From positions 1 to 63,904 of the forward strand of contig JANQLQ010000115.1 of the NCBI GenBank assembly GCA_028280565.1: a DNA stretch of 63,904 nucleotides. Reading direction: 5' to 3'. Position numbers and translations under genes: made by a program. This document shows, one piece after another, positions 1 to 63,904 of the stretch. Below the pieces are notes generated by a model, which did no database searches, was not told the DNA's origin, and saw nothing but the letters and a program-made list of their open reading frames with translations. How positions within the stretch are numbered: the first letter of the stretch is position 1; every line of letters begins with the position of its first letter. The stretch is from Fulvivirga sp. (GTDB taxonomy: Bacteria; Bacteroidota; Bacteroidia; Cytophagales; Cyclobacteriaceae).

Positions 1-110
1 TGATCACACACGAGAAGGGGGCAGCTTCGTAACCCACCCACAAACTACGCCAGCCTCGCTGTGACGATTATTTTTGCCGTTTTTGTCATCCCAACTCCAA
101 GCATTTTTGC
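1..110. repeat. Partial copy of a CGTCATTGCGAAC-type dispersed repeat
   Basis: The first 110 bases match the 3' half of the repeat copy at 41261-41450: GGCAGCTTCGTAACCC, then CGCCAGCCTCGC..GACGA, then TTTTGTCATCCCAACT and CAAGCATTTTT are shared in the same order. The copy is cut by the window edge. It is noncoding. This class of repeat (CGTCATTGCGA..GAAGCCATCCCC..GGGGATGGCTTCG) forms long imperfect hairpins and is common between genes in Bacteroidota. Confidence 0.6.
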
Positions 111-214
111 GAAAATGTGTTTATTCACAATGACCGGCAACTTGCTTGGTCTACTCCTCACGGTTTTCCCGGCTTTTTGCACTGGCCCCAGTTTCTACCT
201 ATATCTCAAGAGGA

Positions 215-1720
215 CTAACCTTGATGTTCCAGGCGAAGCAGGTCGTTGATCGTTTTTACTGGGTTAAACGTGATCAAAGGCACTTCCACGAATAGTGAGA
301 TCCAGCCTGCCATGGAGCCATTCCACAGGCCGGGCAATTCCAAAGCCTTCAGCTTTCGGCCGCTTTTCGATTTTTCCGTAATAAAACCGGTATCATGGTC
401 ACGGTATTGCAAAAGATCAAATTTTTCTCCCTTGAAGTTTCTTACTGAACAGACAATATCGGTAGGGCTGAAATGTGTAGAGCTTTTGAGTTTGGCCATC
501 GTCTCGGGATCATTGGGGTTGAGCTGGGCCGTTTCCCCGATCTGGAGTGATACCTTCCCGTTTTTGTCCTTTACCCAAAACGGTCCACCGCCGGGTTCAC
601 CGGTATTCTCTACCATGCCGCAAGCACGAATAGGACGATTCAGCGCATCAAAAAGACGCGCTTTACGGGCGCTGGGACCTGCAGTATCCCCGGTAGCAAG
701 ATCAAGCAGGAGCACTTCTTTGGCATATTGCTCTATCTTTTCCATCTCTTCCACGTCGATGTCCTGCTCTAACCGCCTCAGGTAGCTGTATACCTGGTCA
801 CGGGTTTCCAGTAATAGCCCCGCAAGTATTTTTTTATATTTGACCGTATCGTCTTTTAAATGATCCGGTACTACATTATCAATGTTTTTAATAAACACCA
901 AGTCAGCCTCTATATCATTGAGGTTTTCTAACAAAGCGCCATGACCGGCAGGGCGAAAAAGTAAGTTCCCGTTTTCATCATAGAACGGTTCGTTTTCCGG
1001 TGTTACGGCTATTGTATCGGTAGATTTTTTTTGCTGTGAAAAGCTTACTTCAAATTCATGCCCCGGGAACCCTTTTTTGGCTTCTGACACATGATCCTCA
1101 AATGGCTGTTGGTGTTCAGGAGAGACAGTGAAATGCAAACGAACCCTATTTCCTGCGCCTAAGGCATACATCACCCCTTCTGCAAAATGCTCCTCCACGG
1201 GTGTCCTGGCGGTATCCCCATAATTATGAAAGTGCAAAAGGCCTTTCGGTAGCCAGCCGTAGTTCAACCCATCTTCTAACAGCAAGCCTTTCACCACCTT
1301 ATGGAACTTGCCCTGCTGCCGAAGCTCTTGCAGCGACTCTCCTTGTTGACCCAGCTTTTCGTTTAAAGCTTCATAAAATGCGAACTCGTGAAGCCCAGAA
1401 GTAAATTTTTCCATGAATGGATCGCCAAGCCCCTTTTGCTCGTCTTCTTCCAAATACGCAAAGAGCTTCTTGAACATTCGGCTGGCAGCGCCACTGGCTG
1501 GCACAAACTTCACAACCTGCAGGGCTGACTGCTGTTCCTCGTAGTGTGCTATACACTTTTCTATTTGTGTATCATCCAATTTTAATATCCCGTCTCCTAT
1601 GGACGCCGCTCTTACCACATCTAGGTAAGGGAAGCCCTTTCGGAAATATTCTAATTGCTTTTCTACCTCCGCAATGTCAACCCCCGCCTCTTTTATAGCC
1701 GATTGTAGTGCTTCATTCAT
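215..1720 (-). CDS. DUF4301 family protein
   Basis: A 501-residue soluble protein with no signal peptide. I recognise it as DUF4301, a family largely confined to Bacteroidota. Its N-terminus (MNEALQSAIK) is followed by a conserved KFVPASGAASRMFKKL block near residues 71-86. This glycine/serine-rich loop and the later GHGALLENLND segment resemble the nucleotide-sugar binding loops of nucleotidyltransferases, but no activity is established. The ATG at 1720 is the first in frame and gives the usual family length. It stands alone, with about 320 bp upstream containing no gene. The function is unknown; a nucleotidyltransferase-like fold is only an inference from the loop pattern. Confidence 0.85.
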   Translation of the reverse strand: MNEALQSAIKEAGVDIAEVEKQLEYFRKGFPYLDVVRAASIGDGILKLDDTQIEKCIAHYEEQQSALQVVKFVPASGAASRMFKKLFAYLEEDEQKGLGDPFMEKFTSGLHEFAFYEALNEKLGQQGESLQELRQQGKFHKVVKGLLLEDGLNYGWLPKGLLHFHNYGDTARTPVEEHFAEGVMYALGAGNRVRLHFTVSPEHQQPFEDHVSEAKKGFPGHEFEVSFSQQKKSTDTIAVTPENEPFYDENGNLLFRPAGHGALLENLNDIEADLVFIKNIDNVVPDHLKDDTVKYKKILAGLLLETRDQVYSYLRRLEQDIDVEEMEKIEQYAKEVLLLDLATGDTAGPSARKARLFDALNRPIRACGMVENTGEPGGGPFWVKDKNGKVSLQIGETAQLNPNDPETMAKLKSSTHFSPTDIVCSVRNFKGEKFDLLQYRDHDTGFITEKSKSGRKLKALELPGLWNGSMAGWISLFVEVPLITFNPVKTINDLLRLEHQG

Positions 1721-2044
1721 GGGTTTCGTTAATTAACGTTATTGATTAAGTGTCGATGGGTTGAAATTAACACAAACTTCTTAAACGGATGACTTTCTCC
1801 TGAAAGATTTTGAGTCCTAAACAGGTTAGAACAGGCTAACTAGGTTTTTTGCGGGGTGTATGATCCAGGTTACCAGTTATTAGCGTCCGGGGAAATCCTG
1901 CTGCGGTAAGCAGTCGGGGATAGCGTAATGATAGGTTTAGAGGTTTTATTCGTAAAGATGGAAATGTTTCAAATAGAACAACCGCCTCTTTTTCAATTTC
2001 ACATTTCTGCTTTCATATTTCCTATTTTCAATTTCTGATTCTAT
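1721..2044. other. Intergenic region with one AT-rich low-complexity arm
   Basis: This holds the divergent start regions of the DUF4301 gene (minus) and the glycosylase gene (plus). The last 60 bases (about 1985-2043) are a TTTC/ATTTC-rich stretch resembling the arms of the inverted repeat at 5639-5834. No gene, tRNA or clear operator was seen. Confidence 0.4.
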
Positions 2045-2077
2045 GTGTTTCTTTGTCTACCTAATATTCTACAAGAC

Positions 2078-2737
2078 ATGGACAGCCCTAAGATCTCTTA
2101 TTTTCAAACTACTATTTTAGATTGGTTCCAGGTCCATGGGCGTAATTTCCCTTGGCGAAAGAAGTCAGCATCGAATTATGTTCGCATTATTTCAGAGGTT
2201 TTGTTACAGCGTACAAAAGCGGAAACGGTAGCCAACTATTTCCCCACCTTTCTTAAAAAATACTCTTCTTGGCGAAAGCTCGGAGAGGCTTCCCAAAACG
2301 ATTTAGAAACTATTCTTAAACCCTTGGGCCTGTACAAGCAAAGAGCCTCACGCCTCTATAAGCTAGCACAGGAGATGAAAAAAAGGCAAGGCCGTTTCCC
2401 TACCCGCCGCGATCAAGTAGAAGAAATGTCCATGATGGGGCAATACATCACGAATGCTTACGAGTTATTCATATTGAAAAAGCCTTCTCCCCTGCTCGAT
2501 GTCAATATGGCGCGCGTATTGGAGCGCTTTTTCGGGCCCCGAAAATTGGCCGATATTCGTTATGACCCTTACCTACAAGAGCTATCCCAAAAGATAGTCA
2601 CCCACGCTGAGCCCAAAAAGATCAATTGGGCCATCCTAGACTTTGGCGCAAAGGTCTGCACCGCCCGGAAGCCGGCCTGCGAACAATGTGTCTTAAATTC
2701 TAGTTGCACCTTTGTAAATGGTGAGGTTCCCTTGTAA
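2078..2737 (+). CDS. HhH-GPD base-excision DNA glycosylase (endonuclease III / MutY-like)
   Basis: A 219-residue DNA glycosylase of the HhH-GPD superfamily. The N-terminal helical region carries FPWRKK and ILLQRTKAETV-like segments. The helix-hairpin-helix is around LKPLGLYKQRA, and the catalytic aspartate is in LLDVNMARVLERFFG. The C-terminus holds the iron-sulfur cluster cysteines in the spacing C-x6-C-x2-C-x5-C, the endonuclease III/MutY pattern. It lacks the C-terminal NUDIX-like domain of true MutY, so it is a short MutY/Nth-like enzyme, perhaps a T:G mismatch or modified-base glycosylase. I chose the ATG at 2078 because family alignment starts at DSPKISYFQ; an in-frame ATG at 2045 would add 11 unlikely residues. 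It appears monocistronic. Confidence 0.85.
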   Translation: MDSPKISYFQTTILDWFQVHGRNFPWRKKSASNYVRIISEVLLQRTKAETVANYFPTFLKKYSSWRKLGEASQNDLETILKPLGLYKQRASRLYKLAQEMKKRQGRFPTRRDQVEEMSMMGQYITNAYELFILKKPSPLLDVNMARVLERFFGPRKLADIRYDPYLQELSQKIVTHAEPKKINWAILDFGAKVCTARKPACEQCVLNSSCTFVNGEVPL

Positions 2738-2966
2738 CGATGAAGGAAGGCAGTAGTAGAAGCCGACGTCAAGGTGAAATGAAAAAGAATATGGAGGTTG
2801 ACTGGAAATAAGCACAATGGGCCAAAATGAATTCCCTAAGGAGACACCAATATTTTTCAATATCCATGACATAGCTTGTTTGGCCACGATAAGTTGCATA
2901 GCACTATTTATCGTGTATATCAATACCCTCTTAAGGCAGCTTTCCTGGTTGCATAGTCATTTCGTG

Positions 2967-4025
2967 TTAGTAGACTAATTCAAAATTATTCACCCACAAT
3001 TCGCTTCCAATCGCGCCCGTAAAAGAATCTCCTAATGCACTGGATGAAAATACCACGACAATATGGGTCGGTCGATCTCCTGGATCACCCCATGACTCTC
3101 CGGCCAGTATGTTCGTGTAAGCAAACTCCGGGTCCATGGAAGTGAGCTCACCATATTTAATGGATACCTCGATAGTCGTCCAATCTTCCACCCGATCTGC
3201 CGTGCGTAACCACGCCGTTCCTATTCTTTCTACCTGGTCATTTTCTCTTTTTTCCAATAACACATACAGGTCGGCTTCATCACTACCGGGGAGAGGGTTT
3301 CCATCACCGTCCAGGTATTGCTCCCCGGGAAGATACCTGTAATCAATACGAAAGGCATCGGGGCGTCCCGCAAAAGGAGTTCCAAAGGTAATATTTGATC
3401 GAGGATCTGTTGGATCAGGGAAGCCATCGGTAAAAGAGCCGGTATATAACGTCCCGGCGGCCATCCTTACGAACAGTGGAGCCCTGATGCTAACGAGCCT
3501 GGCCGCCAGGTCAGTTCCACTGACTTGCCCGGGTGTAGTATTAGACTGTCCTACAATGGCAAGCCCGGGGTTAGCCGTATCCCAAAGGGTATTATTGTCG
3601 CTTTCACCAGGCTGTGAATAGCCCCCTGCATCATACCAGGCATCGAAGTTACTGTTTTCAAGTTGTGGAGTAGGTTCGGCAATGACCGCTGTCACTTCCC
3701 ACTCAGCTACCGAGCCATCTTCAGCGGTTACAATATAGCTCACCGTCTCTCTAAAATCCTGCACTTCCCCTACGCCCGGTTCGATGCTGGCTAAGTTGGA
3801 TATTTCAATAACCGTAGGTGCGAGGGCTGAAACATCTGCACCTTCAGCAAAGGGTACAATAACAGTGTTATCTGCGGGATTGATCGTTGTAGGTCCTGCT
3901 TGCCCGGGGATCTCAAAAGCCCTTACCTGCTTGTTACCAGACAAACCAAATATGTCTTCTTCTATGCAGGAAGGAATTAAGATAAAAGTAATTAATATGG
4001 CGGTTAACTGTCCTGATCTTTTCAT
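2967..4025 (-). CDS. PCMD-domain surface lipoprotein
   Basis: A 352-residue lipoprotein; the signal peptide ends at the lipobox LIPSC (Cys about residue 20). The N-terminal part (residues about 30-115) is an Ig-like domain of the DUF5018 type, ending in a TAEDGSVAEWEVTAVI strand. The rest (residues about 125-352) fits the PCMD family (putative carbohydrate metabolism domain): LENSNFDAWYD, GTLYTGSFT, GTPFAGRPDAFRIDYRY and the C-terminal GSELWVNNFELVY. PCMD proteins are jelly-roll-like and assumed to bind or process glycans at the cell surface; no catalytic residue is identified here. It lies 21 bp downstream of the barrel gene at 4047-4772 and is probably co-transcribed with it. Confidence 0.8.
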   Translation of the reverse strand: MKRSGQLTAILITFILIPSCIEEDIFGLSGNKQVRAFEIPGQAGPTTINPADNTVIVPFAEGADVSALAPTVIEISNLASIEPGVGEVQDFRETVSYIVTAEDGSVAEWEVTAVIAEPTPQLENSNFDAWYDAGGYSQPGESDNNTLWDTANPGLAIVGQSNTTPGQVSGTDLAARLVSIRAPLFVRMAAGTLYTGSFTDGFPDPTDPRSNITFGTPFAGRPDAFRIDYRYLPGEQYLDGDGNPLPGSDEADLYVLLEKRENDQVERIGTAWLRTADRVEDWTTIEVSIKYGELTSMDPEFAYTNILAGESWGDPGDRPTHIVVVFSSSALGDSFTGAIGSELWVNNFELVY

Positions 4026-4046
4026 GATTATGGGTATTTATTCGGT

Positions 4047-4772
4047 TCAATCAAAGTAGAATGCCACTCCAAGATTAAGGGCTAACAAATTAAGCTGGAG
4101 GTCTACGCTGTTCTCCTGGATCCTGGTCCGATTTTCCGTGTCATTGTTAAAGGTTTCGGTGGTCCACCTGGAAGTCAAACCCACCAAACCTACCGAGGTT
4201 TCAAAAGCCCATGATCGGTTAAAAAAGATGATCAGCCCCGGTGAAACCCCTACCCGGCTTTGAAAGAATTCAGTTTCCAGTTTTTCCACCTCATCCACAA
4301 AAATGTTTCGCCTCAAGGACTCACCAAAATTGAGTCTTAAGTCTGTTTGAATAAAAACTTGGAATTTGCCTAGGCCTAAAGGGACATAGTTGCGCATGTT
4401 CGGGGTGATCGTAAAATCCTGCCCCACGGTCCTTGTGAAAACCTCCTCCCCATCCTGGTTGATTTGTATGAGGTCTTCACGGTTTCTCCCATATCCAAGA
4501 CCGAGTCCGAGGACAAAGTTATCTTTGATGGCGTACCCGCCATTACTGGTTATCCTGTAATTCAGACGATCCTGATCCAAGACATCCCTAATAAATTGGT
4601 TCTCATTTTCTGCCTCTCGCTGATCTAACGAGAAGGCCAGGTTAACGAATCCACGACCCTTAGTGATAAGGTTAAGATCACTTTCTTCATTGGTTTGAGC
4701 CATGATGGAGGTATGGTAAAGGGTACTGATAAGAAAAAAAGTGAACAGGGGATATTTACAGGAGGTAGACAT
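4047..4772 (-). CDS. Outer-membrane beta-barrel protein (porin-like family)
   Basis: A 241-residue protein with a signal peptide (cleavage after SIMAQ) and alternating hydrophobic/polar strands such as NFVLGLGLGYGRN and FQVFIQTDLRLNFG. It ends in the aromatic strand LNLGVAFYFD, typical for insertion by the BAM complex. It resembles the small OmpX/PorT-like barrels widespread in Bacteroidota. It is the first gene of a likely two-gene operon with the PCMD lipoprotein 21 bp downstream; the pairing suggests an envelope role, possibly related to glycan handling. The exact function is not recognisable. Confidence 0.75.
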   Translation of the reverse strand: MSTSCKYPLFTFFLISTLYHTSIMAQTNEESDLNLITKGRGFVNLAFSLDQREAENENQFIRDVLDQDRLNYRITSNGGYAIKDNFVLGLGLGYGRNREDLIQINQDGEEVFTRTVGQDFTITPNMRNYVPLGLGKFQVFIQTDLRLNFGESLRRNIFVDEVEKLETEFFQSRVGVSPGLIIFFNRSWAFETSVGLVGLTSRWTTETFNNDTENRTRIQENSVDLQLNLLALNLGVAFYFD

Positions 4773-4958
4773 GGTTCGATACTATTTGATTGAACTCCAA
4801 TATCATTATTTACCAAAATATTGATATTGAGGCAGTAGGAATATTTTCTCTTACCTAAAATTTCAATCTTTATAAAAGATTTACAACTAGGCTTATTTTA
4901 TTAACAATTTAGAAAAAAACTATGTTTTATGGTTGTTATCCTAGATACTTTATACGCT

Positions 4959-5486
4959 ATGAAACCCACTACATTAGTTTTACTCACCCTCATCCTTTGC
5001 TCTTGTTCGACAATCCGTACCTCCTTCGAATATGATAATCAAGTTGATTTCACCGAATACAAAACTTTCGGTTTTTCGGAAGACTCTGAAAAACTTCCTG
5101 TTAATGAGCTGGTTAGAAAGCGGATTTTTGCCGCCATTTCCAAAAACCTGGTCACAAAAGGGTATTTGGCTTCAGATAACCCCGATGTTTTGATTGATTT
5201 GCAAATACATACGGAAGATAAACAACAGACCTCTGCTACGACCATGAATGTTGGAGGGAGCTATGGCAGGCGTTGGGGTTTCCGTTCAGGTGTTTCGACC
5301 ACACAGTTTCATACAAGAACCTACACAATAGGTACCCTCTTCATTGACATCGTTGATATGGGCACAGAGACGCTTGTTTGGTCAGGACAAGGCACGTCCA
5401 CGGTAACAAAAAAGACGATTCCACAAGAAAAAATGGAGGCAGGAATTAATAAAATCTTGGCCAACTATCCCCCACTTGCAGAATAG
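4959..5486 (+). CDS. DUF4136 lipoprotein
   Basis: A 175-residue lipoprotein with lipobox LILCSC. After the cysteine come FEYDNQVDFTEYKTFGF and later LVTKGYLASDNPDVLIDLQIH. These are the hallmarks of DUF4136, a family of periplasmic or outer-membrane lipoproteins with a DUF4136/LpoB-like fold. A glycine/arginine patch (VGGSYGRRWGF) sits in the middle and TLFIDIVDMGTETLVWSGQG near the C-terminus. I chose the ATG at 4959 because it begins the signal peptide directly; an upstream ATG at 4929 would add ten residues. Its role is unknown, probably in the envelope. It is divergent from the 4047-4772 barrel gene. Confidence 0.85.
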   Translation: MKPTTLVLLTLILCSCSTIRTSFEYDNQVDFTEYKTFGFSEDSEKLPVNELVRKRIFAAISKNLVTKGYLASDNPDVLIDLQIHTEDKQQTSATTMNVGGSYGRRWGFRSGVSTTQFHTRTYTIGTLFIDIVDMGTETLVWSGQGTSTVTKKTIPQEKMEAGINKILANYPPLAE

Positions 5487-5932
5487 ATCGTCAAAAAAAA
5501 ACGTCTTGTGCCACCATCCTATCGAAAAAGAGGCTTTTATACAGGTTTTATCTGCATCCGAACAGGTTACAAATTAGACCATAACATAAAGAAATCAATA
5601 ATCCTACTTCAACTTAAGAACCAGGGTAAAGCGTATGAAATCGGAAATCAGAAAGATGAAATATGAAATCGGAAAGATGGAAAATCGTGAGTTACTAAAA
5701 AAATTAGAAAAGGGTTAAACTTGATAGCTTGTATCCTTTGAGGATGGCAGTTTTCCAGGTGAAGAGTGATGAACTGCAAATCAAAATCCCTACTCATTTT
5801 CATCTTTCCGATTCCTGGTTTCATATTTTCCTGTAAGGATAGACAAATGTTATCTACAGACAGGAACTTGACAAAGTAGGGATAATTGTCTTTTGCTATT
5901 CAAAGTTAACCCCAATCACAAAATCAATAATT
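5487..5932. repeat. Intergenic region with a long inverted repeat (arms about 5639-5680 and 5797-5834)
   Basis: The left arm contains GATGAAATATGAAATCGG followed by AAAGATGG. The right arm contains TCATCTTTCCGATTCCTGG and TTTCATATTTTCC, which is its approximate reverse complement; the loop is about 120 bp. This hairpin class, made of GGAAAGATGA-like words, recurs between Bacteroidota genes. The rest of the 446-bp gap shows no gene. The last 90 bases should hold the promoter of the hydrolase at 5933, but no clear consensus was found. Confidence 0.5.
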
Positions 5933-7234
5933 ATGAAACCGTTTTTGACCCTATGGCTAACATTCATACTGCTATTTTCAAACCGGCTGTATGCCCAAAA
6001 ACCCCTGGATGCTGAAGATTCTGACCCCAAAAAAATGGGATGGATGAAAGGATTCCCCCCGGCACGAGATAAAATTATCACTGCTGCGGATGGGAGCTTT
6101 TTTCAATTTCCGGCTATGCGCTATAGCGTCTGCCACATGCGCCAATTTATGCCTACGACCGGGGTGTCTGCCGCAAGAACCAACAGGTATAGCTTTCAAG
6201 TCAGCATTGACCCGGGAATTGATGCCCTAACCTTTACGCCTTGGCACTCTGATCAAACCATGACGTGGGAAGAGTCACTATCAGAAAACTATACGGATGG
6301 TATGCTAATTCTCCATAAAGGGACAATTGTGTATGAAAAATATTTTGGAGAGCTGGAACCGGGAGGTGTCCATGCAGCTATGTCGGTTAGCAAAACTCTT
6401 ACGGGCACATTGGGTGCCCTATTGTTAGCAGAAGGTGTATTAGAGACTAATGAAGTAGCTGCCACTTATGTTCCTGGATTGAAAAACTCAGCCTTCGGTA
6501 ATGCTACCATAAGACAAATACTTGATATGACCACAGGCCTGAAATATAGTGAGGATTATTCTGATCCTGCGGCTGAAATCTGGACCTTCTCCGCAGCCGG
6601 GAACCCACTCCCCAAACCAAAAGACTACCAGGGCCCTACAAACTACTATGAATATTTACAGACCGTACAAAAAGAGGGCCACCATGGCGAAGTTTTCGGC
6701 TACAAAACCATCAATACCGATGCTATGGGATGGATCATTTCCCGGGTAACGGGCAAGAGTTTAACCACCCTGCTTTCCGAACGCATCTGGCAACCCTTGG
6801 GAACTCATGTAGACGGCTACTACCAAGTGGATGCCGCAGGAATAGCTTTTGCAGGAGGCGGTTTCAGTGCCAACTTGAGGGACTTAGCAATGTTTGGGGA
6901 GATGGTGAGAAAGAAGGGCTTTTTCAACGAAAAGCAAATCCTCCCAAAGGAATTGGTGGAAGATATAATGAAGGGTGGAAACCAAGAAGCCTTCAAGAAT
7001 TCTGCCTATGGATCGCTTACGAACTGGAGCTATCGAAGTATGTGGTGGATCACGCACAATGAACATGGGGCTTTTGCTGCGCGTGGTGTCTATGGTCAAA
7101 CGATCTATATTGATCCAAAGGCCGAAATGGTATTGGTACGTTTTGCCTCGCATCCTGAAGCAAAAAATGCAAAAATCGATCCTACTTCACTACCGGCTTA
7201 TCATGCAGTAGCAAAGTACTTATTAGAAAAATAA
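5933..7234 (+). CDS. Class C beta-lactamase-like serine hydrolase
   Basis: A 433-residue secreted protein with signal peptide MKPFLTLWLTFILLFSNRLYAQ. It belongs to the beta-lactamase/transpeptidase-like superfamily. The nucleophile motif S-x-x-K is SVSK at residues 151-154. A YKTINTDAMG segment corresponds to the Tyr-x-Asn-type motif, and the C-terminal ARGVYGQTIYIDP resembles the third motif of 6-aminohexanoate-oligomer hydrolases (NylB-like). It is more likely an esterase, amidase or peptidase of the periplasm than a true antibiotic-inactivating enzyme. It lies alone; a short orphan reading frame follows at 7259. Confidence 0.85.
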   Translation: MKPFLTLWLTFILLFSNRLYAQKPLDAEDSDPKKMGWMKGFPPARDKIITAADGSFFQFPAMRYSVCHMRQFMPTTGVSAARTNRYSFQVSIDPGIDALTFTPWHSDQTMTWEESLSENYTDGMLILHKGTIVYEKYFGELEPGGVHAAMSVSKTLTGTLGALLLAEGVLETNEVAATYVPGLKNSAFGNATIRQILDMTTGLKYSEDYSDPAAEIWTFSAAGNPLPKPKDYQGPTNYYEYLQTVQKEGHHGEVFGYKTINTDAMGWIISRVTGKSLTTLLSERIWQPLGTHVDGYYQVDAAGIAFAGGGFSANLRDLAMFGEMVRKKGFFNEKQILPKELVEDIMKGGNQEAFKNSAYGSLTNWSYRSMWWITHNEHGAFAARGVYGQTIYIDPKAEMVLVRFASHPEAKNAKIDPTSLPAYHAVAKYLLEK

Positions 7235-7258
7235 TACTTATCTTGAAACTAAACTGGC

Positions 7259-7390
7259 ATGAATGGGCACCTAGGACTTGGAGTCAATGCCGTGGCAGAA
7301 ACCAACCTGTCCTGGGACCCCGCAGATAATCCAAACGTTGATTTCAGTTCTGACATTGGGTGGTGGGAATCTTATTTAAACCTGGGGTAA
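7259..7390 (+). pseudogene. Possible gene remnant, 43 codons
   Basis: An open frame from ATG 7259 to TAA 7390 encodes MNGHLGLGVNAVAETN followed by a tryptophan-rich segment ending GWWESYLNLG. It has no signal peptide, no visible ribosome-binding site and no domain I can name, but the residue composition looks protein-like rather than random. It may be the surviving C-terminal piece of a larger, mostly deleted gene, or chance. It sits between the hydrolase and the PsiE-like gene. Confidence 0.25.
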
Positions 7391-7465
7391 ACTACCCGTT
7401 GGACAAGAGGCTTTGTCAACCCGTTTTTAAATTTTAAACACTATGAATAATCAATCCCCAATCCT

Positions 7466-7927
7466 ATGAAGCAAATCAATAAAATATTACACGCTTTCAC
7501 CTGGGTGCTAATAGGTATACTAGGTCTCATCTTGGTGTATTCTACATTTGAATACCTCGCATTGGTCATACGTACGATTATTAACAGGACTACCGCTTTT
7601 GACCTCAGTCAAAAGACCATTAATGTAGATGATCTTTTCCTTGTCCATGTCCAGGGGTTGATTGCAGGGATTTTGTTGATCACCATCATTATTGAACTCA
7701 TTCATACCTTACTGTCATCGTTAGATGAGAACAAAAGAAATAACTATCTCGCAATACTCTTTGAGATAGGAACGATTGCCGTAATTCGTCACCTTTTCAT
7801 TTACGAACTGGATCATATCAAAGGAATAAATGTCATTGGAATTGCTTTGTTATTGCTCGTGCTAGGCTTACTCAATCTTGTTTACCGCCCTGGGGTGCTG
7901 GAAAAATTCACCAAGACAAAAAAATAG
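7466..7927 (+). CDS. PsiE-like phosphate-starvation-inducible membrane protein
   Basis: A 153-residue integral membrane protein with four predicted helices: about residues 8-32, 62-85, 96-115 and 122-140. The layout and the segments IELIHTLLSS and VIRHLFIYEL match the PsiE / phosphate-starvation-inducible family. The function of the family is not established. The downstream stem-loop at 7928-7947 begins at the stop codon, so the transcript may end or be processed there before the DUF481 gene. Confidence 0.75.
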   Translation: MKQINKILHAFTWVLIGILGLILVYSTFEYLALVIRTIINRTTAFDLSQKTINVDDLFLVHVQGLIAGILLITIIIELIHTLLSSLDENKRNNYLAILFEIGTIAVIRHLFIYELDHIKGINVIGIALLLLVLGLLNLVYRPGVLEKFTKTKK

Positions 7928-7947
7928 CCATAGGGCTCTCCCTATGG
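7928..7947 (+). terminator. Stem-loop after the PsiE-like gene
   Basis: A perfect 8-bp stem, CCATAGGG / CCCTATGG, encloses a CTCT loop and directly follows the stop codon. There is only a weak T-run after it (TGCTTTAG), so it could be a weak terminator or an mRNA-stabilising hairpin between the PsiE-like and DUF481 genes. Confidence 0.45.
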
Positions 7948-7979
7948 TGCTTTAGTCATTTATTTCGTAATCCCATCAA

Positions 7980-8993
7980 GTGAATAAAAAAATACTGATA
8001 ATACTCGTGGTAACGGGTTCATTTGTCAATAAGGTAGTGGGTAGTCCAGATTCACTCTTGTTTGACAATGGAAATGTCCTCGTGGGTGAGATCCAAGGTA
8101 TGCAAAAAGGAGTACTCGAGATAGACGTTTCCTACGGAGAGAGTAATTTTCTAATCAAATGGGTAGAGGTGAGTGAGATCTATACAGGGACCCGGTTCAT
8201 TATCAGCGTTAACAAAGAAACGTACCAAGGCAAGATCGCCACTATTGAAGAAAATAGAATTAAGATCTATGATACCGATACTCTATTTAAGGAGGCGGAT
8301 CTCAACGAAATAGTATTTATACGTCCAATCAAGGACAAATTTGCAGATCGGTTCAGCGCTTCCGTTGAACTTGGGTTCAATGCCACAAGAGCCCAGAACT
8401 TACGCCAATTTTCTAACCGCAATGCTATTGGTTATCGAGCGAACAAGTGGATCGCTGATGCTAATTACAGCAGCCTAAGGTCGTTCCAAGATGATATTGA
8501 AAATATAGTGAGGCAAGATGGTCAGCTTAACTTCCGTGTTTTGTTGGATCGTAGCTGGTATGTGATTAACAGTTACTCCATTCTTTCCAATAGTGAACAA
8601 AATCTTGATTTGAGAGTGAACTCTCAGCTCGGCCTTGGAAATTTTTTATATAGCAATAATAAATCTTACTGGTCACTGAAAATCGGGGTGAATAATAACA
8701 ATGAAACCTTCTCGAATGAACAGGGTAGCCAAAATAGTTGGGAAGGTTACATAAGCACCGAGCTTAGCCTATATGATATGGGAGACTTAGAGCTTTTAGC
8801 AGAATACATTGGTTTCACCGGGTTAAACGATTTTTCCAGGTTTCGTTTTGACACCAACATAGATCTAAAGTATGAATTACCCTTTGACCTGTTTATTCGG
8901 ACAGGAGTATCTCTTAATTTTGATAACCAACCCGCATTAAATGGAACTCAAACCGCCTATATTATCCGTACAGGCCTGGGATGGGAATGGTAG
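7980..8993 (+). CDS. DUF481 family outer-membrane protein (YdiY-like)
   Basis: A 337-residue protein starting at GTG 7980, with a signal peptide ending near VVGS. The N-terminal half (residues about 24-115) contains the typical SLLFDNGNVLVGEI..GVLEIDVSYGESNFLIKW module, an SH3-like beta segment for sensing or binding. The C-terminal half (about 120-337) is a DUF481 beta-barrel with strands such as FSASVELGFNATRA and a terminal aromatic strand IIRTGLGWEW. Family members are outer-membrane proteins, some acid- or salt-induced; the role is unknown. A stem-loop lies 33 bp upstream. No ATG gives a better start. Confidence 0.8.
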   Translation: MNKKILIILVVTGSFVNKVVGSPDSLLFDNGNVLVGEIQGMQKGVLEIDVSYGESNFLIKWVEVSEIYTGTRFIISVNKETYQGKIATIEENRIKIYDTDTLFKEADLNEIVFIRPIKDKFADRFSASVELGFNATRAQNLRQFSNRNAIGYRANKWIADANYSSLRSFQDDIENIVRQDGQLNFRVLLDRSWYVINSYSILSNSEQNLDLRVNSQLGLGNFLYSNNKSYWSLKIGVNNNNETFSNEQGSQNSWEGYISTELSLYDMGDLELLAEYIGFTGLNDFSRFRFDTNIDLKYELPFDLFIRTGVSLNFDNQPALNGTQTAYIIRTGLGWEW

Positions 8994-9045
8994 GAATCGT
9001 TGATCGTGATTTATGAAGCTTTTGCTTTAAACAGTCATTGAAGGA

Positions 9046-9864
9046 TCATACAATTATTTCCACACCTTCACGAGCCAGTTGACAGTTTGGAAATCTTTGC
9101 TGACATTGCTTTTCTATCTTTCCCAGGAACTCATCATTATGCCCAGGGTCATGGTGTGTCATCGCAAGCTGCCCAACCCCGGCTCTTTCAGCCACTTCCA
9201 TGGCTTGCTCATAACTGCTATGTCCCCAGCCCTTGTGATGGGCCAATTCAGCATGTGTGTATTGAGCCTCATGTATTAGCAGATCTGCCCCCTGGCAAAA
9301 ATCCACAATCACCGGGGATACATCGTCACCATGCTCTAGGTCCGTACAAATCACCACGCACTTATTGTTATCCTCTAATCGGTATCCATAAGAACCGCCC
9401 GGGTGTTTTTGTTTGATTACCTTTATCGTCATACCGTTAAGCTCTATCTCGTTTTCATCTAACTTCAGAAAATTAAATTTTGCTCCCATTCCCTCAAAAG
9501 GTACTGGGAAGTACTCAGAGCGCATTTGTCCTCTAAATATATCCTCCAGGTTATCCAATTGCCGTTCCTTTCCCATGGCTAAAATGTTAATGACCTGGTC
9601 TTTGTTATACGCAGGATCAAAAAATGGGAATCCTTGAAGGTGGTCCCAGTGGAAGTGAGAAAAACCAATGAATAACTCCGGCTGCTTCCACCCTGCCTCG
9701 ATCAAGTCCATCCCCAACTTTCGAATGCCGGACCCGGCATCAAGAATAGAAACACGCCCATCATCCCGGGTTATTTTCATGGAGGTAGTGTTGCCACCGA
9801 ACTCCAAAAAGTCACGGTCAGCTATAGGGATAGAGCCCCGGGTGCCATAAAATTTGATTTTCAT
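9046..9864 (-). CDS. MBL-fold metallo-hydrolase
   Basis: A 272-residue cytoplasmic metallo-beta-lactamase-fold protein. The metal-binding motif HxHxDH is HFHWDH at residues 70-75. Further ligands are expected at the histidine of VIKQKHPGGSYGYRL, the aspartate in VICTDLEHG and the histidine in MTHHDPGH. The N-terminus MKIKFYGTRGSIPI is diagnostic of the PhnP/RNase Z-like subgroup that hydrolyses phosphodiesters, including cyclic nucleotides. Substrate unknown. It stands alone between the DUF481 gene (convergent) and a repeat-rich gap. Confidence 0.85.
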   Translation of the reverse strand: MKIKFYGTRGSIPIADRDFLEFGGNTTSMKITRDDGRVSILDAGSGIRKLGMDLIEAGWKQPELFIGFSHFHWDHLQGFPFFDPAYNKDQVINILAMGKERQLDNLEDIFRGQMRSEYFPVPFEGMGAKFNFLKLDENEIELNGMTIKVIKQKHPGGSYGYRLEDNNKCVVICTDLEHGDDVSPVIVDFCQGADLLIHEAQYTHAELAHHKGWGHSSYEQAMEVAERAGVGQLAMTHHDPGHNDEFLGKIEKQCQQRFPNCQLAREGVEIIV

Positions 9865-10449
9865 AACAACAATTCGGTTCGGAATATAACATCATCACTT
9901 TGAAGATGGTTTATAAAGGTAGTCCAATATGTTCATTTGCCATGAGCCACTACCATCATCAAGAAACTTTACTCGAGGCCCTGGCGATAAAAATAGGGTT
10001 AAACCTTCCTCTCGACCGGGTGGCCAGCACCTTACAATTATCAGTGGAAGAACAAGGTGTCGCGTTTTTCTAAAGATGAATCCAGGTTTTCTTGTAACCG
10101 ATCGTTCTGTCGTACCTGTCGGCATTCTCTTATGAATAAATCAACAACAGGAGCAAGAAATCAACTTTACCTTTGGCCTGGATTAGGACTAACCTGGACT
10201 CGATAATTGTTTATCAGTTTGATGTTCCCTGGGGCAGTTTTGGCTCGTAAGCTTGGTGACCCTTGATGCATTTATGCCTTGGTGTCCCAGCAAGCTTCGC
10301 CACCAAGGCACCAAAGCTCAAAGAATCACTAAGGGATCTTCTTTACGTTTTAATCTAGCCAAATTTTTGTATCGAACTCACGTCACTGGGACTCTACCTG
10401 TATATCTAGCACTGAAATTAAGGATGCTTTTCCCAAGATAAATACCCTC
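9865..10449. other. Gene-free region holding a dispersed repeat
   Basis: No credible gene is seen in these 585 bases. About 9900-10140 contains short open frames on both strands without recognisable features. The central part holds the dispersed repeat described at 10190-10360. Confidence 0.5.
10190..10360 (+). repeat. 170-bp dispersed intergenic repeat, copy 1
   Basis: It starts at TAACCTGGACTCGATAA and ends near TTCTTTACGTTTTAATC. It matches the reverse complement of 45429-45597 along its length, with shared blocks GTTTGATGTT, GTAAGCTT, AAAGCTCAAAGAATCAC and TCTTCTTTACG. The internal words CTTGGTG..CACCAAGG form a hairpin. Noncoding; the GCCACCAAGGCAC / CTCAAAGAATCACTAAG words are typical of a repeat scattered through Bacteroidota genomes. 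Confidence 0.75.
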
Positions 10450-12024
10450 TTACTTTATTGAAGTTGTTTTTTCTGCCAGGTAAGCGGGTATCGTTCCTAG
10501 CCTACCCCGGAGTTGGTACAGGTATAAAGAGGAAGGCTCTACGGCTTGTCCAAACGATTTCACCACCCCGGCATTCATAAATGAAGTTCCCTCTCCCTGG
10601 AATCCCACAATCACCGGGTTAACAGCCGTTAGCGGCCCATACCTATCCCCTGGCGTATCCTCCATTAAATCCCAAAAGTCAAACCCAGGCCGCGGGCGGG
10701 CAGTTTGTGTGAAATTCCAAAAAACTAACCCTACGGAATGGTTTGGCAAATTCGTGTAATTGGCACCATGACTCGTCCGGCCCACACTGTCTCCGTCAAA
10801 GCCTGCCATTACACATTGATCCCACAGTGTAAACCTTGGAACATTACCGTGTGCATCTATTCCGCGATTGATACCTTCAAAACGTAAAATAACTGTACCC
10901 ACCGCCTCGTGAGAAGAATCCGGGCCATGCCATTGGTTGGCATCATCTCGGCAATAAGCGATCAATGTTCGGCTACTTCTTGATGCTACAAAACTACTGT
11001 GACCTCCGTTACCGACTACCCTGCTATTGAGCATGGTACCTGTCAGGGAATTAGAGAAAGATACGGCCACGTTTACATTTGCAAAGACGCAATTCCTAAC
11101 CCAGGAATTGTGGGTTTTGGCCATGTTAATTGCCGTAAATCCGCCATCATGGTAGGCGTTTTTATGATGTACAAAAGGCTCATAAAAGTTCCCTTCAAAC
11201 CTGATATCTTCAAAACCGCAATGCGTTATAAAATCAACCTTAACAAACTTCCAGGGCTCTTTTCTATTCATATCGATGAGCACAGGGGCCCTGAAAGTGA
11301 CTTTCTTTCCTGAAACACCTGCTACCTCATGGATCTCATGAACCGCAGCTCCCTTTTCGTTGATGGTAGTCCATAGATCCCTGGTCTTTTTACCCGCTAG
11401 TAACCGATCATTTAAAAAAGTGCCCTGTGCTTTGATGAACAACAAGTCTCCTTTTTTAAGGCCGTGAGTGCCTCCAAATAATATTGATTTATCTCCCTGT
11501 TTGACATCTTTCACTAGGGGGGCATCAATGGTCCTAGTAGCGCCTTTTCCTTTAAATACGAGCATTGGTGGCGTGGTCCAAAGTTTCTTGGGGTCCTTTG
11601 GGTCAAGCGCTTCTTTCATATGGATAATGGTTCCATTTTCTCCACTACCCGTTCCTTTGAGTATTACATTGCTTGATTTTATAAGGATGCCATTCTTATT
11701 GCCCTTGGTGTCATTAACAATGTATTTTCCCGCACCAAAAAGCACCACTCCCCCCTTCATTTCAGCCCGATCAATTGCCTTTTCTATGGCTTCCTGGTCA
11801 GAAATATCATCGTTGGCGACAGCTCCGAAATCTTCAACGTTAAATACAGGCAAATCATACTCGGTAGGAAGCTCACTTTCGCCAAAATCATAACCTGCGT
11901 AAGAGTAATCTACCAGGTCTAATTGTTCTAATATACCTTCGTCAGCCTGGGCCTTGCCAGGTGAAGCGCAAGAAACAAATACTACAGCAATGAATAAGGA
12001 AGAAATAGCTTGGTTCGCTTTCAT
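10450..12024 (-). CDS. Beta-helix polysaccharide lyase-like lipoprotein (pectate lyase superfamily, DUF4955-like)
   Basis: A 524-residue lipoprotein; the lipobox is FVSC near residue 20, which fixes the start at ATG 12024 rather than an ATG at 12072. Residues about 60-115 (FNVEDFGAVANDD..AIEKAIDRAEMKGGVVLFGAGKYIV) are the classical opening of the pectate lyase superfamily type 3 right-handed beta-helix. The remainder shows beta-helix turns with HCGFEDIRFEGNFY and NSWVRNCVFANVNVAVSFSNS. The C-terminal portion resembles DUF4955. It is the last gene of the polysaccharide locus and probably cleaves or binds uronic-acid polysaccharide at the cell surface, supplying unsaturated oligosaccharides for the GH88 enzyme. 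The exact lyase family and catalytic residues cannot be assigned by eye. Confidence 0.75.
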   Translation of the reverse strand: MKANQAISSLFIAVVFVSCASPGKAQADEGILEQLDLVDYSYAGYDFGESELPTEYDLPVFNVEDFGAVANDDISDQEAIEKAIDRAEMKGGVVLFGAGKYIVNDTKGNKNGILIKSSNVILKGTGSGENGTIIHMKEALDPKDPKKLWTTPPMLVFKGKGATRTIDAPLVKDVKQGDKSILFGGTHGLKKGDLLFIKAQGTFLNDRLLAGKKTRDLWTTINEKGAAVHEIHEVAGVSGKKVTFRAPVLIDMNRKEPWKFVKVDFITHCGFEDIRFEGNFYEPFVHHKNAYHDGGFTAINMAKTHNSWVRNCVFANVNVAVSFSNSLTGTMLNSRVVGNGGHSSFVASRSSRTLIAYCRDDANQWHGPDSSHEAVGTVILRFEGINRGIDAHGNVPRFTLWDQCVMAGFDGDSVGRTSHGANYTNLPNHSVGLVFWNFTQTARPRPGFDFWDLMEDTPGDRYGPLTAVNPVIVGFQGEGTSFMNAGVVKSFGQAVEPSSLYLYQLRGRLGTIPAYLAEKTTSIK

Positions 12025-12075
12025 GTTATGGTTATTTGTCATTAAAAATTGCCTCGGTAAGATGGTTTGCATTTC

Positions 12076-12342
12076 CTATGCATTCTTTCGAAAACCTTTG
12101 AAGGTTTGATCCGGGATATCACTAGTGAGGGGGAGATAATACATGCCGGGCTGGTAAACGAACATATCGATATCAGCTTCTAAACTGTCCGTGGCGTTTC
12201 TTACCCATTTTCTTCCCGATCCATCGTAAAGCACACATTGAAGAGGAACGGTCCTGTTCGCCAGGATGTGAAGCGCATGATCGGCTGGGGTTGGGAAAAT
12301 AAATATACTGTCACTCCATGTCTCGTTTCCTACTCTATTCAT
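12076..12342 (-). pseudogene. Orphan, degenerate type IX secretion C-terminal sorting domain
   Basis: An 88-codon frame reads IFIFPTPADHALHI, then PLQCVLYDGSGRKWV, then IDMFVYQPGMYYLPL and QTFKGFRKNA. This is the layout of the type A T9SS sorting domain (IYPNPADxxLxI..DxxGRxV..YxxGxYxLxL..xxxKxxKx), but with changes at consensus positions: PTPAD for PNPAD, YYLPL for YYLRL, FKGFRKN for a KxVKx ending. There is no passenger domain or signal peptide: an in-frame TAA lies three codons before the ATG. It sits 16 bp after the sulfatase stop in another frame. I read it as the stranded tail of a lost secreted enzyme, not a working gene. Confidence 0.7.
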
Positions 12343-12358
12343 TGTTTTTTAAGCTTTC

Positions 12359-13903
12359 TTAATAACTTAAATAATTGGCACCTATTTCTTTTTTCACCCA
12401 GCTATCCTGGGTTTCCTTCAATAGCCTAACCAGGTGCCCCTTAAGTTCCCTCTCTTTCTTTTTGCCCAGTTCTCCAGGTTTTATCTTATTTAACTGGAAG
12501 GGGTCATTCTCATTATCATAACAGAAAATATTATCGATTTTTCCTTTTTTTTCTTCCACCACAAAGGTGTGTTTACCCGTATAAACACCCCTGTACCTAT
12601 ATCCCATAATTAGTGCCGCCCCCGGCTTTTCCTGGTTCGATTTGGCATCTATCACTAATTCCGAAAAGTTCGTTCCCTGCACTTCATTTGGTATTTTGTC
12701 CTCCAGTCCGGCCAGCCCAAGGATTGTAGGCATAACGTCCGGTACATTCACGATTCGATCTTCCACTCTATGCTTGAGACGGTCGCCCCATTTGATCAAA
12801 AACGGAATGTTAAGTGATTCCATTTGGGGAACGAGTTTGCCTGACAATCCGTGGCTCCCTAACATTTCACCATGGTCGGACGAAAAAACGATGATGGTGT
12901 TATCATCGAGTTCCAGTTCTTCCAGTTTGTCCAATACCAGGCCTATATAGTAGTCCACGGCACTCACGTTTGCAAAATAATAGGGAGCATAATGTCCAAC
13001 TTCATGATCGGCATTATCATGCGTAAGCAAACGATCCAAATTGACCTTACCATTCTCCGTGTACTGATCAAAGTACTCCATTTTAGTACTCTCTTCTGTC
13101 CAAGGATTGTGAGGTGGATTCAATGACCATATCATGAAAAAAGGCTTACCGGGATCACGTTGCTTATGGGTCACTTCTAAATATTTAATAATCGCTTCAG
13201 ATTCTATTTCCGCACTGAATCTACCGGGTTTATATTGTTCACCATCTGTTTTTCCATCGATAAGTAAGGGATCATTGGAATACACTAGGGGATCAAAATG
13301 ATCATCCTTTAATACTTGAAAGAAATAGTCAATCCCATGGCGATCCGGTCCCGGGGGCACATAGGTATCGTATCGATTAATATAGTGCCCCCCCGGGGGG
13401 GTTGTTGTTCCTTGATAAGTACCTTTTTCGTCAAACAAAGGATCATTTTTTAGCCAGTGGATTTTCCCAAAGTAAGACACCTCATAGTCGCTTTCTGAAA
13501 AAACATCTGTCATTCCTTTAATATCGCTGCGCAAAGAGGCATCCCTGCCTTTTCGACAGTTAGCGGCCACGCCATTCTTATGCGGGTACATGCCTGAAAT
13601 TAACATGGCGCGATAAGGACTACACAAAGGGAAATTGCTCAACGCTTTATTAAAAACGACACTCCCGGTTGCCAATTTATCAAGGGCAGGAGTATTTACC
13701 GGGTCTCCTTTTCCTTGCAGGTGATCTCCATACCCCGGCTGAGACCAAATGCCCAAGCTACTGTTTCTATACTGGTCCGGAAAAATAAAAATCACATTTG
13801 GCGGTTTTTCGTTTTGGGTTTGACTTACGAACGACCCACATGCAATGACTATCACAACCAGTAGCGGGATGCTTTTCAATATATGTATCGACTGCTGTTT
13901 CAT
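12359..13903 (-). CDS. S1-family sulfatase, lipoprotein
   Basis: A 514-residue sulfatase with a lipoprotein-type signal (IVIAC near residue 21). The formylglycine motif C-x-P-x-R is CSPYR starting at Cys94, followed by AMLISGMYPHKNGV. Metal ligands are expected at Asp43 (FIFPDQYR) and in the FSSDHGEMLGSHGLSGK block. The cysteine needs an anaerobic sulfatase-maturating or formylglycine-generating enzyme, not encoded in this window. Length is normal for family S1. It should remove sulfate esters from oligosaccharides in the periplasm or at the surface. It follows SusD by 74 bp with a hairpin between them and is part of the same locus. Confidence 0.9.
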   Translation of the reverse strand: MKQQSIHILKSIPLLVVIVIACGSFVSQTQNEKPPNVIFIFPDQYRNSSLGIWSQPGYGDHLQGKGDPVNTPALDKLATGSVVFNKALSNFPLCSPYRAMLISGMYPHKNGVAANCRKGRDASLRSDIKGMTDVFSESDYEVSYFGKIHWLKNDPLFDEKGTYQGTTTPPGGHYINRYDTYVPPGPDRHGIDYFFQVLKDDHFDPLVYSNDPLLIDGKTDGEQYKPGRFSAEIESEAIIKYLEVTHKQRDPGKPFFMIWSLNPPHNPWTEESTKMEYFDQYTENGKVNLDRLLTHDNADHEVGHYAPYYFANVSAVDYYIGLVLDKLEELELDDNTIIVFSSDHGEMLGSHGLSGKLVPQMESLNIPFLIKWGDRLKHRVEDRIVNVPDVMPTILGLAGLEDKIPNEVQGTNFSELVIDAKSNQEKPGAALIMGYRYRGVYTGKHTFVVEEKKGKIDNIFCYDNENDPFQLNKIKPGELGKKKERELKGHLVRLLKETQDSWVKKEIGANYLSY

Positions 13904-13928
13904 TCAAAATGTATAGTTAGATGCAAAG

Positions 13929-13953
13929 GGTGTCTTCATAAAATAAAGACACC
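13929..13953 (-). other. Intra-operon stem-loop after susD
   Basis: The arms GGTGTCTT and AAGACACC (8 bp, perfect) enclose a 9-base AT-rich loop in the 74-bp gap between the SusD stop and the sulfatase start. There is no strong T-tract on the transcribed strand, so it may protect the 3' end of the susCD message or attenuate expression of the downstream enzymes. Confidence 0.5.
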
Positions 13954-13977
13954 AACGTTCTTGTACTGTTATTGTGA

Positions 13978-15672
13978 TTATTGCCATTCCTGTTTTTGAT
14001 CAAGCAACTGGTTCACCGTAACCTCAACCAAAGGATAGGGTAATGACAGGTGAATATTAATATCAAAATTATTGGGACCTCTCAAAGCAGCCTGGTGATC
14101 GGCATTACTAGCAACAAAATTCGGGTGGCCTTCCACAAACGCCTCTACTTCCCCTAGTTTATCACCTAATAACTCCCACCTTATAAGGTCATGCCTTCTT
14201 ACCCCTTCAAAGCAAAGTTCTCTTGTGCGTTCGTCAACTAACTCTTCAAAAAATAGTCCTTTATCTGCTGTAACCGCAGGTTTTTCAACTTCAATGTCAT
14301 CTAGCCCTGCACGATTTCTTACCTCGTTAAGGTATTGAATTGCCAAGGCTGATGGCCCGTTGTTTAACTCATTGGAAGCCTCCGCATACATCAGCAGGAT
14401 ATCCGAGTAGCGTAATACCGGAAAATTGACACTGGTAAAGTTTCTGTTGAGTTCACTGGCACTGTTTTCTAATGTTACGAAGTTCTCATTAGTACCATCA
14501 ATATCTATATCGGCATAATCTAGCGGCTCCCATCTTTTGTATTTCGCCGGACAAAAGTCTCTTATCGCCAGTTCATCCGTAACTCGCACAATATCACCTG
14601 TCCCTATTCTCTTGAAAGTTGCGATATTCCATAGGTACCGTTTATCATTGACCTGGTCATACAACCCGGCAAGTATTGGATACACTCCTGCCTGCGCAAA
14701 TCCATTCGGATCTCCCAGTGTATTGCTAGACCCAAAATTTATGCCGTTCAATGAACCATGGCGGCCTATGGTAGTTCCTCCCAAGCCTTGATCCCGAAGG
14801 TTTTGAAAGGATATCTCGAACATCACCTCCCTCATGTTATAGACACCTCCAATGATATCAAGGAATACCTGTCTATACCCTGTTGTATCACTGCTTGTGA
14901 TAAGGCTATGGTATCCATCATTTATTACTGCTTCGCAGTGCGCTATTGCCTGCTGGTAATGAGGTTCTTTAAACGGATAGCCGGACATCTTTAGATAAAC
15001 CCTTGCCAGCAGCCCATGTGCCGCCAGCTTATGCGCTCTTCCTTGAATGTAACCGGCATCTACCGGGTGTGGCAGATTCTCCGAAGCGAACGTAAAATCT
15101 TCCACGATAGCCTCATAAACTTCGGCCAAAGGCGCTGCTGGCACGTTATTATCCTCTTGCGTTTTTGAAGAAGTAAGTCTCAAAGGTACCTCATTCCAGA
15201 AATTAGATAAGTTGAAGTAGCTAAGTGCTCTTAAAAAACGTGCCTCGGCCACCAGCGCATTATAGGCCTCATCTGTTTCGAAACTAGATCTATCTATGCT
15301 TTCAATAAAAAGGTTAGCCAGGTTGATCGCCTCATACATAGTTGTCCAATAATTGAAGCTAAATTGATCGGCAGATGTATTCCTGAATAGTGATACTGCC
15401 CAATTCTCATTGAAACGCCTATTGTAGAAGTATTCATCGGTGCCAGCACCTAAGATGATCTCCTCTCGGCCATATCCCCCGTCATCGGCAAGCACACCAT
15501 AGATGCCTGCTAACGCTATCTCGGCCTCTTGGGGTGTAGAGTAAAAACTTCCGGACTCCCAAACAGACTCTGGTGTTACGTCAAGGTAGTCGTCACATCC
15601 TAATATCATTATTGACAGCAGGATGATAGCTACGTTTAATCTATTGAATTTCATTTTTCTTAACTTATTCAT
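13978..15672 (-). CDS. susD-like: SusD/RagB-family glycan-binding lipoprotein
   Basis: A 564-residue outer-membrane lipoprotein with lipobox MILGC and the diagnostic mature N-terminus DDYLDVTPES. TPR-like helices follow (EAYNALVAEARFLRALSYFNL is the conserved SusD core). The C-terminal block FFEELVDERTRELCFEGVRRHDLIRW is also characteristic. SusD proteins form the lid over the SusC transporter and bind the glycan. The ATG at 15672 is preferred; a TTG at 15681 and an ATG at 15654 are alternatives. It begins 9 bp after the SusC stop, as expected for a coupled SusC/SusD pair. Confidence 0.95.
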   Translation of the reverse strand: MNKLRKMKFNRLNVAIILLSIMILGCDDYLDVTPESVWESGSFYSTPQEAEIALAGIYGVLADDGGYGREEIILGAGTDEYFYNRRFNENWAVSLFRNTSADQFSFNYWTTMYEAINLANLFIESIDRSSFETDEAYNALVAEARFLRALSYFNLSNFWNEVPLRLTSSKTQEDNNVPAAPLAEVYEAIVEDFTFASENLPHPVDAGYIQGRAHKLAAHGLLARVYLKMSGYPFKEPHYQQAIAHCEAVINDGYHSLITSSDTTGYRQVFLDIIGGVYNMREVMFEISFQNLRDQGLGGTTIGRHGSLNGINFGSSNTLGDPNGFAQAGVYPILAGLYDQVNDKRYLWNIATFKRIGTGDIVRVTDELAIRDFCPAKYKRWEPLDYADIDIDGTNENFVTLENSASELNRNFTSVNFPVLRYSDILLMYAEASNELNNGPSALAIQYLNEVRNRAGLDDIEVEKPAVTADKGLFFEELVDERTRELCFEGVRRHDLIRWELLGDKLGEVEAFVEGHPNFVASNADHQAALRGPNNFDINIHLSLPYPLVEVTVNQLLDQKQEWQ

Positions 15673-15681
15673 CTTGGTCAA

Positions 15682-18600
15682 TTAGAAGGTTACATTAATT
15701 CCACCTGTAATGGTTACGCTTTGAGGGTATGCAGACCAGTCGAGGTTCGGGGCAAGAGCCCTAGAAACACCACCCCTGGGTTCCACTGACACTTCCGGAT
15801 CGTAGCCCGAGTAGTCGGTCCAGGTGATCAAATTCTGGGCAGACATAAAAACGCGTAATGATTTTACAAAAACACCGGACAGGTATTTATCCGGAATTCG
15901 ATATCCTAAGGAAACAGTCTTTAACCTCAAAAAAGAGCCATCTTCTACGTAGAAGTCGCTAATTCTCGTACCGACTATTGGTCTACCGAAAGTATTTGCA
16001 TAACTCAATGAGTGGATTTCAGTGTCCGTGTTACTTGGTGTCCATTGATCTTGTACGGCAACTAATCTATTCTGTCCCGAACCTGTAGGAGATTCCAGTT
16101 CGACTCTATTCAGATTAAGAATTTCTGCACCGTAAGACCATTGAAAAAACACTTGTAGTTGGAAACCCTTATACTCAAAATTATTCGTTATACCTCCTAT
16201 GAAATCTGGAGTCGTGTTACCAATTATTCCTCTATCCTCCTCTGTGATGGTACCATCATTATTTACATCTACATATCTCACACTACCCGGGCCAGGTGTG
16301 CCGCCATTATCAGGTATACCATCCTTAAGCTCATATATACCCAAATCATTATTCCAGTTAAAATCATCTAACTGGTATAAGCCATCAAATCGTAATCCGT
16401 ATACCTGGCCTACCGGCTGCCCTACCTGGGTAATGTATGAAAATTCGTTGCCGAGATTTATGCGTTCGGGGTTAGTGAAAATCGCGTCCTGACCTTGATT
16501 CAAGTTGATAACTTTGTTTCGATTAAAAGAGATGTTAAAACTTGTAGACCATTTAAAGTTTTTGGAATTCAAGTTAAAAGAATTTAAAGTGATCTCTACT
16601 CCACTGTTTTCGACTTCGCCAACATTTTGCTGCACTCGCTCAAACCCTGTACTGGAAGCCATATCCGCATTTAACAAAAGATCTTTTGTTCGCTTTACAT
16701 AGTAGTCTACTTCACCTTGAATTCGTCCATCAAGTATCCCGAACTCAGCCCCGATATTTAATTGTTCCGTAGTTTCCCACCTTAGGTCGGGTACACCTAA
16801 ATTATTGATTATGGCCCCAACTGCATAGTCCTCTCCACTGCCCCAAACATATCCAGACCCTGTGTTTGAAGCGAGCGTAGTGAATGCATCAAAATCACCT
16901 ATCCGGTTATTACCGGTGACTCCCCATCCACCTCTCACTTTTAAGTTGGATAAAAATCCAGCCGAACTCATAAATGGCTCATCTGATACAATCCAACCCA
17001 ATGAAAACGAGGGGAAATAACCCCACCTGTTCTCCTCCCTGAACTTGGAAGAACCATCCGCCCTGAAGTTAACCGTTACCAAATAGCGATTATTCAGCGA
17101 GTAGTTAACTCTACCGAAATACGACAGTAGAGTATTTTCTGAAAGTAAACTGCTTGGAATCGGGGATATTAATCCAATACTTAAGTTGTCTATACCAAAA
17201 ACATCCGTGGGAAGTTGGGTTGCACTCAATTGTGACTGTTCAAAAGTCCGCGTTTGGGCTTCAATACCTCCCATTAATTTAAGACGTTGATCGTTGCCAA
17301 GTTTTGGCGTATAATTAACCACTCCAGAGCCAGAGGCAACTTGCACACGTCCGCTGGTAATGCTACCGCTGATCCCATCGTTTCCGCGAGAACCTTGGAA
17401 GGTATTCTCACCGAAAAACAAAGTCCTTCTTCTATTTTCTGTTTGGAAACTACCTACAGCATTAAACGTAAGTCCCCTAAGGATTTTGAAACGTGCTGTC
17501 AGAATTCCTCTAAATAGTTCTCTTCGATCAATGCGATCTGTATTATTGAGGTTGTCTACGGGATTGAAAAGAAATCTACCTGCTTCTTCATCAGGATCGA
17601 ACCCGTCCAATCCGTCATCATTTAAGGGTTCAACGGGTCGAAAAACTAAGGCATCACGAATAATATTGCCACTAAAGCCATTTCCATCTACTGTGGTCCC
17701 TGTTCTATTGGATAGACTGTATACTAAATTAGCGTCAAGATTCATCCTGCTATTCACTTCATGCTTTACCCTTAGATTATTTACCGCTTTATTGAAGCCT
17801 GTATTTACCACTGTACCCCCTTGGTCCAGGTATTGTCCGCTGTAATAAAACTGTGTTATGGCACCACCACCACTGACCGAAAGGTTATAATCCTCAAACC
17901 TTCCCTGCTCGAAAATCTCATCTTGCCAACTTGTACCCTTTACATTTCTATAATTTTCGGGATCTCCCCAAAATCCATAAAAAATACCTGTTTCAAGACC
18001 AGGGGTATAATTATCTAATATTAGCGCTTGCTCTTCCAAAAAGCTGACATATTGTATTGGGTCCATCACCTTCAGTCGCCTAGGAGCATACTGTACACCC
18101 ACATTAGCACCAAAATTCACCTCGGTAGTACCATCTGATCTACCTCCTTTGGTCGTAATCAAAATCACACCATTTGCACCTCGTGAACCATAGATGGCAG
18201 TAGCAGATGCATCTTTAAGTACATCAAAAGACTCTATATCATTTGTATTAAGGGATGCCGGATCAAAATCCACCAACGGCACTCCGTCAATTACATAAAG
18301 AGGTGAATTATCCCCGGTTATAGAGTTGCCACCCCTAATGACAATTTCAGCCGCCCCACCCGGTGTACCATCCGGTGAAGAGACCTGGACACCGGCAATA
18401 CGACCCGCCAGGGCTTGATCAAAATTGGAGGTAGGTGCCGCAGCAAGTTCTTCCGGTTTTAAGCTTCCAACAGCCCCGGTAAGATCGCGCTTTCTTTCAG
18501 TGCCGTACCCTACTACCACCACGGCTTCCAAACTTTGAATATCTAGTTCTAACTTAATGTCAAACCTGGTTTGCCCGTTGACGGGTATCTCTAATATTGC

Positions 18601-18831
18601 ATACCCCACAAAGCTGATGGTCAAGATGGCATCATCGGGCACATCGCTGAGTGTAAAATTACCGTCTGTATCAGAAATGGTTCCAGTTGTGGTTCCTTTT
18701 ATTATTATGGCCGCCCCTGGCAGCGCCTCACCAGACTCACCATCTGAGACAACGCCTGTTATCCTACCCTGGCCAAATGAGATAACCGTAAGAAAACAAA
18801 AAAACAAAGTGTATAGTATTGATTTTTTCAT
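15682..18831 (-). CDS. susC-like: SusC/RagA-family TonB-linked outer-membrane transporter
   Basis: A 1049-residue protein with signal peptide MKKSILYTLFFCFLTVISFGQ. It has an N-terminal carboxypeptidase-regulatory-like domain (GRITGVVSDGESGEALPGA), a TonB-box-like VVVGYGTERKRDLTGAVG, a plug domain (RIAGVQVSSPDGTPGGAAEIVIRG..DVLKDASATAIYGSRGANGVI) and a 22-strand barrel ending SVTITGGINVTF. All are hallmarks of SusC. It imports oligosaccharides across the outer membrane with the adjacent SusD, driven by TonB/ExbBD encoded elsewhere. The ATG at 18831 opens the signal peptide; it lies 7 bp after the preceding stop. Confidence 0.95.
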   Translation of the reverse strand: MKKSILYTLFFCFLTVISFGQGRITGVVSDGESGEALPGAAIIIKGTTTGTISDTDGNFTLSDVPDDAILTISFVGYAILEIPVNGQTRFDIKLELDIQSLEAVVVVGYGTERKRDLTGAVGSLKPEELAAAPTSNFDQALAGRIAGVQVSSPDGTPGGAAEIVIRGGNSITGDNSPLYVIDGVPLVDFDPASLNTNDIESFDVLKDASATAIYGSRGANGVILITTKGGRSDGTTEVNFGANVGVQYAPRRLKVMDPIQYVSFLEEQALILDNYTPGLETGIFYGFWGDPENYRNVKGTSWQDEIFEQGRFEDYNLSVSGGGAITQFYYSGQYLDQGGTVVNTGFNKAVNNLRVKHEVNSRMNLDANLVYSLSNRTGTTVDGNGFSGNIIRDALVFRPVEPLNDDGLDGFDPDEEAGRFLFNPVDNLNNTDRIDRRELFRGILTARFKILRGLTFNAVGSFQTENRRRTLFFGENTFQGSRGNDGISGSITSGRVQVASGSGVVNYTPKLGNDQRLKLMGGIEAQTRTFEQSQLSATQLPTDVFGIDNLSIGLISPIPSSLLSENTLLSYFGRVNYSLNNRYLVTVNFRADGSSKFREENRWGYFPSFSLGWIVSDEPFMSSAGFLSNLKVRGGWGVTGNNRIGDFDAFTTLASNTGSGYVWGSGEDYAVGAIINNLGVPDLRWETTEQLNIGAEFGILDGRIQGEVDYYVKRTKDLLLNADMASSTGFERVQQNVGEVENSGVEITLNSFNLNSKNFKWSTSFNISFNRNKVINLNQGQDAIFTNPERINLGNEFSYITQVGQPVGQVYGLRFDGLYQLDDFNWNNDLGIYELKDGIPDNGGTPGPGSVRYVDVNNDGTITEEDRGIIGNTTPDFIGGITNNFEYKGFQLQVFFQWSYGAEILNLNRVELESPTGSGQNRLVAVQDQWTPSNTDTEIHSLSYANTFGRPIVGTRISDFYVEDGSFLRLKTVSLGYRIPDKYLSGVFVKSLRVFMSAQNLITWTDYSGYDPEVSVEPRGGVSRALAPNLDWSAYPQSVTITGGINVTF

Positions 18832-18838
18832 GTCGATA

Positions 18839-20380
18839 TTATTGTTCGTAGGCAGTAATATTAAAATCCGAAAGCCACCACTGGCCTGATCTACCCTCTC
18901 CATTGGTATGGTCCAGGGTACCCTCAAAATTCGTCTTCACCCTAAAGGCAACAGTTACATTGCTCATACCGACATAATCTCTCATATTAAAAATACTTCT
19001 CGTATAGAGGTTATCAGAATTCTTAGAGGGGTTCTTGACATTGCCCGGATCCAACCCCTGTTGATCCCCGGGATAAGGAAATCCGTCAAATTGATTTTCT
19101 GCTGGAAACGCTCCTGCTAACTCGATGATTGAGACTAATTGATCTGTGACTTCCGTCCATGTAGCTGTGCTGAAATCACCCCTGTAATCCGTAGAAACGA
19201 ATGTATCGAAAAAGCTAGGGGACGTGCCATCGGTTTTATATTCAATAAACCTATTCTTTGTGAAGAATTCTGCTTCTACGTCAAATCCAAACTCATAAGC
19301 ACCCAGGTCTTGGGCATTCATAATTGCCCATGACTCATGTTCCACTTGTCCGGATGCCGCGGGTCTTACTAAGTTAATTACAAGTCTTTTCTGGTTAACG
19401 TTCTCAGCAGGTCTATCACTTCCTACCTTTGCGTCAGCGTTTGCACGGTTAAATAAGATCCTAGGGTCGCCCTGTTCAACCGTATGAATACGATAACCAA
19501 ATTCTGTATTTTCAAATTCAAACGAGGGGTAGAATACGCTAACGACTAATTTAGGTACATCGAATGGATCATTCGAGATGTAGATGGTAATAGGATTGAA
19601 AGATACTATTTCCCCAGAAATATTACTCACAATATGGATAGTAGGCGACACTATTTCCGGCTCATCTGTCGGTGTATAACCACTATTTAGTGTAATCACT
19701 CCATTTGTGGCGTCAATTGTGAACTTATCGGTGTTGTCTCCCAGCTCAAACCGATAATCTGGGTTTGCTCCAATGACAATAGGCTCCGTAGTACTTGTAG
19801 CACCTCCTGAAATGAGTAGGTTTTGTCCACCAGGGATATAGACCAGCCCCGAGGCTAACTGGGGTCCTAGGTACAATTCGAATACCCGCTCAAATGTGGC
19901 AGAGAATGACTGATCGCCAAATACTGTGGTCATTTGAATATCAAAGAAATAGCGACCTTCAGCGAGAGGGTTCCCCCCTTCTATTCGAATACGCCCAATA
20001 TCGCTGGCGTTAATCGCAGGAAAAGTTCTTATCGTATCCCCATCTGCATTCACAAATGCATTCTCCGGATCTACAGTTACAGTATCTGGAACGGCGTTAC
20101 GAATTGAAAAGAAGTCATCAATAATTGCATCATCCAAAGGATTTCCATCTTCATCATGAACCGCCACAATCTCGAATGTAGGGATAGCTCCAAACGAATT
20201 ATAAGTGGGCGGAGCAGAAATCAGGACTCCGAACTCCCTGGCCTGAACTACCGAGGAATATTGCAAACCTGATGGGGCCTGTGGAGTGTTTGAGATGCCT
20301 CCATCTTCAAAAGCATCTTCAACGCAACCAAGTAAAATGACTGACGAAGTAAGTGCTATAAAAAGTAGATTTTTCATCAT
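18839..20380 (-). CDS. Surface lipoprotein of the polysaccharide locus (putative glycan-binding, SusE/F position swapped)
   Basis: A 513-residue lipoprotein with lipobox VILLGC. Residues about 30-300 look like two or three Ig/cadherin-like beta domains, including DKFTIDATNGVITLNSG, a cadherin-type motif. The C-terminal 200 residues (NVTVAFRVKTNFEGTLDHTNGEG, GQWWLSDFNITAYEQ) look like a jelly-roll carbohydrate-binding domain. I do not recognise the full-length family. It lies 25 bp from GH88 upstream and 7 bp from SusC downstream, so it is in the operon. Surface glycan-binding proteins normally follow SusD; here one precedes SusC. A glycan-binding role is inferred from position and architecture. 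Confidence 0.7.
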   Translation of the reverse strand: MMKNLLFIALTSSVILLGCVEDAFEDGGISNTPQAPSGLQYSSVVQAREFGVLISAPPTYNSFGAIPTFEIVAVHDEDGNPLDDAIIDDFFSIRNAVPDTVTVDPENAFVNADGDTIRTFPAINASDIGRIRIEGGNPLAEGRYFFDIQMTTVFGDQSFSATFERVFELYLGPQLASGLVYIPGGQNLLISGGATSTTEPIVIGANPDYRFELGDNTDKFTIDATNGVITLNSGYTPTDEPEIVSPTIHIVSNISGEIVSFNPITIYISNDPFDVPKLVVSVFYPSFEFENTEFGYRIHTVEQGDPRILFNRANADAKVGSDRPAENVNQKRLVINLVRPAASGQVEHESWAIMNAQDLGAYEFGFDVEAEFFTKNRFIEYKTDGTSPSFFDTFVSTDYRGDFSTATWTEVTDQLVSIIELAGAFPAENQFDGFPYPGDQQGLDPGNVKNPSKNSDNLYTRSIFNMRDYVGMSNVTVAFRVKTNFEGTLDHTNGEGRSGQWWLSDFNITAYEQ

Positions 20381-20404
20381 AGTTTGTATTTATTAGTTGT
20401 TACA

Positions 20405-21679
20405 TCATTTTTGAATTGAAAGACCTGGACTGATTGCCAGCAAATCGCGACCTCCTCCTGTGGAACTTCGTACTAACGCTTCCAAATAGTAGTAGTCGGC
20501 ATAAATCAATGGCTCATCTATCTCGGCTCCATGAGGAATGCTCCCTACCGAGTGATTGAGGACAAACTTTGTTTCGCTTCCGAGGGGAACCAAATACGTA
20601 TCAGAAGATAAGTTATCTATGAGTTTATGTGCAAAATCCTTAAATTGACGGTCTGTATACCGATTCAATTCAATGAGGGCGGAAGCGGTGATTGCGGCGG
20701 CCGAAACATCTCTAGGCTCCTTAGGGATGCCAGGTGCATTATAATCCCAATAGGGAATGCCATCATCGGGTAGATTGGGATGATTAATAATAAAGTTGGC
20801 GATCCGGCGCGCTTGATCCAGGTACTTTTTATTCTTTGTGTAACGGTAACAAACGGTGTAACCGTATAGTCCCCAGGCTTGCCCCCTAGCCCATGCGCTT
20901 TCGTGGTCATACCCCTGGGCAGTATTCCTTTTTCTTACTTCACCATTTCCAGGATCGTAATCAATGACATGATAAGAGCTATTATCCGCCCGGAAATGGT
21001 TCTCAAGTGTAACATTGGCATGCGATATTGCGATTTCCCGATATTTTGAATCCCCGGTTAACTCTGTCAACTCAAATAGCAATTCAAGATTCATCATGTT
21101 ATCTATTATCACCGGGAATTCCCAATTTCTCTCGGACTGCCAACCTCTATCCACATCCCAACTCTGGATGCAACCCACTTTAGAATTAAATCGCTGCAAC
21201 AAGCTATTTCCTGCTTCTACAAGAACTTGCTGGTAAGCATCATTCCCGGTCAAGCGAAGCGCATTGCCAAATGAGCAGTTAAACACAAAACCTAGGTCGT
21301 GTGATTTCGTGTTGTTTTTGAACGGCTGAATGCCTTGCTGCAATTTGATGGCAGCCTCTTTCCACTTTTCATCTCCCGAAGTCTCATACAAATACCAACA
21401 GATACCAGGAAAGAACCCTATGGTCCAATCGAATACGGGCTCACCGGACTTATTATACCTGGTCGCCCATACGATTTCACCATTTTCCTCAGTTCTTGGA
21501 ATCTTATTTTCGCGTAGCGCCAAACTTAGAAGTTCACTTGACTTCTTCTCAAAAGCAATGATCTTATCCGTTCCAGTTGAGTCCTTTAAGGTCGATACGG
21601 GTTCATCATCAACCGTTGTTTTTTTTGTCTGCTCACACCCAAACCAAATTAATAGTATTAGCCCCAGTACTTTTTTCAT
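20405..21679 (-). CDS. GH88 unsaturated glucuronyl hydrolase, lipoprotein
   Basis: A 424-residue lipoprotein (lipobox WFGC at residue 15) with the alpha6/alpha6-barrel of glycoside hydrolase family 88. The two catalytic aspartates of the family are visible: Asp128 in SHDLGFVFNCSFGNAL and Asp193 in FPVIIDNMMNLELLFE. The block YDHESAWARGQAWGLYGYT is also typical. GH88 enzymes hydrate and cleave the 4,5-unsaturated uronic acid left by polysaccharide lyases at the non-reducing end. It is the promoter-proximal gene of the operon, divergent from the hybrid regulator. Together with the beta-helix lyase-like protein and sulfatase it indicates a sulfated uronic-acid polymer as substrate. Confidence 0.93.
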   Translation of the reverse strand: MKKVLGLILLIWFGCEQTKKTTVDDEPVSTLKDSTGTDKIIAFEKKSSELLSLALRENKIPRTEENGEIVWATRYNKSGEPVFDWTIGFFPGICWYLYETSGDEKWKEAAIKLQQGIQPFKNNTKSHDLGFVFNCSFGNALRLTGNDAYQQVLVEAGNSLLQRFNSKVGCIQSWDVDRGWQSERNWEFPVIIDNMMNLELLFELTELTGDSKYREIAISHANVTLENHFRADNSSYHVIDYDPGNGEVRKRNTAQGYDHESAWARGQAWGLYGYTVCYRYTKNKKYLDQARRIANFIINHPNLPDDGIPYWDYNAPGIPKEPRDVSAAAITASALIELNRYTDRQFKDFAHKLIDNLSSDTYLVPLGSETKFVLNHSVGSIPHGAEIDEPLIYADYYYLEALVRSSTGGGRDLLAISPGLSIQK

Positions 21680-21761
21680 TATTGCGCTTATTTGTTTTAA
21701 CCGTATCTATCATATACTATCAATGGACTTCACCCTCATAAGATAATAACAATCCTTTTGA

Positions 21762-21774
21762 CTTGATAATCAAG
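21762..21774. promoter_or_regulatory. Inverted repeat in the divergent PUL promoter region (CTTGATAATCAAG)
   Basis: A perfect 6-bp inverted repeat with one central base, 83 bp upstream of the GH88 start. It is a candidate regulator site for the minus-strand operon. The regulator is not known; the hybrid AraC-type protein encoded next door is the obvious candidate. Confidence 0.35.
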
Positions 21775-21904
21775 ATTTTAACTATTGCCAATATAGGGGC
21801 ATTTGCAGTCAGTTTATTTCAATATCATTCCCAAGTTCTTACTTATCGTACTCCTTTGATATTGAAAAAATTTCTATTTCGGACCGATTTGTCTTCGTAT
21901 GTTG

Positions 21905-21919
21905 TGTACAATTTGTACA
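21905..21919. promoter_or_regulatory. Inverted repeat in the divergent PUL promoter region (TGTACAATTTGTACA)
   Basis: A perfect 7-bp inverted repeat with a single central T, 119 bp upstream of the hybrid regulator gene and 226 bp upstream of GH88. The symmetry suggests a dimeric DNA-binding protein. Confidence 0.45.
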
Positions 21920-22037
21920 GGATCGTGAACGATATGAAAAATCATTCTAACGCAATAGCGCGAAATTGAGTAGGCTACTTAAGCCAATTCGGACGGTAAT
22001 GTAAAAAACCTTTTGTTCCTCTATTAGAAGAATATTC

Positions 22038-25000
22038 ATGGTAAACCGAAAAATATATTTGACCTTACTCCTCCTACTGTTGAAGATTGTGGCGGTTAGC
22101 GCTCAAGGAATACAATTTGAAAGAATAGGCCTGGAAGATGGGCTGAGTCAAATATCCGTATTGGCGATCACGCAAGATAAATACGGGGCTGTTTGGCTCG
22201 GTACGAGAAATGGACTCAACCGGTACGATGGAAAACAGATTACAGCCTTTACGTCTGCCCAGTCGGGTAACAGCCTGTCAGAAAATCAAATCCGGAAACT
22301 AGATGCCCGGGACTCCTTAATATGGATTAGCACGCCCAATTCAATTAGCGCCTTCAACCTAAATAATGAAACGCTAAGAAGTTATCCGTTATTCGGGATA
22401 TCCACCTTTCATGTAGGGCTTGAACATGTGTGGGTGGCAACAAAATCCGCATTGTACATTCTTAACGAGCAAGCTGGGGGATTTGAGAAACAAAAGGTGA
22501 AGTTGCGTACCGGTGAGTTTGTAAAATCAATGACTATGTCCTCGTCAGGTGATCTTTATTTAGGCACAAACATGGGGTTATGGAAAAAAAATAACAGGAG
22601 TATAGCCTTAATAACCCAGGAAAACTATCAAACCATGAGTCTCTTCATTGACTCAAAAGAAAACCTATGGGTAGGCACTAATTACAACGGCCTGCTAAAA
22701 TTTAGAAACGACCGGTTAATTAAGACATACAGGGAGAAAGATGAAATAAGCAATGATTTTGTTAGATGTGTAGAGGAAGACGAAGAGGGCAAAATATGGG
22801 TAGGTACCTATCGAGGTCTAGATGCCATTTGGCCAGATGGTAACATCACCCACTACGAAAATGATAAAAGTATTTCCACGAGCATATCTCATAATTCTAT
22901 CTGGTCGCTCTTTAAGGATAAGGACGGGGCTATCTGGGCTGGCACCTATTACGGGGGAGCAAATGTTTTTCATCCCACTCAAAATATATTCACCTATTTT
23001 CCTGAGAATGCCAAAGAAAATCGCAGTGTGAATTTCAGAGTGGTTGGACAGGTAATAGAAGACGCAAACGAAAACTTATATATCTGTACGGATGGAGGCG
23101 GTTTAAATTTTTATGATCGAAAACAGGACAAGTTCATCTACTACACATCAAAACCGGGTCAAAACAGCATTTCCGGCAATAATGTCAAAAGCCTGTTTTG
23201 GCATGGTGACTCGTTGTTATGGATAGGAACCCACAGGGAAGGGCTCAACTCATTTAACGTCAACTCGGGCGAATTCAGAAACTTCAGCATCACCGATGAA
23301 AAGATAAATTTTGCTTCGGAAATATCCTATATCACCGGGATCGATGAGGACCTATTAGTGGCTAGCGGTAGTAGGTGTTTGCTATTTAATACCAAAGAAA
23401 AGAAGTTTATCCCCTTTCTTAAGCCTGGGCACAAGAAATTGATATCCTCACCGGTCATATCCATACACAATGCGGATAACAATGAATTTTGGATTGGGAC
23501 GGAAAGAACGGGATTGTTTAAATATGAGAAGGATAAAGATATTTTTAAAAACTATCAAGGTGATTTTGGCAGCACACTGGAAGTTCCCGGTGACCAGGTC
23601 TACGCTATTTTCCAGGACAAGCAACAAAAAATTTGGATTGGCTCTTCCAACGGACTGGCTTTGTATATGCCGAAGAAAGACAAATTTAAAATTTACACTA
23701 CGGATAATGGACTACCAGGAAACATCGTGTATGGAATCGTAGAGTCACGTTTCAGCGGACTAGTGGTAGAAACAAACAAAGGCATTAGTTTCTTTGATCA
23801 AGAACATGAACGCTTCAGCAGCATTTCTTATAACAATGGGCTCATGCTCCGCGAGCTTAGCCCTAACGGCATTTTCCTGGCAAAAGACGGCACCTTTTTC
23901 GTGAGTGGAATTGAAGGCATGGTTTCTTTCCATGAGTTGGATTACCTAAATTTTAAGCCAAGATCTAACCCTACGATCACCGGGTTATCCATCAACAACG
24001 AGACCGTATCGCCCTGGAGCCATCCAAGTATTTTATCAAACTCCATAATGGAGACTAATAACATCGAATTAAGTCGTGAGCACTCTTCAATCACCATTTC
24101 TATTTCCGACATGCTCTTCACTAAATCGAACCGACAGGCCTTGGAATATCAAATGAAGGGGTTTGATGATAAATGGATATCTGCTACAGACCAAAGTAAA
24201 ATTACATATACCAATTTAGATTATGGCACGTACACTTTTCGATTAAGGGCTAGTAACACCCCTGGGGATATACGTGAATTGAACATGGTTGTAAGACCGC
24301 CCTTTTACCTTTCCCCCTGGGCCATCGCCGTGTATATATTTATTGCCGTTACACTAGTTATACTCATTAACTACCAATACATCAAACAAAGTAAATTGGC
24401 TTATAGCTTGGCCAATGAGAAGAAATTACACCAAAGAGATGAAGAATTGAATCAGAAGAAAATCAACTTCTTCACCAATATCTCTCATGAGTTCCGCACC
24501 CCACTGACCATTATGGCAGGACAAATTGATCTCCTGCTGGAGAATGGTAACTTGGGGCATTTTACCTATCGCAAACTTTTGAATATTCAGAAAAACACAC
24601 TGCGACTAAAAAGTCTTATTTCAGAGCTTCTAAACTTCCGGAAGCTGGAACAGGGGAATTTAGTTTTGAAGGTGGAAGAGCATGATTTCATCACCTTTAT
24701 AAAAGAGGTACATACAAGTTTTGAAGAGTTGGCATCTCACAGTCAAATAGATTATTCGCTGAATTCAGATTTTGAGCAATACATACTTTTCTTTGATCAT
24801 AGTCAATTAGAAAAGGTTTTTTACAACTTGCTGGCTAACGCGTTTAAATTCACGCCTGAGGGTGGGCAAATCATCACGAACGTAACTGAAATCAACAGCC
24901 AATTACATGTTTCAGTCATTAACTCGGGCTCTACGATACCAAAAGAGGACATGGAGCGGATTTTTGATCGCTTCTATCAATTGGACAACATTACCAATGC

Positions 25001-26003
25001 AAAATCTCGTGGTACTGGCATAGGGCTTGCCCTCGCAAAAGGGGTCGTCAGCGCACATGGTGGGAAGATAGCTGTAAACAGTTCATCACAAGACAACCTT
25101 ACTACCTTCACCGTATCTCTCAAGAAAGGGAAAGCGCATTTTAAACCAGGGGAAATTCACAGTTCGCCCGTTCAAAAAATCACGGTTGACAGACCGATGA
25201 AAAGCCCGCAATTGAACGATTTTACAGGGCGTTCAGAAACCATACTGCTCGTGGAGGATAACGTTGAAGTAATGAATTTTTTGATCGAATTAATTGGTCC
25301 TCTTTTTAAAATAAAACAGGCGTCAAACGGGTTAGAAGCCATTGAGCAAGTGAAGGAAAACCCTCCGAGTTTAATATTAAGCGATGTGCTCATGCCAAAG
25401 ATGAATGGTACAGAAATGTGTGCTAAACTGAAAGGAGATGTCCTTACATCACATATTCCAATCGTATTATTGACGGCAAGAGGTTCTGATGAGTACCGTA
25501 TAGAAGGATTAGAAACAGGCGCGGATGACTACATCTCCAAACCTTTCAATTCCAAAGTATTAATAGCTAGGATCAATAACATCCTGGACAACCGGCAAGC
25601 ACTTCAAAACAAATATGGTGAAAGTCCGTTACGATTTGCCCGAAACCTCGCAAAACGTAAAATCGACAAAGAATTTCTTGATAAGGCACATGACCTGATC
25701 ATAACCAACATAGAAAACACCTCTTATGGCGTTGAGCCTTTCGCCCGGGACATGTCGCTGGGAAGGACTAACCTGTTTAGAAAAATCAAAGGCATCACCG
25801 GTCAGACACCCAATGAGTTTATGACGAATATCAAGTTAACAAAGGCCGCTCAGATGATCTCAACACATCCGGAAATTTCCATATCGGGTGTGGCCTATTC
25901 TTGCGGATTTAGTAATCCAAGTTATTTTAGCAGGGCCTTCAAAAAGAAATATGATATCTCACCTGTGAATTATAGGATGAAATCGCAGGTTCAGACCACT
26001 TGA
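22038..26003 (+). CDS. Hybrid two-component system sensor/regulator (HTCS)
   Basis: A 1321-residue one-protein phosphorelay. Signal peptide residues 1-23. Residues about 25-690 are two seven-bladed propellers of reg_prop repeats (IWIGT/LWVGT words: VWLGTRNGLNRYDG, IWVGTYRGLDAI). A Y_Y_Y Ig-like domain is at about 690-755 and a transmembrane helix at about 759-785. The histidine kinase H-box ISHEFRTP carries phosphoacceptor His817; the N-box is LEKVFYNLLANAFKF and the G-box RGTGIGLALAKG. The receiver carries Asp1116 (LILSDVLMPKMNG) and the KP lysine (YISKPF). A C-terminal AraC-type HTH is at about 1215-1315 (GVAYSCGFSNPSYFSRAFKKKY). It should sense a periplasmic oligosaccharide from the adjacent locus and activate that operon. 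Confidence 0.96.
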   Translation: MVNRKIYLTLLLLLLKIVAVSAQGIQFERIGLEDGLSQISVLAITQDKYGAVWLGTRNGLNRYDGKQITAFTSAQSGNSLSENQIRKLDARDSLIWISTPNSISAFNLNNETLRSYPLFGISTFHVGLEHVWVATKSALYILNEQAGGFEKQKVKLRTGEFVKSMTMSSSGDLYLGTNMGLWKKNNRSIALITQENYQTMSLFIDSKENLWVGTNYNGLLKFRNDRLIKTYREKDEISNDFVRCVEEDEEGKIWVGTYRGLDAIWPDGNITHYENDKSISTSISHNSIWSLFKDKDGAIWAGTYYGGANVFHPTQNIFTYFPENAKENRSVNFRVVGQVIEDANENLYICTDGGGLNFYDRKQDKFIYYTSKPGQNSISGNNVKSLFWHGDSLLWIGTHREGLNSFNVNSGEFRNFSITDEKINFASEISYITGIDEDLLVASGSRCLLFNTKEKKFIPFLKPGHKKLISSPVISIHNADNNEFWIGTERTGLFKYEKDKDIFKNYQGDFGSTLEVPGDQVYAIFQDKQQKIWIGSSNGLALYMPKKDKFKIYTTDNGLPGNIVYGIVESRFSGLVVETNKGISFFDQEHERFSSISYNNGLMLRELSPNGIFLAKDGTFFVSGIEGMVSFHELDYLNFKPRSNPTITGLSINNETVSPWSHPSILSNSIMETNNIELSREHSSITISISDMLFTKSNRQALEYQMKGFDDKWISATDQSKITYTNLDYGTYTFRLRASNTPGDIRELNMVVRPPFYLSPWAIAVYIFIAVTLVILINYQYIKQSKLAYSLANEKKLHQRDEELNQKKINFFTNISHEFRTPLTIMAGQIDLLLENGNLGHFTYRKLLNIQKNTLRLKSLISELLNFRKLEQGNLVLKVEEHDFITFIKEVHTSFEELASHSQIDYSLNSDFEQYILFFDHSQLEKVFYNLLANAFKFTPEGGQIITNVTEINSQLHVSVINSGSTIPKEDMERIFDRFYQLDNITNAKSRGTGIGLALAKGVVSAHGGKIAVNSSSQDNLTTFTVSLKKGKAHFKPGEIHSSPVQKITVDRPMKSPQLNDFTGRSETILLVEDNVEVMNFLIELIGPLFKIKQASNGLEAIEQVKENPPSLILSDVLMPKMNGTEMCAKLKGDVLTSHIPIVLLTARGSDEYRIEGLETGADDYISKPFNSKVLIARINNILDNRQALQNKYGESPLRFARNLAKRKIDKEFLDKAHDLIITNIENTSYGVEPFARDMSLGRTNLFRKIKGITGQTPNEFMTNIKLTKAAQMISTHPEISISGVAYSCGFSNPSYFSRAFKKKYDISPVNYRMKSQVQTT

Positions 26004-26526
26004 TATGCAACGTTAATATAAAAAGCTTATTGACCTCGTAACGCCCAACAACAAATAGAAAATTGCCCATGCTACACTTGCTGAGCGCAGCGTTCCCTTT
26101 CGCAGCGTTTTCCATCAGCATGTCATCCTGGAAGTAGCACACGTGGTAACAGGAATCTCGCCTGGCTGAATTAGAATAGCTCATTAGCTGTCTTTTCTTT
26201 AAAAAGAATGCTGTAAACCCCAGTTTAAAATCATTGTAGCCTAGGCTTAACCCCGGATCTAATGCCGTTAAGTTTGGCATATCCATCGTACCCCTTACCC
26301 CAAAAGGGCACTCCATTGCGCGATTGGTTCCCCTTTAGGTTTAGGGGTGAGCGCTGGCCCCGATTTTGACACTTTTTGCAATTTAGTGTAATTCATGTTT
26401 TAAAAAATGATAAAGGATTCCTCCAACATTTGGGCTTAAGAAATCATCAAAATCTCGTGAATACTCCTCGATTTGGTCTAAAAATCACTTACTTGTGATG
26501 AAATTTAATCGAACTCAATCTTTGGT
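26004..26526. other. Gene-free region with one copy of a 45-bp dispersed repeat
   Basis: A minus-strand open frame of 125 codons (25939-26316) overlaps the regulator's 3' end and the repeat; it has no recognisable protein features and I reject it. The segment 26213-26255 matches, on the minus strand, the dispersed element also found at 31875-31915 and 41592-41641. The last 100 bases should hold the permease promoter. Confidence 0.5.
26213..26255 (-). repeat. 45-bp dispersed repeat, copy 1 (AGGCTACAATGATTTTAAA core)
   Basis: Read on the minus strand it gives GTTAAGCCTAGGCTACAATG, then ATTTTAAACTGGGGTTTACA. The plus-strand element at 41592-41641 reads GTTAAACCTAGGCTACGATG, then ATTTTAAAC..GAGGTTTACA. 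A third copy lies at 31875-31915. Confidence 0.55.
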
Positions 26527-27615
26527 ATGAAAAAACTTGCGTACGCTGTCATCGGCATTGCCGGGGTACTTGCACTGCTTATACTTGGGGAAAGCATCCT
26601 GCTTCCTTTTGTTTATGGTGTTGTTTTATGGTTTTTAAGCCGCTATTTTAAAAATCTCTTATACCAAATTCCTTTTTTGAAAAAGCGAGTGCCTAATTGG
26701 CTGGTGAATACCTTTGTTTTTTTGATCGTATTGATTGGGCTTAGTTTAGTCTCCGGTTTAATCACCACTAATATTACCGCATTATTAGAAAACAGCACTA
26801 CCTATAAGACTAATCTCGACAAAGTACTGAATACAGTGAATCGTACTTTCCAGGTGGACCTGTACGAACAAGTTTCATCTGCTATCGACACTTTTGATTA
26901 CGCGGCTATCTTGGGCACCATCGCGGACACACTGTCAGGTGCTTTGGGAGATTTCATCATGATCATCTTATATGCCGCGTTCATTTTCTCCGAAGAATCA
27001 AGCCTCTCTAAAAAGATCAAGAAGTTCTTTGATAACCCAGCGCAGTACGAACGTACCTCCTCTATTTTGAAAAAGATCAACGGGGCTTCTAGTGACTATA
27101 TTCGGCTAAAGACGTACGTAAGCCTGTTGACAGGCGCCGTCGGCTATGTTTTCTTGCTTTTCATGGGAGTGGATGCGGCATTTTTTTGGGCATTCCTAAT
27201 GTTTGCACTCAATTATATCCCTACCGTTGGGTCACTTGTGGCCACCCTATTCCCGGCAATTTTCAGTTTGGTCCAATTTGGAGAGTTTACCCCTTTTATT
27301 ATTATTCTGGCAGGGCTAGGGGCTATTGAGTGGTTTATTGGAAACGTGTTGGAACCCAGGCTGATGGGAAATTCTTTGAACTTGAGCCCGTTAGTCACCA
27401 TTTTGGCATTGATCATTTGGGGAAAGATATGGGGTATTACAGGTATGTTATTAAGCGTTCCTATTACCGTGGTCATGGTGATCATTTTTTCACAGTTTGA
27501 GAGTACCCGCGGGGTGGCTATTTTATTATCCAAAGATGGCGACATAGACGACATTTATGACGCTAAAGAGGACAACTCACCGATCCAAGAGATTTCTAAT
27601 CAAGAGACGGGTTAA
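26527..27615 (+). CDS. AI-2E family transporter / PerM-like permease
   Basis: A 362-residue membrane protein with about eight helices. The N-terminal pair is at residues 5-45, a helix at about 62-85, and a soluble segment about 85-150 carries the NTVNRTFQVDLYEQ region. A cluster of helices follows to about residue 325, containing FFWAFLMFALNYIPTVGSLVATLFPAIF, the diagnostic AI-2E/PerM block. The C-terminal tail is acidic. Members export small molecules or act as Na+/H+ antiporters; the family name does not prove autoinducer-2 transport. It stands alone, 169 bp before the insertion sequence. Confidence 0.9.
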   Translation: MKKLAYAVIGIAGVLALLILGESILLPFVYGVVLWFLSRYFKNLLYQIPFLKKRVPNWLVNTFVFLIVLIGLSLVSGLITTNITALLENSTTYKTNLDKVLNTVNRTFQVDLYEQVSSAIDTFDYAAILGTIADTLSGALGDFIMIILYAAFIFSEESSLSKKIKKFFDNPAQYERTSSILKKINGASSDYIRLKTYVSLLTGAVGYVFLLFMGVDAAFFWAFLMFALNYIPTVGSLVATLFPAIFSLVQFGEFTPFIIILAGLGAIEWFIGNVLEPRLMGNSLNLSPLVTILALIIWGKIWGITGMLLSVPITVVMVIIFSQFESTRGVAILLSKDGDIDDIYDAKEDNSPIQEISNQETG

Positions 27616-27777
27616 GGGGAATAAAAACCATAGTTCATCGTCATACTACTTCAGCATTGGGTTAAGGCTTGGGTTGTATGCAATATAAAAAAATGGTTAC
27701 AGTAGTCCTTCATTGACCTGGCTAAGCTGGAACCGAAGAAGTCGGCCGGCCTTAATTTCTCGGAGTGCACGTAGAGC

Positions 27778-27783
27778 TAGATA
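27778..27783. repeat. Target-site duplication, left copy (TAGATA)
   Basis: It abuts the left inverted repeat of the insertion sequence; the identical hexamer abuts the right end at 29302-29307. Confidence 0.7.
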
Positions 27784-29301
27784 GTCGTCCCTTAAAATCG
27801 AGTTAACTGCCTACTTATCAACACATTTAGGGGTTAAATTTGTGGATAATTTTTGCAAGGAAAAGCGTATCTTGATTGAAAGACCTTGCAGAAATGTTAC
27901 AGGAAAGTGTAAGTGATCAAAACCAACTCAACTGTTTTACGCCCGTGTTAAAACAAATCATCAATCCCAAGCATGCCTTGTGTGTTCTGGCCGATCGAAT
28001 AGATTGGTTACGCCTGGAGGCAGCCTTATCTGGAAAGTATAATAACGACCAGGGTCGTCCTGCCAAATCGATCCGGTTAATGTGTAGTTTGCTGATTTTG
28101 AAGTACTTATATGACTTAAGTGACGAGGAATTGATCGCCCAATGGATCCAAAATCCGTATTACCAATATTTTGGGGGGATGAGTGAATTCCAGTGGAAAC
28201 AGCCTTGTGCCAGTAGTGAGCTGGTTCACTTTCGCTACCGGATCGGTTCGGACGGGGAAGAATTACTCTTTACCGAATCCATCCGTGTCCATGATGATCC
28301 GGGTGCGGGCAAAGGTGGCTCACCCCAGGGGAAAGGGGTAAAAAAAGAGAAGCGAGTCTATTCCGACACGACCGTGGAAGAGAAAAATATTACCTACCCG
28401 ACCGATACCAAGTTGTACAAGGCGATTGCTTATCGCTGCAACCGGATCGCCAACCAAGAAGGGATCCGGCAACGGCAGAATTATAAACGGACCATCCCTA
28501 AGCTGATGTTAGCCCAGCGCTTCCGTCACCACCCTAAAAACCGGAAGAAGGCCTTGGCCGCCCAGCGAAAGCTCAAGACCATAGCGGGGCGTTTAGTGCG
28601 AGAACTCGACCGTCAGCTACCTTGGTCGGGGAACCGCTTTTTACATGTGGATTTCCTTAAGGTGGCCTACCGGGTATTGGCGCAACAAAAGAACAGTACA
28701 CAAAAGGTTTACAGTATCCATGAACCCCATGTCTACTGCATCCGTAAAGGGAAAGAGGCCAAGAAATATGAATATGGCTGTAAGGTGAACGTGGTATGGG
28801 GGGAATCAGGCCTGGATCAGGCCTGGTACTGGGTGCCCATCATTTGAAAGAAAATGTCCATGACAGTAAAGTGATTGAACCGGCCTTGGCCCAGTTTGAA
28901 CGCTTGCATGGGTATTTGCCGAAGGAATTTGTAGCGGACCGGGGCTACCGGGGTAAGAGCGAAGTAGGCGGGGTGAAAGTGAGTATTCCCCGGCCCCCTA
29001 CCAAAACTTCGTCGGCTTATCAAAAAAGAAAAAACAAGAAAAAGTTCAGGAGACGAGCCGGGATCGAGCCGATTATTGGCCACTTAAAAAGTGACTTCAG
29101 GCTATCGCGTAACTTCCTGGCAGGAGTAGACGGGGACCGTCATAACCTGATGATGGCTGTCTGCGCCTTTAACTTTAGAAAGTGGATCGTCAACTACCAA
29201 CGGGCACTAAAAATTTGGCTTGATACTATCGGCCAAGTTTGGTACAACCTCTCGGACAATTTAATCAGACTAGCGCCCATCCCTACTTTTTAAGGGACGA
29301 C
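27784..29301 (+). mobile_element. IS5-superfamily-like insertion sequence with intact ends but broken transposase
   Basis: A 1518-bp element bounded by perfect 14-bp inverted repeats, GTCGTCCCTTAAAA at 27784-27797 and its reverse complement ending at 29301. It is flanked by direct repeats TAGATA at 27778-27783 and 29302-29307. Because TA can be read as part of either repeat, the true target duplication may be shorter (4 bp, AGAT). One transposase gene fills the element and its stop codon lies within the right end. It sits between the AI-2E permease and the S9 peptidase and disrupts no visible gene. Confidence 0.9.
27876..29293 (+). pseudogene. Transposase, frameshifted by an 11-bp tandem duplication
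   Basis: The first frame (27876-28847, TTG start; ATG 27894 possible) encodes the N-terminal DUF772-like region (GRPAKSIRLMCSLLILKYLYDLSDEELIAQW) and the middle of a DDE transposase. The second frame (from about 28796 to 29293) encodes the C-terminal part with FVADRGYRGKSE and RRAGIEPIIGHLKSDFRL. The break is explained by two perfect copies of ATCAGGCCTGG at 28805-28815 and 28816-28826. Removing one copy gives a continuous 468-residue protein reading VVWGESGLVLGAHHLKEN. The domain order and Y(2)R(3)E(6)K-like motif (R..E..HLK) place it in the IS4/IS5 superfamily. Confidence 0.92.
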
Positions 29302-29307
29302 TAGATA
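29302..29307. repeat. Target-site duplication, right copy (TAGATA)
   Basis: It abuts the right inverted repeat of the insertion sequence and matches the left copy at 27778-27783. Confidence 0.7.
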
Positions 29308-29481
29308 GTTTATGATTAGTTGGGCGTTATGTTATTAAGGGCTGTGATCCCTTAACAACATAACAACCCAATAAATCAGTGTGAATTGTCGAATGACGTT
29401 AAACTATTTTTCGGTCCAGCTTTTAACATAGGCAGTCAACAATAAACCATCGACAGACCCTATATTTTGCCTACTGCTGAC

Positions 29482-31503
29482 TTATTTGTTAACTATCTCC
29501 CCCGAAAGATCCTTTTTAACAGGATGTTTGTCAAACCAGGCATTGAGATAACCGTAAGTCCTCAGGAAATTAGAGGGTTTGCTGCTGGTCCCATGAAACT
29601 CTTCATTGAACCGGACCATCACGGTCGGCACCTTATTCATTTTCAATGCTTGGTAATATTCTTCTGTCTGTGAGATCGGTGTCCGAAGATCGTTTTCCCC
29701 GCACATCAGCATCGTGGGTGTTTTCACATTGTCGACATACATCAAGGGAGATCGTTTGATGTGTTCCGAAGGGTCTTCCCAGGGGTATTTTTCAAAATTA
29801 TAGTACCACCCGGCTCCGTCAGTAGTGCCTACAAACGAAAACCAGTTGGTGACCGGGTAATTTACCGAAGCTGCGGCAAAGCGGTCCGTCTGGCCTACGA
29901 TCCAACTGGTCAGCACTCCGCCGCCGCTTCCCCCGTAGACGTACATCCTGTTCTCATCAATATAGCCTTTAGAGATCACCTCATCCACTCCCTTCATAAT
30001 GTCATCATAATCATTTCCCGGGTAGGCATTTTGGATAGCATTGGCAAATTCGTACCCATAACCTGTAGAGCCTCTCGGGTTGGTGTAAAGTACTACTTGG
30101 TCTTGGGCTGCATGGAGCTGAAAGTTATAGTTAAACCCCACGTGATACATGCTGTGTGGCCCGCCATGAATTCGAAGGACGAGCGGGTACTTTTTATTGG
30201 GATCAAATTGTGGGGGCTTTACGATCCAGCCCTGCACCTCCTTATCATCTACTGATCGATATTTGATCTCCTCCACATCTCCGAATTTTACATTGTAAAA
30301 GATATCACTGTTCACCTCCGTGAGTTGTGTGATCTTACCCGGGCTATCCAAATTGAAAGTGATAATATCACTTGGGTTGTGGGGATCGGTCCAGGTGGCT
30401 ACTGCACGACCATTGGCAATATCCCCTAAGCCTATCATGTGGTTGCCTGAAGTGATCTTTTTAACTTTTCCATTCGTCCCTGCAAAGTAAACATTGCTTT
30501 GCCCGTACTCTCGAACATTAAAATATACCCCATCGCTCTTGGCAGACCAGGTAGGTGTGCCTGGCGTTTGGTCCAGGCTAGTAGTGATACACTCGAGCCC
30601 TGCCCCATCGAGTTTCATGACGTACATTTTTCGGTCTTGGTAAAAATTCTTACTCCAAGTAGATCCTATAAAAGCTATTTTAGATCCGTCCGGCGAGATC
30701 TTCGGGCTATATTCCGAGCCTTCCCGGCTCGTTAGCTCCTTAATTTCGAGGGTATTGATATTGGCTGAATATAGGTTGGATTGTCCCCTGGCATATTCTG
30801 CGCCGGGCTCCCGGTAGCTACTGAACAGGATGGACTTGCTATCCGCGGTCCACGCGGTCCCGTTGGAAACGTCCCAGTCCCCGGTGGTGATCTGCCGGGC
30901 GGTACCCCCTTCGGCGGGGACGATGAATAACTGGCGAAATCCACGTTCTAGGAAACCTACCCTGTCCTGGCTATAATCAACTTGGTCGATCACCCTGGGA
31001 GATTTAGTCCAATTTGCTCCTTTTGGCGCAGCAGGAACTCCCAAGGGCTTTAAGGCAGGGTCTGCATCTACATGCATGGTAAAGGCGATAAACTTACTGT
31101 CCGGCGACCACTCTATCCCGGAGGGTGACTTTTCCAATTTGGTGATCTGTGTAGGCTCACCTTCTACCCCCAGGTATTTTACAAAAACCTGGGTGCCTTG
31201 GGGCTCACCTTTTTTGACAAAGGCAATTTTGGTCCCGTCCGGTGACCATTTTCCATTGGATCCATTCAAGAAAAATCGATTCATGGAACCATCATTATTC
31301 ATGATCCACAGATCGGTCTCCCGCTTATCATCCACGAGGTTGATCCAAGTCCTCGAATAGAGGACCTCTTTGCCATCCGGTGAAAGCCTGGGATTGGAAG
31401 CCCACTCGTAATCTCCATAATGCTCTAAGGAAAGCCGGGCATTTTCTTGCCCGATTAAGGGCATACTGATCAAAAAAAGGAATGTTCTGATTAGATTCTT
31501 CAT
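29482..31503 (-). CDS. S9-family serine peptidase (prolyl oligopeptidase / acylaminoacyl-peptidase type)
   Basis: A 673-residue secreted peptidase with signal peptide MKNLIRTFLFLISMPLIGQ. Residues about 25-400 form a WD40/TolB-like beta-propeller (NPRLSPDGKEVLYSRTW, GKWSPDGTKIAF, SPKISPDGSKIAFIG). The C-terminal 250 residues are an alpha/beta hydrolase. The nucleophile elbow is YVYGGSGGG near residue 524, the aspartate is in LMCGENDLRTP and the histidine in NEEFHGTSSKP. It removes dipeptides or acylated residues from peptides in the periplasm. The start at 31503 is chosen for the signal peptide; an upstream in-frame ATG at 31542 would precede it with 13 residues. Confidence 0.93.
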   Translation of the reverse strand: MKNLIRTFLFLISMPLIGQENARLSLEHYGDYEWASNPRLSPDGKEVLYSRTWINLVDDKRETDLWIMNNDGSMNRFFLNGSNGKWSPDGTKIAFVKKGEPQGTQVFVKYLGVEGEPTQITKLEKSPSGIEWSPDSKFIAFTMHVDADPALKPLGVPAAPKGANWTKSPRVIDQVDYSQDRVGFLERGFRQLFIVPAEGGTARQITTGDWDVSNGTAWTADSKSILFSSYREPGAEYARGQSNLYSANINTLEIKELTSREGSEYSPKISPDGSKIAFIGSTWSKNFYQDRKMYVMKLDGAGLECITTSLDQTPGTPTWSAKSDGVYFNVREYGQSNVYFAGTNGKVKKITSGNHMIGLGDIANGRAVATWTDPHNPSDIITFNLDSPGKITQLTEVNSDIFYNVKFGDVEEIKYRSVDDKEVQGWIVKPPQFDPNKKYPLVLRIHGGPHSMYHVGFNYNFQLHAAQDQVVLYTNPRGSTGYGYEFANAIQNAYPGNDYDDIMKGVDEVISKGYIDENRMYVYGGSGGGVLTSWIVGQTDRFAAASVNYPVTNWFSFVGTTDGAGWYYNFEKYPWEDPSEHIKRSPLMYVDNVKTPTMLMCGENDLRTPISQTEEYYQALKMNKVPTVMVRFNEEFHGTSSKPSNFLRTYGYLNAWFDKHPVKKDLSGEIVNK

Positions 31504-31542
31504 TGCGGTTAAGTGTTTAAGTAACTGGCTGTCGTAAGACAT

Positions 31543-32001
31543 ATGCCAGTAAGTTCTGTAGTAAAATTTAATGAAGTTATTCCTGAATAGAAAAGCTGAT
31601 CGTGGCTTTCCAGCGGTCCAATTCCACTACCGGTCGTAGGTTTGGTGTAGCGGTTCCAAGCTTTAAGCGTAGTCGAATCCATGCTCGACTTATTCCGTTC
31701 CCAGGTCATGATTTTTCGAAATGCCGACAGCCGGCCTTTACGGGGTTTTCTACAAAGTTGGTGAGGGCTACACAAGAAATACAAAAGGTTTACGCAGTAT
31801 CTTCTTGGCCCAATTTAGATTTCTTAACCCATGTTCATTTTTCCTCATCTAAACATCATCAACATTGCAAAAAATCCATTTACCTCAACTCGATTTGAAA
31901 TCATTGTCGCCTAGATATGACGATAAAACACTATAAAATTGAGTCAACACAGCATAAGGAAGGCAAGAAGTTCAGCCACGGTTTACCCGCGAAGCAGGGG
32001 G
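31543..32001. other. Gene-free region
   Basis: Short open frames exist on both strands (for example minus 31509-31784) but show no recognisable protein pattern. The element at 31875-31915 belongs to the 45-bp repeat family. Nothing else was identified. Confidence 0.4.
31875..31915 (-). repeat. 45-bp dispersed repeat, copy 2
   Basis: Read on the minus strand: CTAGGCGACAATGATTTCAA, then ATCGAGTTGAGGTAAATGG. This aligns with copy 3 at 41592-41641 (CTAGGCTACGATGATTTTAA, then ACCGAGCTGAGGTTTACA). Confidence 0.5.
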
Positions 32002-32499
32002 TTAGACTTTACGCGAAGTTTCATATTTAACGGGCTCCAAGTGCCTGCTCAAATAAAGCGGATGTTTGGGAAGACCTTGTTTTGATATGCCTAAACAATA
32101 AGGGTTATCTAATAATTTCAATACTTCTCTATCACGTCCCTGGTAGGTTCCCTTAGCACCCCATGCACAAATAACGCTCCCTGTTTTGGACTGCAACTCA
32201 ATAAGCCACTTATCGTTGTCTTCACCTACCGGGTTTTCAACCGACCCTAAAAACCCGGGGCCCGGCGCACGGTATGCAAATAAATTACCCATATATACCC
32301 CGCCATACCCCCATTGTGCGGCATAGCCCATGCACCTTCTCAGGGTAGGCGCGTCAACAGTTTCATCGGCCACCGAGGGGTTCAACGTAATAAAGAGTAT
32401 GCAAGGCTTGCTTTCTTGCCAAATCCTCCATAAAGCATACCTGTACTTTTTGCAAGGCGAAAAAACAGCGCCTTGCTGGTCCGTATTATTTGTTGTCAT
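32002..32499 (-). CDS. DUF1643 family protein
   Basis: A 165-residue soluble protein with the family's features: FSPCKKYRYALWRIW at the N-terminus, ILFITLNPSVADETVDAPTLRRC at residues about 34-56, and GNLFAYRAPGP..DNDKWL in the middle. DUF1643 is widespread and often found near mobile or defence genes, but its function is unknown. It is a single gene here, followed by repeats. Confidence 0.9.
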   Translation of the reverse strand: MTTNNTDQQGAVFSPCKKYRYALWRIWQESKPCILFITLNPSVADETVDAPTLRRCMGYAAQWGYGGVYMGNLFAYRAPGPGFLGSVENPVGEDNDKWLIELQSKTGSVICAWGAKGTYQGRDREVLKLLDNPYCLGISKQGLPKHPLYLSRHLEPVKYETSRKV

Positions 32500-32929
32500 C
32501 GATTGGAGTACTTAGACACCCGGTCCAACGTATTAAAAGATGGCCCAGTGTGTTTTCAAAGGTCGGCTGTAGTTACTAAAAACTCAAGAGGCTACATAAA
32601 AACCAAGATTTAGGTTTAATTCTTTACGACCTTTTGCCTAGATAACGATAAAAACGTAATTCCAATGCACCCACTATAGGCTACTCTATGCCTAAGCCCA
32701 TACCTAGTGTCGTGTCAAGTCTCAATTGACGTGTAGTATTAAACAATGAACTCTATTTGCCAAGTTGGGAAGTTCTCGACAAGTTAGCAGTAGGCAAAGG
32801 GCAGTAGGCAAAGGGCAGTAGGCAAAATGGGGGTGCCGACTGTTTACTGCCGATTGCCGACTTTGGGAACGAGACCGAAAAAAATAGCTTGAACGTCATT
32901 TGAGCCTTGACGCGGCCTAGTATATCTCC
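32500..32929. other. Gene-free region with a hairpin repeat
   Basis: Contains the GCAGTAGGCAAAGG element at 32774-32872. No gene was identified. Confidence 0.5.
32774..32872. repeat. GCAGT/GGCAA inverted element with a tandem 14-bp unit
   Basis: The unit GCAGTAGGCAAAGG occurs in tandem at 32787-32800 and 32801-32814, with a third partial copy to about 32825. It is followed by a counter-oriented arm GCCGACTGTTTACTGCCGAT, then TGCCGAC. The element starts AGTTCTCGA and ends GGGAACGAG. Related elements are at 46608-46692 and 51993-52148. Confidence 0.65.
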
Positions 32930-35248
32930 TCAAAAATCCACCCTATACACTAAGATCGGGATGATCCCGAGTTGCTCCTGCTTCACCACTTGCTGCTGGC
33001 GAAAATCATAGTAGCTGTAGGCGTCGTTTTCAATGGAAAGCAAGTTCTGAATGTCCAAAGCCAGTGTACGTGTCTTTCCCTCCTTTTCTTTGCGCCATGA
33101 AAGTCGCAGGTCGAGGCGAAAATAATCGTTTAGCTTTTCACTAAAGGGGTCATCCATACGGTAAATGGTACGATACTCAGCGAGGGAAGACGATACATCT
33201 ACCGCTGACTCTCTCAAACCACCGGTATACAAGAGACGGGTATCGATACCGAAAGTTTTAAGGTGGTCACCTCGCTCCTTCCTAAATTCTTTACCCCCGG
33301 TAAACGAAAAAGAATAATCACTGTCAAACCGGGAAGGTATAGCTTCTTCGCCATAAGTGGAATTGAACACGGCCAGGCTGGATATGAAATACAGGTTATG
33401 GGTAAAGTCGCGCTCTATGGAAAGGTTGTAACCATAGGTTTCGGCGGTGCCGCTACCGGAAAAGGGGTCGATAATAAATTCGTTGAGCCTGTTGAATTCA
33501 GAGAACGGGCCATACCCGGGTATCGCTTGGTAGTTGTCATAGAACAAAGTATTCGTGACCCTTATCTTTCCAATTGCATGCCGGCTACTTACAAAAAAAT
33601 GGTGCCCCTCCATCGGGTCCAATGTCTGCCTGGAAAAACCTGGTGCTGTAGTCATTAACAGGTCCGGGCTGGGGTACTGATACTGGCGAGCATAGCCAGC
33701 GGCTAGGCGAGTGGAACTGTTCCAATAATAGTCAAATTGCAACCGGGGCTCCAGCAACACTTCCTCCCATAACGTGGAATAATTGAGTCTCAGGCCGGCC
33801 TCTACACCCCATTTCCCCATAATCGTATTAGCAGAAAGGTAAGGATTAAATACCCAATACGATTCCTGCCCTTCCAGCCGGGTGGCCAAGGAGATATCAC
33901 CTGTAATATCATCCAATACCTGGTCCGTAGCCGATAAGGAGGTACGTTTATAATCTGCCAGTACACCGATGTCTACATTTAAATTTTCGCCCAGGCCCTT
34001 TCTTAGATCTACCCGTGATGAGACCAAGTCGTCTTCAAACCGGAAACTGCCTGCAGGTTGAAAGCAGCCGTCGCCACAAAATGCTTCTACTGTACGTGTA
34101 GTAGTAAGAGATGAAGCTACAGAGGTGATGCTGAGGCGGCCGTTGACCAAAGGATAATCCAGCCGGAAGCCTAGCCCACCGGTCTCCGAATCAAAATCCA
34201 CATGGGTACTGTCTTTATCCTCTTCCCAATCGTCCCGGCTGTCCGGGCTTTCAAACTCATTGATGGATTGTCCCCCATAACCGAATAGCTTTAGGCTGCC
34301 ACCGCCCTTAAAATCACGGTTTAAGGTAAAGGCCAGGTCGTAAAAATTGATGCGCTCGCCACCAAAATCCAGGCCCAGGTCTGTGAGCAGCCCCACGGTA
34401 GAATACCTTCCATTTGCCACATACGAAGTCTGCTCATCAATAGCTCCCTCTGACGCTACATCCAGCCCCAACAGGCTGGCTTGTACTGTATGTTGCGAAG
34501 CCTGCCTGCTGCCTGGCCGAAGGTACATGTGGACGATGCCAGAGGAGGCATTACCATAATAAGCGTTGTAAGGCGGCTGCACAAATTGGCTATTACTTAG
34601 CATTTGCGCGCTCAAGATGTTTACGCCTCCCCCGGCTTGCGTCGGGCGGTCCGTTAATGTACCGGCATTGGTTAAATGGTTCGGATTCACAATATTTGCT
34701 CCCTCCAGCATCCATTTGGTAGTATTCGGCGGTCGACCATTGACAATGATGTTATTATTCTGGTCGTTCTGGATCGCTACACCTGGCACAGAACAAATAA
34801 AAGTACGTGCCGGGTCAAAAAACACCGCCGGGAACCGTCGTGTTTGCTCGATGCTAAACTCTACTGAGCGTAGCGGTAGCAAAGTGGACGAAGAGCCTTG
34901 AATTGTGATCGAGTCAAGCTCAATTACTGCTGGCCTTAGTAAGATCCTGGTCTCCTCTGATCGCCCGGCCACCACCAATAATTCTTGGCGATGATTTTCA
35001 AATTCCACAGAACGGACAGATAAAATGTAACGCCCTAACTCCACGTCTTGCAAAGTGAATTCACCTCGTTCATTTGTAACCGTTTGGTACTGATGTGCCT
35101 CGTTAGACAACGTGACCAATACTTTTTCCGCTGGCTGCAAGTTTAGCTCATTCTCCAATCGACCTTTTATGGTCTGCCGGGGTACTTGACCTAGTACAAC
35201 GGTGAAAATCGCGGGAAGAAGAAAAGCGAGGTAAAGTGCTTTATGCAA
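32930..35248 (-). CDS. TonB-dependent outer-membrane receptor
   Basis: A 772-residue protein with signal peptide MHKALYLAFLLPAIFTVVLGQ. An N-terminal carboxypeptidase-like regulatory domain (KGRLENELNLQPAEKVLVTLSN..GEFTLQDVELGRYILSVRS) is followed by a plug (FDPARTFICSVPGVAIQNDQNNNIIVNGRPPNTTKWMLEG) and a beta-barrel ending LGIIPILVYRVDF. It is not of the SusC type, being shorter and lacking the SusC-specific plug motif and an adjacent SusD. It starts 61 bp after the TIM-barrel gene at 35310 and is the distal gene of that cluster. The substrate is unknown; context suggests a sugar or glycoside. Confidence 0.88.
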   Translation of the reverse strand: MHKALYLAFLLPAIFTVVLGQVPRQTIKGRLENELNLQPAEKVLVTLSNEAHQYQTVTNERGEFTLQDVELGRYILSVRSVEFENHRQELLVVAGRSEETRILLRPAVIELDSITIQGSSSTLLPLRSVEFSIEQTRRFPAVFFDPARTFICSVPGVAIQNDQNNNIIVNGRPPNTTKWMLEGANIVNPNHLTNAGTLTDRPTQAGGGVNILSAQMLSNSQFVQPPYNAYYGNASSGIVHMYLRPGSRQASQHTVQASLLGLDVASEGAIDEQTSYVANGRYSTVGLLTDLGLDFGGERINFYDLAFTLNRDFKGGGSLKLFGYGGQSINEFESPDSRDDWEEDKDSTHVDFDSETGGLGFRLDYPLVNGRLSITSVASSLTTTRTVEAFCGDGCFQPAGSFRFEDDLVSSRVDLRKGLGENLNVDIGVLADYKRTSLSATDQVLDDITGDISLATRLEGQESYWVFNPYLSANTIMGKWGVEAGLRLNYSTLWEEVLLEPRLQFDYYWNSSTRLAAGYARQYQYPSPDLLMTTAPGFSRQTLDPMEGHHFFVSSRHAIGKIRVTNTLFYDNYQAIPGYGPFSEFNRLNEFIIDPFSGSGTAETYGYNLSIERDFTHNLYFISSLAVFNSTYGEEAIPSRFDSDYSFSFTGGKEFRKERGDHLKTFGIDTRLLYTGGLRESAVDVSSSLAEYRTIYRMDDPFSEKLNDYFRLDLRLSWRKEKEGKTRTLALDIQNLLSIENDAYSYYDFRQQQVVKQEQLGIIPILVYRVDF

Positions 35249-35309
35249 TTTCGAAGGTCTTTAGAATATTCCTGGTGAGTGCAGTGCGAGAATCAAAGGC
35301 TCTTCTGTC

Positions 35310-36200
35310 TCACACCAATTTCTCTACATTACCAAAACTAGTCGTAACACTCTTAAAATGATCCCCGGCAATCCTGTCTTGTTCGATAAAAAAGTGATCC
35401 AACCCGGCTTGTTCGGCTTTAGCAAAGATGGCGGCGTAATCGATGGTACCGGTGCCCACCTCGGTGAAATCACCGGCATCGTTCATGTCTTTCACATGCC
35501 ATAAAGGAAAACGGCCGGGATGTTTGGCAAAATAGTCCAGCGAATCGTAGCCGGCTTTAACGATCCAGTAGTGGTCAAGTTCCATCTTTACCAGGTCGGC
35601 ATCGGTTCGTCTTAGCATTTCATCGTAGGCAATTTTGTCGTCGAACTTATCGAACTCAAACGCATGGTTGTGATAACAGAGCTGGATATCACTGGCTTTG
35701 CATTTTTCCCCGGCAGCATTCAAAAGGTCACAGATGGCATAATAGTCGTCCATATTCTTGCGCTCAAAGTCCATAAGATAGGCAATAACCATATACTTAT
35801 GTCCCATTGTCTTGGCATCATCAATAGCCATCTGCCACTCATTGATAGGCGTCCCTTTTTGATCCGGGGCATTATTTCCTGTCAGGTAATGGCCGCTCGG
35901 AGAAGTAAGGCCTTGGTCATCGAGCATTTTTTTGAGCTCTTGTACCGATTTGCCAAAATATTGCCCCTCCGTGTAGCTGAACAATTCTAACTCCGTGTAG
36001 CCAATGTCCGCCACCTTCTTCAGTGTTCCCGGCAGATCTTCTTTGACCTGGTCGCGCAATGTGTAAAGTTGTAACCCTAGGTTTTTTTGCTGTTGTTCTT
36101 GTTCAATACTTTCTTTTTCCCGTACCGTGCACGCTGCCCCAAGGGAAAGACTCCCTGCAGCCAATGCACTATTCCTGATAAATGCTCTTCGAGTAATCAT
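35310..36200 (-). CDS. Exported xylose-isomerase-like TIM-barrel protein
   Basis: A 296-residue protein of the sugar phosphate isomerase/epimerase (AP endonuclease 2) fold. The N-terminus TRRAFIRNSALAAGSLSLGAAC is a twin-arginine signal and may end in a lipobox. Metal-binding residues are expected in LCYHNHAFEF, VKMELDHYWI and FPLWHVKDMND. In Bacteroides, similar exported proteins act as lyases or hydratases on 3-keto-glycosides. It lies downstream of the second TIM-barrel protein and the Gfo/Idh/MocA enzyme on the same strand, with a 237-bp gap from the former. Confidence 0.88.
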   Translation of the reverse strand: MITRRAFIRNSALAAGSLSLGAACTVREKESIEQEQQQKNLGLQLYTLRDQVKEDLPGTLKKVADIGYTELELFSYTEGQYFGKSVQELKKMLDDQGLTSPSGHYLTGNNAPDQKGTPINEWQMAIDDAKTMGHKYMVIAYLMDFERKNMDDYYAICDLLNAAGEKCKASDIQLCYHNHAFEFDKFDDKIAYDEMLRRTDADLVKMELDHYWIVKAGYDSLDYFAKHPGRFPLWHVKDMNDAGDFTEVGTGTIDYAAIFAKAEQAGLDHFFIEQDRIAGDHFKSVTTSFGNVEKLV

Positions 36201-36437
36201 AGTGTATCATTTATTGTTAGGTTATTGAGTCCCCCACCTTTCGGCACCCGCTGCTACCCAGCAGGTAAAATGCCCGGGACAAGTTGCCTTTGACATTTTC
36301 CCTTTGATTTCACTTATTTTTAAGAGTAAGCGTCAGAATGCTACATGACATTTTGGTATGTTGCAAGTTAACCATTCAAGAGTCTAAGTCCCGGGTGACA
36401 CCGGTAAACATTGTTACCCTTCCAGGGTTAACAAATA

Positions 36438-37490
36438 TCAAACCCCGAGTATTCTTTTATTCAATGTCTCATCAGATTGCCCCCCGGCGAAGTCATCAAA
36501 AGCCTTTTCTGTCACCTCTATAATATGCTTTTGAATAAACGGGGCGCCTTCCCGGGCGCCTTGCTCCGGGCTTTTGATGCAACACTCCCATTCCATTACC
36601 GCCCAGCCGTCATAATCATATTGTGAAAGTTTACTAAAAATACTTTTAAAGTTCACCTGTCCATCACCCGGCGAGCGGAACCTTCCCGGCCTGTCTCCCC
36701 AGGCCTGGTATCCGCCATAGACCCCTGATTTACCTGTAGGATTGTATTCGGCGTCTTTAACATGGAACATCCGGATAAATTCATGGTAATGATCGATCAT
36801 GGCCAGGTAATCGAGTTGTTGCAACACAAAATGGCTGGGGTCATAGAGGAGTTTGACCCGGTTGTGATGGCCTGTTGCCTCCAAAAATCGCTCGAATGTA
36901 ACCCCATCGTGCAGGTCTTCCCCGGGATGTACTTCGTAGCACAGGTCTACCCCATGATGATCAAATTCATCCAATATCGGTTTCCACCGTTTAGCAAGTT
37001 CTGAAAAGCCTTGTTCTACTAATCCTGCCGGTCGTTGAGGCCAGGGGTACATAAAGGGCCAGACCAAAGCACCGGAGAAGGTAGCGTGTACATCGATCCC
37101 CAGGTTCCTGCTCGCTTTAGCGGCCAGGTACAGCTGGCCCTGGGCCCATTCCTGCCTGGCCTTGGGATTGCCATGCAATTCCATGGGTGCAAACGCGTCA
37201 AACATGGTGTCATATGCGGGATGGACCGCCACCAATTGCCCTTGCAAATGCGTAGAAAGCTCGGTCACTTCCATCCCGAATTCTTCTACGGTGCCTTTTA
37301 CTTCATCGGCATAGTCTTGGCTCTCCGCTGCAGCTTTCAAGTCGAAACACCGTACATCCCAACTGGGGATCTGTACTCCTTTATATCCAAGTGCCGCAGC
37401 CCATTGACATATATTACGAAGGTTATTGAAGGGGGGATCGTTGTCTAAGAATTGGGCGAGAAAGATGGCTGGGCCTTTGATTGTTTTCAT
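36438..37490 (-). CDS. Cytoplasmic xylose-isomerase-like TIM-barrel protein
   Basis: A 350-residue soluble sugar isomerase/epimerase-fold protein without a signal peptide. Metal ligands are likely Glu in DLCYEVHPGED, Asp in KLLYDPSHFVL, His in RMFHVKDAEYN and Glu in WAVMEWECC. It lies 74 bp after the Gfo/Idh/MocA gene (stop at 37565) and is presumably co-transcribed. In such clusters it typically acts on the keto-sugar formed by the oxidoreductase; the precise reaction is unproven here. Confidence 0.88.
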   Translation of the reverse strand: MKTIKGPAIFLAQFLDNDPPFNNLRNICQWAAALGYKGVQIPSWDVRCFDLKAAAESQDYADEVKGTVEEFGMEVTELSTHLQGQLVAVHPAYDTMFDAFAPMELHGNPKARQEWAQGQLYLAAKASRNLGIDVHATFSGALVWPFMYPWPQRPAGLVEQGFSELAKRWKPILDEFDHHGVDLCYEVHPGEDLHDGVTFERFLEATGHHNRVKLLYDPSHFVLQQLDYLAMIDHYHEFIRMFHVKDAEYNPTGKSGVYGGYQAWGDRPGRFRSPGDGQVNFKSIFSKLSQYDYDGWAVMEWECCIKSPEQGAREGAPFIQKHIIEVTEKAFDDFAGGQSDETLNKRILGV

Positions 37491-37564
37491 GGTTAACTTA
37501 ATTGGTCTATTTGCTCTAAACTCCCGCTTAGAACGATGAACGTAGCATTGGGAAGATTAAGGAT

Positions 37565-38701
37565 TCAGAAGTCCACCCAGGTATTTCCTTGGCGCGAGGA
37601 TGCTACTACTTTTTCAATAAAATTCATTCCGCGCACACCGTCACGGATGGTAGGGAACGCCCCTGCTACATAGGACTCTCCCCGGATGGCCTGCGCAGTA
37701 CCTTTATAGATATTGCCCATAGCATCAAACAAGCCTTCGGGGTGCCCCGGGGCTATTTTTGTGCTTTGCAGGGCAAAATCAGAATTATAAGCATTACCCG
37801 GCTTGAGTACTCTCATAGGCTCATTTTCCTTAAGATAATACAGGTAGTTGGGATTTTCTTGTTCCCATTTCAACCCTCCCTTTCGGCCGTAGACTGCCAA
37901 CTGTATGTTGTTTTCTTCTGCAGTGGCAATTTGGCTCGCACGGACTATGCCCCTGGTGTCATTGTTTAATCTTAACAAGACCGAACCGTCTACATCCAAC
38001 GGGTTGTCCGCGTACAAGGTGTTGATATCGGAAAGCAGTCTTTTCACTTCCAAACCCGTGGTGTATTCCAGTAAGTTAAAGGCATGTACTCCTATGTCAC
38101 CCATGCAGCAGCTTATGCCTGCTTTAGCCGGGTCTAATCTCCAGACCGTAGCCCGCTTTTCCTTTTCGTGGATCACAGGATTGATCCACCCCTGGTAGTA
38201 TTGTGCATCTACCTTCTGAATTTCTCCAATCACCCCCTCTTGGATCATGGTCCGCATTTGACGGACCATGGGATAGCCTGTATAAGTATGTGTAAGGCTG
38301 AAAACTACGCCATGTTTTTGAACGAGTTCTTCCAACTCGGAGGCTTCTGCCAACGTGGTAGTCACAGGTTTTTCACAGATCACGTGAAAGTTGGCCATGA
38401 TCAATTTTTTGGCCATGGAATGATGAAGGAAGTTGGGCGTAACAATTACCAGCACTTGCATCCTATCGGCTGCCGGGCGTTGGGTCTCCTTTTCTACGAG
38501 TACATCGAGATTTTCATAAACACGTGAGGGATCCAATTCAAGTTGTTCGGCAAAGTCCTTGGATTGTTGGTAGTCAGCATCAAATACTCCCCCCACCAAG
38601 TCATACTCTTCGCCCATATAAGCGGCTACCCGGTGCACAATACCTATAAAAGCTCCGTGCCCTCCGCCGATCATTCCGAGTTTTATCTTTTTATTTTTCA
38701 T
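37565..38701 (-). CDS. Gfo/Idh/MocA-family oxidoreductase
   Basis: A 378-residue NAD(P)-dependent dehydrogenase. The N-terminal Rossmann motif is GMIGGGHGAFIG. The family signature ICEKPVTTTLAEA carries the catalytic lysine of EKP, and GDIGVHAFNLLEY holds the second-site histidine. The ATG at 38701 starts directly with KNKKIKLGMIGGG; an ATG at 38722 would add seven residues. It is the first gene of the minus-strand operon, behind a LacI-type palindrome. In 3-keto-glycoside pathways this type of enzyme oxidises C3 of the sugar or reduces the released keto-sugar. Confidence 0.93.
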   Translation of the reverse strand: MKNKKIKLGMIGGGHGAFIGIVHRVAAYMGEEYDLVGGVFDADYQQSKDFAEQLELDPSRVYENLDVLVEKETQRPAADRMQVLVIVTPNFLHHSMAKKLIMANFHVICEKPVTTTLAEASELEELVQKHGVVFSLTHTYTGYPMVRQMRTMIQEGVIGEIQKVDAQYYQGWINPVIHEKEKRATVWRLDPAKAGISCCMGDIGVHAFNLLEYTTGLEVKRLLSDINTLYADNPLDVDGSVLLRLNNDTRGIVRASQIATAEENNIQLAVYGRKGGLKWEQENPNYLYYLKENEPMRVLKPGNAYNSDFALQSTKIAPGHPEGLFDAMGNIYKGTAQAIRGESYVAGAFPTIRDGVRGMNFIEKVVASSRQGNTWVDF

Positions 38702-38760
38702 GATGAGGGAAGTTAAAAACATTCCTAAAAAATTGGCTACCCTTGGTGGAATACTTTTTT

Positions 38761-38774
38761 CGAAAACGTTTTCG
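38761..38774. promoter_or_regulatory. LacI-family operator, perfect palindrome CGAAAACGTTTTCG
   Basis: A 14-bp perfect palindrome with a central CG, the classical shape of LacI/GalR-family sites. It lies 60 bp upstream of the Gfo/Idh/MocA start and 193 bp upstream of the MFS gene, so it can control both arms. No LacI gene is in the window, so the regulator must be encoded elsewhere. Confidence 0.75.
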
Positions 38775-38966
38775 GGATCGAATGCACTTGTGGAATTGAG
38801 AAAATTACCCTATTATCGAATGGATTAGCAGCATTTATACAAAGCACTGGCATTTGTTAATGAAGCCTGTTTGGACGATACCTGGCAGGCCGTTTGTCCC
38901 GGTAGTGGCCAGGGTTTGGAGCAAGACATCGTTTAACCCCATTGACATCAATTTTATCCTACAATT

Positions 38967-40202
38967 ATGTTAACCGCCCGCCTTAGTTTTATGATGTTTC
39001 TCCAGTTTTTCATTTGGGGAGGATGGTTTGTAACACTGGGCACCTTCCTTAGCAATAACCTAGGGGCTTCCGGTAAAGAAATCGCCATGGCTTTCTCCAC
39101 CCAGTCATGGGGAGCCATTATTGCACCGTTTATCATTGGTTTGATCGCCGATCGGTACTTTAACGCAGAACGGGTCCTGGGAATATTACACCTAGTAAGC
39201 GCTGTCCTGATGTTCCAATTATATCATGCTTCGAATTTCGCGGAGTTTTATCCTTATGTGCTGGCATATATGATCTTTTACATGCCTACGATAGCACTGG
39301 TCAACTCGGTTTCATTTCGCCAAATGACGGACACCGCCAAGCAATTTCCCTACATCCGTGTGTTTGGTACGATCGGGTGGATCGCCGCGGTAAACCTCAT
39401 CAGTTTGCTAAGCTGGGACTCTGAGGCCAGCATTGCGGCAGGGATGCTAAAAAATACGTTTCTCATGGTGGCCATTGCCTCTGCCCTGCTTGGGTTATAC
39501 AGCTTTTCCTTACCAAAAACACCACCACAGGTGAAAAAAACTGGAAAACCTCGTGTGTCCGAAGTCCTGGGGTTAGATGCATTAAAACTGTTAAAGGATA
39601 GAAACTTCTTACTATTTTTCATTGCTTCTGTACTGATCTGCATCCCGCTAGCGTTCTACTATCAAAATTTGAGCCCTTTTTTAACGGAATCAAAGGTGGC
39701 GAATTCATCCAGTTGGACATCGGTAGGCCAAGTTTCTGAAGTGCTGTTTATGCTGTTACTTCCCATCTTTTTTAAGCGTTTTGGGTTTAAAAAAACAATC
39801 TTGCTGGGTATGCTGGCATGGGTCATACGCTATGTGCTGTTCGCTTATGGTGATGGTGGAGCGCTATTTTTTATGGTGATCGTCGGTATCGTCTTGCACG
39901 GCATCTGTTATGACTTCTTCTTTGTTTCAGGCCAGATCTACGCGGACTCCAAAGCTGGTGAAAAGCACAGGAGCGCAGCACAGGGGCTGATCACTTTGGC
40001 CACGTACGGATTGGGAATGCTAATAGGTTATGGGGTTGCCGGCCTTATCTCTGATGCCTATGTCACCGGGGATGGCCATGAATGGAAAAGTGTGTGGCTA
40101 TACCCGGCGGGTTTTGCCGCCGTGGTACTCGTGCTATTCAGCCTATCGTTTAAAGAAGAAAAACAACAAGAGGGTGCAACTTTAAAACATGAAGCAGTAT
40201 GA
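38967..40202 (+). CDS. Major facilitator transporter, NupG-like (nucleoside:H+ symporter family)
   Basis: A 411-residue protein with twelve predicted membrane helices. The N-terminus MLTARLSFMMFLQFFIWGGWFVTLGTFL and the block MAFSTQSWGAIIAPFIIGLIADRYF are typical of the nucleoside permease NupG-like branch of the MFS. Members near Gfo/Idh/MocA and TIM-barrel genes in Bacteroidota are thought to import sugars or glycosides rather than nucleosides. Its TGA overlaps the ATG of the next gene (ATGA), indicating translational coupling. Confidence 0.9.
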   Translation: MLTARLSFMMFLQFFIWGGWFVTLGTFLSNNLGASGKEIAMAFSTQSWGAIIAPFIIGLIADRYFNAERVLGILHLVSAVLMFQLYHASNFAEFYPYVLAYMIFYMPTIALVNSVSFRQMTDTAKQFPYIRVFGTIGWIAAVNLISLLSWDSEASIAAGMLKNTFLMVAIASALLGLYSFSLPKTPPQVKKTGKPRVSEVLGLDALKLLKDRNFLLFFIASVLICIPLAFYYQNLSPFLTESKVANSSSWTSVGQVSEVLFMLLLPIFFKRFGFKKTILLGMLAWVIRYVLFAYGDGGALFFMVIVGIVLHGICYDFFFVSGQIYADSKAGEKHRSAAQGLITLATYGLGMLIGYGVAGLISDAYVTGDGHEWKSVWLYPAGFAAVVLVLFSLSFKEEKQQEGATLKHEAV

Positions 40203-40927
40203 AGTATGGTCTATTGACAGTATTGATCACATTAGCATGTTATTCCTACAGTCAAAAAACGAATCAACGGGTTACGCAAGTAAAAAAGGCCACCCTGATC
40301 CCATTGATCGACGGGCGGCGTGATGACGACTGCTGGGTCGACGCCGAATGGTATGACTTGGACCAACGCTGGCTGGGAGAGGAATATTCAAAAAAAGATT
40401 TTTCCGGGAGATATAAGCTTAGCTGGTCAAAGGATGCACTGTACCTGCTGGTAGAGATCAAAGATGACGTGCTGCTCGATAAAACCCCGGACCCGTTAAA
40501 GGCATGGTGGGACGATGACTGCGTAGAAGTTTTTATCGATGAAGATAACTCCGGGGGAGATCATCAATACAGCCATAATGCTTTTGCCTATCACGTGGCC
40601 TTGAATTATAACGTGGTAGACCTTGCTCCCGACGGAAAACCCCGTCTTTACAATGATCATATCCAAGTAAAACGTTTACAAAAGAAAAATACGTCTATTT
40701 GGGAAATGGCGATCCATGTATATCGTGATGATTATGAGGATGGTAAAAAAAATCAACCTATTTATTTACAAAGGAATAAGCGAATGGGCTTTGCCTTAGC
40801 CTATTGCGATAACGACGCCAGCGCTGAACGGGAAAATTTCATTGGATCAGAAGTAATCGAAGGAGAAGATAAAAATAGGGGCTGGATCGATGCGGGTATT
40901 TTTGGGACCTTGGTGTTAGTGGATTAG
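40199..40927 (+). CDS. CBM9-like carbohydrate-binding secreted protein
   Basis: A 242-residue protein with signal peptide MKYGLLTVLITLACYSYSQ. The rest is a single CBM9-like beta-sandwich: LIDGRRDDDCWVDAEW, then YLLVEIKDD and WWDDDCVEVFIDEDNSGGDH, a cluster of acidic residues that likely binds calcium. It is coupled to the MFS transporter by a 4-bp overlap. Likely role: binding the sugar substrate in the periplasm or at the outer membrane. Confidence 0.88.
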   Translation: MKYGLLTVLITLACYSYSQKTNQRVTQVKKATLIPLIDGRRDDDCWVDAEWYDLDQRWLGEEYSKKDFSGRYKLSWSKDALYLLVEIKDDVLLDKTPDPLKAWWDDDCVEVFIDEDNSGGDHQYSHNAFAYHVALNYNVVDLAPDGKPRLYNDHIQVKRLQKKNTSIWEMAIHVYRDDYEDGKKNQPIYLQRNKRMGFALAYCDNDASAERENFIGSEVIEGEDKNRGWIDAGIFGTLVLVD

Positions 40928-41034
40928 TATCCCAACTTATAATTTCTTTTAATTTTTGGCAGAAAATTAAATCCAGTTGTTAGCAACTTTGGTCAAACCG
41001 TTAACTGTCCTGCATTTCAACTGGCGCCCATTAT

Positions 41035-41190
41035 CGTTTTTCGTCATTGCGAACCCAGGCTGGTTTGTAGGGCTAGCGGTGAAGCCATCCCCTGCTCGAG
41101 AAGCAGTAGCACAAAGTCCATGCGGTATATATCGTGGAGGGGATGACTTCGTAGCCCCTGCACGGGCATCGCCAGCCTACCTATGACATA
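41035..41190. repeat. CGTCATTGCGAAC-type repeat, copy A
   Basis: It begins TTTTTCGTCATTGCGAACCC and contains the inverted words GAAGCCATCCCC and GGGGATGACTTC. It ends ATCGCCAGCCTACCTATGAC. It can fold into a long hairpin. Confidence 0.7.
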
Positions 41191-41260
41191 CTTTTTCAAA
41201 GGGATGAAAATCAAAATTTTACAAAATCCATTTTTGGGTATAACAAGCTTAAAAAACTAT

Positions 41261-41425
41261 CATTTTTCGTCATCGCGAACCCAGCGGGCGGGTTCATGGG
41301 TTTGTGTGAAGCGATCCCCCGACTATTAACGCTCGTAGGCAGTGTAGCTGACTCACCTGTTGTGGGGATGGCTTCGTAGCCCCCAGCACCCTCACCGCCA
41401 GCCTCGCCAAGACGACCCGTTTTTT
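41261..41425. repeat. CGTCATTGCGAAC-type repeat, copy B
   Basis: It begins CATTTTTCGTCATCGCGAAC and contains GAAGCGATCCCCC and GGGGATGGCTTCG as near-inverted arms. It ends GCCAGCCTCGCCAAGACGAC. Same family and orientation as copy A and the partial copy at 1-110. Confidence 0.7.
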
Positions 41426-41591
41426 ATTTTGTCATCCCAACTTCAAGCATTTTTACAACCTGGACTCGATTAAAAAATGAACGTCATTCTGCGCCGGTGG
41501 CTGTGGGAGGCTCATGGGGAGAGCCGGGATCTGCTGTGCCGTAGAACGGGAGCTACTCCCCAGTTTAAAGCTTGTGAAATTATGCTAAACC

Positions 41592-41641
41592 TCATGTTAA
41601 ACCTAGGCTACGATGATTTTAAACCGAGCTGAGGTTTACAA
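41592..41641 (+). repeat. 45-bp dispersed repeat, copy 3
   Basis: It reads CATGTTAAACCTAGGCTACG followed by ATGATTTTAAACCGAGCTGA and GGTTTACA. The other two copies are on the minus strand at 26213-26255 and 31875-31915. Confidence 0.55.
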
Positions 41642-41923
41642 AAATGTACTTATTCGCGATGACAATAATTTATCGGTTTGAGGACTTTTGATTTTCTTAT
41701 CCTGGGTCGATGTTAGATTAAGCGGCGCCCCTTTTACCGAAAGTATTCGCTTGTTCTATATTGGCACGGATACCTCCCGGTCCGCCCGTATGTTTATCTA
41801 AAAAGAATAGCAAAAATCAAAGCTTGCGGCTATACATGCTTTTAGCCGGGGTTAGGTCTTAGGTCAAGCGCAGCGGTCATAAGAGCGGTTGCAGAGCCTG
41901 CAACCCGCTCCTTTTAAGCTACT

Positions 41924-44617
41924 TTATTCACTTCTCAGCGATTGAACAGGATCTGATTTAGCGGCCCTGACTGCTTGAAAGCCTATGGTAAGCCAGGCAA
42001 TTACCAATGCCGTCAGCCCCGCGTAAAAGTAAACCCCCAAACCCAAGTCTACACTGTAGCTATAATTTGCCAGCCATTCACGTATGGACCACCATGCTAA
42101 TGGGGCGGAGACTAAAAACGATACAATGATCAATTTGCCGAACTCTTTCGACAGGAGTAAAACAATACCCCCTACCGAAGCCCCTAATACTTTACGGATG
42201 CCAATTTCTTTCGTGCGCTGTTCTGCCATAAAGGCCGCCAATGCAAACAATCCCAGGCAACCTATAAAAATGGCCAGTCCTGCGAATAGGGAGAATATAC
42301 CCGCCAGTCGCGATTCCGCACGGTACATATTGCCAAATTCGTCATCCAAAAACCGGTAGTTGAAAGAAAGGTGTGGCGCAAATTTATCCCATTTCCCTTC
42401 TATGCTGGTCAAGGCTTGCTCAAAGCTGTCGCTGTTGATCCTAACGGAGACCACCCCGGCATTTTTGCCCAGCATGAGTCCCAAGGAGCCGATTTCGAGT
42501 TTCATAGATTCAAAATGGAAGTCTTCGATCACGCCGATCACCCGGTAGGTCCAGTATTCGTCCGGGATCACCTGGCCGCGTCTAAAGTCGTAGGCAAAGG
42601 TTTTTATTACGTTATTTTCACCCCAGCGTAATCCATGGGCTTTAAACGCAGACTCATTCAAGATTACTGCCGTGGAGTCAGAGGCTATATCCCTTTCAAA
42701 ATTGCGGCCATGGATGAGCTCCATTCCCATGGTTTTTACGTAATCATGATCGACTACCCAGCTTTGCATATTGATCATATTGTCTTGCGTGGGCCCCTTG
42801 CCTTCTTTCCAATAGGTCATATCACTGCGATTGTATCCGCTGATGGGGATATAGCTTGAAGCAGATACGGAGGCTATTTGTGGCAATTGCCGCAACTCTT
42901 CTTTGAAAGCACGAAGTTGTTCCCCCAGCATGTAGGCATCGCTGACCATGATCACTTGTTCTTTCTCAAACCCTAACTTTTTGTTTTGGATGAACCTAAG
43001 CTGTTGGTAAACCGCCACCGTACCGATCATAAGCAAAATGCTAATAAAAAACTGGAATACCACCAGCCCTTTCCTTAAGACAGAGCCCCCGAAACCCCTT
43101 GTGGATTTACCCTTGAGTACATTGGCAGGTTTAAATGAGCTCAGGAAAAAAGCGGGATAAATACCAGCTAAAGTACCGATGGCCAAAACACTGGATAAAA
43201 TGATCACGTAAAACATGGGACTTTCGTAAGGTATTTCTAATGACTTCCCCGAAAAGCTGTTAAAAAAGGGTAGTGCAGTATTGGCCAATACTATGGCCAG
43301 CACAAAAGCCATGATGCTCAGTAAAATAGATTCTATCAAAAACTGCCGGATCAAATGGGACCGGAATGAACCCAGCGCTTTTCGCACACCTACCTCTTTA
43401 GCCCTGTTCGCAGATCTTGCCGTGGACAGGTTCATAAAGTTAATGCAGGCGATGATTAAAATGAACAATGCTATGGCAGTAAACAGGTACACATAAGTGA
43501 TATCACTGTTAATACCGATATCAAAAGAAAAGGCAGATTTAAGATAGATATCCGTTAAAGGTTGTAAATGAAAGACCAATTTGTTGCCTGCAGCTTCAAA
43601 TTCTTCAACGGTCTTACCGATCATCTCCACCATCTGCGGCACCACGTATTTTTCGGCCAACCGGTTGAGCTTCTGCTCAACTACTTTACTATCCGTACCT
43701 TCTTTCAATAATAGGTACGTGTAAAAATTGTTGCTCAGCCACATGGTACTCTTGCTTTCTTCCAGCGATCCCATGGAAAGCAGGAAATCAAATTTAATAT
43801 GGCCTTGGGCAGGCATATCTTCAAAAACTGCGGTTACATTGTATTCGTCCTCACCGTTGAACAATAGCGTTTGGTGTAAAGGGTCCTTTTCTCCAAAGTA
43901 TTTCTTGGCGGTGCTGGCGCTGATGGCTACACTTTGCGGCTCTGCCAGTGCTGTTGCCGGGTTACCGGCAAGCAAGGGTACGGAAAACACCTTGAAAAAA
44001 TCTTTATCTGAAAAAATTATATACTTCTCCTTAAACGTTTCGGGGTCCTCTTTCGTGGAAACCAAGTAGCTACCCTGGCCACGGAAACGGACGGCATACT
44101 CAACTTCCGGGATCTCGTTGACCACAGTTTCGGCCAGGGGGGCAGGATTTACCGGGAAATGGAATTCTTGCTCATTAAAAAGAGCATACCGCGTGATCCG
44201 GTAGATCGAACTGCTTTTTTCATGATAGCGATCATATCCAAGCTCATCATTAACGAACATGACGATCAAAAGGCAGCAGGCTATACCCACAGCCAGTCCC
44301 GTAACATTGATCAAGGTGTAAAACCTATAGCGGGACAAATTCCTAAAGGCTATTTTTAAATTGTTCTTAAACATGAGTTTTGTGTTGTTATTGCTAAATT
44401 CTATTGAGTTTTGCTGTAGTTGGTGAATGCCTTTATCACTTCCAAAGGACTTGATTACGCTGTCGTAGGCCTCTATGAACCGTTCCCCTTTCTTCATCCG
44501 CTCTTCGACCAGTGAGCAGACATGATCCACAAGTTCATCGCCGAGTTCTTCATCCGCTATACCCCGAAAGTGAATATCACGAATGATATAATTAATGTGT
44601 TCTTCGGTCAAATCCAT
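41924..44617 (-). CDS. FtsX/MacB-type ABC transporter permease with PadR-associated prefix domain
   Basis: An 897-residue inner-membrane protein. Residues about 1-70 form a cytoplasmic prefix domain (LTEEHINYIIRDIHFRGIADEELGDELVDHVCSLVEERMKKG). Then comes a typical MacB N-terminal helix (IAFRNLSRYRFYTLINVTGLAVGIACCLLI), a large periplasmic domain to about 380, three helices, a second periplasmic domain and three more helices. The FtsX signatures are ARSANRAKEVGVRKALGSFR and EQRTKEIGIRKVLGASVGG. It probably works with an ATPase encoded elsewhere. The ATG at 44617 shares bases with the PadR stop (TGATG), so the two are translationally coupled; a GTG one codon upstream is an alternative start. 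Confidence 0.9.
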   Translation of the reverse strand: MDLTEEHINYIIRDIHFRGIADEELGDELVDHVCSLVEERMKKGERFIEAYDSVIKSFGSDKGIHQLQQNSIEFSNNNTKLMFKNNLKIAFRNLSRYRFYTLINVTGLAVGIACCLLIVMFVNDELGYDRYHEKSSSIYRITRYALFNEQEFHFPVNPAPLAETVVNEIPEVEYAVRFRGQGSYLVSTKEDPETFKEKYIIFSDKDFFKVFSVPLLAGNPATALAEPQSVAISASTAKKYFGEKDPLHQTLLFNGEDEYNVTAVFEDMPAQGHIKFDFLLSMGSLEESKSTMWLSNNFYTYLLLKEGTDSKVVEQKLNRLAEKYVVPQMVEMIGKTVEEFEAAGNKLVFHLQPLTDIYLKSAFSFDIGINSDITYVYLFTAIALFILIIACINFMNLSTARSANRAKEVGVRKALGSFRSHLIRQFLIESILLSIMAFVLAIVLANTALPFFNSFSGKSLEIPYESPMFYVIILSSVLAIGTLAGIYPAFFLSSFKPANVLKGKSTRGFGGSVLRKGLVVFQFFISILLMIGTVAVYQQLRFIQNKKLGFEKEQVIMVSDAYMLGEQLRAFKEELRQLPQIASVSASSYIPISGYNRSDMTYWKEGKGPTQDNMINMQSWVVDHDYVKTMGMELIHGRNFERDIASDSTAVILNESAFKAHGLRWGENNVIKTFAYDFRRGQVIPDEYWTYRVIGVIEDFHFESMKLEIGSLGLMLGKNAGVVSVRINSDSFEQALTSIEGKWDKFAPHLSFNYRFLDDEFGNMYRAESRLAGIFSLFAGLAIFIGCLGLFALAAFMAEQRTKEIGIRKVLGASVGGIVLLLSKEFGKLIIVSFLVSAPLAWWSIREWLANYSYSVDLGLGVYFYAGLTALVIAWLTIGFQAVRAAKSDPVQSLRSE

Positions 44618-44967
44618 CACAATTGAGGCTGTATTTGCAATACATGGAACATGGTACGAATAAAAGCTTCGAATTCATTTACCTTCGTCAATACGGATGA
44701 TCTTCCTGTTTCTGTAAGCTTGTAATATTTTCTCACCCGTTTTCCGAATGATTCTCTTTCCGTCACCAGTAGCCCTTCGGCTTCCAGCTTATGCAAGGTA
44801 GGATATAAAGCTCCTTCGGTAAGCACCAGCTTGCCTGCAGACAATTCCTTTACTTTTTGGGTGATCTCATACCCATACATACGCCCATGATCTTCCAGCA
44901 GCTTTAAGATAATCGTTTGTAAAGTTCCTTTTAGTAACTCGGGGTTATGCATAATTCTTCTATACAT
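44617..44967 (-). CDS. PadR-family transcriptional regulator
   Basis: A 116-residue winged-helix repressor: ELLKGTLQTIILKLLEDHGRMYGYEITQKVKEL and LTEGALYPTLHKLEAEGLLVTERES are the PadR signatures. It is encoded directly upstream of, and coupled to, the MacB-like permease, a common arrangement in Bacteroidota in which the PadR protein controls the permease. The ATG at 44967 is used; ATG 44952 would begin at the conserved HNPELL. Confidence 0.93.
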   Translation of the reverse strand: MYRRIMHNPELLKGTLQTIILKLLEDHGRMYGYEITQKVKELSAGKLVLTEGALYPTLHKLEAEGLLVTERESFGKRVRKYYKLTETGRSSVLTKVNEFEAFIRTMFHVLQIQPQL

Positions 44968-45207
44968 TGGACTCTTAGGTATTACGAAACAAGAATAAAA
45001 TGGTTTAAAAAGCCAATGATTTTTTCCCTACCCTACTCGTACGTTTCTTATTAGATGGATATCAATGAAGGCTAAAAACTCGACAGCACCTACCTATGTG
45101 ATTAAATTATGGTGATGCTTATCGTTAACACTACAGTGTACGTCATATCATTCGCCCTTATACATGGATCAATATCTTCCCCCCTAGTGCGCATTTAGTG
45201 TAGGGTA

Positions 45208-45403
45208 CTACGTACTTATCGTAGCCATAGGATTGTAATCCGGGCGTTGTCGTTTACGACCAATGCTCAAAGTAACGCCTGCCTAACCCTCCCTGGCGTG
45301 TTTGGCGGTTAGTGTAAATATTTCGAAGCGCATTACAAATGCGCAAGATGGAAAGCGATTTACGACCGAATGTGTTGAAGATGGGCACGCTTTACAAAAG
45401 CGT
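45208..45403. repeat. Cluster of REP-like short hairpins with TTTACAA/TTGTAAT centres
   Basis: Five short inverted repeats occur within 200 bp: CTACG/CGTAG (45208-45224), GGATTGTAATCC (45230-45241), GTCGTTTACGAC (45249-45260), GCGCATTACAAATGCGC (45328-45344) and ACGCTTTACAAAAGCGT (45387-45403). Most have different arms but a related TTTAC or TTACAAA core, the pattern of repetitive extragenic palindromes served by REP-associated tyrosine transposases. Confidence 0.65.
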
Positions 45404-45428
45404 CAGGTAGGTTCGACATAAAAACAGG

Positions 45429-45597
45429 GTTGGATTAAATCGTAAAGAAGACCCTTTGTGATTCTTTGAGCTTTCGTGGCTTGGTGGCCGGGGAATCTTC
45501 GCCACCAAGCCACAAATGCACTAAGGTTCACTAAGCTTACTCGCCAAATCTGTCCTAGGCAACATCAAACGGGTACATAGTTATCGAGTCCAGGTTA
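45429..45597 (-). repeat. 170-bp dispersed intergenic repeat, copy 2
   Basis: The reverse complement of this segment aligns over its length with 10190-10360, from TAACCTGGACTCGATAA to TTCTTTACGATTTAATCC. The internal arms GGCTTGGTGGC and GCCACCAAGCC form a hairpin. Confidence 0.75.
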
Positions 45598-45630
45598 CAA
45601 ATAAGTACCGGGGCAATTGATGTCGTGATA

Positions 45631-45663
45631 TTTGGAACAGTTTTGTAAAATTATTGATCTTTG
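45631..45663 (+). promoter_or_regulatory. Bacteroidota-type promoter candidate
   Basis: TTTG at 45631-45634 (-33 element), then 21 bases, then GATCTTTG at 45656-45663, seven of eight matches to the Bacteroidota -7 consensus TAnnTTTG. It is about 50 bp upstream of the gene starting at 45712. Confidence 0.45.
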
Positions 45664-45711
45664 TATTGAGCGGATAAACTAAACCCACTGCAACCTACGT
45701 TTTATCATTAA

Positions 45712-46542
45712 ATGTGTCGTACAATTATGCGAGCAAGAGTTTTTACATTATCACTTGTAGCTTGTTTGTATTCCTTTTCATTAATGGCGCAAGAGGGCGC
45801 CGACGAAGGGTCGGATCTTTTTTCGGTCACCTCCCCGGTAACGCTGGATTTTGGCGAGAATGAGGACAAAGACGAGCTGTATGTACCTGAAGAGAAAAAA
45901 CGTAAAAAGAAGGTATTTTACGGGCTGAAAACGAAGAAAAGATTTACCAGGAAGGGGATAGGCGAAAAAACCACGTTCGAGCTATTTTACGTGCTTAAGG
46001 AATTTGAATTACCCGAGACCTTCGTTCGCGATGTCTACTGGCTGGATTATAGGCGCCAGGAAATACGAAAGGGAGGCAAAATAGATCCTAAGTTCGGTGC
46101 GATCTTACATGGCCCTTATAAAAAAATGCGAAACAACCAGGTGCTGGAAGAAGGCATTTTTTACAAGGGTACTAAGCATGGGCGCTGGATGACGTATGAC
46201 AAAAATGATCTATTGTTGGATAAAGCCAAGTACTACAAGGGATGGCCGAAGGAATCACTGGTCAGCTACTATGATAAGAGCCGAAAAAAAATGAAAGAGA
46301 TCATTCCTATAGAATATGGTGAAAAAGAGGGCTACTACTATTATTTTCATAATAACGGCCGGAAGGCTGTAGAGGGTGAATTCCACTGGGATGAACCTGT
46401 AGGAGACTGGGTAGAGTACTATGCCACAGGAAGGAGAAAAAAGGTAGTACGCTATTCGAAAGACCCACATGATGATGAGTACAGGCCGTTCACTTGGAAA
46501 GAATGGAACCGGAAAGGAAAATTGATCTACCAGAAAAGATAA
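45712..46542 (+). CDS. Secreted MORN-like repeat protein
   Basis: A 276-residue protein with a signal peptide (cleavage after SLMAQ); the ATG at 45727 would start directly with the signal RARVFTLSLV and may be the true start. After a lysine-rich linker (EEKKRKKKVFYG) come MORN/YwqK-like repeats: HGPYKKMRNNQVLEEGIFYKG, KHGRWMTYDKNDLLLDKAKYYKG, KEGYYYYFHNNGRKAVEGEF and PVGDWVEYYATGRRKKVVRY. Such repeats are common in Bacteroidota envelope proteins of unknown function. No partner gene is evident. Confidence 0.8.
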   Translation: MCRTIMRARVFTLSLVACLYSFSLMAQEGADEGSDLFSVTSPVTLDFGENEDKDELYVPEEKKRKKKVFYGLKTKKRFTRKGIGEKTTFELFYVLKEFELPETFVRDVYWLDYRRQEIRKGGKIDPKFGAILHGPYKKMRNNQVLEEGIFYKGTKHGRWMTYDKNDLLLDKAKYYKGWPKESLVSYYDKSRKKMKEIIPIEYGEKEGYYYYFHNNGRKAVEGEFHWDEPVGDWVEYYATGRRKKVVRYSKDPHDDEYRPFTWKEWNRKGKLIYQKR

Positions 46543-46607
46543 GTGAGTATTAGGTACCTAAAGTTGAGTTAAGTGTAATTGTACGGTTAGCTGTTTTTTT
46601 AAATCCC

Positions 46608-46692
46608 GTTCTCAAAGTCGGCAGTTGGCAAGAAGCAGTCGGCAACCCTATATTTTTTGACTATTGCCCTTTGCCTACTGATCGAGAACCTT
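46608..46692. repeat. GCAGT/GGCAA inverted element, copy 2
   Basis: GTTCTC..GTCGGCAGTTGGCAAGAAGC forms the left arm, and TTGCCCTTTGCCTACTGATC..GAGAAC the right arm, with an AT-rich loop. Same family as 32774-32872 and 51993-52148. Confidence 0.6.
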
Positions 46693-46743
46693 CCAATACC
46701 TCCAACCTACTTATCCTGTACCCGGTACGTCATTTATTCGATA

Positions 46744-47109
46744 CTAGCCAAAAGCGTCTTCAAAATGAAAAAGCTTGTATCCATTTCCTTCTAAGTGGAT
46801 AGCGATCACGTCGAAGCGTATGTCACCATGCCAATTGGCCTTGTAGATGTATTCTTCGGCTCCTTCCATTATTTTATTCGCCTTTTTCTGATCTACTGAC
46901 TCCTCCGGGTGACCATAGGCAACATAACTCTTGGTTTTGACTTCAACAAAAACAAGGACACCCTCTTTTTTGGCGATGAGGTCAATTTCCGATCTTTTAT
47001 AGCGCCAATTCCTCTCGACGACTTGGTAGTCCGTCGCTAAAAGATGCCTGGCGGCGATGTCTTCCCCTTTTTTGCCAATTGCTGGCTTATCTTGTTTTTG
47101 TAACGTCAC
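46744..47109 (-). CDS. YraN family protein (UPF0102), predicted endonuclease
   Basis: A 121-residue protein with the PD-(D/E)xK-like core: GKKGEDIAARHLL near the N-terminus, then WRYKRSEIDLIAKKEGVLVFVEVKTK with the acidic pair and the lysine. It matches the UPF0102/YraN family, related to Holliday-junction resolvases. Its role in vivo is not established. It is divergent from lipB. Confidence 0.92.
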   Translation of the reverse strand: MTLQKQDKPAIGKKGEDIAARHLLATDYQVVERNWRYKRSEIDLIAKKEGVLVFVEVKTKSYVAYGHPEESVDQKKANKIMEGAEEYIYKANWHGDIRFDVIAIHLEGNGYKLFHFEDAFG

Positions 47110-47305
47110 CCCCTACTCTTTTCAGTGTGTAATGTGGATATTTGTAAAGTGATACGAGCGAGCCATTTTCCAGGCGTGCTACTCCCAAAATTAGGGCTTT
47201 ACATTTTTAAGACCTCTATGTATATTTTGAGGGTGCGCTTTCCCGGGCAATGAGCCGTATGACGGCGTTAAATCTCTTTTATAGGCGTGTAATTTAGGCA
47301 AATAC

Positions 47306-48025
47306 GTGAACAACTATCTCAACAAAACGGTTAAATTGATAGACTTAGGTAAGGTGGACTACAAACTGGCGTGGGATTACCAGCAAGAGCTGTTTAACGG
47401 CATTGTGGAGTTAAAGATAGAAAACCGGAAACATGACAATGAACAACAGCAGATCACGCCTAACTACCTACTTTTTTGCGAACATCCCCACGTATTTACA
47501 TTAGGTAAGAGTGGATCTGAAGACCATCTTTTAATAGACAAGCAAGAGCTTGAGTCTAAGAATATTTCATATTATAAAATAAATCGTGGGGGTGATATTA
47601 CCTATCATGGCCCGGGACAAATTGTAAGCTACCCTGTGCTAGATTTGGATAATTTTTTTACTGACATACACAAGTACCTGAGGCTATTAGAGGAGGCTGT
47701 GATCCAAACCTTAAAAGAATATGGACTGAACCCGGGGCGTATTCCAGGTCTTACCGGCGTATGGCTGGACTATGAGGACCTAGAAAACGCTAGGAAGATC
47801 TGCGCGTTTGGCGTGAAATCCAGCCGATGGGTGACCATGCACGGGTTAGCGCTGAATGTAAACACGCACATGGATTATTTTGACTATATCGTCCCCTGTG
47901 GTATTGAAGATAAAGCGGTAACTTCTATGGAAAAGGAACTGGGACGCAAACAAGACCTGCAGGAAGTTAAAGACCTGCTGAAACAAAATATTGCCAGTGC
48001 ATTTGAAATGAACATCTTGACATGA
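47306..48025 (+). CDS. lipB: Octanoyl-[acyl-carrier-protein]:protein N-octanoyltransferase
   Basis: A 239-residue LipB that moves the octanoyl group from ACP to the lipoyl domains of 2-oxoacid dehydrogenases and the glycine cleavage H protein, the first step of lipoate synthesis. Signatures: RGGDITYHGPGQIVSYPVLDL, the catalytic lysine in KICAFGVKSSRW and the catalytic cysteine in YIVPCGIEDKAVTS near residue 197. The start is GTG 47306. It overlaps the next gene by 4 bp (ATGA), so the two are coupled. Confidence 0.95.
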   Translation: MNNYLNKTVKLIDLGKVDYKLAWDYQQELFNGIVELKIENRKHDNEQQQITPNYLLFCEHPHVFTLGKSGSEDHLLIDKQELESKNISYYKINRGGDITYHGPGQIVSYPVLDLDNFFTDIHKYLRLLEEAVIQTLKEYGLNPGRIPGLTGVWLDYEDLENARKICAFGVKSSRWVTMHGLALNVNTHMDYFDYIVPCGIEDKAVTSMEKELGRKQDLQEVKDLLKQNIASAFEMNILT

Positions 48026-48426
48026 GAAAGGACATTGATATACCCAAGGTAAAGAATGTGACGGTGGCCGTAGCCAAAAAAACAAACGAACATGACGAAG
48101 AGGAATGGAGCGTACACCTGATCAATAAAAACGACGTGAACATTGAAAATACCTTGGTTACCTCTAAAGGCTACGGTGAGCATAATGGCGAAACACAAAA
48201 AACCTCCACGCTGAGGCATTTTTTAGAAACAGTAGAAGCACAAAGCACCGCCTTGATAGAGCCCATCCAGCCCGAGATCTTTCACTTGTATAATGAATAT
48301 TGGGTGAGCTATTATATCGGGAGAGAGATCTTTGATAGGAAGTATGTGTTCGTGCCGGAGTCCATTTCTGCCGATAATCTAATTTATATTAAAGAACTGG
48401 AAATGGAAGGAATTTTACATTCCTAA
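48022..48426 (+). CDS. Conserved hypothetical protein coupled to LipB
   Basis: A 134-residue soluble protein with no recognised domain and no signal peptide. Visible features are a beta-rich N-terminal half (VKNVTVAVAKKTNEHDEEEWSVHLINKN) and a C-terminal WVSYYIGREIFDRKYVFVPESI segment. Its start overlaps the lipB stop, so it is produced together with LipB. I recall similar small proteins next to lipB in other Bacteroidota; the coupling suggests a link to lipoylation, but no function is known. Confidence 0.8.
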   Translation: MRKDIDIPKVKNVTVAVAKKTNEHDEEEWSVHLINKNDVNIENTLVTSKGYGEHNGETQKTSTLRHFLETVEAQSTALIEPIQPEIFHLYNEYWVSYYIGREIFDRKYVFVPESISADNLIYIKELEMEGILHS

Positions 48427-49009
48427 CCCGGTGTGCTCACATCTTTGCATTCATGCTGTGGCCTATGCAGTTTAGCTCAACGTGAGTTGGGTTAATAAAG
48501 CACTCCAAAACAACTTGTTTTGCTGCTGAACGTCCTTGAAAATTAGCTTTGATAGTAAAACGTTCAATTTTGACAAGTTCAGCTATATTTTTAAAGTATT
48601 TCGGGTTATGCCGGTTTGGAAACAAGCAGTTTAAGTGGGATTTTGTGGTTCTAAACCCAGTTTTCATTTTCTTTTGGGCGCCCAAAAGAAAACGAAACAA
48701 AAGAAAAGGGTGCCAGCAACAAAGCCCATTTTCCCCTCGAAATGCGCTATCTAGCCGCTATAGGCCGCTTACCCACAGGCCTCAAATGGGCCGCGCTGTT
48801 CCTGGACGTCTCCCCTCCATACGCCACTTGAATTTTTAATGATGCCCTGCCGCGTATTGCAAATCAGCTCTTAACAGCAGGAGATATAAGGTGATCTCCG
48901 TGGCCCTCTACGGTTCCCTCCGTTTTCCCAGTGGTTAAACAATGGACTACCCGTCCATTAAACCCGAAACTCACATTAGCTGAAGTTTTGACCATCCCGT
49001 AGGCCTGCG
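48427..49009. other. Gene-free region with a 26-bp perfect palindrome
   Basis: 583 bp between two genes ending here from opposite sides (convergent). It contains the palindrome at 48667-48692 and GC-rich words such as CCGCTATAGGCCG. No credible gene; the open frames on both strands look random. Confidence 0.5.
48667..48692. repeat. 26-bp perfect palindrome centred on GGGCGCCC
   Basis: The left half is TTTTCTTTTGGGC (48667-48679) and the right half GCCCAAAAGAAAA (48680-48692), with no loop. It is followed by AACGAAACAAAAGAAAAGGG. It lies in a convergent intergenic region and may act as a bidirectional terminator or belong to a dispersed repeat. Confidence 0.6.
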
Positions 49010-50179
49010 TTAAGGGATATTCTCTAAGTATTTATAGGCTGATCCCGTATTGATCAGCAACACCTTATCTTCACGCTTGATCACACCCTGTTCCAATAGT
49101 TTTTCCAGTGACATCAAGAGCGCTCCGCCCTCGGGAGCCACGAACAACCCCTCGTATTTTGCCAGCATTTTTACGCCTTCGATCATCTGCTGATCATCAA
49201 CAGCCAATGCAGATCCCTTGGAGGTTTTTAAAATATCGAGAATAAGATCCTTAGCAAAAGGTTTGGGTACGGCTAGCCCGTTGGCAATAGAGGGGCCTAA
49301 GGCAGGATCGCCGTGCTGGCTGTGGAAGGCATGGACGATCGGGGCACAATTAGCCGCCTGCACGGCAATCATTTTGGGCAAGGGACCCTCTAACCAGCCC
49401 ATCTCCCTCCACTCTAAAAATGCTTTCCATATCCCTACTAAACCCGTACCTCCTCCACAGGGATACACAATGGCGTCCGGCAATTGTCCCTCGAATTGTT
49501 CCGCTATTTCAAACCCCATGGTCTTTTTACCTTCTAGACGAAAAGGCTCTTTCATAGTGGATACATCCGCATACCCATGCTCTTTCTTTAGCTCCTGCGC
49601 GATCTTTCCACAGGTATCGATCAAGCCATCGGCCAGTACCAGCTCAGCTCCAAAATATTGACATTCCTTTTTGAAAACCTCGGGTGTATGCCTTGGCATT
49701 ACTACCGTAGCTTTGATCCCCGCTTTAGCACAGTAGGCGCTTAATGCGCCCCCGGCATTACCCGCGGTAGGTACCACGCAATGTGTTTTGCCGGATTGCT
49801 TGATCATAGACACGGCCATGCTTAGCCCCCTGGCTTTAAATGAGCCTGTGGGATTTAAGGCTTCGTCTTTTACAAACAAATTCTCAATCCCTAGCTTGCT
49901 TCCAAGCCTCTGCAAGGGGATCACAGGGGTCAAGCCCTCTCCAAGACTAACAATGTCCTCCCGCTTCGACAAAGGCAATAACCGGAAATAGCGCCACATG
50001 CCCTGCTCTGCAATATGGAAGTTAGCTTTATCAATACCGGTTAAAAAACCATAACGAGCCAACAATGGGGAATGACAATCTTCGCAATAGGACGGTAGCG
50101 TCTCACGCTCCACTACCTGGCGGCAATTGGAACACTCAAAATGAGATAGATGCGAAACGGGGGCTTCGGCTAACTTCAT
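49010..50179 (-). CDS. thrC-like: Threonine synthase-like PLP enzyme
   Basis: A 389-residue pyridoxal-phosphate enzyme of fold type II. The N-terminal zinc-ribbon has cysteines at 16, 19, 32 and 35 (CSNC..YCEDC). The cofactor lysine is Lys115 in NPTGSFKARG. The phosphate-binding glycine loop is PCGGGTGLVG and the serine-threonine region AGNAGGALSAY. Threonine synthase converts O-phosphohomoserine to threonine. It is not next to thrA or thrB but behind a LysR gene, so it could be a dedicated paralogue with another amino-acid substrate. A palindromic operator candidate lies about 70 bp upstream. Confidence 0.85.
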   Translation of the reverse strand: MKLAEAPVSHLSHFECSNCRQVVERETLPSYCEDCHSPLLARYGFLTGIDKANFHIAEQGMWRYFRLLPLSKREDIVSLGEGLTPVIPLQRLGSKLGIENLFVKDEALNPTGSFKARGLSMAVSMIKQSGKTHCVVPTAGNAGGALSAYCAKAGIKATVVMPRHTPEVFKKECQYFGAELVLADGLIDTCGKIAQELKKEHGYADVSTMKEPFRLEGKKTMGFEIAEQFEGQLPDAIVYPCGGGTGLVGIWKAFLEWREMGWLEGPLPKMIAVQAANCAPIVHAFHSQHGDPALGPSIANGLAVPKPFAKDLILDILKTSKGSALAVDDQQMIEGVKMLAKYEGLFVAPEGGALLMSLEKLLEQGVIKREDKVLLINTGSAYKYLENIP

Positions 50180-50244
50180 GGATAGTAGTGGTTGTATTTA
50201 GTGGTGAAGCTACCGATTCAATATAAACTGTCCAATCGTATTTT

Positions 50245-50271
50245 GTTATACCTTATAACTTTTAGTTATAA
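50245..50271. promoter_or_regulatory. LysR-type operator candidate: GTTATA-cct-TATAAC-tttta-GTTATAA
   Basis: Three alternating half-sites form two perfect inverted repeats: GTTATA/TATAAC with a 3-bp spacer, and TTATAAC/GTTATAA with a 5-bp spacer. They lie 66-92 bp upstream of the threonine synthase-like gene and overlap the stop codon of the LysR gene (50262-50264). The AT-rich inverted symmetry fits LysR-family boxes. Confidence 0.6.
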
Positions 50272-51170
50272 TGATTGGCAGCGAAACGAATAAAAGCCTT
50301 GTTCATGCCTTCGTCTTCCGATCCGTGGCGTTGAATGAAATAAAAGTCCCGGCTTACACTAAAGTTTTCAATAAAAATGCGGGTCAGTTCCCCGCTCTTT
50401 AGCTGTTTGGCCACTGATTTCATAGGCAAAAAGCCTAGGGTTCCCCTAAGTTTATCGGCCAAGATAAAATTTTTTAATGCCTCAGTGCCTCCCAAGCGTA
50501 TGCGCACATTCAGATCAGAAAGGCCAACGTGGTGATATCCTAAGGCCTGCTGTACCACCGCCAGTGTTCCGGACCCTCGCTCCCTAAGCGCTAGCGGCAA
50601 CGAACGTAGTTCGTCCAAGGTGACTTTTTGGCGTTTTGCCAATTCACTGGTGGAAGAGCACACCAGCACCACCTCGTCCGTGATAAAGTGATTGTAATGA
50701 ATGGAAGAGATCTTGGTTTTACCTTCCACAATGCCCAGGTCGATCTTATGTTCCACAAGCGCGCTAAGGATGCTTTCAGAGTTCCTGTTCATCAAACGGA
50801 TGTCTACATTATCAAAGGCATAACGAAAGGCAGCCAAGATCGGTGGCAAAATATAAAGCGCCACCGTTGTGCTTGCCCCTATGTTTAACTCTCCACGGGC
50901 ACGGTATTCATTGGCTTGCGTGCTGATCTCGTAGTCGAGTTGTTTTTTAATCGCCTGTCCTTTGAGGAGATGACCGCGCAAAATATTGCCCGCAGCAGTG
51001 AGTTGTACCGTAGAACCCTTGCGCTCAAACAAACTTACTTTGTAAAACTCTTCCAGTGATTTAATGTGTTTACTGACCGCCGGCTGGGAAATGAAAAGCA
51101 CTTCCGCAGCTTTTGAAAAGCTCAGAGAGGTGGATACTTCGAGGAATACTTCATGCTTAAAGGATAACAT
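50262..51170 (-). CDS. LysR-family transcriptional regulator (CysL-like)
   Basis: A 302-residue regulator. The N-terminal winged HTH (residues about 3-62) contains FLEVSTSLSFSKAAEVLFISQPAVSKHIKSLEEFYKVSLFERKG. The C-terminal substrate-binding domain includes GELNIGASTTVALYILPPILAAFR, a CysL/YwfK-subfamily feature, and LALRERGSGTLAVVQQAL. It is transcribed toward the threonine synthase-like gene, 82 bp away, and probably activates it in response to a small metabolite. A 74-bp gap separates it from the divergent exonuclease gene. Confidence 0.93.
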   Translation of the reverse strand: MLSFKHEVFLEVSTSLSFSKAAEVLFISQPAVSKHIKSLEEFYKVSLFERKGSTVQLTAAGNILRGHLLKGQAIKKQLDYEISTQANEYRARGELNIGASTTVALYILPPILAAFRYAFDNVDIRLMNRNSESILSALVEHKIDLGIVEGKTKISSIHYNHFITDEVVLVCSSTSELAKRQKVTLDELRSLPLALRERGSGTLAVVQQALGYHHVGLSDLNVRIRLGGTEALKNFILADKLRGTLGFLPMKSVAKQLKSGELTRIFIENFSVSRDFYFIQRHGSEDEGMNKAFIRFAANHYN

Positions 51171-51244
51171 TAGGTTTCAGGTGCGCTAGTTGTTGAAAAG
51201 AATTCCACTATTTTAGCTTCAATCATCCATCACTTTCTATTCTT

Positions 51245-51964
51245 ATGAGTAAAGGTCTGCAAAATATCTTATTTCTTGACATTGAAACGGTAGGGATCAC
51301 CTATAACTACGATGAACTAAGCGAACGCCTCAAAACCCAATGGGCCAGGAAGGCAGCATTTATCAAACGTGATAACGATATGACCGACGAAGAGTTGTTT
51401 GTACAGCGTGCCGGCATTTATGCAGAATTCGGGAAGATCGTCACCTTAGGGCTAGGCTATTTCACTACTGAAGACAATACCCTCACCTTTCGCACCAAGG
51501 CCCTTTATTACGATAATGAAAAAGAGCTGCTCGTTCGTTTCAGTGAGCTTTTGGAGAAGATCAACAAAGATGACCTGGTCTTATGCGCCCATAACGGGAG
51601 GGAGTTTGATTTCCCGTACCTAAGCCGGCGGATGCTGGTGAATGGTATTCCCCTGCCCCCGGCACTGGACTTGGCCGGGAAAAAGCCATGGGAAGTAAAT
51701 CACCTGGATACCATGGACCTTTGGAAATTTGGGGATTACAAACACTACACCTCTTTAGAGTTGCTGGCAACCATCTTTGATATCGACTCTAGTAAAACCG
51801 GGATGGATGGCAGCATGGTAAACACCGCCTATTATGAAAAAAACCAGCTGAAAGAAATTGCCGATTACTGCGTAGAAGATGTGATTGTCACCGCGCAGGT
51901 CTATTTAAAGCTTAAAAGCATCTCTTATAAAGAGTTGAAAATAGTGTATACAGATCCCAACTAG
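51245..51964 (+). CDS. DEDD-type 3'-5' exonuclease (PolB-like)
   Basis: A 239-residue soluble nuclease of the RNase H-like DEDD superfamily. Exo I is LFLDIETVG near residue 11, exo II is LVLCAHNGREFDFPYL, and exo III is EIADYCVEDVIVTAQVYL (DEDDy type). It resembles the stand-alone family B polymerase-associated exonucleases common in Bacteroidota. It probably acts on DNA 3' ends in replication or repair. It is followed by a repeat and then RNase R. Confidence 0.9.
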   Translation: MSKGLQNILFLDIETVGITYNYDELSERLKTQWARKAAFIKRDNDMTDEELFVQRAGIYAEFGKIVTLGLGYFTTEDNTLTFRTKALYYDNEKELLVRFSELLEKINKDDLVLCAHNGREFDFPYLSRRMLVNGIPLPPALDLAGKKPWEVNHLDTMDLWKFGDYKHYTSLELLATIFDIDSSKTGMDGSMVNTAYYEKNQLKEIADYCVEDVIVTAQVYLKLKSISYKELKIVYTDPN

Positions 51965-51992
51965 TGATATGAAGTAATAAGTCTATACGTTG

Positions 51993-52148
51993 TAGTCGGC
52001 CGTTGGCAAGAAGCAGTTGGCAAAAATATTCTTATCGCTTATCTGGGCTCTTTTGTTATGCTTAGAACTTGTACGTTATAAATATTTAGCCTAAGAAATA
52101 ATCAAATCTCTAAATGATCAATTCATTTGCCAACTGCCGACTTTTTAG
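51993..52148. repeat. GCAGT/GGCAA inverted element, copy 3
   Basis: Left arm AGTCGGCCGTTGGCAAGAAG, then CAGTTGGCAAA; right arm TTTGCCAACTGCCGACTTTT. The loop is about 90 bp. Same family as 32774-32872 and 46608-46692; two of the three share GGCAAGAAGCAGT. Confidence 0.6.
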
Positions 52149-52172
52149 GACTAACAATTTAATAAACCCCTA

Positions 52173-52206
52173 TTTCAACAAACGATCTATAATAATTGCA
52201 TCTTTG
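52173..52206 (+). promoter_or_regulatory. Bacteroidota-type promoter candidate for rnr
   Basis: TTTC at 52173-52176 and CATCTTTG at 52199-52206 resemble the -33 TTTG and -7 TAnnTTTG consensus with 22 bases between. It ends only 7 bp before the rnr start codon, implying a very short leader. Confidence 0.35.
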
Positions 52207-52213
52207 TATTTGA

Positions 52214-54367
52214 ATGAGTAAAAAGAGAAAAAAGACAAAGCCTAGCAAGTCAAAGGGTATTGCCGAAAAGTTACGATCAAGGATCACCTCCCTACTGAAT
52301 GCCAATATCCATAGTGCATACACCTCCAAGCAGGTGATCCGCAAGCTGGGCTTCAAGAGAAAAGATTATAACCGGGAGGTCCCGTACGTATTAGCCCAGC
52401 TGGAGCGCGAAGGTAAGATTGCCGCGCTTAGCCACGGAGCGTATAAAAGTGTTAGGGAGCCCGAAGTAGTAGTGGGCAAAGTAGATCACGTCAATCCAAG
52501 ATTTGGCTACATCGTTTCCAGTGATTCTGAGCAAGACATCTATGTCAAGACGCGTGACCTTAAAAATGCTGTCGATGGCGACACGGTAAAGGTAAGTATA
52601 GCCTTTTCAAAACACGGAAAACATCCCGAAGGGAAGGTTTTTGAGATCGTGGAAAGAGGTCGCACGGAACTGGTAGGCCGTATCGAGTTCTCACCGCGTT
52701 TCGCCTTTGTCGTCGCGGACAATCGCAAGATCTACCAGGATATATTTGTGCCACTGGATAAAACCATGGGCGCTGCCCACAATGATAAAGTGATCATTAA
52801 AATCAGCCAATGGCCGGCGCATGATAAAAGCCCGGAGGGCGAAGTGGTAAAGGTATTGGGCAAAGCCGGGGATAACGAAGCGGAGATCCACTCGATCATG
52901 GCGGAGTTTGATCTGCCGTTTGAATTTCCCGCACATGTATTAGAAGCTGCCAAGAAGATCAGGCCGGGCTTTACCAAGACCGAAATTGCCAAAAGAAGGG
53001 ATTTCAGGGAGATCCTCACGTTTACCATCGACCCGGAAGATGCTAAGGACTTTGACGATGCTTTGTCGTTCCGTTCACTCGAAAACGGTCACTACGAGGT
53101 AGGCGTACACATTGCAGATGTTACACACTATGTAAAACCCGGTTCGGAAGTAGAAAAAGAAGGCTACACCAGGGCGACTTCAGTGTACTTGGTAGATCGT
53201 ACCGTGCCGATGCTGCCGGAGCGCCTTTCCAACGAGCTGTGCTCCTTGCGGCCAAAGGAAGATAAGTTCACATTTTCTGCCGTTTTCGAGATGGATCGAG
53301 AGGCTAAAATTATCCAGCAATGGTTCGGCCGCACGATCATCCACTCAGATCACCGGTTCACTTATGAAGAGGCACAGCAGCGGATCGAAAGCGGGGAGGG
53401 AGATTTTGCCGAAACACTAAAAATTCTAAATGAGCTTGCCTTACAAATGCGTAAGCAAAGATTCCGTAAGGGGGCGGTAAACTTCGAAACGACCGAGGTA
53501 CGTTTTAAACTGGATGAGAATGGCAAACCATTAGGGGTGATACCCAAAGTACGTAAAGATGCCCATAAGCTGATCGAAGAATTTATGTTGCTGGCAAACA
53601 AGCAGGTGGCCACCTTTATTTATGACATGAAAAAGGGGAAAGATAAAAATACCTTTGTTTATCGTACCCATGATTATCCCGACCCTGAAAAGGTAGCTAC
53701 CTTTGCTACTTTTGCACGGCGCTTTGGACACGACATAAAAGTGGATGATGCTTCCATATCTGGTTCACTGAACGAGCTTATGGACAAGATCGAAGGCCGC
53801 CCGGAAGAGAATGTATTACAGCAGCTGGCCATTCGTGCTATGGCTAAGGCAAAGTATACTACGGAAGCTATCGGTCATTTTGGTCTTTCCTTTCCCCACT
53901 ACACCCATTTTACCTCTCCTATTCGCCGCTACCCGGACATGATGGTTCACCGCCTTTTGCAGCATTATCTCGATGGGCGCAACTCCGTGGATAAAGAAGA
54001 TTATGAGGATAAATGCGAGCACTCCTCCGACCGGGAAAAACGGGCAGCAGATGCCGAACGCGCGAGTATTAAATACAAACAGGTAGAATTTATGCAGGGC
54101 GTGGAGGATAAAGTGTTTGAAGGAGTGATCTCCGGGGTGACAGAGTGGGGCATTTTTGTTGAGATCGTAGAGACCAAATGTGAGGGAATGGTCCGTATGG
54201 CAGATCTAAAGGATGATTTCTATGAATTTGACGACGAAAATTACCGCGTGATCGGCCGTCATAATAAAAAGATGTATACTTTGGGGGATAAAGTAGCTGT
54301 TCGCGTAAAAAATACTGACATCGACCGTAGAACAATTGACCTCGAATTTGTTGAAGAAATTGTGTAA
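52214..54367 (+). CDS. rnr: Ribonuclease R
   Basis: A 717-residue 3'-5' exoribonuclease. An N-terminal helical/winged segment (residues about 10-75, SAYTSKQVIRKLGF) is followed by two cold-shock/OB domains (about 80-230). The catalytic RNB domain begins about residue 245 with the acidic motif DPEDAKDFDDALS near residues 272-284. A C-terminal S1 domain is at about 630-717 (KVFEGVISGVTEWGIFVEI). It degrades structured RNA and rRNA/tmRNA-tagged messages. The start at 52214 gives the expected length. It ends 69 bp before the polyprenyl synthase gene. Confidence 0.95.
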   Translation: MSKKRKKTKPSKSKGIAEKLRSRITSLLNANIHSAYTSKQVIRKLGFKRKDYNREVPYVLAQLEREGKIAALSHGAYKSVREPEVVVGKVDHVNPRFGYIVSSDSEQDIYVKTRDLKNAVDGDTVKVSIAFSKHGKHPEGKVFEIVERGRTELVGRIEFSPRFAFVVADNRKIYQDIFVPLDKTMGAAHNDKVIIKISQWPAHDKSPEGEVVKVLGKAGDNEAEIHSIMAEFDLPFEFPAHVLEAAKKIRPGFTKTEIAKRRDFREILTFTIDPEDAKDFDDALSFRSLENGHYEVGVHIADVTHYVKPGSEVEKEGYTRATSVYLVDRTVPMLPERLSNELCSLRPKEDKFTFSAVFEMDREAKIIQQWFGRTIIHSDHRFTYEEAQQRIESGEGDFAETLKILNELALQMRKQRFRKGAVNFETTEVRFKLDENGKPLGVIPKVRKDAHKLIEEFMLLANKQVATFIYDMKKGKDKNTFVYRTHDYPDPEKVATFATFARRFGHDIKVDDASISGSLNELMDKIEGRPEENVLQQLAIRAMAKAKYTTEAIGHFGLSFPHYTHFTSPIRRYPDMMVHRLLQHYLDGRNSVDKEDYEDKCEHSSDREKRAADAERASIKYKQVEFMQGVEDKVFEGVISGVTEWGIFVEIVETKCEGMVRMADLKDDFYEFDDENYRVIGRHNKKMYTLGDKVAVRVKNTDIDRRTIDLEFVEEIV

Positions 54368-54436
54368 CTGGAAATCATCAAAAAATCAATACTCCCCGGC
54401 TAGGTAAAGCGTAGGAGGATAAAGAATACGTACCCT

Positions 54437-55414
54437 ATGACAAGAAAACTCGATCTACTTAAAGAGCTAATTGCCAGTGAGATCAAAGAGCAAGAATACG
54501 GCACTGACCCTGTAGAGCTTTATGAACCCATACAATACATTATGGCATTGGGAGGCAAACGACTTAGGCCGCTGCTCACACTTATTGCCTATTCACTTTA
54601 TAAGAACAAACCGGAAAAAATAATCCGGCAAGCCCTGGCCATGGAGGTCTTCCACAACTTTACCTTGATGCATGATGATATTATGGATGAAGCGCCCCTG
54701 CGCCGTGGCCAGCCCACCGTCCATGAAAAATGGAATAAGAATACCGCCATTCTTTCCGGTGACGTGATGCTGGTAAAGGCCTATGACCTCATGCTTGAAA
54801 CGGATGAAAAATACCTGCAGGCTAGCCTTAAGCTCTTTAACAAATGTGCTTCGGAAGTGTGTGAAGGTCAGCAAATGGATATGCTCTTCGAGTGCCGTGA
54901 GTCGGTGAGCGAAACGGAATACCTGGATATGATCCGTTTAAAAACGGCTGTACTCTTAGGGACCAGCCTCCGCATGGGGGCACTCCTTGCGGGTGCCAAT
55001 AAGGTTAACCAAAAATCACTGTACAGCTTCGGCGTGAACATTGGTATGGGTTTTCAGCTCAAGGATGACCTGCTCGATGTTTACGCGGATAAAGAAAAAT
55101 TTGGCAAACAGGTAGGGGGTGACATTATAGCCAACAAGAAAACATTCCTCTTGATCAAAGCCCAAGAACTTGCCAATACTCAACAACAACAAGAGCTAAA
55201 CCAGTGGCTTTGTGCCCACGATTTTGATGGTGAAGAAAAAGTAGCCGCCGTCACAAAACTCTACGACCAATTGGATATCAAGGCCCTGGCCGAGCAGAAA
55301 ATGAACGATTATTTCAACGCCGGCTTCAGTGCTTTGAAGAAGGTAGACGCTCCTTTACAGAAAAGATCTGTTTTGAGAGAGTTTGCTGAGAGTTTGATCG
55401 TGAGAGAGAGCTGA
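54437..55414 (+). CDS. Polyprenyl diphosphate synthase
   Basis: A 325-residue prenyltransferase that elongates allylic diphosphates with isopentenyl diphosphate. The substrate motif GGKRLRPLLTL is near residue 38. The first aspartate-rich motif is LMHDDIMDEAPLRRG (residues about 77-91) and the second is FQLKDDLLDVYAD near residue 209. It is of the size of octaprenyl/solanesyl synthases, so it likely supplies the menaquinone side chain. It may be co-transcribed with rnr. Confidence 0.93.
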   Translation: MTRKLDLLKELIASEIKEQEYGTDPVELYEPIQYIMALGGKRLRPLLTLIAYSLYKNKPEKIIRQALAMEVFHNFTLMHDDIMDEAPLRRGQPTVHEKWNKNTAILSGDVMLVKAYDLMLETDEKYLQASLKLFNKCASEVCEGQQMDMLFECRESVSETEYLDMIRLKTAVLLGTSLRMGALLAGANKVNQKSLYSFGVNIGMGFQLKDDLLDVYADKEKFGKQVGGDIIANKKTFLLIKAQELANTQQQQELNQWLCAHDFDGEEKVAAVTKLYDQLDIKALAEQKMNDYFNAGFSALKKVDAPLQKRSVLREFAESLIVRES

Positions 55415-55995
55415 TTTGGCTCCTGGGCAGCATCGCGTTTTCGAGCTCACCACCATGGAAAAGGGGATTGTGAATAAGCCATCCCGTTGCAAGTATCTTC
55501 CGCGCGTCCCATTCTTAAGCCGGAAACTCTTTAGTGAATCTCAGACCAAGTTAAAGGCCCCGGGAATTAAGCCATTTTAGCGGAGAACAATAGCAGTTGA
55601 CCTGGGGATGAGGTCTTGATCTTTTCGTGATCATCATTATTCATCTCCAATGCCGTGTAAAAGTGTCCTACCACTTAGCCAGCGACGACAGGAGCTATTC
55701 AAAGATTTTCATCTCGGCTCCAATTCCTACCTATGTTTGACAACCAGCATAACATGCAATTTTTTCCTGTATTCTTCTTATATCCAGCCACACCTTACTT
55801 CAATATATCAACAGCAAAAAAAATGAACCAAGGTAAAGCGATAGCCTTATTAAAGCACAAATAAACGTTCGTTTTTTCCAAGTTTTAGCAAAACATTACA
55901 TGCCAAAGGATGAACTGTAAATTCAGTGTTCCCCAGTTCAGAAAGCCATTAATTTCGACCCAAAATCATTTTTCACCTTTAAATTTTTAAATGTT
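55415..55995. other. Gene-free region upstream of the TPR cluster
   Basis: 581 bp with no credible gene. The composition changes from moderate GC to strongly AT-rich from about 55700 on. A short inverted repeat AAACG-TT-CGTTT lies near 55863. The promoter of the small lipoprotein gene is expected in the last 100 bp. Confidence 0.5.
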
Positions 55996-56154
55996 ATGAA
56001 AAGAGTAATGTTCTATGTTTTAGCGAGTTGTATGCTTTTGGCTGTATCTTCTTGTGAGTTAGTGAGTGAGCCCGATGATATGTCTGAACATACGTTAAAC
56101 ACGGGGTTTGGAGATCCCGGAAGCGGAAGTGATCTCGAAGACGGGCCAGAATAA
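55996..56154 (+). CDS. Small acidic lipoprotein, 52 residues
   Basis: ATG 55996 to TAA 56154 encodes a signal peptide ending MLLAVSSC, a good lipobox, and a mature lipopeptide of about 33 residues: CELVSEPDDMSEHTLNTGFG, then DPGSGSDLEDGPE. It is strongly acidic, with no basic residue after the lipobox. A strong terminator follows at 56182-56214, so it is a complete, separately terminated gene. It is the first gene of the tetratricopeptide cluster. Its function is unknown; a small lipidated ligand or partner of the neighbouring periplasmic TPR proteins is a guess based on position. Confidence 0.75.
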   Translation: MKRVMFYVLASCMLLAVSSCELVSEPDDMSEHTLNTGFGDPGSGSDLEDGPE

Positions 56155-56181
56155 TTGTTTTTACGCCAATGTAATATTTTT

Positions 56182-56214
56182 AAAAAAGGTTCACTTTTTT
56201 AAGTGACCTTTTTT
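56182..56214 (+). terminator. Intrinsic terminator / possible attenuator
   Basis: Left arm AAAAAAGGTTCACTT, loop TTTT, right arm AAGTGACCTTTTTT with one bulged base, followed by a further AATTTTATTT. It ends 15 bp before the start codon of the first TPR gene. It ends the lipoprotein transcript and, because no promoter fits in the remaining space, may also control read-through into the TPR gene. Confidence 0.85.
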
Positions 56215-56228
56215 AATTTTATTTAAAT

Positions 56229-57503
56229 ATGGTATCAAATAAACTTATACTTCGCTTTACATTTCTATTATATTTTGAAATATTTATAATTTATACCGCA
56301 AGTGGGCTAAACGATTTCCAGGGTTTGTATGATTCCGCAAAGAAATTCAAGTCTGTTCCGATTGCTGAACTTGCATTAGAATCTGCTAAGAGTTTGCAAG
56401 ATGATGCCCTAATTGCTAAGAGCTACTTTTTGTTAGCCTTTTATCAAAAACATCAATTTATGTACTACAAAAGCTTGGATAATTATTTTAGGGCTTTTGA
56501 GCATTATCGGAGTGTAAAAAACCTAGATAAACAAATAGGTGTATTAACCAATATAGGAATAATATATATCCAAGTTGGCTTTTTTGATAAGGCGGTAAGT
56601 TTTTATCAAGACGGCATCGCCCTGGCCCAGGTGGCTGGAAACAAAAAACGGGAACTTACACTTCGTTATCAAATCGCAAGGGCCTATAGGCTGACGGGGA
56701 AATTCCCCGAGGCAAAAAATGTGTACATGGACTTAATACCCATGTTTAAAGCGATTGACAATGACCACTTTGTTAGTCAATGTTACTTAGAGCTTGGTTA
56801 CATTACCGCTAAAATTGGGGAAGAGTACGATTCTGCCAACTACTTTTACACACAGGCGGTTAACGCCTACAAAACAGATGTAAAAGCGAAAAGGCTCACT
56901 GAATTGACCAAAATGTATAGCTTGGCATATATGAAAATCCAAAATAATTCTTTTGCTGAAGCGAAGGATTTACTGCTGTCTGTGCTAAACCAGCCATTAG
57001 AAGACAAAGACTATCGAAGAATCGTTATTGATGTTTATGATAACCTGGGAGATATATATCGAGAAACTGGAAATTTAGATTCTGCTGCCGCTTACTATGA
57101 AAAAGCAATGGATTCATCTCATCTAAAAGAATTCAAAAAAAAATACCTTCATCGCGCTAAGTATTTACGTGATTATTACAGTAAACTGGATATAGCGCGT
57201 TCAAATAAATATGGTGAAATTATATTTCAGTTTGCTGACCAACTTTCCAAACTTAAGTCAGATCTACAAGAAGCCAGTCATCGCTATCAAGTTGCAGCGG
57301 CTAACTACAAACATGAAACAGAACTAATTTATGCCCAGCAACGCAATCGTATGATTATTAACGCCATACTGTATGCGAGTTTGGGCTTAATAATGCTAAT
57401 TGGGTTTATCTATTACTTCTACGAACGAAGAAAACGCATAGAGAAATGGCGCAAGGCCTTAAACTCACTTACTATAAAACCAGGGATTACGGGTTATCCT
57501 TAA
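56229..57503 (+). CDS. TPR-repeat membrane-anchored protein, copy 1
   Basis: A 424-residue protein with an N-terminal signal or anchor (to about residue 28) and about seven tetratricopeptide repeats (residues about 30-350). These include AKSYFLLAFYQKHQFMYYKSLDNYFRAFEHY, GVLTNIGIIYIQVGFFDKAVSFYQDGIALA, and DVYDNLGDIYRETGNLDSAAAYYEKAM. A linker follows, then one transmembrane helix at about 374-396 and a short basic tail YERRKRIEKWRKALNSLTIKP. The topology is a periplasmic TPR domain with a cytoplasmic tail. It resembles the sensor part of TPR/LuxR or TPR-kinase proteins of Bacteroidota, but has no output domain. Paralogues are at 58011 and 59361. Confidence 0.85.
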   Translation: MVSNKLILRFTFLLYFEIFIIYTASGLNDFQGLYDSAKKFKSVPIAELALESAKSLQDDALIAKSYFLLAFYQKHQFMYYKSLDNYFRAFEHYRSVKNLDKQIGVLTNIGIIYIQVGFFDKAVSFYQDGIALAQVAGNKKRELTLRYQIARAYRLTGKFPEAKNVYMDLIPMFKAIDNDHFVSQCYLELGYITAKIGEEYDSANYFYTQAVNAYKTDVKAKRLTELTKMYSLAYMKIQNNSFAEAKDLLLSVLNQPLEDKDYRRIVIDVYDNLGDIYRETGNLDSAAAYYEKAMDSSHLKEFKKKYLHRAKYLRDYYSKLDIARSNKYGEIIFQFADQLSKLKSDLQEASHRYQVAAANYKHETELIYAQQRNRMIINAILYASLGLIMLIGFIYYFYERRKRIEKWRKALNSLTIKPGITGYP

Positions 57504-57693
57504 CTTGGCCTTATCTCACCTTTGTAAATACACTTTCTTGCTGCTTATAACGGATCTTGTAGATAAGTTCTGGGTGGTGAAGTTTTATGGTAAGATCGGG
57601 ATGACACCAAGCGAGGAGTCCATTCAAAACTTCAATTCGGATATGTGACTATACCATTGTTGCTATATTATTATTAGAAAAAGATCACTTTTT

Positions 57694-57924
57694 ATGGACC
57701 GTTTTCTAATTTTACATACCGTGTTACACCATAAACTACTCCCATATTTTATTCTTTTGTCGCTTTACAGCCCATGCTCTTTGTTAGGTTTTTGGCATGG
57801 TGATTCTTTCCGGGCTCATCTTCTTCTTTATGAACGCAGAAAGGTGGACAAAAAATTGGCGAAAGGTGTTAGAAGAGTTGATCATTGGACCCATGTTAGA
57901 ATACTAGATCTTCATAGAGCATGA
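57694..57924 (+). pseudogene. Decayed fourth copy of the TPR gene (signal-like start plus C-terminal tail)
   Basis: Between copies 1 and 2, positions 57800-57895 read ATTCTTTCCGGGCTCATCTT, then CTTCTTTATGAACGCAGAAA and GGTGGAC..TTGGCGAAAGGTG, then AGAGTTGATCATT. This aligns with the transmembrane-tail coding region of copy 2 (59165-59250: ATTTTTTCAGGACTCGTG.. TCTTTACGAGCG.. ATGGCGAAAGGTGC.. AGAGTTGACCATT). The frame carries one-base slips. The 5' part (57694-57790) encodes a hydrophobic stretch like a signal peptide. A middle of about 1.1 kb corresponding to the TPRs is missing. Confidence 0.7.
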
Positions 57925-58010
57925 TTCGTCAAGTTAAATACGATCTGCGAATACCTTACGCATAAAAACAACATCTTCATACCCATTCCATTAACGTTCA
58001 TAATCCCATC

Positions 58011-59273
58011 ATGTCTGTCAAATTCCCACTTACTTTCATGTTGTTGCTTTTAGCGCTAATTCACAATGTGGAAGCCTCTGATGAATTCCAGCAATTATAC
58101 GATTCTGCTAAAAAGCATAAATCGATCCCACTCGCTGAACTTTCGCTAAAATCCGCTAAAAGTTTAGAAAATGATGAACTGATCGCAAGAGCGTACTTTT
58201 TAATAGCCTACTACCAAAAAAACCAACGGATGTACTATGAAAGTCTGAACAATTATTTTTCTGCACTTGAATATTACGGTAAAGCGGGAAACCATAAGCG
58301 GTATATGGACACTTTACATGGTATTGGAAATCTTTATGCTAAAGGCGGATTTCTTAAAGAGGCAATGGATTTCTACCAAGAAGGGATAGTTCTCGCCAAA
58401 CGTGAAAAAGATATTGATCGTGAGTTGTCGCTTCGTTATCAACTCGCCAAGACGTATAGGATGAATGAAGAATATGATTCTGCCACCAATATGTATCAAA
58501 GCCTTATGCCAACGCTGATAAAGCTGAAAAAGGAACATTTAATGAGCCAGTGCTATTTAGAAATGGGCTATATCGTTTCCGTAATTGGTTTAGGTTATGA
58601 CACTGCCAATTTTTTCTATACAAAGGCTATTGAAGCTTACAGAACAAATAGTAAAGACCAATCCGTTGCCGAAATAAAGAAAAAATATCGCCTTGCTTAT
58701 ATAAACAATAAAAATGGTGAATACAAAAGCGCCAAAAAATCACTATTATCTGCGTTGGCGCAGGCAAATGAAAGCACTTATGACCCGGAAATGATGGTCG
58801 ATATTTACTCGAATTTAGGAGATGCTTATGAATATTTGGGTGTGACAGATTCTGCAATTATGATGTACAAACAAGTACTTGACTACATTGATGTAGAAGA
58901 TTTCGACTTCAATTATGTGTGGAACGCTAAACTTCTCTACGATTATTGCAAGAAATTTGATCCTGCAGAATCAAAAGCTTGCAGCAAAGTGATCTATGAT
59001 TTCACCGACGAAGTAGTAGAGTTTAAAGACAAGCTGGTAGAGGCCAACGTCCACTATCAAGTAAGAGCAGCCAACTACCATCGTGAAAATGAGCTGCTTT
59101 ATACCCAACGACAAAATAATCGCGAGTTGATTAATCTCATGATCTTCCTAGCCCTTGGACTTGTTATTTTTTCAGGACTCGTGTTCTATCTTTACGAGCG
59201 TAAAAGGCGGATAGAAAAATGGCGAAAGGTGCTCAAAGAGTTGACCATTAAGCCTCGTTTCACAAAAAACTGA
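58011..59273 (+). CDS. TPR-repeat membrane-anchored protein, copy 2
   Basis: A 420-residue paralogue of copy 1. Signal peptide to about residue 23 (ending NVEAS), then the shared mature start DEFQQLYDSAKKHKSIPLAE, about seven TPRs, a transmembrane helix at about 375-395 (LMIFLALGLVIFSGLVFYLY) and the tail YERKRRIEKWRKVLKELTIKP. It shares a 41-bp identical DNA run (58983-59023) with copy 3 at the linker, while the TPR region is much more divergent. It lies 88 bp upstream of copy 3. Confidence 0.85.
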   Translation: MSVKFPLTFMLLLLALIHNVEASDEFQQLYDSAKKHKSIPLAELSLKSAKSLENDELIARAYFLIAYYQKNQRMYYESLNNYFSALEYYGKAGNHKRYMDTLHGIGNLYAKGGFLKEAMDFYQEGIVLAKREKDIDRELSLRYQLAKTYRMNEEYDSATNMYQSLMPTLIKLKKEHLMSQCYLEMGYIVSVIGLGYDTANFFYTKAIEAYRTNSKDQSVAEIKKKYRLAYINNKNGEYKSAKKSLLSALAQANESTYDPEMMVDIYSNLGDAYEYLGVTDSAIMMYKQVLDYIDVEDFDFNYVWNAKLLYDYCKKFDPAESKACSKVIYDFTDEVVEFKDKLVEANVHYQVRAANYHRENELLYTQRQNNRELINLMIFLALGLVIFSGLVFYLYERKRRIEKWRKVLKELTIKPRFTKN

Positions 59274-59360
59274 TTCGAAATAAATTTTATTGCCTATAAA
59301 TACCCTGTGTACATTTTGAATATTTAGTTCAGAACTCTTTTAGATCCCAATTTCTCAGCA

Positions 59361-60623
59361 ATGTTCTTTAAACCCCGAGCTTGTCTATTCTTTCTTTTTT
59401 GTTTGACGTCCTCTTTAAAGGCATCCGATGAATTTCAGCAACTTTATGATTCGGCGAACAAGTTAGGATCTGTTCCATTGGCAAAACGTTCATTAGAGGT
59501 TGCACAAGGATTGAAAGATGACGAATTGATGGGTAAAGCCTATTTTTTGATAGCCTTCTATCAACAATACAAACGAGCTTATTATGAAAGCTTGAAAAAC
59601 TATTTCCTAGCCGAGGAACATTATCGTAGAGCAAAAAACATAGAGAGACAAATTTCTACGCTAATTAATGTCGGAGGTATTTATACCAAAGGCGGATTTT
59701 ATGAGGAAGCAGGGCAATTTTATAATTTAGGTATTGAGCTTGCACAGCAAAATGGAGATACAATGAATGAATTGATATTGCGATATCAAATGGCAAGATC
59801 TTTACAGCTTATGGGTTCTTATCAAGAGGCAAGAAAACTCTATTCTGATCTTATCCCTCAATTTCAAAATCAGCATGATGAAATGATGGTAAGTAAATGT
59901 TACCTATCCATTGGGTATATTGTAGCGATTAGTGGAGAGGTTTATGACACTGCTGACTATTATTATTCTAAAGCCGTAGAATCATTCAGTGAAGAAGGAA
60001 AAGATAAAAATCAAGCTGAAATAACTAAAAAATACAGCTTGGGATATGTTTACATAAAACAAAATTCATTTAAAAAAGCTAAACCACTTATTCTCTCTGC
60101 TCTTGAACAAGCACAAACAGGTAGTTACAGCTCAAAGACGATGGCCGACATCTATTTTAACCTAGCAACTACCTACGAACATTTGAACATGACCGACTCG
60201 GCAATAATAATGTACGAAAAAGGCATCGAATATATCGATACGGAAGCTTTCGATTTTGATTATACCCAAAGTATTAAAAGATTATATGACTACTGCCGGA
60301 CGTTTAATCCTGCAGAATCAGAAGCCTGTAGCAAAGTGATCTATGATTTCACCGACGAAGTAGTAGAGTTCAAGGACAAGCTAGTAGACGCCAACGCGCA
60401 CTACCAAGTAGCCGCTGCCAACCTGCATCGCAAAAATGAACTTCTTAATGCCCAGCAACAGCGTGACCGCCGGGTGATCAACTTTATGATCTTCCTCGCA
60501 CTGGGTTTAGTCATTTTTTCAGGGCTTCTTTTTTATCTTTACGAGCGTAAAAGGCGTATCCAAAAGTGGCGAAAAGTACTCAAGGAATTAACCATTAAGC
60601 CCGGCCTTACGAACCCTTCTTAG
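59361..60623 (+). CDS. TPR-repeat membrane-anchored protein, copy 3
   Basis: A 420-residue paralogue with the same layout: signal to about residue 22 (SLKAS), mature start DEFQQLYDSANKLGSVPLAK, TPRs, membrane helix and tail YERKRRIQKWRKVLKELTIKP. Its 3' end overlaps by 17 bp, tail to tail, with the Xre-like gene on the other strand. The membrane helix and tail are nearly identical to copy 2, so the tail is likely under strong selection or gene conversion. Confidence 0.85.
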   Translation: MFFKPRACLFFLFCLTSSLKASDEFQQLYDSANKLGSVPLAKRSLEVAQGLKDDELMGKAYFLIAFYQQYKRAYYESLKNYFLAEEHYRRAKNIERQISTLINVGGIYTKGGFYEEAGQFYNLGIELAQQNGDTMNELILRYQMARSLQLMGSYQEARKLYSDLIPQFQNQHDEMMVSKCYLSIGYIVAISGEVYDTADYYYSKAVESFSEEGKDKNQAEITKKYSLGYVYIKQNSFKKAKPLILSALEQAQTGSYSSKTMADIYFNLATTYEHLNMTDSAIIMYEKGIEYIDTEAFDFDYTQSIKRLYDYCRTFNPAESEACSKVIYDFTDEVVEFKDKLVDANAHYQVAAANLHRKNELLNAQQQRDRRVINFMIFLALGLVIFSGLLFYLYERKRRIQKWRKVLKELTIKPGLTNPS

Positions 60624-61077
60624 TATTGGCAGATCTCTCTGCCAGTACGTAAAGCTTTTGATAATTTTTGTATAACTCTTGATAGTTTTCAGATAAGGAG
60701 GACAGCAACTCGATCGTTTTATCAGCACATTCCAAAAGTCTTACAGCTTCCTCCTGCTCGATCTTATCCGACATTTTAAGTTCTGTGATCAGCCTAACCG
60801 TGTCCAGTACAAACTGTTGGTTAGCCAAAGAGTCCGGCAACGCATCCATTTTCTTCACCATATTATTCTCATCTTGCCGGATAAACGCGTCTAAATTGAA
60901 ATCTTCATAATCCGGGTGGCGGAGTATCCTGCGCAGGTTGTCGCCCGTGATACTCGATTCCCCATCTAAGAAGCTCCTGGATACTCCTATTCGGGTGCAA
61001 AAAGAAAGACGGCTTATCCCCTTCTCCTTCAAATACGATCTTATTAAAGCTTTATCAGATATTTCTTTCTTTTGCAT
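60607..61077 (-). CDS. Xre-like HTH protein with a coiled-coil C-terminus
   Basis: A 156-residue protein. Residues about 8-58 look like a Cro/CI-type helix-turn-helix (SYLKEKGISRLSFCTRIGVSRSFLDGESSITGDNLRRIL). Residues about 85-150 are helical and heptad-like (EEAVRLLECADKTIELLSSLSENYQELYKNYQKLY). It lies tail to tail with TPR copy 3, overlapping by 17 bp. A perfect inverted repeat lies 4 bp upstream of its start codon, suggesting autoregulation. Whether it controls the TPR genes is not shown. Confidence 0.75.
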   Translation of the reverse strand: MQKKEISDKALIRSYLKEKGISRLSFCTRIGVSRSFLDGESSITGDNLRRILRHPDYEDFNLDAFIRQDENNMVKKMDALPDSLANQQFVLDTVRLITELKMSDKIEQEEAVRLLECADKTIELLSSLSENYQELYKNYQKLYVLAERSANTKKGS

Positions 61078-61080
61078 AAA

Positions 61081-61100
61081 ATTACAACTATAATTGTAAT
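61081..61100. promoter_or_regulatory. Operator candidate ATTACAA-N6-TTGTAAT
   Basis: A perfect 7-bp inverted repeat with a 6-bp AT-rich spacer, directly upstream of the Xre-like gene (its ATG is at 61077). A second, weaker dyad TTGT-TAT-ACAA follows at 61108-61118. The position over the start region is typical of an autorepressor site. Confidence 0.6.
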
Positions 61101-61165
61101 ATCAACTTGTTATACAAATTAAATAGGAAACTGGGTTAAAGTTCATTTAAAGATAATAGGATGCC

Positions 61166-61435
61166 ATGGGGAATAAAAGATTGTTTCATTTAATGGAACT
61201 ACTCAAGGTGTGTGATCGCATACAACATGACCTTTTGACTAAAGAAAGGAGCATGCAGCATGATTATATCATCGTGAATATGTATGACTTGGTCTGTCGA
61301 CATCCGCACATTACAGTTTCCCAATTGCTTGCTATTTATAATACCCTGCTGGCCACGAATTGGCGAGTAACTAGTATTGATATTCCATTAGACGAGACCA
61401 ACATCTTTACGGCACGGTCGTTGTGCTGTACATGA
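61166..61435 (+). CDS. Hypothetical small protein, 89 residues
   Basis: An open frame from ATG 61166 that encodes a helical protein (RLFHLMELLKVCDRIQHDLLTKE, then ITVSQLLAIYNTLLATNW) with no signal peptide. I recognise no domain. It starts 65 bp from the divergent operator candidate, so it could share the regulation of the Xre-like gene. Confidence 0.5.
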   Translation: MGNKRLFHLMELLKVCDRIQHDLLTKERSMQHDYIIVNMYDLVCRHPHITVSQLLAIYNTLLATNWRVTSIDIPLDETNIFTARSLCCT

Positions 61436-61515
61436 TCACTTTAAGGCTTGTTCTTTTAGCCGATAAAGCATTGAAATAAACCCATATATTGTTCAATTCA
61501 GCTAGATTATTGTTT

Positions 61516-61737
61516 ATGGACCCTAACCAAAAAAAAGACCTCCCTAGTTCTATAGTATACCATACCCATAGTGGGATGGTCACTAACCTGCATCCACTGG
61601 AGTTTTCGCTGAGCGCACCGGACAAAACCGAATTTTTAACAAAATTGGAAGCCTCGTTGGCCAGTACTACCACTCGGCGACCCCACACGGAGAAAGATTT
61701 CAGGAGATTCCTCTCATTGTTTAACAGCCCGAATTGA
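61516..61737 (+). CDS. Hypothetical small protein, 73 residues
   Basis: ATG 61516 encodes MDPNQKKDLPSSIVYHTHSG followed by a basic, serine-rich C-terminus (TTRRPHTEKDFRRFLSLFN). An upstream ATG at 61489 would add nine residues. The minus-strand frame 61407-61871 overlaps it and is less convincing. No domain or partner is recognised. Confidence 0.4.
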   Translation: MDPNQKKDLPSSIVYHTHSGMVTNLHPLEFSLSAPDKTEFLTKLEASLASTTTRRPHTEKDFRRFLSLFNSPN

Positions 61738-61897
61738 GTATGGGAACGCGAACTACCGGTTACAAGGAAATTCCGTTCAGAAGAAAGGAACGATGCGATG
61801 ATCAAGCTTACTCGCTGGTGAGAAACATGGTAGGTGTATCTCATGGGGTTAAAACCGTAATCTAATATCATTCATGTCTTAAATTGTTTGTATTCCA

Positions 61898-62128
61898 ATG
61901 GCTTTAAAAAACATACTTCAGCGAGGTTTCGTGATCGATAAGCTGATCCGGGAAAAGAAGACCGGCTCAGCCAAAGAACTAGCCGAAACCACCGGGGTGA
62001 CACGCAGACATATCTTTAACTACCTCCAAGCACTGGAAGAAATCGGCAAAAAATGCAGGTTTGACCCGGAAGAAGATAGTTACGTCTATTTCGATGATAC
62101 CGCCGGAAAAGATACAGGACTGCATTAA
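61898..62128 (+). CDS. Small stand-alone HTH protein
   Basis: A 76-residue protein consisting almost entirely of a helix-turn-helix (HTH_11/DeoR-like): FVIDKLIREKKTGSAKELAETTGVTRRHIFNYLQALEEIG, followed by an acidic C-terminus (DPEEDSYVYFDD). Small HTH proteins of this type occur as solitary regulators in Bacteroidota. No neighbour suggests its target. Confidence 0.7.
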   Translation: MALKNILQRGFVIDKLIREKKTGSAKELAETTGVTRRHIFNYLQALEEIGKKCRFDPEEDSYVYFDDTAGKDTGLH

Positions 62129-62472
62129 GGGTGACGGTCGGTCGGATGGTATAAGTGTACATGGGCTGTCCGGCCGGCTTCCCTTGATCCTTGTTTTATA
62201 GACCTCTCCAGGGGGTTGATACACTACATCACTTTTTGCAACAAGAGAAATACCCTAAACTGGTACGCGTTTGCAACGCGTACCTATTGAGCAATACCGG
62301 GCACTGAAGCTAGCATTTGTAATGCGGGTCTCCAACGAACACTACAATCAAGATGAAAAACTCCCTCTTACAAAGACAGGCACAAAGACGTAGCTTTTCA
62401 AGCGTACAGCACCAAGCCAAGTCCCCAAGAGTATGTTTTCATAAGAGGGAAAAGAGTTTTATTGATCGTTAG
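62129..62472. other. Gene-free region with REP-like hairpins
   Basis: Two strong hairpins at 62262-62284 and 62313-62325. The rest has no gene. Confidence 0.5.
62262..62325. repeat. Pair of REP-like hairpins
   Basis: The first has 10-bp perfect arms GGTACGCGTT / AACGCGTACC around TGC (62262-62284). The second is GCATTTGTAATGC (62313-62325). The TTTGCAA/TTTGTAA centres are like those at 45208-45403, so both places belong to one REP-like family, with variable arms and conserved centres. Confidence 0.65.
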
Positions 62473-63546
62473 TTATTTCAAATCTTCGCCGGCTATGTCT
62501 TGCCAATGATAATAATGAAAGGTACCGTCATCAGACATGGCCACGAACAGCCCACGGGTAAACGTATCGTTTAGCGCAGCACTGGTAACTTCACTTCCAT
62601 CGCTATCAAGGGTGGAAAGGAGGACAGTTTTTAACCTTGGGTGCTGGTGTACATTTCCTCCTGTGCCCTCACGTGGGTAAATATGAAATTTGTTGGCTTG
62701 CTGGTCGGATACTAGTATATAACCACTCGTGTTGTCTTTTTTGAAAATGGATATACCCTCATGGTCATCGGTAAAACCTTCCGTGGCAAAAAGAGCTAAT
62801 TCCGTATTGCTGCTATCAGGATGAGCATAATATTTTCTAACACCTACATTCTCATCGGAATAGTAGACATAGCCTAGTTCGCTATCTATGGCTATGGCTT
62901 CAATCTCTTTCACCCCGCTGAACTTGCCGAATTTCCTTACCAACTTTGCCCGTACTGCACCGCTTTCGCTATACAATTCGTATTGCCATAGGTACCCGTC
63001 CTTTGGGCCATACTTACGACCCACGATAGCATAGAACGTATTGCTAGCAGGTTCTGTGAAAAGCGCAACTCCCATAGGTGACCGAAGCGTATCCCCGACA
63101 AAAACCGGGATACCCCCATTGTCTATAGGTGTCATGGATGGTAATCGGAATACACGGATGCTATGCGTATATCGTTCGGTGCATACGGCAATGTCTACAC
63201 GTTCGTTTCCCAAGCCAAAATCATAGGCAATGTCCACGTTATTAGGCCGCTGAATGTTATTCACGCTATCAACGATCTTTCCGTTAAGATCAAAAACATA
63301 AAGAGCACCTATCCCCTCCTCATTGCCTTTATCCGTGCCAATGATCAGACTTTTGGCAGGATCCTGCCTGTTGATCCAAATGGCAGGGTCATCCGTATCA
63401 TTTGCCACCTTTTGAGTTACCTTTTTAGGTTTGATGGTTACTGAGGGTGAGTTTACAGGGGCGGCGGTTTCTTTTGTGGCCTCTTTATTACCGGGTACAC
63501 AAGCGAAGGCCAGCCCTGTGAATATAAGATAATGTAGAACTTTCAT
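62473..63546 (-). CDS. Beta-propeller phytase, lipoprotein
   Basis: A 357-residue protein of the six-bladed beta-propeller phytase (BPP, alkaline 3-phytase) family. The signal is MKVLHYLIFTGLAFACVPGN with the lipobox FAC, which fixes the start at 63546 rather than an ATG-like start further upstream. The family motif is ANDTDDPAIWINRQDPAKSLIIGTDK. Further calcium and phytate-site acidic residues are in NNVDIAYDFGL, VKEIEAIAIDSELGYVYYSDE and TDDHEGISI. It hydrolyses phytate (inositol hexakisphosphate) at the cell surface using calcium. It is directly followed upstream by a TonB-dependent receptor gene, the usual arrangement in Bacteroidota. Confidence 0.93.
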   Translation of the reverse strand: MKVLHYLIFTGLAFACVPGNKEATKETAAPVNSPSVTIKPKKVTQKVANDTDDPAIWINRQDPAKSLIIGTDKGNEEGIGALYVFDLNGKIVDSVNNIQRPNNVDIAYDFGLGNERVDIAVCTERYTHSIRVFRLPSMTPIDNGGIPVFVGDTLRSPMGVALFTEPASNTFYAIVGRKYGPKDGYLWQYELYSESGAVRAKLVRKFGKFSGVKEIEAIAIDSELGYVYYSDENVGVRKYYAHPDSSNTELALFATEGFTDDHEGISIFKKDNTSGYILVSDQQANKFHIYPREGTGGNVHQHPRLKTVLLSTLDSDGSEVTSAALNDTFTRGLFVAMSDDGTFHYYHWQDIAGEDLK

Positions 63547-63606
63547 AAGCATATAAAAAACGCTGCCGGCATAATCCCGGCAGCGTTCCATTCATTCATT
63601 AAAGTT

Positions 63607-63904
63607 TTAATTTTCAAATAGATCGAATTTCAGACCTGCATTAAATCGTACATCATAAAACTCGATCTGCATGGTCTGCTCCTCCGTGCCTTGGTAAAAC
63701 CGCAAGGGCTGATTCGTAAGATTATTCACTTCAAAGAAAAAGCGGAATTGTGGTGTAAAGGCATAAGAGCCATTGAGATCCAGGAACGTCTGCCTGTCGT
63801 AGTAACGATCATTAAAGGCATCTCCTCCCAGCTCGTCGATATAATCGCTGGCAAAGTTCAGCGAGGCTCTTAATACAAGCTTCTCGGTTTCATAAGAAAG
63901 CGAT
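63607..63904 (-). CDS. TonB-dependent receptor, C-terminal part, cut by the window edge
   Basis: Minus-strand frame from the window end to TAA at 63607-63609. The last residues read RFYQGTEEQTMQIEFYDVRF, then NAGLKFDLFEN. This is the typical final strands of a TonB-dependent receptor barrel, with an aromatic-rich penultimate strand. The gene lies just upstream of the phytase on the same strand and likely forms an operon with it, importing phytate-derived compounds or iron. Confidence 0.85.
   Translation of the reverse strand, partial: SLSYETEKLVLRASLNFASDYIDELGGDAFNDRYYDRQTFLDLNGSYAFTPQFRFFFEVNNLTNQPLRFYQGTEEQTMQIEFYDVRFNAGLKFDLFEN

Follow-up and report, generated by a model that had tools for sequence, protein, structure and literature searches.

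A gene for a small acidic lipoprotein, genes for TPR proteins ending in a short tail and a convergent gene for an Xre-like protein recur together in Fulvivirga and some related genera. Their products probably form a three-part transmembrane regulatory unit, in which a lipopeptide ligand would be read by a periplasmic TPR receptor, whose tail would act on a cytosolic Xre regulator. The unit was found in a window of 63,904 nucleotides (the whole stretch of DNA that was analysed) from Fulvivirga sp.; searches of open-licence PubMed Central did not find it described.

Organization of the locus

The original prediction consisted of three tandem proteins with a signal peptide, TPRs, a membrane helix and a tail, headed by a gene for a 52-aa lipoprotein and closed by one for an Xre-like protein. 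All these ORFs were found where they had been placed; the three proteins also have a stalk, and the Xre-like gene is convergent. It had overlooked a decayed fourth copy, a hairpin and two small genes, which are listed below with the other features.

55996..56154, + strand: acidic mini-lipoprotein ORF, 52 aa (ORF list); proposed ligand or ligand precursor
56181..56215, + strand: terminator-like hairpin (-14.1 kcal/mol), downstream of the lipoprotein ORF and ahead of the first receptor gene
56229..57503, + strand: TPR receptor copy 1, 424 aa, with a signal-like N-terminus followed by TPRs, stalk and TM; tail 57420-57482
~57666..57886, + strand: remains of a fourth receptor copy, decayed and with broken frames: a relic of the element that precedes copy 1, followed by TM and tail
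58011..59273, + strand: TPR receptor copy 2, 420 aa; tail 59193-59255
59361..60623, + strand: TPR receptor copy 3, 420 aa; tail 60540-60602
60607..61077, - strand: Xre-like HTH protein, 156 aa; C-terminal region helical-looking; proposed cytosolic partner
61166..61435, + strand: 89-aa gene, function unassigned; relative beside the L024 Xre gene
61898..62128, + strand: 76-aa HTH_11 protein (HTH_11 E 6.7e-7); neighbours the Xre gene in several loci

The lipoprotein ORF is separated from the first receptor gene by 74 nt, and 17 nt at the 3' end of copy 3 are shared with the convergent Xre gene. The decayed copy matches the TM-tail region of copy 2 at 74 of 96 nt (E 7e-15). The 89-aa protein shares 46% identity over 84 aa with the product of the gene that lies beyond the Xre gene in L024, and the HTH_11 protein 36% over 74 positions with a neighbour in L034.

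Each receptor had been credited with about seven TPRs; TPR domains were above Pfam cut-offs in all three copies (TPR_12, E 1.5e-14 to 2.1e-23; 420-424 aa). Hydropathy points to a signal-like N-terminus and a C-terminal TM. With Pfam, no HTH or other output domain was found in the window receptors, and no histidine kinase domain or response regulator gene among the window proteins. The HTH_3 match of the Xre-like protein (E 0.015) was below the Pfam cut-off; among four relatives tested, L034 and L119 passed a Pfam HTH cut-off and L024 and L036 had no match. Alignment with its relatives nevertheless suggests that the protein is Xre-like, and a profile of 16 Xre sequences matched the P22 C2 and PezA structures. 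Some Xre relatives (L115, L120, L121) have no TPR gene nearby.

The cluster was, as predicted, AT-richer than its surroundings (GC 0.365-0.368 at 56-60 kb vs 0.419-0.473 at 51-56 kb). The idea of transfer was only partly supported: the cluster adjoins RNase R-like and polyprenyl synthase genes, and the same site holds a unit of another receptor subtype, in the opposite orientation, in F. marina (L134) and in another genome of the genus (L034).

Recurrence of the unit and co-divergence of its parts

An acidic mini-lipoprotein was encoded just upstream of 26 of 41 tail-only TPR genes, taken from Fulvivirga and some related genera, as compared with 7 of 62 TPR genes with a longer C-terminus and none of 210 non-TPR genes. 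An adjacent convergent Xre gene accompanied 16 of the 41 tail-only genes and none of the 62 longer ones (Fisher 4.6e-8), and a generic TPR-gene neighbourhood was rejected on the latter count. The linkage to both partners, whose recurrence had been anticipated, was thus well above controls, and homologues scattered without it, the outcome that the original prediction had set against itself, were not the general picture in these adjacent-gene counts. We also rejected a truncated kinase-type sensor peculiar to this genome, since the tail-only form recurs in other genomes. Neither partner was adjacent to 13 of the 41 genes, namely five array members, seven other short types and one long protein (L080, classed as tail-only through the hydropathy cut-off); an HD gene was next to three of four partnerless short types tested. 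Lipoprotein-receptor pairs without an adjacent Xre gene also occurred (e.g. L032, L038, L041, L042 and L050).

When 117 TPR regions were placed in a tree, the tail-only proteins with a linked lipoprotein or Xre gene fell into one group (deep-split support 0.87, inner nodes weak), apart from the kinases and from the HD-linked short type. The divergence of TPR regions correlated with that of the Xre proteins (r 0.555, p 0.0001, 23 pairs; p 0.003 when shuffled within genomes) and with that of the lipoproteins (r 0.485, within-genome p 0.0002, 36 pairs), as plain linkage would also lead one to expect. Xre divergence was tracked no better by the TM-tail region (r 0.541) than by the solenoid (r 0.529).

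A phylum search with a TPR profile matched at least 143 of 247 genomes; among the matches listed, most have long open frames, and inspection covered the loci that were fetched. The lipoprotein scan was empty for 31 TPR genes among the matches listed from this search (L144-L172), 4 of which had less than 200 nt of upstream sequence, a result that also counted against a generic TPR-gene neighbourhood. At E 1e-18, the Xre profile matched only the window's own genome in an order-level sample of 148, while in a family-level sample matches below 1e-18 occurred in other genera. Strong Xre matches therefore do not seem to extend beyond Fulvivirga and certain genera of the same family. Copy 2 used as a single query against genome contigs gave nothing useful.

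Slow evolution of the tail and exchange of ectodomains

In the window and in several other arrays, the tail has changed at a much lower rate than the TPRs. A search of the 9.05-Mb genome with the tail peptide (E 0.001) gave three matches, all in this cluster and 100, 95 and 76% identical; the claim of identical tails was slightly too strong for copy 1. Whole-protein identity to copy 1 was 46% for copy 2 and 43% for copy 3. Between copy 1 and copies 2 and 3, pN was 0.165 and 0.183 in the tail and 0.29-0.41 in the TPRs, with synonymous sites saturated, so recent gene conversion was rejected as the cause of the conservation of the copy 1 tail. Between copies 2 and 3, tail pN was 0.018 and tail pS 0.62, a rough value because the tail has 23 codons only. 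Outside the tail, local gene conversion is likely to have occurred in the stalk of these two copies, because they share an identical block of 41 nt.

Tail pN was also far below TPR pN for L030 copies 2 and 3, for L123, and for L122 compared with L043 and with L123; the contrast was absent for L030 copy 1 and weak within L043. The predicted pattern of conserved tails and divergent TPRs was thus borne out between the window copies and beyond them. Freely varying tails, which would have spoken against it, were not the general picture: tails differ among subfamilies and are kept within the window and several arrays, with the two exceptions just mentioned. One receptor of L123 (L123_9666) shares 54-58% of its ectodomain and 1 of 18 aligned tail residues with another of the same locus (L123_6449), and 28-40% of its ectodomain and 36 of 44 tail residues with L122_1145. 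L122 and L123 contain two Xre genes each, and beside these the ectodomains have been exchanged between two tail cassettes.

The mini-lipoprotein and its hairpin

The lipoproteins, identified by pattern (lipobox and hydrophobic start) rather than by SignalP, were 46-69 aa long in a set of 37; across relatives they have about 56 aa, of which about 36 are in the mature form, and a net charge of about -8. The window lipoprotein shows the lipobox and the hydrophobic start, as a pattern match only. The ORF behaves as coding sequence in nine of nine pairs of relatives (pN/pS 0.15-0.54; the window ORF was outside these pairs). L042 has three lipoprotein paralogues for one receptor, the reverse of the window with its one lipoprotein and three receptors. 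A repeated ATEG..GHVEPPIE unit was noticed by eye in the L055 lipoprotein. In L043, the lipoprotein gene is found ahead of the third of the TPR genes instead of the first.

In 23 of 36 loci, a terminator-like hairpin of -10 kcal/mol or below came after the lipoprotein (1 of 720 shuffles; about 0.1 expected). A simple promoter/terminator scan gave near shuffled counts, and its output did not include the window hairpin.

A histidine kinase version of the receptor

Lipoproteins of this kind are also encoded ahead of six TPR histidine kinases (L068, L071, L078, L082, L083 and L175). All six contain HisKA_2 and HATPase, and a response-regulator gene came next in five of five tested. FimS/FimR of Porphyromonas gingivalis and similar Bacteroidota TPR sensor kinases have in common with the window receptors, as judged from domains and hydropathy only, a periplasmic TPR domain and a TM. 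The NCBIfam FimS model matched the L034 receptor (E 1.4e-12) and the L071 TPR kinase (E 1.3e-33), both below the model cut-off. FimS, however, has a kinase at its C-terminus and its own response regulator, whereas a short tail takes the place of the kinase in the window proteins. According to the available part of a review (PMC5706477), the TPRs of FimS imply that its signal is a protein; no lipoprotein partner is mentioned there, in contrast with the lipoprotein gene adjacent to the window receptors; the signal of FimS is given as unknown in the accessible text of PMC11053733. A candidate protein ligand encoded beside a Bacteroidota TPR receptor, in kinase and kinase-free versions, makes the ligand question directly testable; naturally swapped ectodomains, the various tail types and the paralogous ligands are ready-made specificity controls. 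If confirmed, the unit may show what this class of TPR receptor senses.

Proposed mechanism and alternative explanations

We propose that the small acidic lipoprotein is made as a ligand or ligand precursor and would be bound by the periplasmic TPR solenoid of the inner-membrane protein, and that binding would alter the stalk and the membrane helix. The short basic tail, predicted to be cytoplasmic, may then capture or release the Xre DNA-binding protein encoded convergently next door, with an effect on its presumed target genes. The hairpin after the lipoprotein gene would allow much ligand and little receptor to be made. Receptor genes would duplicate and their ectodomains diverge or swap, the tail staying matched to its own Xre.

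The same physical parts could also serve as an envelope sentinel: the mini-lipoprotein, whose usual destination would be the outer membrane or the cell surface, would upon transport failure stay in the periplasm and meet the TPR receptor, and Xre would answer the stress. RcsF and NlpE report envelope stress in a comparable way. An acidic residue lies no more than three positions past the lipobox cysteine in 36 of the 37 lipoproteins, which fits the acidic signals for surface export known in Bacteroidota. Yet it is not obvious why a sentinel would need receptor arrays that diverge, the L042 ligand paralogues, swapped ectodomains or carriage by Mu-like prophages, and we consider this reading unlikely. 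Such carriage was found for L033 and L036, whose units have structural genes on one side and a transposase-type gene on the other (L033, Portal_Mu E 3.5e-65 and rve E 5.7e-9; L036, portal E 1.4e-44 and transposase E 1e-64). L048, a locus of the genome from which the window comes, has an AbiH gene flanked by a TPR receptor gene and an Xre gene, and AbiEii, DUF6088 and HsdM-type genes lie near L040. These contexts favour a phage-related switch, in which the unit would sense infection or neighbouring lysogens, and Xre would repress prophage, abortive-infection or toxin genes until disturbance of ligand or receptor relieved it.

The neighbourhoods as a whole make this switch improbable. For 65 of the 99 listed neighbour proteins, each of 25 PADLOC families was matched, among the matches listed, by one member only, and the Pfam families of neighbours were, among the matches listed, largely housekeeping. 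With the window proteins, PADLOC gave weak general TPR matches only for the receptors and none for Xre. A search of viral contigs with the prophage receptor and the Xre profile gave no match; compared with phage records, the prophage receptor had one (24% over 45%). There could, finally, be no joint function, the TPR protein being an envelope-assembly scaffold, as TPR proteins often are, and Xre and lipoprotein being kept by a shared locus. The absence of one or both neighbours in part of the set fits this idea, but the controls of longer TPR genes and 210 other genes, the correlated divergence within genomes and the slow tails in several arrays make it very improbable.

Relation to peptide-receptor systems

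The proposed lipopeptide-receptor-Xre unit resembles the RRNPP(A) systems of Bacillota (Rap, Rgg, NprR, PlcR, PrgX, AimR, ComR), in which, according to the available parts of PMC10075063 and PMC9765709, the gene for a small exported peptide adjoins that of a TPR receptor of 250-500 aa, in phages too. The 52-aa lipoprotein falls within the 10-100 aa of RRNPP(A) propeptides, the receptors have TPRs and a length within 250-500 aa, and the genes are adjacent. As to Sec export, the window lipoprotein has a lipobox and a hydrophobic start (pattern only), and a lipoprotein signal is accepted at the relaxed level of RRNPP_detector. RRNPP(A) receptors are, however, cytosolic and their peptide is imported, whereas the window receptors have a signal-like start and a membrane helix, with the Xre part in a separate protein; the intracellular receptor of RRNPP(A) is itself the regulator, which the window receptors are not.

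AimR is a TPR protein. In the arbitrium system of Bacillus phages (AimP-AimR-AimX), a phage-borne peptide and receptor steer lysogeny, as far as the accessible source text goes, and the L033 and L036 units are likewise prophage-borne. AimR is one cytosolic protein, whereas the window unit would split receptor and DNA-binding part across the membrane. A more tentative reading is that the unit represents a previously undescribed peptide communication in Bacteroidota, a Gram-negative counterpart of RRNPP and arbitrium. Split TPR receptors at the inner membrane might then read self-encoded lipopeptides through ectodomains that can be interchanged on tail-Xre outputs, alongside a parallel histidine kinase version, and Mu-like prophages might use this communication to tell lysogens apart. 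If the unit does signal between cells or prophages, it would extend TPR-receptor peptide communication outside Bacillota. Because such folds are common, we regard as a weak likeness the matches of the Xre profile to ComR and PlcR chains and of the TPR profile to a Rap-type phosphatase chain.

Architecture and recurrence of the unit

All five genes of the cluster (an acidic mini-lipoprotein ORF, three tandem TPR receptors and a convergent Xre-like gene) were present as open reading frames where the original prediction had placed them, and both the TPR domains of the receptors and the claimed tail peptide were recovered. The receptor topology, with periplasmic TPRs, a membrane helix and a short tail, is predicted from hydropathy and the basic character of the tail. 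A fourth, decayed copy stands between copies 1 and 2; it consists of a stretch resembling the element before copy 1, followed by a broken membrane helix–tail stretch. A hairpin with a T-rich 3' side separates the lipoprotein gene from copy 1. An apparent decayed TPR receptor that retains its membrane helix and tail, like the window's fourth copy, was noticed by eye at L122:4056-4706 (L-numbers denote loci in related genomes or elsewhere in the same genome). A Phytase-family protein adjoins the window cluster (62473-63591, minus strand, E 4.2e-39). Elsewhere in the source genome (9.05 Mb), a lipoprotein, a receptor, an AbiH and an Xre gene stand in a row at locus L048:

L048:4335-5354, AbiH-family gene, directly 3' of the TPR receptor and before the Xre gene (E 2.7e-28)

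With copy 2 as the query, matches were found in 40/58 genomes, at 145 places altogether. Surroundings were examined for every one of the 44 matches with an open frame of ≤510 aa. Of the 101 longer matches, 54 were covered, beginning with the first 20 by list order and continuing with those of the same genus. Distinct TPR genes were counted, leaving out those with no recognised membrane helix and those with neither a lipoprotein nor at least 250 nt of upstream sequence. A convergent Xre gene stood directly beside 16/41 tail-only genes (≤60 aa after the membrane helix) versus 0/62 longer ones; this count was not blind, since the profile that defined Xre genes came from partners found in these same loci. 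Of the first 21 longer TPR genes, none had a downstream neighbour called as an Xre relative. An acidic lipoprotein ORF (45-75 aa, ≤200 nt upstream) preceded 26/41 tail-only genes, 7/62 longer ones and 0/210 non-TPR control genes of at least 250 aa each. An earlier count without the acidity filter gave 27/44, 7/21 and, for the background, 6/254; by eye, two of its seven longer-gene cases and all six background cases were unlike the mini-lipoprotein family.

Of 148 genomes of the family, 142 had matches to the Xre profile at E 1e-8; the lengths of these matches suggest that most are other HTH proteins. Among 20 regions examined from this search, the unit was found whole or in part at L119, L122, L123, L124, L125 and L133, which add four further genera; L044, from the copy 2 search, represents a fifth. 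No paper describing a lipoprotein–TPR–Xre unit was found in the open-licence literature.

The lipoproteins

The 37 distinct lipoproteins averaged 56 aa (46-69), with a mature part of 36 aa and a mean net charge of -8.3; D, E, P and G were abundant. They are coding, since pN/pS was 0.15-0.54 in all nine pairs compared, none of which included the window ORF. In the window, L030 and L122 the lipoprotein gene lies before the first receptor gene, and in L043 before the third; the upstream sequence of L123 is too short to place it. In L042, three lipoprotein paralogues precede one receptor. A terminator-like hairpin (≤-10 kcal/mol, within 150 nt 3' of the lipoprotein) was present at 23/36 loci versus 1/720 dinucleotide shuffles.

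Slow evolution of the tail and exchange of ectodomains

Comparison of copy 1 with copies 2 and 3 gave nonsynonymous differences per site of 0.165 and 0.183 in the tail, against 0.29-0.41 (TPRs), 0.36-0.38 (stalk) and 0.42-0.46 (membrane helix), with synonymous sites saturated. The tail of copy 1 thus evolves most slowly of these parts and has not been copied recently. An identical 41-nt block with reduced synonymous difference in the stalk of copies 2 and 3 suggests that conversion took place locally there, outside the tail. The contrast in pN between TPRs and tail recurred in L030 copies 2/3 (0.36 versus 0.08), the L123 array (0.41 versus 0.06), L122 with L043 (0.50-0.51 versus 0.18-0.21) and L122 with L123 for tail A, one of their two tail types (0.40 versus 0.11). 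It was weak inside L043 (0.23 versus 0.13-0.16), and L030 copy 1 with copies 2 and 3 was an exception (0.43-0.45 versus 0.44-0.46).

In L122/L123, the ectodomains have a different history from the stalk, membrane helix and tail. L123_9666 and L123_6449 have 54-58% of their ectodomain residues in common versus 1/18 aligned tail residues, while L123_9666 and L122_1145 agree at 36/44 tail residues and at 28-40% of the ectodomain. L122 and L123 each have two Xre genes, as many as tail types.

TPR and Xre distances were correlated over 23 pairs (r 0.555, p 0.0001; p 0.003 when paralogues were shuffled only inside genomes; r 0.37 for the 18 same-genome pairs). The membrane helix–tail part (0.541) correlated with Xre distance no better than the solenoid (0.529). 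Mature lipoprotein and TPR distances were also correlated (36 pairs, r 0.485, p 0.0002 under both shufflings). Linkage by itself could produce this co-divergence of lipoprotein, TPR and Xre.

Link to sensor kinases and possible mechanism

In a midpoint-rooted tree of 117 TPR regions, tail-only proteins linked to a lipoprotein or Xre gene clustered together (split support 0.87, several weak nodes within), along with the longer proteins L049 (with lipoprotein) and L051 (without). A second lipoprotein-linked set (L068, L071, L078, L082, L083, L175) formed, in the other half, a single clade (0.98) that also included L030_816, without lipoprotein. Lipoproteins of the same kind precede clear sensor kinases, since all six proteins of the set carry HisKA_2 and HATPase domains and a response regulator was the next gene in 5/5 tested (LytTR in four). 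This kinase linkage is the best pointer, if an indirect one, to a connection of the lipoprotein with signalling. Neither partner accompanied the short TPR proteins whose next gene is an HD gene (3/4 tested); these fell in the same half of the tree as the kinases.

The lipoprotein would be a ligand for the periplasmic TPR receptor, and the signal would pass through the membrane helix and the tail to the Xre regulator. The analysis establishes the architecture, its recurrence, the slowly evolving tails, the ectodomain exchange and the co-divergence; ligand binding and tail docking, like the sign of regulation and its targets, are inferred. The closest systems are RRNPP and FimS-type sensors. The unit resembles RRNPP systems in three computable criteria (propeptide size, TPR receptor size and gene adjacency) but differs in that its receptor is not predicted to be intracellular. 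The lipoprotein, with its lipobox pattern and hydrophobic start, may be exported by Sec as an RRNPP propeptide is. The unit shares TPRs and a membrane helix with FimS-type sensors but lacks the kinase.

Genomic surroundings

Genes for an RNase R-like protein and a polyprenyl synthase flank a unit of this kind in the window, in L034 and in Fulvivirga marina (L134/L035); L034 and F. marina have a different receptor subtype and inverted order. The corresponding place in F. imtechensis (L135) holds an Xre gene and a small neighbour, with no receptor. Mu-like prophages enclose L033 and L036. The L026 receptor and the L114 Xre gene each lie at the end of a different contig and may belong together, the intact order being seen in L027; they were kept separate here.

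Proteins of ~85-113 aa that share, by eye, a CWxAxEE-like motif adjoin the Xre gene at L034:9099-9356 and in L035, L027, L028, L114, L120 and L121, in the last two beside Xre genes without a nearby TPR gene; the L034 protein had no match in Pfam or NCBIfam. At L040:6770-11638 (F. marina), DUF6088, AbiEii and HsdM-type genes adjoin a lipoprotein–receptor–Xre unit, preceded by a 391-aa gene that appears RES-like by eye, with no Pfam match. At L028:6901-11769 (F. imtechensis), genes lying ~1.4 kb past the lipoprotein of such a unit encode small peptides, of which one looks GG-leader-like by eye, together with a CAAX-protease-like protein and an ABC transporter of the Peptidase_C39 type.
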